Part shown: piece after piece, positions 1 through 23,258 of the stretch
Layout: every line of letters starts with the position of its first letter
Numbering within the stretch: position 1 is the stretch's first letter
IMG/VR virus record: IMGVR_UViG_3300020463_000143
Coordinates: 1-23,258 of that record
Source of the DNA: a virus
Direction: 5' to 3' (one strand)
DNA length: 23,258 bases
Made by a program: the position numbers and the translations under genes
The notes under the pieces: generated by a model
What the model saw: the letters and a program-made list of their open reading frames with translations, nothing else
Told to the model about the DNA's origin: nothing
Databases searched by the model: none

Positions 1-506
1 AATCTACGGGCCGCTTCACGCTTTGCACTTTTTTCTTTGTACATTACATAGTTGCTTAACCTGCCACTTTTGCCAGGCCACTTTGCAAATATTTTTTGCA
101 TAACATTATTTTGTTGCCAATGAGGAAAATCAATATCTACATCAGGTAAATCATCTCTCAATGGGTTTAAAAATCTTGCCAACGGTATTTTCCATTTTAT
201 AGGATCAACATCAGTAATGCCTAATAGGTAGCAAACTAAACTACTACCAGCACTACCACGTGTCATATGTGTAATATCTTCAGTTAATTTTAATACGTCG
301 CAAATTGTAATGAAATAGTCTGTGAATCGAAGTTTAATAATAATTTCTAGTTCTTCGATTAACCGAGTTTGATACTCGGGTTTGGATGGTATTTGCCTTA
401 TAAATCTGCCTAATATGTTTTCTATCTGAGCCTTAGCGTCTTTTGGTATCTTCATTGTTGCCTCAATATGCCTTAAGTTGCCTATCACACCGAAGTGTGC
501 AAACAT
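1..506 (-). CDS. DnaE-like DNA polymerase III alpha fragment, N-proximal palm part (runs off window)
   Basis: This is the first 168 residues of a gene that continues past position 1. Seen: a helical lead-in (YQTRLIEELEIIIKLRFTDYF), then TRGSAGSSLVCYLLGITDVDP at about residues 82-102, and RFLNPLRDDLPDVDIDF at about 111-127. These match the DnaE palm signatures GRGSAAGSLVAY-LGITDIDP and FLNPER-MPDFDIDF; the first two Asp of PDVDIDF correspond to the catalytic pair. The PHP domain that normally precedes the palm is absent. The frame is the same as the helicase gene upstream and opens right after its TAG stop. The first ATG is at 506, but the in-frame codons before it (reading SQKFLIEHYVILN) look protein-like, so a rare ATT start or lost upstream sequence is possible. 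Family assignment is strong; whether it is an active polymerase is unknown. Confidence 0.8.
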   Translation of the reverse strand, partial: MFAHFGVIGNLRHIEATMKIPKDAKAQIENILGRFIRQIPSKPEYQTRLIEELEIIIKLRFTDYFITICDVLKLTEDITHMTRGSAGSSLVCYLLGITDVDPIKWKIPLARFLNPLRDDLPDVDIDFPHWQQNNVMQKIFAKWPGKSGRLSNYVMYKEKSAKREAARR

Positions 507-545
507 ATTTAGTATTACATAGTGTTCAATGAGAAATTTTTGACT

Positions 546-1943
546 CTAATTATTTGTTTTTAATCCAGAAAGCATTTCTTTTAGTTTACTGCTTTGTACA
601 CTTGCAGTAATTTTTGCACCGTCATCTTGTTGCTCTGTACTATTTGGAGCGTCTGTGTTTTTTATTTGATTGTATATACTACTACTCTGTTTCTTAAACT
701 GCTGATATTCTGCATCTTCAGCCAAATCACGTATTCTTAAACTGTTAACATCAAACTCCAAATCAACCTTTTGTCCTACGCCACTACTACTTCTAGTTTT
801 CATAAACTGGATTTGATATCTACCACGTTCTCTCATTGCTCTACTTGTAAAAATACCAATAACGTTATCAGCAGTATTAATTTTACTAATACCACCTGCA
901 ATGTGCGAATGATCAAATTCTATTTCTTCAACTGCCGCTCTGTTTAACTGCGAAGCAGTTACCATTACTATATCAAACTCTTTTGCCAAATTACGCAATT
1001 CTTCACTTACATACTTGTCTTTAATAAACTGATCATTTGGACTTACTTTTGCACTAACTGGCATAAGCAAGTCTAAGTAATCAACACATATAAAATCTAA
1101 ATTTTTATTAGTTTGTATTTGTAGTTCTTTTAAATATGCTCTCATATCATTAATATTACTTTGTGCTGGCATATACTTAATTCTTAAACTACCAGCCTTT
1201 TTACTAGTCATACCAAGTTTGAGTTCTACAGAGTCAATATCTTTAAAAATATCTTTACTTGGAATATCAGTAACCATACTATCAATACGCATAGCACACA
1301 AACCTTCACTAAGTTCTAATGTTAGATACACTCCATTAAGTCCTGCTAGTGCCCAGTTCACTGCTAAGTTTTGCATAAACAAACTTTTACCAGATCCACT
1401 ACCACCTGCAAATATGTTCAACTCACCTTTGTTAAATCCACCAAACAGTTTCCTATCTAAGCCTGGCCAGCCTGTGCTTATTTGTCCATTACCGTCTTTT
1501 AGTCCCAACAATCTCGCTCTTGGATCATCCCAATATTCAATACCAAGATCATTTGTTAAACTAATCTGTACTGCATCTTTAATTAGTTTTTCTACAGGTT
1601 CATATGTTCCTTTTTCTAACAAGTCTGCACTTTTTAAAATTGCACGTTCTAGTTCTTGCCGGCGTGTAAACTGCTCAAACTCTTGCATAAACCAGTCATA
1701 GTGCCCACTGTTAACGTCTGTAACCGGCTTTAACTTAGTTCCGGCTACTACATTAACCTGTTCGTAAGTAGGCATAGTACTGTGTTCAGCCGTATGTGTT
1801 TCAATAAACTTTGCCGCTTCTCTTAAACTTCTATCAAAATTTTCACTGTTGAAAATATTTTGCACACGAATAAAACTCTGTGCATCACTTAACATCATTT
1901 CAAGAAATAGTCTTTGTAAATCTGTGTTATATTCAGTTGCCAA
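546..1943 (-). CDS. 41: Replicative DNA helicase, gp41/DnaB type
   Basis: Hexameric 5'-3' helicase that unwinds the phage replication fork with the primase encoded just upstream. The N-terminal helical domain covers about residues 1-130. The RecA-like motor follows: GWPGLDRKLFGGF, Walker A GSGSGKS at about 181-187, YLTLELSE, Walker B-like DFICVDYLDLL, and ASQLNRAAVEE. At 465 aa it is close to T4 gp41. The start codon is TTG at 1943 (reading MATEYN): the next ATG is 15 codons in, and AGGA lies about 6 nt upstream of the TTG. It overlaps the primase stop by 11 nt, which suggests translational coupling. The C-terminal tail beyond the motor is hydrophilic and low in complexity. Confidence 0.93.
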   Translation of the reverse strand: MATEYNTDLQRLFLEMMLSDAQSFIRVQNIFNSENFDRSLREAAKFIETHTAEHSTMPTYEQVNVVAGTKLKPVTDVNSGHYDWFMQEFEQFTRRQELERAILKSADLLEKGTYEPVEKLIKDAVQISLTNDLGIEYWDDPRARLLGLKDGNGQISTGWPGLDRKLFGGFNKGELNIFAGGSGSGKSLFMQNLAVNWALAGLNGVYLTLELSEGLCAMRIDSMVTDIPSKDIFKDIDSVELKLGMTSKKAGSLRIKYMPAQSNINDMRAYLKELQIQTNKNLDFICVDYLDLLMPVSAKVSPNDQFIKDKYVSEELRNLAKEFDIVMVTASQLNRAAVEEIEFDHSHIAGGISKINTADNVIGIFTSRAMRERGRYQIQFMKTRSSSGVGQKVDLEFDVNSLRIRDLAEDAEYQQFKKQSSSIYNQIKNTDAPNSTEQQDDGAKITASVQSSKLKEMLSGLKTNN

Positions 1944-2946
1944 GTTTCTTCCTCATTAATTCTATTTTTATCTTACTACTTTGTTTACCTTGTATAATAG
2001 TCCATAACGTATATAGTTTACCATACCTATCAATTGCATCACTAACATCTTTAATCTCACTGTGCCAGTCTGGAAAACTAACGTTCCATCTATACTCAAG
2101 TGCAGAGTCAATTAGTTTTTGTCCTGCTTCGTCTCGATCTGGAACAACTATAACGTCTTTGTATAAGTTATCAATTACATCTGCTTGTGTTTCACTTATC
2201 ATATTACTGTTTATTCCAACACCGCCAATTTTAAGTGCATCAATTGGACCTTCTACTACTATTACAAAGCGATTATCTTTGCTTTGACTTTCAGTGTTAA
2301 ACACATATCCTGGCTCCATTGCATTAAAGTACTTTGGATTGATATCATCGTCGACTGCTCTACCTGTAAAACCAATTGTTTTGTTCTTCCAATTAAACGG
2401 CACAATTAATCTTCTATTCATATTTGCCGCACGAGCAGGGCTCCACATAAGTTTATCTAACCTATCCTCAAGCCCTCGAGAAATTGCATACTCAACTACT
2501 TTTGCAATTGCTTCATCATTACCTTGTGGATTGTTTACCCACTCTATCAAAGTTGCACTATCTTCAGGTAACTTCCTTGTCTTAAAAGTAATTTCTTCTT
2601 TTTCTTCAACTTCATCAAATGCGTCATCAACTAGCTCTTTGATACGAAGTGCTTCAATTGTTAGTCCTTTGATTGTATGATCTTCGGCGCCTAACCACTG
2701 GAACAATTTACGCATTTTATAGTTAAATGGACGTCCGGCTTTATAATTTGCCTTAAAGCCACAATTAAAACAATGATAACTAACACTTCCATCTGCATTT
2801 GTAATTACACCACCACGCCCACGTTTATCAGGACGTTCGCCGTTGTGTTCGCAACACGGCCCACTAAAACTTATCCAGCCACTTGGACTAGTTTTCTTCT
2901 TAGAAGGCAGTATGCTAACAAGTGTTTCTTGTATAGTGTTAATCAT
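1933..2946 (-). CDS. 61: DNA primase, gp61 type
   Basis: Makes RNA primers for lagging-strand synthesis and works with the gp41-type helicase immediately downstream. The N-terminus carries a zinc-ribbon-like motif (Cys31/Cys32, His34, then Cys59-x2-Cys62 in YHCFNCGFKA), as in DnaG/gp61 primases. A TOPRIM core follows, with VVEGPIDALKIGG (catalytic Glu, about residues 230-242) and VIVVPDRDEAGQKLI (the DxD pair, about 263-277). The length of 337 aa is close to T4 gp61. The start is ATG at 2946, about 20 nt after the stop of the upstream structural-type gene. Fused or overlapping primase-helicase gene order is typical of T4-like genomes. Confidence 0.93.
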   Translation of the reverse strand: MINTIQETLVSILPSKKKTSPSGWISFSGPCCEHNGERPDKRGRGGVITNADGSVSYHCFNCGFKANYKAGRPFNYKMRKLFQWLGAEDHTIKGLTIEALRIKELVDDAFDEVEEKEEITFKTRKLPEDSATLIEWVNNPQGNDEAIAKVVEYAISRGLEDRLDKLMWSPARAANMNRRLIVPFNWKNKTIGFTGRAVDDDINPKYFNAMEPGYVFNTESQSKDNRFVIVVEGPIDALKIGGVGINSNMISETQADVIDNLYKDVIVVPDRDEAGQKLIDSALEYRWNVSFPDWHSEIKDVSDAIDRYGKLYTLWTIIQGKQSSKIKIELMRKKLGN

Positions 2947-2966
2947 ACTTACATTGTAACATAAAA

Positions 2967-3752
2967 TTATGGACGATACAAGACTTTTTCAATAGTACCC
3001 GCAGTTTTATCTGATTTAAATTGTACTGCCGTATATACTCCGCTGAATGTAACATATACTGTTCCTGTTTCAGTTGTATAAGTTGTATTAGACAAATCAA
3101 TCCAGTCGTTGTGGTCCGCTGGTGGAGTATCTTCTAGTGTTACTTGGACAGTAATAGTTCCTGTGTATCCATTTAAGTAATATTGTGCAGTGTGCAATGC
3201 ATTATTTTGATTCATATGTGGGTGTGATAATGCATAATCACTTATATCAAGTGTCGTTGATGCAGTCATTGTATCAAAGTTAAGTATTTTACTTGGTGCA
3301 AATGTGCTATAAGGAGCATCTGATACTGTTAGTTCACCGTCTGCATCATAATTATCTCCACTATAAACGACAGTACGTGATCCATCTGATGCAAGTTCAT
3401 GTACACTGTAAATATACCTGCCACCATTTGCATCTTTTAGTGTGGATTCGGTAAATGCAAAGTTTACAAAGCCTTTTAGTGTGGCTTGACTCGGATCTGC
3501 TAGTACCCCGGTTACATCTTTGATAACTAAGTTAGTAGAAGGGTCAATTATATTAAAGACAAAGGATTTACCGGCTATATTAACCGCCTTTTGGTCAACA
3601 TTGAGTAATCTTAATTGTATGGTATTATCAATACCACGATAAAGTTTTAAAGGACGAGCATACACAGTTCTACTCCTATTTGGTGTTGTAGCATCGGGCG
3701 AATAGATTACGCTCAAATACTGAGTTTCTAGATAGCCGTTTAGTTTTTGCAT
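2967..3752 (-). CDS. Putative virion or baseplate/fibre-type beta-rich protein
   Basis: 261 aa, with no cysteine or enzyme motif recognised. The N-terminal third (about residues 30-145) reads like a BppU-type baseplate upper domain: YRGIDNTIQLRLLNVDQ, then a 'G..F.F.I.D...' strand pattern, then GRYIYSVHELASDGSRTVVYSG. The C-terminal third (about 175-261) is a second Thr/Val-rich beta-sandwich: GYTGTITVQVTLE, NDWIDLSNTTY, GVYTAVQFKSD. Both suggest a structural protein, not an enzyme. It sits between replication genes, but a TATAAATA-like late-promoter box lies about 30 nt upstream of the ATG at 3752, which would give it its own late expression. The domain match is from pattern reading and is moderate; the alternative is an unrelated conserved phage protein. 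Confidence 0.6.
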   Translation of the reverse strand: MQKLNGYLETQYLSVIYSPDATTPNRSRTVYARPLKLYRGIDNTIQLRLLNVDQKAVNIAGKSFVFNIIDPSTNLVIKDVTGVLADPSQATLKGFVNFAFTESTLKDANGGRYIYSVHELASDGSRTVVYSGDNYDADGELTVSDAPYSTFAPSKILNFDTMTASTTLDISDYALSHPHMNQNNALHTAQYYLNGYTGTITVQVTLEDTPPADHNDWIDLSNTTYTTETGTVYVTFSGVYTAVQFKSDKTAGTIEKVLYRP

Positions 3753-3781
3753 TATGTTTTATGATCCACATTATATGTAAG

Positions 3782-3789
3782 TATTTATT
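3782..3789 (-). promoter_or_regulatory. T4-type late promoter box (AATAAATA)
   Basis: On the minus strand this reads AATAAATA, one mismatch from the T4 late -10 element TATAAATA, and it ends 29 nt before the ATG of the putative structural gene at 3752. No -35 is needed for gp55-directed late promoters. A TATAAT further downstream (minus strand, near 3773) is an alternative sigma70 -10. The position before a structural-type gene favours the late reading. Confidence 0.4.
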
Positions 3790-3802
3790 TAAAAAGGTAA
3801 AC

Positions 3803-4177
3803 ATGGACGATCTGTTACAAAAACTAATACTTAAATTTCCTTTTATGAGCCATGTCAGATATGGAGATAGTGAATATATAGGTATTGTTCAAAATCGTGA
3901 TGCTCACTGTACTAGTTTTTATAATTATGAAAAGATTACAGACCCTGACCTAAAAAAATTATTTCTTACACTTGGTGACGCTTGGTGGTGGGAATCAAAC
4001 AGAATGATTCCAATTAATATTTTTCTTAAAGAAGAATGGGCACCTTTTAGACCATATCTTACAACATTTGTAAGTAAAGATTGTAATATTGTTGCAGGTC
4101 CAAACGTTAGTTTAAGTGATTTAAATAAAAAACGTACAAAAAGACGAAGCATACAACTAGTTAAAAAAGTAACTTAG
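3803..4177 (+). CDS. Hypothetical protein, only plus-strand gene in the window
   Basis: 124 aa, not recognised. The ATG at 3803 is chosen because AAAAAGG lies 5 nt upstream; the longer frame from 3761 has no such site. The protein is mixed alpha/beta with an aromatic-rich centre ([21 protein letters not shown]) and a strongly basic tail (KKRTKRRS), which could bind nucleic acid. An RYGDSEY-x-GIVQN-x-D segment near residues 18-32 looks conserved in style. It is divergent from the structural-type gene at 3752 and convergent with fdxA, whose stop codon overlaps its own (TAG at 4175-4177 against TAA on the other strand at 4174-4176). Coding is supported by the ribosome site and length; function is unknown. 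Confidence 0.75.
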
Positions 4178-4533
4178 TCACCAGGCCCTGCTTCTTCACT
4201 TAAATCTTCTCTTTTATCAGGCACATCAGGATTTATTTCCCTATTATTTGCATCAGCATCAGGTAATGGATCCTTTTGATTTGCAATGTTTGGCCATTTT
4301 ACTGCCATATCTGTGTTAATTTTCATCCAATATTCTAATTCGGATCCTGCTATATCTGTGTCAGCAACAATAGCACCTGCAGGACACTCTGGCTCACATA
4401 CTCCACAATCAATACATTCATCTGGATTAATTGCTAAAAAATTTTCACCTTCATAGAAACAATCAACTGGACAAACACTTACACAATCTGTATACTTACA
4501 TTTTATGCAATTGTCAGTTACCAGATAAGTCAT
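4174..4533 (-). CDS. fdxA: FdxA-type 7Fe ferredoxin ([3Fe-4S][4Fe-4S])
   Basis: Small soluble electron carrier. Seen: [17 protein letters not shown] at the N-terminus, then [26 protein letters not shown] and VKWPNI, the standard FdxA layout. Cys9, Cys17 and Cys50 fit the 3Fe-4S cluster; Cys21, Cys40, Cys43 and Cys46 fit the 4Fe-4S cluster. The 119-aa length and the tail ending GPGD resemble alphaproteobacterial FdxA, which suggests capture from a host. The ATG at 4533 is chosen because GAGG sits 6 nt upstream; the frame opens earlier (4569), but that extension lacks family similarity. It overlaps the 3' end of the DnaE-like gene by 20 nt, so it is co-transcribed with replication genes. Likely an auxiliary metabolic gene; the redox partner is unknown. 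Confidence 0.93.
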
Positions 4534-5107
4534 TGTATTCCTCACAAAGTAAATTAATATGTACTGCAACTAAGTGTGCATATGCTACTGCGTGAGCTTT
4601 TTTAAAGTAGTATCCTCCATCTTCTGGTTTATTCCATACTGTTTGTGCTATTTCTTTCCATGGTTTATTTTGCAAATGTGCTTTTGCTGGGCGAATAATA
4701 CTCAACATCATTGCCATTCTTGGAATACTATCAGGCTTCATACTACAAATTAAATCATAGTAATTACCTATATGAATAACCTTTTCACAAAATTCTTTAC
4801 TACGCCATAAAAGTTCCCATAATGGCTCTTTGTTTGATAACTCATCTAAGTGTTGTGGACTTTTTACTTTTTGATATACTGCTACATTTAATAAATCAAG
4901 TTTAAAGTATCCACGATCCTCAGCAGTTTTATAATCAATAGTTGCAATACCAGTTACTGGATCTGTTGGAATATCGATATAATATACGCCAGTATTATGT
5001 TTTTTAATTACTCCATGTTCAGACATCATAGCAGGTGTACCAGGTAAAACGTTAAGAAGATTATCTCTACTAGCAAAGTCTAAATCAACGTCAGGTAGTT
5101 TACTCAT
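4514..5107 (-). CDS. Compact DnaE-like DNA polymerase III alpha fragment (palm/fingers)
   Basis: 197 aa related to the catalytic centre of bacterial Pol III alpha. Seen in order: PDVDLDF at residues 5-11 (catalytic Asp pair); a [13 protein letters not shown] segment, equivalent to the HAAGVVI region; [18 protein letters not shown] at 59-74, where Asp71 fits the third catalytic Asp (KFDFLGL); [19 protein letters not shown] at 123-141 (LKPDSFEDL-A-LAL-RPGP); and [18 protein letters not shown] at 167-183 (F-KSHA-AYA). PHP, OB-fold, clamp-binding and tau-binding regions are all missing, so it is about one sixth the usual length of about 1100 aa. It starts at ATG 5107, overlaps the CHCC gene by 8 nt and is followed by fdxA. 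It could be a split polymerase subunit, a decoy or repurposed domain, or a remnant; the intact frame and conserved Asp residues argue against simple decay. Confidence 0.82.
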
Positions 5108-5300
5108 CTGTTTCCTTTTTTAATACATACTTACGATTACAATATCCACATACTGCTTCGCCATTCTTCATTGTGTAATAAACTCTTGGGTGCCCATAAT
5201 CTTCACCACCATCACACCAAAAATTTTCTTTGTCAATGTACACAACTTCTTGCTCAACTTTTGGCAACTTTGCATTAATATCCACATAACCAAAACTCAT
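5100..5300 (-). CDS. CHCC-type zinc-finger protein (NDUFS6-like family)
   Basis: 66 aa. The pattern Cys29-(x7)-His37-(x13)-Cys51-x2-Cys54, in the context CDGG-EDYGHPRVYYTM...AVCGYCNRKYVL, matches the zf-CHCC family. That family includes a small alphaproteobacterial protein and the mitochondrial complex I subunit NDUFS6. The GHPRVY and CxYC-R-YVL signatures are especially typical. In cells these bind one zinc; the role of a free phage copy is unknown. It starts at ATG 5300, overlapping the preceding zinc-finger gene by 4 nt (ATGA), and overlaps the DnaE-like fragment by 8 nt. It is therefore translated as part of this replication/ferredoxin operon. Confidence 0.85.
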   Translation of the reverse strand: MSFGYVDINAKLPKVEQEVVYIDKENFWCDGGEDYGHPRVYYTMKNGEAVCGYCNRKYVLKKETDE

Positions 5301-6034
5301 AAGCCTGCATCCTTTAAAGCACTTTTTACTATTTCAGTTTCGTTGTGATATTTTATAAAATTCTTTTGCCAAAAGTCTGGATCAATATATGGGTATATTA
5401 AAGCAAGTTGTTCTTCATTTACTTTGCTTAAAAAGTTTACACCAGATTCACAATTAAAAATTACCCAACTACTAACACGCCCATGTACAACATCATGGCA
5501 AATTTTTGTTAACTTACCAGCAAAGAAGTAAGTATTAAGTTGTACTTCGTGTTCATCTGCCCAATTTTCCATAGTTTTTAAACTACGAGATACTGCATCT
5601 TGCCAACTTTCCACTCTCAAGTGTGTATCAATGTATTTTTCATAATGTACATCATATGTCCATTGATCAAGTTTTATATTATTATCAATCACCCAATCAA
5701 TAAACTTAGCAGTATTAATTGCACGAATATCCATTACATGTTTGCCAAATTTTACAAAAGCATTATAGTATGGACTATTTGCAAAGTCCCCATATGTTTT
5801 ATTAGATGCCCTAGTATTTCCTTGTGTCTTTTCAAAAAATCTTACATAGGCTTGCATGCCAACTTGTACATGTTTGTCTTTTTCTTGTTGCCATCTACGT
5901 TTTTGCTCGCATACATGGCTTGCTAAAGTTTTTTCTTTACTGAAACCTCGATTACAATACTTACATACAAAGGGTTTTTCACTCACAACATAACCCTCTA
6001 CAGTTTCTTTGGCTATATCTATAAGTGTACTCAT
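5297..6034 (-). CDS. C2H2/C2HC zinc-finger protein, function unknown
   Basis: 245 aa. Near the N-terminus, FVCKYCNRGFSKEKTLASHVC gives Cys24-x2-Cys27-x12-His40 followed by Cys42, with the hydrophobic spacing of a classical zinc finger (F at the fourth position after the second Cys, L before the His). The final ligand is too close for a standard C2H2. The remaining ~200 residues are helical and aromatic-rich (RFFEKTQ, YYNAFVKFGKHV, INTAKFIDWVIDNN, YEKYIDTHL), with no enzyme motif recognised. Its placement with replication genes suggests DNA binding or a transcription accessory role; this is inference. Start ATG 6034 overlaps the previous stop by 4 nt. Confidence 0.8.
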   Translation of the reverse strand: MSTLIDIAKETVEGYVVSEKPFVCKYCNRGFSKEKTLASHVCEQKRRWQQEKDKHVQVGMQAYVRFFEKTQGNTRASNKTYGDFANSPYYNAFVKFGKHVMDIRAINTAKFIDWVIDNNIKLDQWTYDVHYEKYIDTHLRVESWQDAVSRSLKTMENWADEHEVQLNTYFFAGKLTKICHDVVHGRVSSWVIFNCESGVNFLSKVNEEQLALIYPYIDPDFWQKNFIKYHNETEIVKSALKDAGL

Positions 6035-6495
6035 AGTAATTCTTTAATTTGCTTATCATCATAACCAAGGTCTTCAAGATACTTTACAATTTCCTTTTTT
6101 ATATTTATTGCTACAAGCATTTCAACCTCGTCAGGTTTAGCATGAGGATACAAACGTTTTATTACTTTTTCAATTTTATTCTTACTAACTTTCTTTTTTC
6201 CACCAGGTATCCATTCGTGAAATGCACTACCCATGCCAGGACTAGCAGTTGTTAGTAAAAGCCATTGTAGTTTAGGATGTTTTGCTAATTCAAAAAAATG
6301 TGTGTTAACACGTTTGTTTGTAGCAATGAGCCACCATTCTTGCAATGCTGATTCACCTTTAACACTACTTGCATAGCGATTTAATAGAAATGCACTAAAA
6401 GCCTTCTTTTCGTCATCACTAAGGTTGTCGTAAAACTTTTTGTCTTTACGATCCATTGCACCTAGCACTTTGTTTAGAGGAAGTTTACTTGCCAT
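6031..6495 (-). CDS. Conserved-type phage protein, possible gp62-like clamp-loader small subunit
   Basis: 154 aa, basic and helical. Seen: FSAFLLNRYASS near residues 34-45, a VNTHFFELAKHPKLQWLLLTT stretch near 63-83, HEWIPGGKKK, and a C-terminal segment rich in charged helices (YLEDLGYDDKQIKELL). The order 'F..FLLNR..S - N..vN - HP.lQ..LL - ..W' recalls T4 gp62, which pairs with gp44 to load the sliding clamp, and the neighbours are replication genes. The resemblance is weak and no gp44 is in the window, so the assignment is tentative. It is the first gene after a sigma70-like promoter at 6549-6521. Start ATG 6495; stop overlaps the zinc-finger gene start (ATGA). Confidence 0.7.
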   Translation of the reverse strand: MASKLPLNKVLGAMDRKDKKFYDNLSDDEKKAFSAFLLNRYASSVKGESALQEWWLIATNKRVNTHFFELAKHPKLQWLLLTTASPGMGSAFHEWIPGGKKKVSKNKIEKVIKRLYPHAKPDEVEMLVAINIKKEIVKYLEDLGYDDKQIKELL

Positions 6496-6520
6496 TGTTG
6501 CTTTCTAATTTGTTTAACTT

Positions 6521-6549
6521 ATAATAACACGTTTTTATAAACATTGCAA
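6521..6549 (-). promoter_or_regulatory. Sigma70-type promoter with extended -10
   Basis: Minus strand TTGCAA (6549-6544), 17-nt spacer, TATTAT (6526-6521), with TGT immediately before the -10 (extended -10). It lies 26 nt upstream of the ATG at 6495 in a 59-nt gap, and would start the 6495-to-fdxA run of overlapping genes. Confidence 0.6.
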
Positions 6550-6554
6550 GTATT

Positions 6555-6824
6555 CTAAAAGTACTCTGCAAATGCACATTCAAACATTGTTGCATCATCG
6601 ATATTTTCAAAATTGATACGGTACCAGCGAATACTGTCCTTATCCCAATATACGTCTATGTTTACGCCTTCGTTTACCATCTTACGATCAGAGAAAAAAG
6701 TAATAACACTTTCAATCAACGGACGTTGAATCAGATTCCAATCGTCTTCACTGCCCGCATTTAGTTTTAAACTAAAGCATAAGTTGTCATTTTTAATAAT
6801 ATAACTACCAGACTTTTCCAACAT
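6555..6824 (-). CDS. Hypothetical protein (89 aa)
   Basis: Not recognised. 89 aa, acidic, with alternating strand-like segments (YIIKNDNLCFSLKLN; GVNIDVYWDKDSIRWYRINFENI), suggesting a small alpha/beta fold. The ATG at 6824 is preferred over the TTG one codon upstream. It overlaps the 3' end of the 166-aa gene by 20 nt and shares its transcription. The stop TAG at 6557-6555 is followed by the promoter at 6549-6521, so it ends this operon segment. No function can be inferred beyond its place between ClpP-like and replication-accessory genes. Confidence 0.7.
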   Translation of the reverse strand: MLEKSGSYIIKNDNLCFSLKLNAGSEDDWNLIQRPLIESVITFFSDRKMVNEGVNIDVYWDKDSIRWYRINFENIDDATMFECAFAEYF

Positions 6825-7305
6825 CAACTATTTCCGATGTTCTACTTATTTCTTCTACAAAATATGCACAACGTGGTTTATCTCCTTCTTCAAGAGGTAC
6901 TGCTAGTAAATGCCCTGGTTTCAACTTTGGGAAATACCATTTTACTTCTTGGTATACATCTACTATCTCAACTGGTGCAAACTCTGGTCTAAAATCGCTA
7001 CGTGGATTATATAAAAATGCATTGAAGCCTCTGTCATTTAAACTTGTCAAAGGAATAACCTCCAAGTCTCCGTGGTCGGGTTCGCCAATAAGCATCATCC
7101 AATCACGTGGCATTCTGATAGTTTTATCTCCTATTTTTAACACTAGTGCCGGAGCATTAAAACTTTGCAAGAAGATAAGAGGAATAAAAAAGTAATCAGG
7201 ATCTTTTGGATTACTATTGTCTAGTACTGCAAACCTCATATCATCGACTTCATCAGGAAGATCGTTCATTACAAAAGTTTTATTCTCAAGTGTCAAAATC
7301 TGCAT
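6805..7305 (-). CDS. Conserved-type hypothetical protein (166 aa)
   Basis: Not recognised with a function. 166 aa; Seen: a MRFAVLDNSNPKDPDYFFIPLIFLQSF segment, IRMPRDWMMLIGEPDHGDLEVIPLTSL in the middle, and WYFPKLKPGHLLAVPLEEGDKPRCAYFVEE near the C-terminus. Short hydrophobic strands broken by prolines suggest a compact beta-rich, SH3- or intein-free beta-barrel type protein, not a membrane protein. The ATG at 7305 overlaps the ClpP-like stop by one base (TAATG), and AGAGG lies 8 nt upstream, so translation is probably coupled to the protease. This adjacency could mean a substrate or regulator relationship with the protease, but nothing in the sequence proves it. Confidence 0.75.
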   Translation of the reverse strand: MQILTLENKTFVMNDLPDEVDDMRFAVLDNSNPKDPDYFFIPLIFLQSFNAPALVLKIGDKTIRMPRDWMMLIGEPDHGDLEVIPLTSLNDRGFNAFLYNPRSDFRPEFAPVEIVDVYQEVKWYFPKLKPGHLLAVPLEEGDKPRCAYFVEEISRTSEIVDVGKVW

Positions 7306-7892
7306 TAGTATACCTCTTTAATTTTATCAGCAATGCCATATTGTACTGCTTCTTTTGCACTTAGCCATTTATCTTCTGGTGGAAGTAGAATCTCACGAAT
7401 CTTCTTTTCTGACATTCCTGTGCATTTCTTATAATGTGCTAACATACGTTCTGTACTAAGTTCAAACTCTCTTACTCTAGCAAATAATTCATGTTCTTTA
7501 CCACTGCTACCCCAACTGTACTGATGTGATAAAATACTAGTGTTTGGTGTAAGGATACGTTTTCCTTTGGCTCCTGCCATAAAAGTGAGTACGCCACAAC
7601 TAGCAATTAAGCCTAGGCCTACTGTCTTCACTGGTACAGCACTACCCTTCATTGTGTCAATAAGTGCAAATGCCGCATGTACACTTCCGCCTGGACTGTT
7701 AATAATTAAAGTAAGTTCTTTTGGCCGTTCTTGTGATGGGGCTAAATTCTTTTCAATAATCCATTGTACAATAGGTTTTGTAGCTTCATATGTAAAGCTG
7801 TCAGCCATGTAATAATATCCAGCATTCCACATAAGTTCGCCAGGCTGACGAGACTGCAAAGATGCCTTTGCCACTGGTTTTTTGTTGTTCAT
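7305..7892 (-). CDS. ClpP-like serine protease
   Basis: 195 aa, close to ClpP length. Seen: LIINSPGGSVHAAFALIDTM at about residues 62-81 (oxyanion/handle motif); LGLIASCGVLTFMAGAKGKR at 93-112, with Ser98 at the catalytic serine position; ILSHQYSWGSSG at 120-131, with His123; and PPEDKWLSAKEAVQYGIADKI at 171-191, with Asp174. So a complete Ser-His-Asp triad is visible. No signal peptide. In many phages ClpP-fold enzymes mature the capsid, while cellular ClpP works with Clp/ATPase unfoldases. Here the gene lies in a replication operon, 1 nt after the uvsW stop, which favours host-directed or regulatory proteolysis (inference). An AAA+ ATPase is encoded at 10605-11606, but it shows no evident ClpP-docking loop. 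Confidence 0.88.
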   Translation of the reverse strand: MNNKKPVAKASLQSRQPGELMWNAGYYYMADSFTYEATKPIVQWIIEKNLAPSQERPKELTLIINSPGGSVHAAFALIDTMKGSAVPVKTVGLGLIASCGVLTFMAGAKGKRILTPNTSILSHQYSWGSSGKEHELFARVREFELSTERMLAHYKKCTGMSEKKIREILLPPEDKWLSAKEAVQYGIADKIKEVY

Positions 7893-7893
7893 T

Positions 7894-9354
7894 TTAATTC
7901 CAATCTGTTTTTTGTATTACAAACGGATAGTTTGCTTCTTTGTAAAATTGTTTCCTTTTAGTTAAGTGCCTTTTTGCATACTTGCAAGTACTTGTTATGT
8001 CCCAAATTTGGACATGGTCTTTATCCTCTGCTTTACGAATACCTCGTCCAATACTTTGTATTACCCGGACAAAACTTTTGCCTGGCTCTAATAGTACAAG
8101 ATTAAATATTCTAGGTATATTAATACCAACTGCGGCAACACCATATGTTGCTACAATAATCTTATTATCTACATCTGCTACTTCATCGTAGTGTTCTTTT
8201 CTATCACCTGCTTTAGTTGCACCACTTATAAAGACTGCTTGGTCTCCTAATCTCCTAACCAGTGCTTTACCAGATTCAACACGGTCAACTAGTACCATTG
8301 TATTACCCGATTCACCTATTGTGTTAAACAGGTTTGCTAGATAGTCTAAACGTTTATCATTTGTAAGCAGATATTTCAATTCGCTTTGATAGTTACTATA
8401 ATCTCCGTGGTCAACTAGCTGTACTATATTTACTTCACAGTTTGCTAAAACACCCATGTCTTGTAGTTCACTAGCACTTTTACGCCCAGTAACTGGCCCC
8501 AAACTTACCAATAAACTCATAAATTCAAACATTTCTTTTGGTATTGTGCCTGTTAGTCCCCAACGTATAGGTACTTGACTCATTACTCCTGTAAGTAATG
8601 TTTTCAATGCATCTGCTTTTGCCATATGTACTTCGTCAACAATAACACATACTACATCTTCAAGGAACTCTCCTATAGTAATTGGCGCCTCTGCATTACG
8701 AGTGTTCTTTAACAAAATATTTAAACTTTGCCAAGTACAAATAGTATGTTGCTTACCAAACTCTTTTCTATCACCATAATACACACCAACGTCTAAACCT
8801 AAGTTAACATAATCTTCTTCAGTCTGTGTCACTAAACTCTTATTAGGCACAATTACAATACTTCGTCCATATGACTCAACTAGGTTACTCAATGCGGCTG
8901 TGATAAGTGTTTTACCAGCACCTGTTGCAATTTCTTGTAGACTCTGAGGGTTGCTAATAAAGTTATTAATAATCTCAATTTGATAATCTCGTAATACAAC
9001 TGGTTCGCCTGCAACTACATGACCTTGCGGCCACTGTTTATCCGAAAATGTTTCAGCAGTAACTGGTTCTAGTACAAAGTCAGTTTGGTAATCGCGATGA
9101 TCAGTAAGAGTAACATTGTATTTCATTTCTTCAAGCATTGGAAGAATATCAGGAAGTAAGTTAATAAATGTACTACCACCAAGTTGAAAATAACTGACTT
9201 TACCATCCCACCTGCCAAGTCTTACTGCTGGCAAGTATCGAGCATAAGGAACTTCATATTTAAATTTATTAGAAAGACGTTTGCGAGCTTCTAAATCAAG
9301 CCCTTCAATTTTTACATTTACTTCATCTTTAACTATTAGGTTTGCAGTTTTCAT
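7894..9354 (-). CDS. uvsW: UvsW-type superfamily 2 DNA helicase
   Basis: ATP-dependent branch-migration/fork-remodelling helicase of T4-like phages; it unwinds R-loops and helps the switch to recombination-driven replication. The N-terminal domain (about residues 1-100) has the UvsW-like ARYLPAVRLGRWDGKVSYF segment. Motor motifs: LRDYQIEIIN (Q-like), ATGAGKT at 143-149, IVDEVHMAKA at 238-247, LTGTIP at 267-272, ATYGVAAVGINIPR, and IQSIGRGIRKAEDK near the C-terminus. At 486 aa it is complete. Start ATG 9354 overlaps the upstream gene stop by 4 nt (ATGA); the ClpP-like gene follows after one base. Confidence 0.93.
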   Translation of the reverse strand: MKTANLIVKDEVNVKIEGLDLEARKRLSNKFKYEVPYARYLPAVRLGRWDGKVSYFQLGGSTFINLLPDILPMLEEMKYNVTLTDHRDYQTDFVLEPVTAETFSDKQWPQGHVVAGEPVVLRDYQIEIINNFISNPQSLQEIATGAGKTLITAALSNLVESYGRSIVIVPNKSLVTQTEEDYVNLGLDVGVYYGDRKEFGKQHTICTWQSLNILLKNTRNAEAPITIGEFLEDVVCVIVDEVHMAKADALKTLLTGVMSQVPIRWGLTGTIPKEMFEFMSLLVSLGPVTGRKSASELQDMGVLANCEVNIVQLVDHGDYSNYQSELKYLLTNDKRLDYLANLFNTIGESGNTMVLVDRVESGKALVRRLGDQAVFISGATKAGDRKEHYDEVADVDNKIIVATYGVAAVGINIPRIFNLVLLEPGKSFVRVIQSIGRGIRKAEDKDHVQIWDITSTCKYAKRHLTKRKQFYKEANYPFVIQKTDWN

Positions 9355-10535
9355 TCTTGCTCAATTGAAAAGTTATAATTTGTATAGTAACAAATCCATG
9401 GCTTATATTTGTCTATTGCTTTTGATTGTATATTACGAAATTTAGTAAAGCCTTGTGTACTAATTATAATGTCTGGTGTCCAATTGTCTGTATTAGACTT
9501 TGGATGATTAAATCTACTTGCACTATCTAGTATAGCAAACTCTGTATCGGAATACAACCTACGACTTGCATCTGTTAGGTTACGATGATACTTTAACATT
9601 ACAGTTGTTTTTTCTTTGCCAACCTTAGCAATTGCTTTTACAATGTTTTCTTCAAGTTCAGTTGCTATATGTCTTCCATCAACAATAAATGCAACTCTGT
9701 TTAGTTCTAGCTCTTTGGCTGCATCTATCAACTCAATAAGTGTGCAATCCTCATATGAAAAGTTGCCACCTCTATTATGTAGCATTTTAATTGACAAATT
9801 TGAGAGTTTAAATGTTGTACTTTTATTAACAACATCAAGGTTTTGATCAGCCGCAGTACGGATCTGTGTTAGTGGTGATTCCGTTACCATATTTGAATCC
9901 CACCATTGTTGCAAAGAACTAGGTGCATTACGAAGATAACTTTTTTTATTTTCAATCACTAACTGTATAGCATATTTATGCCTATTATTTTCAATATCCT
10001 TACACTCTTTAACAAGTACTTTTGCATCATTGCTATATTCAAATTTATGCTTTAGACCCCAACGATAAACTTGTAGAAGATTGTATTCATTATAATCAAC
10101 TTCATACTGTTTATTTTGTTTATTCCACTCTGCTTTCAAAGCCCTTAACTTTTTTGCTAAGGATTTAAATTCATTTATCATTGTCTTATTATAAGGAAAA
10201 CGTATAATGATAGCATTATCATCTAAAGATATCATTCTAGTGCGGTTAACCTGTCGTAGTGTACTACTAAACACTGGAGTGTTTACTATGCCAGTTACAT
10301 CAATACCAATTTTTCCAAATTGCCTAACATACTTCTTAACAAGTTTAATACTTAACTCTCTTTGACGATCACTTAGTCCATCACCATTATTAATACTTCT
10401 TACTGCATTATTGACAAAACTTACATCATAATTAGCCAAACTAATAGGCTTATTTTTAAACTTAGGAGAAATTGGACTAGAAATTAGTCCAACTGCTACC
10501 TTTAAGCAGTATTCAATATCATCTGGTTGTAACAT
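9351..10535 (-). CDS. UvsW-linked protein with HARP-like segment, function unknown
   Basis: 394 aa. No Walker or helicase motifs are seen. At about residues 110-160, AIIIRFPYNKTMINEFKSLAKKLRALKAEWNK followed by QYEVDYNEYNLLQVYRWG resembles the HARP-type DNA-binding module of SMARCAL1-family annealing helicases ('v..PYd..li...K......W......Y.vp'). The C-terminal half (about 270-390) has strand-helix alternation such as LNRVAFIVDGRHIATELEEN, TTVMLKYHRN and DIIISTQGF, possibly a degenerate RecA-like or toprim-like fold. It overlaps uvsW by 4 nt, so it may act as a DNA-binding partner of that helicase (inference). It starts at ATG 10535, just downstream of the terminator at 10578-10547. Confidence 0.75.
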   Translation of the reverse strand: MLQPDDIEYCLKVAVGLISSPISPKFKNKPISLANYDVSFVNNAVRSINNGDGLSDRQRELSIKLVKKYVRQFGKIGIDVTGIVNTPVFSSTLRQVNRTRMISLDDNAIIIRFPYNKTMINEFKSLAKKLRALKAEWNKQNKQYEVDYNEYNLLQVYRWGLKHKFEYSNDAKVLVKECKDIENNRHKYAIQLVIENKKSYLRNAPSSLQQWWDSNMVTESPLTQIRTAADQNLDVVNKSTTFKLSNLSIKMLHNRGGNFSYEDCTLIELIDAAKELELNRVAFIVDGRHIATELEENIVKAIAKVGKEKTTVMLKYHRNLTDASRRLYSDTEFAILDSASRFNHPKSNTDNWTPDIIISTQGFTKFRNIQSKAIDKYKPWICYYTNYNFSIEQE

Positions 10536-10546
10536 AACTTAACCTT

Positions 10547-10578
10547 AAAAAAAGAAGGGGGGCCGAAGCCCGCCCTTC
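10547..10578 (-). terminator. Intrinsic terminator after AAA+ ATPase gene
   Basis: On the minus strand, GAAGGGCGGGC, a TTCG tetraloop and GCCCCCCTTC (one mismatch) form a long GC-rich stem followed by seven T. It lies 27 nt after the ATPase stop, before the gene starting at 10535. A strong rho-independent terminator. Confidence 0.9.
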
Positions 10579-10604
10579 ATGTCTGGATCGAGGAGGATCA
10601 CTTA

Positions 10605-11606
10605 TCACCCGCGTTTCATACAGGTGTTGGAAGCCAGACTCTTCCAATTCGTTGGAGATAGTTTCTTAAGATCAGCAACTTTAAGTGCCATTCTCAAACT
10701 CATCTCACGTAACTTCTTACGATTTTCAAACATGAAATCAAGTATTTCTTGCTCACCATCGTCGTCAAATTTATAATCACTAAACAGGACGCCAGTTCTT
10801 GCAATCTGCTTGATCCTTAGAAAACAATCTCTTGCAGTATCTAAAGTAAGATCAATGTAGTGACACCTTGACATTAGTGCATCTAAATGATCTTTAAGTT
10901 TCTTACTTTTTACATTATCAAACTTTATGTTAGTAACAAAGCATACACTACCTTTGAAGTCAAAGTAGTTTGGTATACCTTCTGCTCTAAGTTTAGAACT
11001 ATCTGCATTCCAGTAAATACGTCTACGTTTACCACTATCAAGTGCCGCTTTTAGTATGTTAAGACTCAAATCGTCCATTAGCACACTATCACAGTCATCA
11101 AATACTAGTACGTTACCACTTGCACTATACTCATATAGTTTAGCATAAAGTCCAATTGGAGTCATTGCTCCTTTACACACTTCGTACTTTTCACGTCCAA
11201 CTAGTTGATCAAAACCACTTTGTTCTTCAAGTGTAGTTTCAACACCATAACTTTTACCAACACCAGGAGGTCCAGTAACAATCATTGCTCGTACATCACC
11301 ATTCTTCAGTGCAACGGACATTTCATTAAGTATGTCAAATCTTTCTTCTATTTCAACCATACGTTTTTCATCAGCTTCTGTTATAGTTGCTGACTCAGGT
11401 TCAGTAGAATTACTGTCACCCATATATTCAAGTTGTTCAGTTGAATCAACTTTAACTCGGATCTTATTTGATCCAAAATCCTTGCTACCATCAACGGTAA
11501 CAAACATTCCAGTTTTACCATCCTTAAGGTCCTGGACTAACGGAAATACAGTGTTCTCAACAGTTTGATTTCTGTAGGAACCTTTTTTAACTAAAACGTA
11601 ACTCAT
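10605..11606 (-). CDS. AAA+ ATPase
   Basis: 333 aa. The N-terminal ~80 residues (strand-rich, acidic towards the end) precede an ATPase domain: Walker A GPPGVGKS at about 112-119, Walker B VLVFDDCD at 166-173, a sensor-1-like SVCFVTNIKFD near 220, and an arginine in ALMSRCHYIDL as possible finger. Such single-domain AAA+ proteins are common in T4-like marine phages; the exact role is not established. Its own consensus-like promoter (11680-11652), a good ribosome site (GAGGATC 7 nt before ATG 11606) and a strong terminator make it a single-gene unit. It might be a remodeller or a partner of the ClpP-like protease, but this is speculation. Not gp44: the clamp-loader SRC and zinc motifs are absent. 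Confidence 0.82.
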   Translation of the reverse strand: MSYVLVKKGSYRNQTVENTVFPLVQDLKDGKTGMFVTVDGSKDFGSNKIRVKVDSTEQLEYMGDSNSTEPESATITEADEKRMVEIEERFDILNEMSVALKNGDVRAMIVTGPPGVGKSYGVETTLEEQSGFDQLVGREKYEVCKGAMTPIGLYAKLYEYSASGNVLVFDDCDSVLMDDLSLNILKAALDSGKRRRIYWNADSSKLRAEGIPNYFDFKGSVCFVTNIKFDNVKSKKLKDHLDALMSRCHYIDLTLDTARDCFLRIKQIARTGVLFSDYKFDDDGEQEILDFMFENRKKLREMSLRMALKVADLKKLSPTNWKSLASNTCMKRG

Positions 11607-11651
11607 ATTGTGATCCTCTTTCGTCGTTTTGTGTTAACTTCTTATTTTATT

Positions 11652-11680
11652 ATAGTACGACACTTTAGTAGTTATGTCAA
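11652..11680 (-). promoter_or_regulatory. Sigma70-type promoter of the AAA+ ATPase gene
   Basis: Minus strand TTGACA (11680-11675), 17-nt spacer, TACTAT (11657-11652); an overlapping TATAAT follows 3 nt further down. It lies about 45 nt upstream of the ATG at 11606 and only 3 nt after the stop of the small membrane gene. Confidence 0.75.
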
Positions 11681-11683
11681 CCT

Positions 11684-11809
11684 CTATTTGGTTGCATCAA
11701 CTACATATTGTGCGGCTTGATTAACCATATCTTGTGTTAGCTCGATACTATTTTCAGGCATTACTGTAATAATTACTACACCTGTAATTATGCCTAGGAT
11801 GAACCGCAT
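11684..11809 (-). CDS. Small membrane-anchored peptide (41 aa)
   Basis: A 41-aa frame with a good ribosome site: GGAG 8 nt before ATG 11809. Residues 3-17 (FILGIITGVVIITVM) form one hydrophobic segment, followed by a polar amphipathic tail containing SIELTQDMVNQAAQYV. This gives an N-in single-span or signal-anchor design with no cysteine. It overlaps the SWIM gene end by 16 nt and its stop sits 3 nt before a -35 box. Function unknown; small membrane proteins in early phage regions are often host-modifying (family-level knowledge, not shown here). Confidence 0.65.
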   Translation of the reverse strand: MRFILGIITGVVIITVMPENSIELTQDMVNQAAQYVVDATK

Positions 11810-11985
11810 ATTCTGTTCTCCACTTCTTTTATATGTTTACATTTACGATATGCTATACAATTACAATCAAATCCTCTGTCATACATTGTTACTGTATATT
11901 CATCGCCCTTACTACCAGTTATTGGCCATTTTACGCCAACAAATGGGTGGTCTTTTGTATTGATTACTTCCGATGGGTGAGCCAT
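11794..11985 (-). CDS. SWIM-type zinc-finger small protein
   Basis: 63 aa. The C-terminal half carries FDCNCIAYRKCKHIKEVE, i.e. Cys-x-Cys-x5-Cys-x-His, matching the SWIM zinc-finger pattern CxCx(n)CxH. The N-terminal half (PFVGVKWPITGSKGDEYTVTMYD) resembles the short beta-strands that normally precede SWIM fingers. Such domains bind DNA or proteins. Start ATG 11985 overlaps the previous stop by one base (TAATG), indicating coupling to the 118-aa gene. Confidence 0.82.
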   Translation of the reverse strand: MAHPSEVINTKDHPFVGVKWPITGSKGDEYTVTMYDRGFDCNCIAYRKCKHIKEVENRICGSS

Positions 11986-12341
11986 TATGCCGCCAACTTT
12001 AATGATGGTGCTAGTGGAGTAAATCCAAACGAGTCAACTACTGAAGCATTACCTTCTGCGTCAACAATAATGTCTCCAACACTGATGCTATGCATCTTAT
12101 CCAATCGTGTAATACGATCCTCAGGACCAATGTTACCAACTTCAAACACATGATTCAAATCATCAGCAACAACTTCTGCTACCTTTGTGTAACAATCATG
12201 TTGTACACCAACAGTGACTTTACCAAACATTGCTTCTTTGTGGGCTACTGCCTTAACATGACAATCCCAACCTTCTTTGTTAATAAGGTTGCTAAGGTCT
12301 TTGTCAATAACAATCTGATAAACACTAAAAATTTGAACCAT
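11985..12341 (-). CDS. Conserved-type phage protein (118 aa)
   Basis: 118 aa, no named function. The second half, RLDKMHSISVGDIIVDAEG followed by VVDSFGFTPL, is a pattern (M-H-S-x-SVGD-ii--...DS-GF) that recurs in small phage and plasmid proteins of the YodL type; I recognise the pattern but not a mechanism. It has AGGAG 7 nt before ATG 12341, and it is the first gene behind the promoter at 12401-12374. It leads a three-gene unit with the SWIM protein and the 41-aa membrane peptide. Confidence 0.75.
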   Translation of the reverse strand: MVQIFSVYQIVIDKDLSNLINKEGWDCHVKAVAHKEAMFGKVTVGVQHDCYTKVAEVVADDLNHVFEVGNIGPEDRITRLDKMHSISVGDIIVDAEGNASVVDSFGFTPLAPSLKLAA

Positions 12342-12373
12342 TTAAAACTCCTGTTTTGTTAACTTACTATTAT

Positions 12374-12401
12374 AAAATAGCATATATACTAGATCTGTCA
12401 A
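12374..12401 (-). promoter_or_regulatory. Sigma70-type promoter with extended -10
   Basis: Minus strand TTGACA (12401-12396), 16-nt spacer, TATTTT (12379-12374) preceded by TGC (extended -10). An alternative TATAAT lies a few bases further. It lies 33 nt before the ATG at 12341, right after the lipoprotein gene stop. Confidence 0.7.
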
Positions 12402-12405
12402 CCTA

Positions 12406-12534
12406 TTATTTTAATTTTTCAGAAATCTTTTTCTTTGACCATTCAGCGGCATCAGTAACATCTTTGCCCATACCGCCAATAGTGCCACAAGCACTAAGTG
12501 ATACAACAGTCAATAAAACAAAAAAACTTTTCAT
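12406..12534 (-). CDS. Entericidin-like small lipoprotein (42 aa)
   Basis: 42 aa, shorter than the usual annotation cut-off. It begins MKSFFVLLTVVSLSAC: one Lys, a hydrophobic stretch and a lipobox L-S-A-C with Cys16 as the lipidation site. The mature part GTIGGMGKDVTDAAEW then a Lys-rich end has the 'C-NT-x-G-x-G-x-D' layout and amphipathic helix of entericidins, short bacterial lipoproteins linked to lysis/antidote activity. It would be exported by Sec and anchored in the periplasmic face of a membrane. Ribosome site GGGAG is 7 nt before ATG 12534. It lies between a 28-aa membrane peptide and a promoter. Possible roles: envelope modification, superinfection exclusion or lysis; none is shown. 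Confidence 0.78.
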   Translation of the reverse strand: MKSFFVLLTVVSLSACGTIGGMGKDVTDAAEWSKKKISEKLK

Positions 12535-12548
12535 TTCAATCTCCCTAA

Positions 12549-12635
12549 TTAACTTACTTGAATTGCGACATAAACTAACATACCAAAAATGCCAATATTA
12601 ATTAACATATTAATATAGTGTGGATTAGGTGCCAT
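12549..12635 (-). CDS. Small membrane peptide (28 aa)
   Basis: A 28-aa frame from ATG 12635 preceded at 5-6 nt by GGAGAG. Residues 8-26 (IxMLINIGIFGMLVYVAIQ) make a single membrane span, with a short polar N-terminus (MAPNPHY). It lies 14 nt before the lipoprotein gene, behind the promoter at 12692-12665, so the two would be made together. Not recognised; too short for homology by eye, but the ribosome site and promoter support expression. Confidence 0.6.
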   Translation of the reverse strand: MAPNPHYINMLINIGIFGMLVYVAIQVS

Positions 12636-12664
12636 TTTTCTCTCCTATTTCTAAATTTAATTTA

Positions 12665-12692
12665 AATATAGCACAAATACAGATCATGTCAA
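12665..12692 (-). promoter_or_regulatory. Sigma70-type promoter with extended -10
   Basis: Minus strand TTGACA (12692-12687), 16-nt spacer, TATATT (12670-12665) preceded by TGC. The -35 lies inside the last codons of the alarmone hydrolase gene. It would drive the 28-aa membrane peptide and the lipoprotein. Confidence 0.75.
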
Positions 12693-13187
12693 CCTTTTTA
12701 TTTGCATTTGTGCAATTTTGTATAGATCAGTTTGCTTTACACTATCTAGCATTCCATCAAGTATTAACTTTTTCTCTGCTAAAAAGACTTTGGCAAACCC
12801 TTTGTCATGCTCTACAATACTAATTGTGTTATTAATTAGATCTGCTAACTTGACAATTTGTGCATCGTGTGGTGCATTAAATGTATGTTTTCTATCTATT
12901 GCTTTACGAACTGCACGATTACCATCTGTCATCTTACTTTGATCAGTTAACCAAAACACCAAATCTGCAACTTGAGTACCAAATTTTATAGAAATTTGAT
13001 CTAATGTCACATCAGTATCTTCAACTACATCATGCAACAATGCCGCAACCTGTTGTGCTTCTGTTCCGCCATGTTGCCTTACAAGGTCGGATACTGCAAT
13101 AGGATGCACAATGTAAGGCTCGAAAGTATATTTCCGAACCTGTCCATCGTGTGCTTTTGTAGCAAATTTTAGTGCTTTATCTAGCAT
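12684..13187 (-). CDS. MESH1/SpoT-type HD-domain (p)ppGpp hydrolase
   Basis: 167 aa, the size of single-domain small alarmone hydrolases, which remove the 3' pyrophosphate of (p)ppGpp using Mn2+. Seen from ATG 13187: AhDGQVRK with His13, EPYIVHPIAV with His28, AALLHDVVEDTDVT with His52-Asp53 and Glu56-Asp57, FGTQVADLVFWLTD, and VKLADLINN with Asp116 and Asn120. This is the full SpoT/MESH1 metal and substrate set; there is no synthetase domain. The frame extends to a TTG at 13223, but AGGAAA 7 nt before ATG 13187 and alignment to the family favour the shorter start. It is followed by tiny envelope genes. Likely role: lowering the host stringent signal during infection (inference). MESH1 relatives can also act on NADPH, an alternative. 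Confidence 0.88.
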   Translation of the reverse strand: MLDKALKFATKAHDGQVRKYTFEPYIVHPIAVSDLVRQHGGTEAQQVAALLHDVVEDTDVTLDQISIKFGTQVADLVFWLTDQSKMTDGNRAVRKAIDRKHTFNAPHDAQIVKLADLINNTISIVEHDKGFAKVFLAEKKLILDGMLDSVKQTDLYKIAQMQIKRLT

Positions 13188-13195
13188 ATTATTTC

Positions 13196-13549
13196 CTAGT
13201 TTAAGTAAAGTGGTCCTGTCCAATTAATGGCATAACCACCTTCAATTATATTACCACGTGCCGCATTACGAGCTGGTGCATTGTAACCAGCGGCTTTAAG
13301 TATATCACCTTTTTTGAAAAGTTTATCTTTATCAGTGTTTACAACAAAACCCCAAACACTACCTTTTTCGTTGTATATCTTAACATACTTACTACCTACT
13401 TTGTAAGTGATGTTTTCTTTGAACCGGTTAAACATATCAATCTTTGTTTTACTTTTTTCAGTTTCACCAGCGGCTTTGGAACACTGTCCTTGCCAAATAG
13501 CATAATCGTTAACAATATCTTCAATAAGTGTTTCAATTTGCTTTTGCAT
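13196..13549 (-). CDS. Hypothetical protein (117 aa)
   Basis: Not recognised. 117 aa with an N-terminal helix (QIETLIEDIVNDYAIWQ), a basic middle (AAGETEKSKTKIDMFNRFKENI) and a strand-rich C-terminal half (KYVKIYNEKGSVWGFVV, FKKGDILKAAGYNAPARNAARGNII). The GDILKA-x-Y-APA-N-ARGN segment looks conserved in style and could be a small nucleic-acid or nucleotide binding loop. GGAG is 7 nt before ATG 13549. It is the first gene behind the promoter at 13607-13580, and the alarmone hydrolase follows after 8 nt, so the two are probably co-expressed. Confidence 0.75.
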   Translation of the reverse strand: MQKQIETLIEDIVNDYAIWQGQCSKAAGETEKSKTKIDMFNRFKENITYKVGSKYVKIYNEKGSVWGFVVNTDKDKLFKKGDILKAAGYNAPARNAARGNIIEGGYAINWTGPLYLN

Positions 13550-13579
13550 TTGGTATCTCCTTGTTTCTAACTATAATTA

Positions 13580-13607
13580 ATAATAGCATTATATACTGTT
13601 CTGTCAA
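13580..13607 (-). promoter_or_regulatory. Sigma70-type promoter with extended -10
   Basis: Minus strand TTGACA (13607-13602), 16-nt spacer, TATTAT (13585-13580) preceded by TGC. It sits just downstream of the terminator at 13644-13621 and 31 nt before ATG 13549. Confidence 0.75.
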
Positions 13608-13620
13608 CCTCTTTGGTCAT

Positions 13621-13644
13621 AAAAAAACCCTTGCAGAACAAGGG
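13621..13644 (-). terminator. Intrinsic terminator
   Basis: Minus strand CCCTTG-TTCTG-CAAGGG followed by seven T; a 6-bp stem with a 5-nt loop. It lies about 24 nt after the stop of the 63-aa gene and ends that single-gene unit before the next promoter. Confidence 0.85.
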
Positions 13645-13667
13645 CTTATAAAAAAAGTTAATTTTTT

Positions 13668-13859
13668 TTAAAAATCTAGTACAAATTTTCCTTGCTTTTC
13701 ATCTTCATTTATACTAATTATGTTTAAATCTTCGTCAAAGTCAGCAAATTCTTCTTCAAGTGTGTCTTGTACTTCACGTTTATCTTTTGCTATCATTACC
13801 ACTGTTCGCTCAATTGTATGTTCTGAAGTCGAAAAGTTTACTATATATCTGTGTTTCAT
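13668..13859 (-). CDS. Small acidic hypothetical protein (63 aa)
   Basis: 63 aa from ATG 13859 (MKHRYIVNFS), chosen because GGGAG lies 8 nt upstream; the longer frame from 13895 overlaps the promoter -10. The layout is strand (HRYIVNFST), strand (ERTVVMIA), an acidic helix (KREVQDTLEEEFADFDED) and a final strand (KFVLDF), a compact beta-beta-alpha-beta design. No family recognised. With its own promoter and terminator it is an independently expressed early-type gene. Confidence 0.7.
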   Translation of the reverse strand: MKHRYIVNFSTSEHTIERTVVMIAKDKREVQDTLEEEFADFDEDLNIISINEDEKQGKFVLDF

Positions 13860-13886
13860 AATCAGTACTCCCTTAATATACTGTTT

Positions 13887-13915
13887 ATTATACACAATTT
13901 ATGTAATTAAGTCAA
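13887..13915 (-). promoter_or_regulatory. Sigma70-type promoter
   Basis: Minus strand TTGACT (13915-13910), exactly 17-nt spacer, TATAAT (13892-13887). The -35 overlaps the stop codon of the FkbM methyltransferase gene. It would drive the 63-aa gene at 13859. Confidence 0.8.
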
Positions 13916-14757
13916 GTACTTTTTTTAATCCTATTAAATACCCTTTGAAACATTTTTGTATGATTATCGTCAAAACCTTCGACAGGTTCGAGTATTTTGT
14001 CAATTTCAACTATTGGTGCTTTTTCTTGCGGACATGCTAGTACATTTACTACACCACTATTGGCAAATATGTTAACTGGATTTCCAAAATAGTTATATGG
14101 ATTGTAATTACGAACTGGTAACCACCACAGTAAATAATTTTTAGGATTAAGTTGTTCCCATACTTTTTCAATATGTGGCTGGCTATTATTTACTTCTATT
14201 AACATGCTTGGTCTATGCTTTGTTATTGTTTTTTCAGCACCTGCTAAAACTTGTGGCTCAAAACCTTCCACATCAATTTTAATAAAATCAACTCTATCAA
14301 AAGGCAGTTTATCAATAGGTACTGTAGGTACTGCTTGATAGTTTGATTTTGGATGTCCTTCTATTAAACTACATTCTCCATAATTGCCTGGCTCCGTAGG
14401 ATCAAAAACACTTATAAAACTGTTGCCTAGTCTATTACTCACTGCATTTGAATATACTTGTACATTTTTACATCTATTTTGTTTAAGGTTACGGTGTAAC
14501 AGTTGTCGATTAAATTCAACTGGTTCAAAACTATGTACTTTGCCTGTGAATGCATGTTTACTAAACCATACAGTGTGTAATCCTAAGTTGGCTCCAACAT
14601 CAAGTACAATATAGTTTGGTTGCATTAATAAATCCATAATAAGGAATTCATTTTCGCAGTATTCACCGTATATATCTAAACTTTTTCCTATGAACATATC
14701 ATTTGTAGAAAAACTAAAAATTCCGTGCTTACATCTTTTTGTTAAAATTTTACTCAT
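13912..14757 (-). CDS. FkbM-family SAM-dependent methyltransferase
   Basis: 281 aa. The FkbM layout is clear: IVLDVGANLGLHTVWFS at about 50-66 (SAM motif I), GKVHSFEPVEFN at 72-83, NAVSNRLG, and VDFIKIDVEGFEPQVLAGA in the second half, where FkbM proteins keep IDVEG-E--VL-GA. These enzymes O-methylate sugars or other small metabolites. Start ATG 14757 overlaps the nucleotidyltransferase stop by 8 nt; the frame opens further upstream (14793), but that part overlaps and lacks similarity. With its two upstream neighbours it forms a glycan/metabolite modification unit. The acceptor is unknown. Confidence 0.88.
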   Translation of the reverse strand: MSKILTKRCKHGIFSFSTNDMFIGKSLDIYGEYCENEFLIMDLLMQPNYIVLDVGANLGLHTVWFSKHAFTGKVHSFEPVEFNRQLLHRNLKQNRCKNVQVYSNAVSNRLGNSFISVFDPTEPGNYGECSLIEGHPKSNYQAVPTVPIDKLPFDRVDFIKIDVEGFEPQVLAGAEKTITKHRPSMLIEVNNSQPHIEKVWEQLNPKNYLLWWLPVRNYNPYNYFGNPVNIFANSGVVNVLACPQEKAPIVEIDKILEPVEGFDDNHTKMFQRVFNRIKKST

Positions 14758-15508
14758 GACGTTCAATATCTGCTTCATTACATATGTCACCAATTTGTAC
14801 TTCTATAACTTTACAACTTTCTGAAGTTATGTTACATGGCTGGTGCCATTGCATTTTATCTATTGTATGAGGTGTGCAATGTGCATCCAACTGTATTCTC
14901 CATTTTGGATTCTTAATCATGCAAGATCCTTGTACTACATTCCATCTCTCAGCTCGATGCTTATGACGTTGCATACTTAACTTTCCTCCAGGATATATTT
15001 CTAGTTCTTTAACTTTATACCCAGCACCTTGATCAATTACTCTATACCAACCCCACGGTCTTTCAATAATTTCACCAGGCCATTTTGCAAGTATCCAACT
15101 ACTACTGTTCTTTTTTTCGCTACCACCAACCCCAAACACAAATTCTACTTGTGGGTGTCCTCCGTAAACTTTTAATTCTGGTATATCTTCAGCAGTACGA
15201 TCACCTCCATTTGCAAAAATAATTTTTTTGTCGTGTGCTGACGTACACATTAATTTAAAAATTGCACCACAACTACTTCCGTCAGAGTCATCAAAAGATA
15301 CAGTTCCATCAACCATTTGCAGGTTTTGAATAATTTGAATCCTTTCTTCAAATGGTAGAAATGGTTTACCTTTTTTACGAATAAGCCAGTCGTCAGAATT
15401 TATTCCAACAATTAACTCGTCGCCAAGTTTTTTTGCTGAATTAAAATATTCAATGTGTCCAGAATGTAAGGGATCAAACCCGCCTGTAACTAAAACTATT
15501 TTTGTCAT
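14750..15508 (-). CDS. Nucleotidyltransferase-cupin fusion (cytidylyltransferase + type II mannose-6-P isomerase-like)
   Basis: 252 aa with two domains. Residues 1-140 are an RfaE/TagD-type cytidylyl- or adenylyltransferase: TGGFDPLHSGHIEYF with the HxGH site at 15-18, LIVGINSDDWLIRKKG, and PFEERIQIIQNL; the usual C-terminal ISSTxxR-type motif is replaced by KKNSSSWILAKW. Residues 149-252 are a cupin like the C-terminal domain of type II mannose-6-phosphate isomerase: RPWGWYRVID, GYKVKELEIYPGGKLSMQRHKHRAE with His182, His184 and Glu187 as metal ligands, WNVVQG, and VIEVQIGDICNEADIER. The fusion suggests activation of a sugar or polyol phosphate plus isomerisation or epimerisation of the same substrate. 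It overlaps the FkbM gene. Substrate unknown. Confidence 0.85.
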   Translation of the reverse strand: MTKIVLVTGGFDPLHSGHIEYFNSAKKLGDELIVGINSDDWLIRKKGKPFLPFEERIQIIQNLQMVDGTVSFDDSDGSSCGAIFKLMCTSAHDKKIIFANGGDRTAEDIPELKVYGGHPQVEFVFGVGGSEKKNSSSWILAKWPGEIIERPWGWYRVIDQGAGYKVKELEIYPGGKLSMQRHKHRAERWNVVQGSCMIKNPKWRIQLDAHCTPHTIDKMQWHQPCNITSESCKVIEVQIGDICNEADIERHE

Positions 15509-15558
15509 ATCAATAGTATTTAACTAAAGCCGAGCTATAATTTGTGAAAGGTGATTTG

Positions 15559-16314
15559 TTAAAAAGTACTATAGTCTAATGATTGGTAATCTAGCCATCT
15601 TAGCAATAAACCTTTGTTTGTAAGATAATTGTACTTTTGAAGTTGTTCTTGGCACGAGTCGGGTAATAAATCATTATACTCTGCTAGTGGGCAATCGCCA
15701 TGATTGTATACTTCGTCTGTGTCTTTATAAACTATTGCACTAATAATATTAGTGCCTGGTTGTTTTGTAAAAAATCCATCATTACAATTAAATCCACTTA
15801 GCACTAGCATATAAATTAAATGTATCATAGTAATACTATGTGGTGCTTCTTGGTATATCCTATAATCAGGATCTCCATAAAACATATTCGAAGTTGTAGG
15901 AAAACTTAATGCTAACATACCACCGTCAGCACAAAATTCATTCATCTTATGTAAAAACTTTAGTGGATCTTGTGCAGTATGTAAAGTGTTATGTGTCCAT
16001 ACCACATCAAACTGTTTTTTAAAAGTAACTGTGTTCCAATCTTCAAATTGAAACTTTAAGTTATCTGGTATCTTATATTCTTTATTAATATTATCCTGTA
16101 TGTCTAAACCTGTCACTTGGATATTTAAAAGTTGTGGACTTTCTTCTGCTCCATCTGTAGCCGTTGCCCACCACAAAGCATCATGACCTGTTCCGCAACC
16201 AACATCAAGTACTGTACTAATACTTTCCATAAATTCGCCAAAAGTACTTAATCCCCATAGCATATTTAAACTATGCGAACGGCTTGCACTATCGTTGTTC
16301 TGTAAAAAATCCAT
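15559..16314 (-). CDS. Class I SAM-dependent methyltransferase
   Basis: 251 aa. SAM motif I TVLDVGCGTGHDALWWA at about 34-50; VTGLDIQDN (motif II acidic residue); LKFQFEDWNTVTF; FDVVWTHNTLHTAQDPLKFLHKM (motif IV) and GGMLALSFPTTSN (motif V). This is the Methyltransf_11/23 arrangement. The acceptor is not evident; a C-terminal helical section replaces known substrate lids. It is the first of three genes (with the nucleotidyltransferase-cupin and FkbM) that look like an envelope-sugar or small-molecule modification set. Start ATG 16314 overlaps the upstream helical gene by 26 nt. Confidence 0.87.
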   Translation of the reverse strand: MDFLQNNDSASRSHSLNMLWGLSTFGEFMESISTVLDVGCGTGHDALWWATATDGAEESPQLLNIQVTGLDIQDNINKEYKIPDNLKFQFEDWNTVTFKKQFDVVWTHNTLHTAQDPLKFLHKMNEFCADGGMLALSFPTTSNMFYGDPDYRIYQEAPHSITMIHLIYMLVLSGFNCNDGFFTKQPGTNIISAIVYKDTDEVYNHGDCPLAEYNDLLPDSCQEQLQKYNYLTNKGLLLRWLDYQSLDYSTF

Positions 16315-16576
16315 TATTTAACATTCCTTGAAGAAATGACATGTGTACTCCTTCTAATTTTAATGTTGCATTATTTAACTTGTCGTAAAGTTGTTCTTGA
16401 TTAATTTGCATGTAATTTTGTTGCAGATCTTGAAAGAGCTGATCTACTATAAATTTTTGTTTTTTAATTTTTGAGCAACTGGTAAATCTATCAATATGTG
16501 TGTTAAAATCACTGTTGAATTTATTATATTCGTTTATTAAATTAATCGTTTGTTTTTGTAATTTAGAGTGTAACAT
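16289..16576 (-). CDS. Helical hypothetical protein (95 aa)
   Basis: 95 aa from ATG 16576 (MLHSKLQKQTIN); the longer frame to 16606 would overlap the UvsY-like gene more deeply. Composition is almost entirely helix-formers with heptad-like Leu/Ile spacing (TINLINEYNKFNSDFN, FIVDQLFQDLQQNYMQINQEQLYDKLNNATLKLEGVHMSFLQG), so a coiled coil or helical bundle is likely. No family recognised. It overlaps genes on both sides (14 and 26 nt), consistent with a tightly coupled operon running from uvsX. Confidence 0.65.
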   Translation of the reverse strand: MLHSKLQKQTINLINEYNKFNSDFNTHIDRFTSCSKIKKQKFIVDQLFQDLQQNYMQINQEQLYDKLNNATLKLEGVHMSFLQGMLNNGFFTEQR

Positions 16577-17018
16577 CTTCCATACCAGCAGTTCTAAGAC
16601 GTACAATATGTCCTAGTTGCCATTGTTTTGCTTCTAGTCCTTTCATTATACCCAAATATCGATTACGAAGCAATGCAACTTCATTTACTAAAGTTTCAAA
16701 GTCAATCACTTCATCTTCTCCGTCAACGTACTTTTCTGCATCACGGCTTGACAATGCACGAGCATAACCTTCCAAATACTTTTGAAAGTGTTTACGTCTT
16801 ATTTTTCTTAACTGAAAATTTAAGTAATTAAGCACCGCCTCAATCTCTTGTAATTGATTAAAGCGATGCTCAGTAATACCAGGAAGGTCTCTAAGATTCC
16901 GTTCAACGTTTCCATTGATACTAGACTCTTTTTTTGCTTCAGCCACTTCTCGTTCGTAATGTTCAACAAATGGTGGAAGATTTGCAAGATCATTAGTTAC
17001 CCTTCCATACCAACTCAT
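16563..17018 (-). CDS. Putative UvsY-like recombination mediator
   Basis: 151 aa, charged and helical. The central segment (LQEIEAVLNYLNFQLRKIRRKHFQKYLEGYARALSSRDAEKYVDGE, about 56-101) and the C-terminal segment (LLRNRYLGIMKGLEAKQWQLGHIVRLRTAGMED, about 116-148) recall T4 UvsY. UvsY has a basic helical core and a C-terminal helix ending near 'I+.I.......G', and helps load UvsX onto gp32-coated ssDNA. The genome position after gp32 and uvsX supports this, but sequence similarity is weak and the length is slightly above that of T4 UvsY. Start ATG 17018 abuts the 79-aa gene's stop codon. Alternative: an unrelated conserved phage protein. Confidence 0.6.
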   Translation of the reverse strand: MSWYGRVTNDLANLPPFVEHYEREVAEAKKESSINGNVERNLRDLPGITEHRFNQLQEIEAVLNYLNFQLRKIRRKHFQKYLEGYARALSSRDAEKYVDGEDEVIDFETLVNEVALLRNRYLGIMKGLEAKQWQLGHIVRLRTAGMEDVTL

Positions 17019-17258
17019 TTAGTCATCCCATCCATAATTGTCTTCATCTTCGTCAACATCATAGTCTTCGGACTCGCCGAGTTGTTCATTTACTGCTTCT
17101 AACATATACTTGTCACAGTCTCGAAGTGCATATAGTAAACTTTCTTCAGCACCTCCATCAACAAGTATACTAACTACGTGATCAGCGGCAGGTTGTCTAT
17201 CCTTAGCAGGAACATATTCTTTTACTATGTTCCAAAAATCAGCAAACATATCATCCAT
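17019..17258 (-). CDS. Small acidic protein next to uvsX (79 aa)
   Basis: 79 aa: a helical N-terminal part (FADFWNIVKEYVPAKDRQPAADHVVSILVDGG, ESLLYALRDCDKYMLEAV) and a C-terminal tail almost entirely Asp/Glu (ESEDYDVDEDEDNYGWDD). No family recognised. The acidic tail is reminiscent of the gp32 acidic tail used for protein contacts or of DNA mimics. It starts 2 nt after the uvsX stop and ends directly against the UvsY-like gene, so it probably belongs to the recombination operon. Function unknown. Confidence 0.75.
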   Translation of the reverse strand: MDDMFADFWNIVKEYVPAKDRQPAADHVVSILVDGGAEESLLYALRDCDKYMLEAVNEQLGESEDYDVDEDEDNYGWDD

Positions 17259-17260
17259 GT

Positions 17261-18325
17261 TTATTCCTCTGGTTGTGTTTCTTCTATTGTATCATCTGTA
17301 GTTATCTCAGTTCCTGCAAGTGCAATATCTTCCATTACCGAATCAAGTTTTTCACCTACCCAGTTTTTACGAAATTCAATAATTACTTCACCTGTACGTT
17401 TACTAGTATATTCAAGTCTATTTCCAGTTTTCTTTAGTAAGCCGGCTTTTTCAAAAATATCAACAAGTCCACTGTAAGGATTCATTCCTGTTTCGTATGG
17501 AATTTCAACTTGTACACCTTCGAATGGTTTAGCATAACGTGTTTTCATTACTTTACAAGCGGCACGGATTCCATGTACTTGTGATGTTTTTACACCGTCT
17601 GCATCGGTTTTAAGTTTGAGTTTTTTCATAGCAACAACAATACTACTTGCATAGATAAAACCTTGTCCGCCTGATATCTTATCATCTGGATCAAACATAT
17701 CTTGTGACTGATATGTGTGGTTGGTTGCTACTAATCCTACATTATAACTACCAAACATGTTAACACAATTTGTTACTAGTGCTTTAAGTGCCTTAGCCTT
17801 ACGACCCATATCACCTTTCATATCACCACCTTCAAACTGATTAAGCTCTGTTGGCGTCATCATCATACCTAAACTATCAATTACAAATAATACCTTAGGA
17901 CGTTCTTCGTCTGGCATTGCTTTGTAGTCTTTCATAAAAGTACTAACCGTTTTTGCTACATCATCTAACATTGCCATGTTAAGTTTCAGAAGTTTTTCTT
18001 CACTTGTGTCAACATTTAATGCTTGTAGCCATCCTTCATCAAGTGCATTTTCACTGTCAATTAGTACTACAAAAATACCTTGATCTTGTGCGGCTTTAAT
18101 AATATTACCACTGGCAATATAACTTTTACCAGCACCTGATTCACCAGCAAATACTGTAACTTTACCTAAAGGAATGCCTTTATGAAAATCACCACTTACT
18201 AGATAATTAAGTGCATAGTTGCCTGTGCTGATCCAATCTGTTGGATCGTTGAATCCTATTGACAATCCGTCAATACTTTTTGTTATATCTTTTCTAAATT
18301 TACTTATGTCAAATGGTCTTGCCAT
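17261..18325 (-). CDS. uvsX: UvsX RecA-like recombinase
   Basis: 354 aa. Forms filaments on ssDNA and drives strand exchange in recombination-dependent replication. Seen: an N-terminal ~55 residues ending STGNYALNYLVSGDF-KGIPLGKV, Walker A GESGAGKS at about 61-68, VLIDSENALDEGW, Walker B VLFVIDSLGMMMT, LVATNHTYQSQDMFDPDDKISGGQGFIYASS (L2-type region), and a C-terminal KKTGNRLEYTSK segment. The tail is acidic. ATG 18325 (MARPFD) is chosen because GGAG lies 7-8 nt upstream; the TTG at 18337 has none. It follows gp32 and precedes the UvsY-like gene, the expected order of functions. Confidence 0.93.
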   Translation of the reverse strand: MARPFDISKFRKDITKSIDGLSIGFNDPTDWISTGNYALNYLVSGDFHKGIPLGKVTVFAGESGAGKSYIASGNIIKAAQDQGIFVVLIDSENALDEGWLQALNVDTSEEKLLKLNMAMLDDVAKTVSTFMKDYKAMPDEERPKVLFVIDSLGMMMTPTELNQFEGGDMKGDMGRKAKALKALVTNCVNMFGSYNVGLVATNHTYQSQDMFDPDDKISGGQGFIYASSIVVAMKKLKLKTDADGVKTSQVHGIRAACKVMKTRYAKPFEGVQVEIPYETGMNPYSGLVDIFEKAGLLKKTGNRLEYTSKRTGEVIIEFRKNWVGEKLDSVMEDIALAGTEITTDDTIEETQPEE

Positions 18326-18343
18326 GTGTTTCTCCAATCAATG

Positions 18344-18375
18344 AAAAGTAGGGGAAGCCACTAAACTCCCCCTAC
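18344..18375 (-). terminator. Hairpin between gp32 and uvsX (weak terminator)
   Basis: Minus strand GTAGGGG, a 14-nt loop region, CCCCTAC, then TTTT. It starts 9 nt after the gp32 stop and 50 nt before the uvsX ATG. The short T run predicts partial readthrough, which would make more gp32 than UvsX from one promoter, or it may stabilise the gp32 message 3' end. Confidence 0.6.
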
Positions 18376-18383
18376 AGTCTAGT

Positions 18384-19385
18384 TTAGTTGCTTTGACGTG
18401 AGCGAATCATTGCAAGAATATCTTCGGCACGTTGGCCTGTTCCTGCAGGTTTTTCAACTGCTATCGGGGCAGGTTTTTCAACTGCTACCGGGGCAGGTGT
18501 TGCTCCCATTTCCTCAGGCGTTGCAACAGGTGCAGGAGACGACTCTTCAACTGTTGGTTTTGCTTGTGGAGTTGGAGCAGATCCACTCGGTGCTGATACG
18601 CCTGCTGGACGATAGTAATTACTATACTTTGCAGGATCGTACGGCTTGCCGTCAACACTATCTTCAAACATTTTTTTAATGATTGAAAGTTCTGTTTCGG
18701 AAGGTTTCTTTGGCAAGAAGTCGTTTAGATCAAACAAGCCATTCTTATCAACTGCCGCTTGTTCATCTTCAGTAAGTGCAGATTCTTTTCGAGCCCAATT
18801 ACTTGTACTATAGTCTGCATAACCACCTTTTGAAGTTTTGACTACACGGAAGTCTAGTCCTTGGTTATAATCAGTTGGTAGTTCTTCCATATCTGGATCC
18901 ATTAAACTTGCTTTAATAATATTAAAGAGTTGTGGTCCCATAATGAACCTACGAACCGGATTTGCTGGTGACTCTTCATCAAGTGGATTATCACGAACAA
19001 AGCCCTGGAACAAGTAAGACTTTTTCTTCCAGTACTTACGACCCATATCTTCAAGACTTGAGTCTTTAAACCATGGACGTACTTCAGCAAGGATTGGGCA
19101 AGAACCAGTTGGCTCCCACATTTCCATGCATGGTACCTGTACCATTACTGTCTTTGAATCTGATTGGTCTGCAATACCCTGGAATGGCAAACGAATCATT
19201 GCTCGTTCTACCCAAAAGAATGTATTGTTAGAATTTGCATCTGGAAGGAAACGAATTGTAGATGTTTCGCCTTCTTGAATATTCCAGTGCGGGTATATGG
19301 CGTTATCTCCGCCATTTGAGTTGTTGCCAGATCTGGCTGTTTCTTGTGCTTGTAATTTTGCACGAATTTCTGCTAATGATGCCAT
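18384..19385 (-). CDS. 32: Single-stranded DNA-binding protein, gp32 type
   Basis: 333 aa. Coats ssDNA at forks and interacts with helicase, primase, UvsX and UvsY. N-terminal MASLAEIRAKLQAQE is the basic/LAST-type cooperativity region; the core has YPHWNIQEGETSTIRFLPD, WEPTGSCPI, YLFQGFVRDNP, RRFIMGPQLFNII and FRVVKTSKGGYADYSTSNWARKES, all typical of marine gp32. Only two Cys (86 and 96) remain where T4 gp32 uses His-Cys-Cys-Cys for zinc, so the zinc site looks reduced. The C-terminus is a Pro/Ala-rich linker with a 24-bp direct repeat, ending in an amphipathic helix (AEDILAMIRSRQ), not the T4 acidic tail. AAGG precedes ATG 19385; it has a consensus promoter upstream. Confidence 0.92.
   Translation of the reverse strand: MASLAEIRAKLQAQETARSGNNSNGGDNAIYPHWNIQEGETSTIRFLPDANSNNTFFWVERAMIRLPFQGIADQSDSKTVMVQVPCMEMWEPTGSCPILAEVRPWFKDSSLEDMGRKYWKKKSYLFQGFVRDNPLDEESPANPVRRFIMGPQLFNIIKASLMDPDMEELPTDYNQGLDFRVVKTSKGGYADYSTSNWARKESALTEDEQAAVDKNGLFDLNDFLPKKPSETELSIIKKMFEDSVDGKPYDPAKYSNYYRPAGVSAPSGSAPTPQAKPTVEESSPAPVATPEEMGATPAPVAVEKPAPIAVEKPAGTGQRAEDILAMIRSRQSN
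18447..18494 (-). repeat. 24-bp tandem repeat in the gp32 linker
   Basis: Two adjacent 24-bp copies (18447-18470 and 18471-18494) differing by one base; both begin AGGTTTTTCAACTGCTA on the plus strand. They encode the protein repeat (V/I)AVEKPAP in the Pro/Ala-rich linker. In-frame unit length means copy-number change would only lengthen the linker. Confidence 0.9.
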
Positions 19386-19446
19386 TTTAGTTGCCTTTCG
19401 TTATTAGCCTAGGTTAAGTTGTTTTATATGCCTTGATAGCATTTGT

Positions 19447-19465
19447 GTACACCTTCCTGATGTAC
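19447..19465 (-). promoter_or_regulatory. Possible leader hairpin of the gp32 message
   Basis: Minus strand GTACA-9 nt loop-TGTAC forms a small hairpin right at the expected transcript 5' end; its loop TCAGGAAGG is purine-rich. T4 gp32 represses its own translation by binding a structured leader, so an RNA element is expected here. The 5-bp stem is short, so this is tentative. Confidence 0.3.
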
Positions 19466-19473
19466 TGCTAACT

Positions 19474-19502
19474 ATTATATTTATCAAACTGGCGTTTGTC
19501 AA
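19474..19502 (-). promoter_or_regulatory. Consensus sigma70 promoter for gp32
   Basis: Minus strand TTGACA (19502-19497), exactly 17 nt, TATAAT (19479-19474): a perfect consensus. It would start a leader of about 80 nt before ATG 19385. The same stretch contains GATAAATA, overlapping the -10, one mismatch from the T4 late element, so the site could serve early and late transcription. Confidence 0.88.
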
Positions 19503-19581
19503 CCAGTTTTTTGAATATTTTTTAAGTGAGATACTTTTTGACATATAACTAATAATAACAAACTTAGATACAATGGTCAAG

Positions 19582-19610
19582 AAAAAACTGCTCAAAAGAG
19601 CAGTTTTTTT
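19582..19610. terminator. Bidirectional-looking intrinsic terminator
   Basis: A-tract, ACTGCTC, AAAA loop, GAGCAGT, T-tract: a perfect stem with a T run on either strand. It lies 16 nt after the stop of the 65-aa gene and separates the acidic-protein operon from the gp32 unit. Confidence 0.9.
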
Positions 19611-19625
19611 AATTATTTGTAATTT

Positions 19626-19823
19626 TTATTGTAATCCTGCTAATTTTAGCATTCTTTGCTTGAAGTCTTCTTCTTCTTTTACTGCAATATCTGCTACTCC
19701 GTCACCATCTATGTCAACCATTACCCAGTTATCCTGCATATGATTCATAGAGTCATATTTGCAATCAGTTGTTGGTTGTCCTAGCATATCATCGCAATGT
19801 TTGCATTTTAGTGAATACATCAT
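19626..19823 (-). CDS. Small Cys-rich protein with EF-hand-like loop and LAGL tail (65 aa)
   Basis: 65 aa, function unknown. The N-terminal CKHCDDML-x6-C could bind a metal with CxxC plus Cys21. Near residue 38, DIDGDGVAD matches the EF-hand/dockerin Ca2+ loop DxDxDGxxD. The protein ends EEDFKQRMLKLAGLQ, almost the same as the end of the upstream large protein (GDAFKQRMLELAGLT). Start ATG 19823 (ATGATG) overlaps the large gene stop by 4 nt, so the two are translated together. The shared tail suggests a common partner or targeting signal. Confidence 0.75.
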   Translation of the reverse strand: MMYSLKCKHCDDMLGQPTTDCKYDSMNHMQDNWVMVDIDGDGVADIAVKEEEDFKQRMLKLAGLQ

Positions 19824-22800
19824 GTTAACCCCGCTAATTCTAACATTCGTTGTTTAAAAGCATCGCCATCTTCTTTAGACTCAAAAGATTTACGAGCTTG
19901 ATCTTGCATATCAGCAAGTTCATCATTGTTAATTACTCGGCCAAGATTGGCTAAAGCCTGTCTACAAGACTCGATAAATTCTTCGACATCGTCTTCGTCA
20001 TCTATCGCTCTGACTCCAAAGAAAGCCTTTTTGGTTGCTTCATCTCCAAAAAGTATAACTTCTGCACGGAAATCGTTAAAGTCGTAGTATACATCATCTA
20101 CTGGAACTTCATCTGCACCTAATGCATGGTCTAAAAATTCTTCAATATAGCCTTGGATATCATCTTTGATTTGCTTTGGATCCTTGTTCATTCCATTCCA
20201 AGTTTCTTGTGAAATGTCATCTAAATCAAGATCATCATTTTCAGCATGTGCTAGTTGATCTGGTGTAAGTTGAGTTCTAATATCAAAGCCGTCGTCTTCT
20301 TTAACTGTGCTTTCGACTTTACTCTCTAGTAATCCAAGATTGTCTAGCTCATCACTTATGTACTGTACTGGATCTCCATCTCTACCTTTCATTGTACCAT
20401 ATGGCATATCTTCTGAATAGTAATCAAATAAATCTAAATATAAATCAGTATCGTATACGTCCATTAAATCACCACTCATTTGCAATTTTTTGGCTTCTGC
20501 TGGATATTTTTTCATTATATCCATGACTTGATCTTTTTCCATGTTTCTTTGTGCTACTTGTGGGTAATCAGTATCATCTTCGTCTAATCCAAAAGCAAGG
20601 CTTTTCAGTGATCTTAATTCTTCGTTGTACTCTGCATCATTTTCTGATTCGCCAATATCATACATAAAAATTTTACTGTATACATCTGGATGATCTTGCT
20701 TGATTGCATATTTGATATCTTGCATAAATTTTTCTTGTGCTGAAGTATCTCCTGGACCTCCATATTGACCTGCATGAACAATATCATCACCATCAGCATT
20801 AGCATTTTTCATAAGATTTTCTAATGCTTCGATTGAATCCTCAATATCATCAATCATAATATATGAATAATCAAACGGATCACCTTGCATTAATTCTTTT
20901 TCTACTTCTTCATCACTCATGCCTTTTGCTTTGAGTTCTGCTTTAGCCTCAGCCTCTCCATCATAGTACTCTTTTTGATCTGCTTTATAGGACATTAAAA
21001 GTTTTTCTAATGCTGGCTTTACATCAGCTAGTTTGACACTGGCTCTATCAGGTACTTTCATTGCCTCTTCACGACCAGTATTAGTAGCTTCTTCAGAATC
21101 TTCTACTTGAACTTCTTCTGACATATCAACATCTCCCTCTGCTATGTTTAATAATCTCCTGGCTAAATCTTTTGGCATAGTTGGATAGGACATAATATTT
21201 TTCTTAAGCCAATTTGCAATAATTGGTCTTGCATCTCCATTTGGGTCTTTTTCGCCAGCCGCGTATAAATCATCATATAAACTGTCATCACCTATTCCAA
21301 CACTAATTGCATTTGTTGCATCATCACCATCTGGTCCTAGTGGAAGTGGTTTTTTCATTAATTCTTCAATAGCATCAACATTTTCTACTGTATCTGGAAT
21401 TGCCCATGTGCCTTCGACAATAGTGTTAGCCCAATTTTCAAATTGTTCTGATTCTGTTTTATCTTTGCCGTATAAGTCTTTCTTTGCTTTATTAATTTTT
21501 TTAGTTTTACCTTTAAGATACTTCATTGCAAGACGCATAGAAGCCGCACGTTGTTCTGCATTATCCTGGTCAAGTGTTGCAATTGCATTACCCATTGCAT
21601 CATCTGCAACATTTACTTCTAAGTAGTCTAATACACTTTTTACAATGTTGCGATTCTTTTGTGCTATATTCTTTTCTTCGTCTTTGTCAAACTTTTTAAC
21701 TTTTATCATATCAAGTTCTGATTTAAGTTTTTGAACCTGATCTGGTACATCAAGTATTTCAATGTCATCGTTTGATTTAGAAAAAGCAATTATATCATTT
21801 GTGTTTGCTTGTTTTTTCGCATCCATGTCTTTTTCAAATTCTGCATAATCATCAGCTTCTTGATCGGCTACTTTGTTATTTTCCATTGCTTTTAATCCTC
21901 GGGCTAAACTTGGTAATACACTATCAACAACATTGTCTTTATGTATTCTTACTAATTTTGTACGAATTTCATCTAAATCTGCTTGTTCAATACTTTCTTC
22001 TGTAGGCTCGTATTGCTTAATATAACTTGCATAACCTTTTGGTCCTGACAGTGTTTTCAGTGTAGAATGTAATCCCATTGCACGTTCACGTGCTTGTTCT
22101 ATAATTTTTGTTGCTTCGTCTTGTTCTGCAAAGTTGTCTGCACGTCTAAAAGATTTTACAAACTTTTTTAAATCTACAACTTCTTGAACTAATTCAAGTA
22201 TATGTTGTCCAACTTCATCTTCATATACACCACCTTGGTTAACATGTTGTGCTAACGCTCTTGCACCTGCTAGATAATTATGTGGTAATTTTGTTCTTTC
22301 CTTGGCACTATTTTCAACATATAAACTGTGTATGTATCGTGTACGACTTCCACGCTTTTCTTCATCAACTGGCTTTTGGTGCTTAACTACTACTCTTACT
22401 TCGCCAATGTTTTGATAACTTGTTTTTAGACTTCCGTGCATCTTGCCTTCCAATGTAATTTCTTCGACGTTATTTGACGTCATATTTGTTTTAATGTAGG
22501 CATAGTCTTTCTTGTCAAGTTGTTGTTTTCCAATGTTACGCACATCGAAACCCATTAAGTTGCGTTTTGCAAAATAACGAAGTTCTTTTAAAAACCCATA
22601 CCAGTCTTTCTTATCATTATATCGCATATCTTCAGAAATATTATTGTTATAGTAAACTACGAGAGTTGAAGGATCAACAATGTTTACTGTTACGTTTCCA
22701 TAGGTATTACCACTAGCTGAATATTCTAGTGTAAATATTCTTCCAGTACTAGCATCAATTGTACTAAGTGCTTGTTCGTTTGCAATAGTTAACTTATCAA

Positions 22801-22855
22801 ACTTTTTGCCTAATACGGCACTTAAATCTTTTGCTATTTTGTTATGTATTTCCAT
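19820..22855 (-). CDS. Large acidic protein of unknown function (about 1011 aa)
   Basis: No enzyme domain recognised. The N-terminal ~230 residues are strand-rich with basic patches (TLEYSASGNTYGNVTVNIVDPS, WYGFLKELRYFAKRNLMGFDVRNIG, KTNMTSNNVEEITLEGKMHGS, and EVRVVVKHQKPVDE followed by RTRYIHSLYVEN). Residues ~230-560 are charged helices, probably coiled coil. From ~560 on there are repeated blocks of Asp/Glu-rich helical sequence with DDxxD patches. It ends FKQRMLELAGLT. The ATG at 22855 (MEIHNKI) is preferred because it begins 4 nt after the preceding stop; an in-frame ATG at 22891 would overlap the previous gene by 32 nt, and neither has a clear ribosome site. Size, acidity and a terminal tag suggest a scaffold, prohead-core or internal virion protein, but this is inference. 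Confidence 0.75.
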   Translation of the reverse strand: MEIHNKIAKDLSAVLGKKFDKLTIANEQALSTIDASTGRIFTLEYSASGNTYGNVTVNIVDPSTLVVYYNNNISEDMRYNDKKDWYGFLKELRYFAKRNLMGFDVRNIGKQQLDKKDYAYIKTNMTSNNVEEITLEGKMHGSLKTSYQNIGEVRVVVKHQKPVDEEKRGSRTRYIHSLYVENSAKERTKLPHNYLAGARALAQHVNQGGVYEDEVGQHILELVQEVVDLKKFVKSFRRADNFAEQDEATKIIEQARERAMGLHSTLKTLSGPKGYASYIKQYEPTEESIEQADLDEIRTKLVRIHKDNVVDSVLPSLARGLKAMENNKVADQEADDYAEFEKDMDAKKQANTNDIIAFSKSNDDIEILDVPDQVQKLKSELDMIKVKKFDKDEEKNIAQKNRNIVKSVLDYLEVNVADDAMGNAIATLDQDNAEQRAASMRLAMKYLKGKTKKINKAKKDLYGKDKTESEQFENWANTIVEGTWAIPDTVENVDAIEELMKKPLPLGPDGDDATNAISVGIGDDSLYDDLYAAGEKDPNGDARPIIANWLKKNIMSYPTMPKDLARRLLNIAEGDVDMSEEVQVEDSEEATNTGREEAMKVPDRASVKLADVKPALEKLLMSYKADQKEYYDGEAEAKAELKAKGMSDEEVEKELMQGDPFDYSYIMIDDIEDSIEALENLMKNANADGDDIVHAGQYGGPGDTSAQEKFMQDIKYAIKQDHPDVYSKIFMYDIGESENDAEYNEELRSLKSLAFGLDEDDTDYPQVAQRNMEKDQVMDIMKKYPAEAKKLQMSGDLMDVYDTDLYLDLFDYYSEDMPYGTMKGRDGDPVQYISDELDNLGLLESKVESTVKEDDGFDIRTQLTPDQLAHAENDDLDLDDISQETWNGMNKDPKQIKDDIQGYIEEFLDHALGADEVPVDDVYYDFNDFRAEVILFGDEATKKAFFGVRAIDDEDDVEEFIESCRQALANLGRVINNDELADMQDQARKSFESKEDGDAFKQRMLELAGLT

Positions 22856-22859
22856 ATTA

Positions 22860-23252
22860 TTATTTATCCGATATTCTTTGTCTTGCGGCATTTAAAATTG
22901 CCAGGTTTTGCTGAATCAACACCGGAACTGGCGTTGAAAAACCGCCATAACAAGGATGACTATACAACCATTCTTCATGGTCTCTACAGACATTCAACCT
23001 GTTATGCACTTTACATAACAACCTGCCACTAGCATGTTTGTGTATCCACATTCTAGCAACATTATCTTTTAACGGCGTAATGTTTTGTTCACCCTTCCAT
23101 TTTTGGACGTCTATCTTTTGTCTTTTCCAATAAGACTTACTCCAAGGACAAACACTTATGATAGAAGCAAAGTACTCGCTCCAATCTTCTTTACTTACGC
23201 TTTCCGCCTTTTCCGCCACGTTTTGCCATTTTCTGACTCCTTTTCTATACAC
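22860..23252 (-). CDS. Conserved-type phage protein (up to 130 aa), start uncertain
   Basis: Not assigned a function. Strong W/P/H-rich features: EDWSEYFASIISVCPWSKSYWKRQKID-x-QKW, LLCKVHNRLNVCRDHEEWLYSHPCYGGFSTPVPVLIQQNLAILNAARQRI. The ordered aromatic and Cys/His residues suggest a defined small fold; I recall this type from marine T4-like phages but no role. The frame has no ATG: GTG at 23252 or GTG at 23219 are possible, and it stays open to the window end. A strong ribosome site (GGAG) lies 7 nt before an ATG at 23229 in another frame, which reads MAKRGGKGGKRK then stops, so the true N-terminus may be reached by a frameshift. Confidence 0.65.
   Translation of the reverse strand: MYRKGVRKWQNVAEKAESVSKEDWSEYFASIISVCPWSKSYWKRQKIDVQKWKGEQNITPLKDNVARMWIHKHASGRLLCKVHNRLNVCRDHEEWLYSHPCYGGFSTPVPVLIQQNLAILNAARQRISDK
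23191..23229 (-). other. 12-codon basic micro-ORF overlapping the 130-aa frame
   Basis: ATG 23229 preceded by AAAGGAGTCAGAAA reads MAKRGGKGGKRK and then TAA. The start signal is better than any in the overlapping frame. It may be a leader peptide, a frameshift donor for the 130-aa protein, or a sequence error splitting one gene. Confidence 0.45.
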
Positions 23253-23258
23253 AAATAT

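What the first reader, a model, noticed from the sequence alone, without database searches (positions are those of the whole stretch)
12684..13187. Phage-encoded MESH1/SpoT-type alarmone hydrolase with full active site
A complete HD hydrolase set (His13, His28, His52-Asp53, Glu56-Asp57, Asp116, Asn120) with no synthetase domain, in an early-promoter region. Nutrient-starved ocean hosts have elevated (p)ppGpp, so degrading it would restore host rRNA and nucleotide synthesis during infection. This is distinct from the MazG route proposed for marine phages.
Basis: partly seen in the sequence, partly recalled or inferred. Interest (0 to 1): 0.7.

Follow-up and report, generated by a model that had tools for sequence, protein, structure and literature searches.

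The report
Phage small alarmone hydrolase gene
A large tailed phage carries an intact, conserved gene for a small enzyme of the SpoT/MESH1 kind that probably removes the bacterial growth-stop signal (p)ppGpp or similar 3'-pyrophosphates early in infection; hundreds of other phages carry related genes, so it is a clear new member of a known kind rather than a new system.

Summary
An intact 167-aa gene lies on the minus strand (13187..12684) and encodes a small alarmone hydrolase (SAH): Pfam HD_4 and TIGR00691 match; the HDxxED motif, metal ligands and base-pocket residues are invariant in aligned relatives; an AlphaFold2 model (pLDDT 97) best matches human MESH1 in the PDB. There is no synthetase domain, and no synthetase gene in any of 28 virus records searched. 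The gene keeps its place in ten or more contigs of one T4-like jumbo-phage clade (relatives up to 306,714 bp), under purifying selection. It lies behind a conserved strong sigma70-type promoter (GGTTGACA-N-TGYTATTAT), so early expression is plausible. The physiological story is only partly supported. Some 306 phage records carry relatives, many from nutrient-rich hosts, so an ocean-starvation explanation is not needed. The best-studied relative (PaSpo of phage SSU5, 47% identical) is reported to remove 3'-pyrophosphate from tRNA and neutralise toxSAS toxins, so counter-defence is a serious rival to stringent-response relief. Other SAHs also hydrolyse (p)ppApp, NADPH or CoA. The 306-kb relative carries MazG as well. 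Verdict: new member of a known kind; enzyme class about 0.93 certain, substrate and role open.

The parts
12684..13187 (-). Small alarmone hydrolase (SAH) gene, 167 aa, ATG at 13187; active site R18 K19 H28 H52 D53 E56 D57 K113 D116 N120
   Evidence: AlphaFold2 pLDDT 97.1; Foldseek top match MESH1
13194..13197 (-). AGGA Shine-Dalgarno-like site before the SAH start, overlapping the stop codon of the upstream gene
   Evidence: sequence read; close gene junction seen in the relatives too
13196..13549 (-). Upstream gene of the same operon, 117 aa, unknown function (weak PHROG_5014, PHROG_818, DUF7717 matches); directly upstream of SAH in every syntenic relative long enough to show it, but also found at 53% identity in a jumbo phage without SAH
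   Evidence: AlphaFold2 model poor
13583..13609 (-). Promoter of the two-gene operon: GGTTGACAGAACAGTATATAATGCTAT(TATT), -35 TTGACA with extended -10 TGCTATTAT
   Evidence: same motif upstream of the operon in L002, L003, L071-L073, L075-L078, L149
13625..13647 (-). Intrinsic-terminator-like hairpin upstream of the promoter (end of the previous unit)
   Evidence: the same kind of hairpin in relatives
12668..12694 (-). Second copy of the promoter motif, overlapping the 3' end of the SAH gene and serving downstream small genes
   Evidence: not kept at this exact place in L002
12549..12635 (-). 28-aa predicted membrane peptide
   Evidence: translation
12406..12534 (-). 42-aa lipoprotein-like peptide (LSACGT lipobox), 71% identical in L002; resembles entericidins but below the Pfam cut-off
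12377..12403 (-). Third copy of the promoter motif, before the 118-aa gene 12341..11985

Best explanation
The gene encodes a stand-alone, metal-dependent (probably Mn2+) 3'-pyrophosphohydrolase of the small alarmone hydrolase family. Shown: family, fold, complete active site, absence of synthetase, conservation in a jumbo-phage clade, and a strong sigma70-type promoter. Inferred: the phage makes it early, using host RNA polymerase, and it strips the 3'-pyrophosphate from host (p)ppGpp, and very likely (p)ppApp too, lifting the alarmone brake on transcription, translation and nucleotide synthesis so that phage replication can proceed in a slow-growing or stressed cell. Enzyme class about 0.93; early expression about 0.75; (p)ppGpp lowering as the main benefit about 0.45.
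For: HD_4, TIGR00691 and PHROG_990 matches. Solved relatives by sequence are SAHs, Rel, SpoT and MESH1. HDxxED, metal ligands and RK/N/S base-pocket positions invariant or conservative. AlphaFold2 pLDDT 97.1, pTM 0.91, with every PDB match at E<=0.001 being MESH1, an SAH, lmo0812 or Rel/SpoT. Syntenic in at least ten contigs down to 48% identity. dN/dS 0.095 and 0.184 in two comparisons. Composition matches neighbouring phage genes. Promoter conserved upstream of the operon in all ten relatives examined; in the 306,714-bp relative the motif occurs 13 times on one strand and 0 times in the reversed control. Bacterial SAHs with the same active site hydrolyse pppGpp, ppGpp, pGpp and pppApp (PMC9765508).
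Against: No activity is measured. SAHs with intact HD motifs differ in base preference: the Methylobacterium enzyme cleaves (p)ppApp but hardly (p)ppGpp (PMC7644958), so the substrate cannot be read from the motif. The host and its (p)ppGpp status are unknown. Early timing is inferred from promoter sequence alone. The nearest studied relative was characterised against toxSAS toxins.
Confidence: 0.5

Rival explanations
1. Counter-defence: the enzyme reverses the products of toxic small alarmone synthetases (toxSAS, CapRel-type), that is 3'-pyrophosphorylated tRNA CCA ends or (p)ppApp, so that an abortive-infection response fails.
For: 47% identical to PaSpo of phage SSU5 over residues 2-149. 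[quoted passage not shown] SSU5 and PVP-SE1 phage SAHs relieve FaRel toxicity (Jimmy et al. 2020 as cited in PMC7644958). The family spans phages of many hosts, including nutrient-rich ones. Early-type promoter.
Against: No toxSAS is known in the (unknown) host. The PaSpo experiments used plasmid co-expression, not phage infection. Substrate specificity may differ at 47% identity.
Confidence: 0.33
2. Cofactor phosphatase: the real targets are NADPH or CoA (the MESH1 side-activities), shifting host redox or acyl metabolism.
For: The top fold match is the MESH1-NADPH complex. Bacterial XccSAH is also an NADPH phosphatase (PMC9765508). MESH1 is a CoA phosphatase (PMC13221220).
Against: XccSAH is over 1000-fold less efficient on NADPH than on ppGpp (kcat/Km 3.6e2 against 5e5 per s per M). 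Potrykus et al. state that NADPH did not seem to be hydrolysed by MESH1 in their coupled assay (section heading). No special link between phages and NADPH phosphatase is seen in the locus.
Confidence: 0.07
3. An HD-family nucleotidase with an unrelated substrate (dNMP or dNTP phosphohydrolase) used in nucleotide salvage.
For: The HD superfamily is broad, and phages encode such enzymes (weak structural matches to a phage dATP triphosphohydrolase and a dNMP phosphatase).
Against: It has HDxxED and the RK..PY..H motifs typical of RSH hydrolases. All significant PDB matches are RSH-type; the nucleotidase-type phage proteins score only E 0.1-0.4.
Confidence: 0.03
4. Antitoxin half of a phage-encoded toxSAS toxin-antitoxin pair.
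For: Some SAHs are antitoxins next to a synthetase, such as ATfaRel (PMC11782079).
Against: No RelA_SpoT synthetase domain in the window record or in 27 related virus records, including contigs of 306,714 and 357,559 bp; the controls rang in 11 of 14 genomes. The conserved neighbour upstream is not a synthetase.
Confidence: 0.02

Closest known systems
PaSpo, SAH of Salmonella phage SSU5 (and SAH of phage PVP-SE1)
   Same: Phage-encoded stand-alone SAH, same active-site residues, 47% identity over 89% of the protein
   Different: The SSU5 protein is 213 aa with a longer C-terminus, and SSU5 infects enterobacteria; its activity on toxSAS products is measured, the window protein's is not
MESH1 (human HDDC3; PDB 5vxa, 3nr1)
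   Same: Best PDB fold match (TM 0.87 by query length, 30% identity) with the same HDxxED site
   Different: Sequence places the window protein with phage SAHs, not with MESH1; the MESH1 nicotinamide-ribose motif was not tested here
Bacterial SAHs: XccSAH (Mesh1-L), Pseudomonas aeruginosa SAH (6yvc, 6z3n), Corynebacterium RelH (7qod)
   Same: Same family; the solved ones have the same fold
   Different: 22-25% identity in the PDB matches of the last two; host-encoded; substrate ranges differ among them
SAHs of jumbo phages (XacN1, 201phi2-1, Psa21, D6) and of Pseudomonas phage Adele
   Same: Phage SAH without synthetase; 42-53% identity for the listed jumbo phages; Adele's SAH is discussed with alarmone removal in mind (PMC12846349)
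   Different: Different phage lineages and gene neighbourhoods; Adele's protein was not compared here
Cyanophage MazG
   Same: Was proposed to lower (p)ppGpp in marine hosts
   Different: Unrelated family; purified S-PM2 MazG neither binds nor cleaves (p)ppGpp (PMC6850273)

Membership tests
Small alarmone hydrolase (SAH; RSH superfamily) | RSH-type HD domain | tested here: met
   HD_4 60.2 bits against cut-off 27.2; TIGR00691 hydrolase part 9.8e-27; Foldseek MESH1/SAH/Rel/SpoT only
Small alarmone hydrolase (SAH; RSH superfamily) | Intact HDxxED and metal ligands (H, HD, D) with RK and N of the base pocket | tested here: met
   Invariant in alignments of relatives
Small alarmone hydrolase (SAH; RSH superfamily) | No synthetase, TGS or ACT domains in the protein | tested here: met
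   167 aa, one domain only
Small alarmone hydrolase (SAH; RSH superfamily) | Hydrolysis of (p)ppGpp and/or (p)ppApp with Mn2+ | not testable with these tools
   needs an enzyme assay
MESH1 subgroup | Groups with MESH1/Mesh1-L in sequence phylogeny | tested here: inconclusive
   Window clade lies among phage SAHs, apart from the MESH1, RelSeq and Lmo0812 segments, but only short reference segments were available; structure is closest to MESH1
PaSpo (SSU5-like phage SAH) | Near full-length similarity to PaSpo of SSU5 | tested here: met
   47% identity over residues 2-149; subgroup support in the tree is weak
PaSpo (SSU5-like phage SAH) | Neutralises toxSAS and removes tRNA 3'-pyrophosphate | not testable with these tools
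   shown for SSU5 PaSpo only (PMC11559606)
toxSAS-SAH toxin-antitoxin pair | Adjacent toxic synthetase gene | tested here: not met
   No PF04607 in the window or in 27 related records
MazG pyrophosphohydrolase | MazG domain (PF03819) | tested here: not met
   Pfam shows HD_4 and HD, not MazG; a separate MazG gene exists in the 306-kb relative

The most novel reading that the evidence does not exclude
In this clade of T4-like jumbo phages the SAH is a conserved, early-expressed counter-defence enzyme whose selected function is to repair 3'-pyrophosphorylated tRNA (or degrade (p)ppApp) made by host toxSAS/CapRel-type anti-phage toxins, rather than to relieve starvation.
Probability: 0.3. Interest if true: 0.6.

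Novelty: new member of a known kind. Interest (0 to 1): 0.38.

Why it matters
Marine phages were long said to lower host (p)ppGpp through MazG, but the one purified cyanophage MazG tested does not touch (p)ppGpp. A phage gene with a genuine alarmone-hydrolase active site, kept in place across a whole clade of jumbo phages and behind an early-type promoter, is a much better candidate for alarmone removal during infection and makes the question directly testable. It also bears on whether phage SAHs exist to fight starvation signalling or toxSAS-type immunity.

Tried and rejected
Nucleotide-level search of 8 kb around the gene in 50,697 phage records: no match. Rfam and tRNA searches of the window: nothing. 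PADLOC models for SAH and neighbours: nothing. Toxin-antitoxin pairing rejected: no synthetase in 28 records. Recent capture from a host long RSH not supported: tree and composition. The bacterial genome collection gave only 4 distant relatives, 36-49%, so donor and host remain unknown. Entericidin identity of the 42-aa downstream lipoprotein not confirmed: no match in the window itself and one below the Pfam cut-off in L002. Structure of the upstream partner gene too uncertain for a fold search (pLDDT 69.8). Reading base preference (G or A) from single residues was considered and dropped: Potrykus et al. state that the responsible residues are not evident. Jimmy 2020 and Ahmad 2023 could not be opened in the library.

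Full report
What is there. The finding is on the minus strand. An ATG at 13187 opens a 167-aa frame that ends at 12684; the plus strand of the same stretch is full of stops. An AGGA sequence lies just upstream, overlapping the stop of the preceding 117-aa gene (13549..13196), so the two look like one operon.

What it is. Pfam HD_4 (2.6e-16), NCBIfam TIGR00691 RelA/SpoT (9.8e-27, hydrolase part only) and PHROG_990 (1.3e-36) match. Solved structures found by sequence are lmo0812, Rel, RelA, SpoT, MESH1 and SAHs. In an alignment of 66 loci and four reference rows, the RSH-hydrolase signature (QxRK, PYxxH, HDxxED, K..D...N) is invariant or nearly so; in the set of 33 aligned sequences R18, K19, H28, H52, D53, E56, D57, K113, D116 and N120 are invariant. 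An AlphaFold2 model has pLDDT 97.1 and pTM 0.91. Its 46 PDB matches with E up to 0.001 are all MESH1, SAHs, lmo0812 or Rel/SpoT, led by human MESH1 (E 8.4e-9, TM 0.87). HD nucleotidases of phages score far worse (E 0.1-0.4). So the protein is a small alarmone hydrolase with a complete site and no synthetase.

Which phage. The window has UvsX, gp32, UvsW, DnaB-type helicase and primase genes, plus pieces of a bacterial-type DNA polymerase III alpha (gp32, UvsW, helicase and primase by reading the translations). The nearest UvsX proteins in isolates are those of jumbo phages Atu_ph07, Phosso, CBB and GAP32 (67-69%). Related virus contigs sharing this gene order reach 306,714 bp. The window record itself is a 23,258-base virus fragment.

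Conservation. The order FkbM methyltransferase - small gene - 117-aa gene - SAH - (small genes) - AAA ATPase is kept in L002 (=L070), L003 (as far as the contig reaches), L071-L073, L075-L078 and L149, and partly in L069, with SAH identity from 87% down to 48%. The next clade out (L079-L095, AAA 51-56% identical) does not have it at this place, although one 357,559-bp member has an SAH elsewhere. dN/dS of the SAH is 0.095 against L002 and 0.184 against L003, like its neighbours. GC and third-position GC match the phage. In the tree it groups with these relatives and with phage and contig SAHs, not with RelSeq, MESH1 or Lmo0812 (only short reference segments were available and several branches are long).

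Expression. Three copies of GGTTGACA-N-TGCTAT lie at 13609, 12694 and 12403 on the coding strand, with 0.01 expected by chance. The copy before the 117-aa gene/SAH operon (-35 TTGACA, extended -10 TGCTATTAT) is present at the operon start in every syntenic relative examined. In the 306-kb relative the stricter motif occurs 13 times, all on one strand, and 0 times in the reversed control. A consensus sigma70 promoter of this quality in a phage is normally early (own knowledge); timing is not measured.

How it most likely works. The enzyme class fixes the chemistry: metal-assisted removal of pyrophosphate from a 3'-pyrophosphorylated nucleotide. A bacterial SAH with this site cleaves pppGpp, ppGpp, pGpp and pppApp efficiently and NADPH weakly (PMC9765508), but substrate choice varies among SAHs (PMC7644958). 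Two roles fit. Relief of the stringent response is the simpler one. Counter-defence is the strong rival: the SAH of phage SSU5, 47% identical, is reported to remove the tRNA 3'-pyrophosphate installed by toxSAS FaRel2 (PMC11559606) and was co-expressed in the purification of CapRel (PMC9712102). Relatives occur in 306 phage records from many hosts; in a sample of 60 spread over the ranking, 31 records are at least 200 kb, one of them a bacterial record. This breadth argues against an ocean-specific cause and for a general benefit, often seen in large phages. No synthetase is found in any of 28 records searched, so it is not half of a phage toxin-antitoxin pair in what is sequenced.

MazG. Cyanophage MazG does not bind or cleave (p)ppGpp (PMC6850273). 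The SAH is a different and better candidate for that role, and the 306-kb relative carries both genes, so they are not alternatives.

Novelty. Phage SAHs are known and annotated, and two have been used experimentally; a 2025 phage paper discusses alarmone removal by a phage SAH (PMC12846349). What is added here is a conserved early-type cassette holding an SAH in a clade of uncultured jumbo phages. That is a new member of a known kind.

Noticed in passing
window 13609, 12694, 12403 (minus strand); 13 sites in the 306,714-bp relative of L078: A clade-wide promoter motif, AAAGGTTGACARAT-N-TGYTATTAT, on the coding strand and absent in the reversed control; it would allow the early genes of these jumbo phages to be mapped.
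   Followed up: partly
window 3-506 and 4514-5107 (minus): Two separate pieces match a bacterial-type DNA polymerase III alpha (PF07733; PHROG_405 and PHROG_11778), split by helicase, primase and other genes.
   Followed up: no
window 12406-12534 (minus): 42-aa lipoprotein-like peptide next to the SAH, kept in L002 (71%), looking like an entericidin but not reaching the Pfam cut-off.
   Followed up: partly
window 19626-19823 and 19820-22891 (minus): Two neighbouring proteins (65 and 1023 aa) end in nearly the same C-terminal tail, DFKQRMLKLAGLQ and AFKQRMLELAGLT; the long one is an acidic protein matching a virion structural family (PHROG_13484). The shared tail may be a targeting or processing signal.
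   Followed up: no
window 13912-16314 (minus): Sugar-modification cassette: FkbM methyltransferase, a cytidylyltransferase fused to a mannose-6-phosphate-isomerase-like cupin, and a class I methyltransferase, conserved with the SAH locus across the clade.
   Followed up: no
window 13196-13549 (minus): The 117-aa gene upstream of the SAH belongs to a conserved phage family with motif KGDxLKAA.NxPA.N..RGN...WTG; it also exists in a jumbo phage without an SAH (L092), so it is not an obligate partner.
   Followed up: partly

Follow-up and report, generated by a model that had tools for sequence, protein, structure and literature searches.

Two adjacent minus-strand genes in the 23,258-nucleotide viral sequence that we analysed (its full length is called the window here) encode proteins of 1011 and 65 amino acids that both end in FKQRML-x-LAGL-x, and prohead scaffolds of related jumbo phages terminate in a tail of this kind. 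This tail is shared, old and kept while its neighbours change, and it occurs on scaffold and virion proteins. On balance we favour its being a prohead-docking (capsid-targeting) peptide of the scaffold and of internal head proteins, a reading drawn from sequence comparison; its binding, its partner and the recruitment of proteins to the head are what we infer.

Results and discussion

The gene for the large protein, an acidic mosaic head protein (PHROGs phrog_13484, virion structural protein, E 2e-22), lies at 19,820–22,855 on the minus strand. Its frame is open over 19,820–22,891, and since homologues begin at the second ATG (M-E/Q-IHNKIA) the shorter gene of 1011 codons was adopted. The 65-aa protein is encoded on the same strand at 19,626–19,823; its domain, marked by CxxC...C and DxDxDG, precedes the tail. 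Stop and start of the two genes overlap by four bases, ATGA (19,820–19,823, minus strand), and the pair is followed by a terminator-like hairpin of 13 pairs and a T run (19,581–19,610). The next genes in the window encode SSB/gp32 (18,384–19,385) and UvsX (17,261–18,337). The virus record (G000) amounts to 23 kb, and the scaffold gene of this phage lies outside it. Two further frames were noted in passing: a 63-aa frame that lies upstream of the gene for the large protein (22,860–23,051, minus strand; MWIHKHASGRLLCKVHNRLNVC...), which has a close counterpart at G002:32582-32773, and a 394-aa ORF adjoining the helicase gene (9,351–10,535, minus strand), for which PHROGs and Pfam gave no match.

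The last 14 residues of the two proteins, DAFKQRMLELAGLT (19,823–19,864, minus strand) and EDFKQRMLKLAGLQ (19,629–19,670, minus strand), align without gaps and with 10 identities. The resulting BLOSUM62 score of 48 was matched or exceeded in 43 of 2,000,000 pairs of C-termini drawn at random from six phage genomes, among which there may be homologous pairs, and in none of 1,000,000 shuffles of the two tails. BLASTP between the proteins matched the tail alone (11 aa, 91%, E 2e-4) and returned nothing once the tails had been cut off. The match is beyond chance, and the shared C-terminal tag put forward in the original prediction was thus confirmed. A second phage with the same split arrangement (G008/L015) again has both tails, DAFKQRMLELAGL and DFKERMLTLAGLQ, each running up to its stop codon. 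Scanning viral contigs with a degenerate DNA pattern for K(Q/E)RMLxLAG returned the G008 pair together with matches that we read as chance, for example one inside a 993-residue frame of L131.

The original prediction had also allowed for a duplicated 3' end. Adjacent genes with nearly identical tails would suit a recent duplication devoid of function, yet nucleotide comparison of the 3' ends spoke against it: synonymous codons differ at six of the 10 positions where the residues agree, and over 100 nt upstream of the two tails the identity is 29%, which is background. Different codons combined with unrelated upstream DNA indicate that the similarity is held at the protein level. As the second phage also has both tails, and similar tails occur on unlinked genes, a recent duplication is hardly credible; an ancient one could be the origin of the tail pair.

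The large protein and its relatives

The match of the large protein to phrog_13484, which belongs to the head and packaging category, covers aa 99–321 (E 1.7e-22), and its composition is 21% D+E and 13% K+R. The N-terminal part (aa 1–343; 21,827–22,855, minus strand) was found by tblastn and alignment to be common to the jumbo phages PA5oct, RaK2 and 121Q. A shorter relative sits between the terminase and SSB genes in RaK2, 121Q and Vibrio 2.275, and the relative in PA5oct, gp278, has been detected by MS in the virion. The shorter relatives in PA5oct, RaK2 and 121Q have no tail, yet are classed as virion proteins. A fold search yielded no PDB match at E ≤ 0.001 and only weak acetyltransferase-like and Crl-like ones, which were set aside. 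One viral-library match carried the name "large polyvalent protein-associated domain".

In marine relatives about 600 N-terminal residues are common, at 51–63% identity, and beyond that point the proteins become mosaic, with modules inserted, lost or common to other proteins. The corresponding region of exchangeable modules in the window protein spans aa ~573–997 (19,865–21,139, minus strand), and some of its modules also occur in other proteins of relatives. All complete close homologues nevertheless end in [IM]LxLAGL(K/T), as RILGLAGLK, KILGLAGLK, EILFLAGLK or RMLELAGLT: the 200–400 residues ahead of the tail have been swapped between homologues and are not collinear, and the tail has been kept. 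Among distant homologues, L016 and L022 carry a near-end variant (IAKMKAMAGV or IAKMKSMAGV), the tail of L150 and L151 is degenerate, and that of L142 is full (QRIKDLAGL). Mosaic C-terminal halves were seen in head proteins of the window (19,865–21,139) and of L002, L045, L041, L136, L142 and L150, with the same modules recurring in differing proteins and orders, such as the YSEDMPY...DGDPVQYISDEL segment.

The 65-aa protein had no match in PHROGs, Pfam or phage records. In L002, L004, L006 and G002 its domain plus tail forms the end of the large protein, so that the fused product has one tail; in L045 the domain is internal with an LSGL copy directly after it, and in L017–L019 it lies within a 324-aa protein that starts MNDLERILNLAGV. 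The split form was found in the window and in G008/L015. From these comparisons, we read the window gene pair as the split version of a gene that is fused in relatives, each half being tailed. The description of the two proteins as otherwise unrelated consequently holds as far as BLASTP between them sees the tail alone, and fails in that relatives carry the small domain fused to the large protein.

A prohead scaffold with the same kind of tail

The tail recurs in relatives and far beyond the window, so that the outcome named as refuting the original prediction, absence from all relatives and from the rest of the genome, did not occur. When relatives were scanned for proteins with the motif at the end, G001 and G002 proved to encode a coiled-coil protein of about 360 aa that ends in IIEIKRLAGL. 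Annotated homologues and gene order identify this protein as the prohead scaffold (gp22 position): several cultured jumbo phages have homologues that bear the annotation scaffolding protein, and the gene for the homologue stands immediately before that for the major capsid protein (MCP) in Atu_ph07, and between the MCP gene and the gene for a gp21-like protease in PA5oct and SCTP-2. For G001 and G002 themselves the assignment is by homology, the gene order coming from the other phages. A counterpart of the T4 gp22 scaffold had not been confirmed in the SPN3US group of giant phages (PMC5694885).

Scaffolds ending in the motif or a looser form of it were found in marine relatives, PA5oct, Atu_ph07, RaK2, Vibrio 2.275 and SCTP-2, RaK2 and Vibrio 2.275 having looser ends; IIEIKRLAGL and VEELRRLAGIK, each followed by the stop codon, are examples. 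The tail is retained across diverged members, and in an alignment of 11 sequences its glycine occupies one of the 22 columns that do not vary. Ahead of the tail nearly all scaffolds have a triplet of the form hydrophobic-x-E as well as a TGN(R/K)-like segment. The latter segment, TGN/TGD/TGK(R/K), lies between coiled coil and tail in all 11 scaffolds, with T and G invariant. Both G001 and G002 encode a tailed scaffold and a tailed large protein, far apart on one contig each. Beyond the tail the scaffold has no similarity to the tailed homologues of the large protein, and it has no convincing solved structural relative. The gp22 scaffolds of T4 and P-SSM2 lack the motif at the C-terminus, and no convincing copy was found at the C-termini of Melnitz and HTVC008M proteins.

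Further carriers of the motif

A profile built from the scaffold tails alone gave 17 C-terminal matches at a score of at least 8, the scaffolds themselves included, against 3.5 expected from internal windows; genes in the scans were called by a longest-ORF proxy, and the counts include homologues of one family. The window tails scored 11.5 and 7.5, which is moderate, against 17–27 in relatives. Large proteins of a third family have such an end as well: ELDRIKYLSGL in the 899-aa protein of G001, and ELDRLKHLSGL, EIDRLKHLSGL or DIQRIKDLAGL in its relatives.

The same profile also picked up copies at N-termini or inside proteins. PA5oct gp281 carries MFNINDILRLAGV and TLDEISKLAGI, and PA5oct gp249 carries EIDRIKKLAGI, both being virion proteins by MS/MS; further such copies lie in the homologous phrog_15988 proteins RaK2 ORF050 and Vibrio O_389 (category head and packaging) and in a 68–78-aa protein beside the terminase gene of marine phages. 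Small proteins of 66–78 aa with the motif at the N-terminus, then a G(Y/L)(T/K)P-like segment, were seen at L009:2774-3007, L003:2138-2440, L152:2351-2557, L153:5492-5698 and L162:4597-4812, and two of these had no match in phage records. Seven phage genomes contain 26 occurrences of a simple pattern, where shuffling within proteins gives about 5; some of the 26 are membrane segments or due to chance. The four PA5oct profile matches outside the scaffold all lie in proteins detected by MS, a set that accounts for 44% of residues; one of the four is inside the MCP and may be chance. Such N-terminal and internal copies, some possibly fortuitous, suggest that a free C-terminus is not essential.

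This distribution bears on whether the tail might be a signal for degradation or processing, either an ssrA-like C-degron or a protease recognition tag. The extreme C-terminal position of the window copies and the destruction of T4 scaffold proteins during maturation would be in keeping with it, yet the ends are LAGLT, LAGLQ or LAGLK and not LAA, there are copies at N-termini and inside proteins, and proteins with internal copies are still present in PA5oct virions. We regard such a signal as very improbable. Targeting to a protease or chaperone, another suggestion of the original prediction, received no specific support.

Predicted structure of the tail

The terminal helix predicted, with modest confidence, for the two window proteins (aa 994–1007 of the large and 52–61 of the small) ends at the A-G step in both. 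Over about 11–14 residues the tail follows the pattern (D/E)-hydrophobic-x-x-hydrophobic-x-x-L, then A/S-G-hydrophobic. Hydrophobic residues at every 3–4 positions followed by L-A-G-hydrophobic would suit an amphipathic helix that is capped and ends in a short hook.

Since a helix followed by A-G-hydrophobic is a common helix-capping pattern and the modules clearly shuffle, the tail could be a structural end only, that is, a capped helix packed on the preceding domain or on its own oligomer and spread by module shuffling. We consider this rather doubtful: homologues that keep the tail have wholly different preceding modules, the scaffold is otherwise dissimilar to the tailed proteins, and the tail glycine is invariant even among diverged scaffolds.

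Hydrophobic-x-E sites adjoin seven of 35 internal copies against 3.2 expected (P 0.03), a weak enrichment, and C-terminal copies gave no significant excess. Scaffold tails are preceded by a hydrophobic-x-E-S/T/G-like triplet, and no canonical hydrophobic-x-E triplet stands just before the window tails. Release of the tail by the prohead protease at such sites is only suggested by these data.

Proposed function

The scaffold bears the same kind of tail as the window proteins, and scaffold and internal head proteins therefore probably share one receptor. Under the docking model that we favour, the extreme C-terminal residues (about 11–14) would fold as an amphipathic helix with A/S-G-hydrophobic as its cap or hook, and scaffold and internal head proteins would plug into the same prohead receptor during assembly. 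The inner face of the MCP would be the most likely receptor, the portal or protease less so. The large acidic and 65-aa proteins would in this way be held in the prohead through the scaffold's own contact. Several findings speak against the model: the moderate profile scores of the window tails, the tailless gp22 scaffolds of T4 and P-SSM2, the tailless shorter relatives of the large protein in PA5oct, RaK2 and 121Q, and the motif copies away from a free C-terminus. Of the uses named in the original prediction, a docking or targeting peptide, for instance for capsid packaging, fits best with the scaffold tails in relatives and the copies in virion proteins, and such a peptide would bind its receptor and might act in packaging.

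Alternatively, the tail could join the core proteins (scaffold, large and small) to one another or through a common adaptor, leaving the shell untouched. The tagged proteins are acidic and often helical, and T4 internal proteins are likewise held to the core, for which they have affinity, and co-purify with gp22 (PMC9026906). The same tail on scaffold and cargo is, however, better explained by a common third partner, and we think joining within the core unlikely, if still worth serious consideration.

A wider form of the docking model is that the motif serves as a "zip code" of this jumbo myovirus lineage: a single helix-and-hook motif, placed at either terminus or internally, would give the scaffold and many acidic head proteins, modular and quick to shuffle, a receptor in common within the growing capsid, new cargo being recruited by gain of the motif. 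We offer this tentatively, as a distinct possibility. The sorting of many proteins into the heads of jumbo phages is poorly understood, and a motif common to scaffold and cargo provides a testable sorting rule that predicts internal head proteins from sequence alone. The tail might also serve as a handle by which foreign proteins are loaded into very large capsids.

Comparison with known systems

In open-access papers we found no description of this motif or of a C-terminal motif of jumbo-phage scaffolds. The cultured members of phrog_13484 (PA5oct gp278, RaK2 and 121Q) resemble the large protein in its N-terminal part and in its place between terminase and SSB; they are of about 430–500 aa, whereas the window protein has the mosaic extension and the tail.

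In T4, internal proteins enter the core by means of a short N-terminal capsid targeting sequence (CTS) that is removed by gp21 (PMC9026906), cleavage occurring after L/I-x-E (PMC9026906, PMC5694885). Like the CTS, the tail is a short portable sequence on several otherwise unrelated head proteins, and head assembly is T4-like and includes a gp21-like protease. Unlike the N-terminal CTS, each window copy forms the very end of its protein, N-terminal copies being confined to other proteins. Separately, a conserved protein of 161–191 aa near the terminase gene begins MKTFQQYLTES, MKSFKEYLTES or MKTFKQYLMEN (G002:36505-37014 (L041) and G001:197861-198406; also in G003–G007 and G009–G011). In relatives where it starts with MKTFQQYLTES or MKTFKQYLMEN, a length of 169–181 aa was noted. 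These starts resemble those of T4 internal proteins, T4 gene starts matching the pattern, and a T4-type targeting signal may exist beside the tail system in marine relatives.

In phage 80alpha and the island SaPI1, the scaffold and CpmB have similar C-terminal 16 residues, made up of an amphipathic helix of 11 residues and a hook of 5, that are bound to the capsid protein; mutations in helix and hook led to phage lethality or loss of capsid size redirection (PMC5644958). The window tail similarly has a predicted amphipathic helix at the C-terminus with a short hook after it, and is likewise common to a scaffold and a second protein (the large protein in G001 and G002). It differs in having L-A/S-G-hydrophobic in place of RIIK, which is absent from the jumbo-phage motif, in the unrelated scaffolds, and in the many carriers with N-terminal and internal copies; capsid binding has been seen in 80alpha/SaPI1, and would be predicted here. 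The tail would act much as the helix-and-hook of 80alpha/SaPI1 or the T4 CTS does, but belongs to neither.
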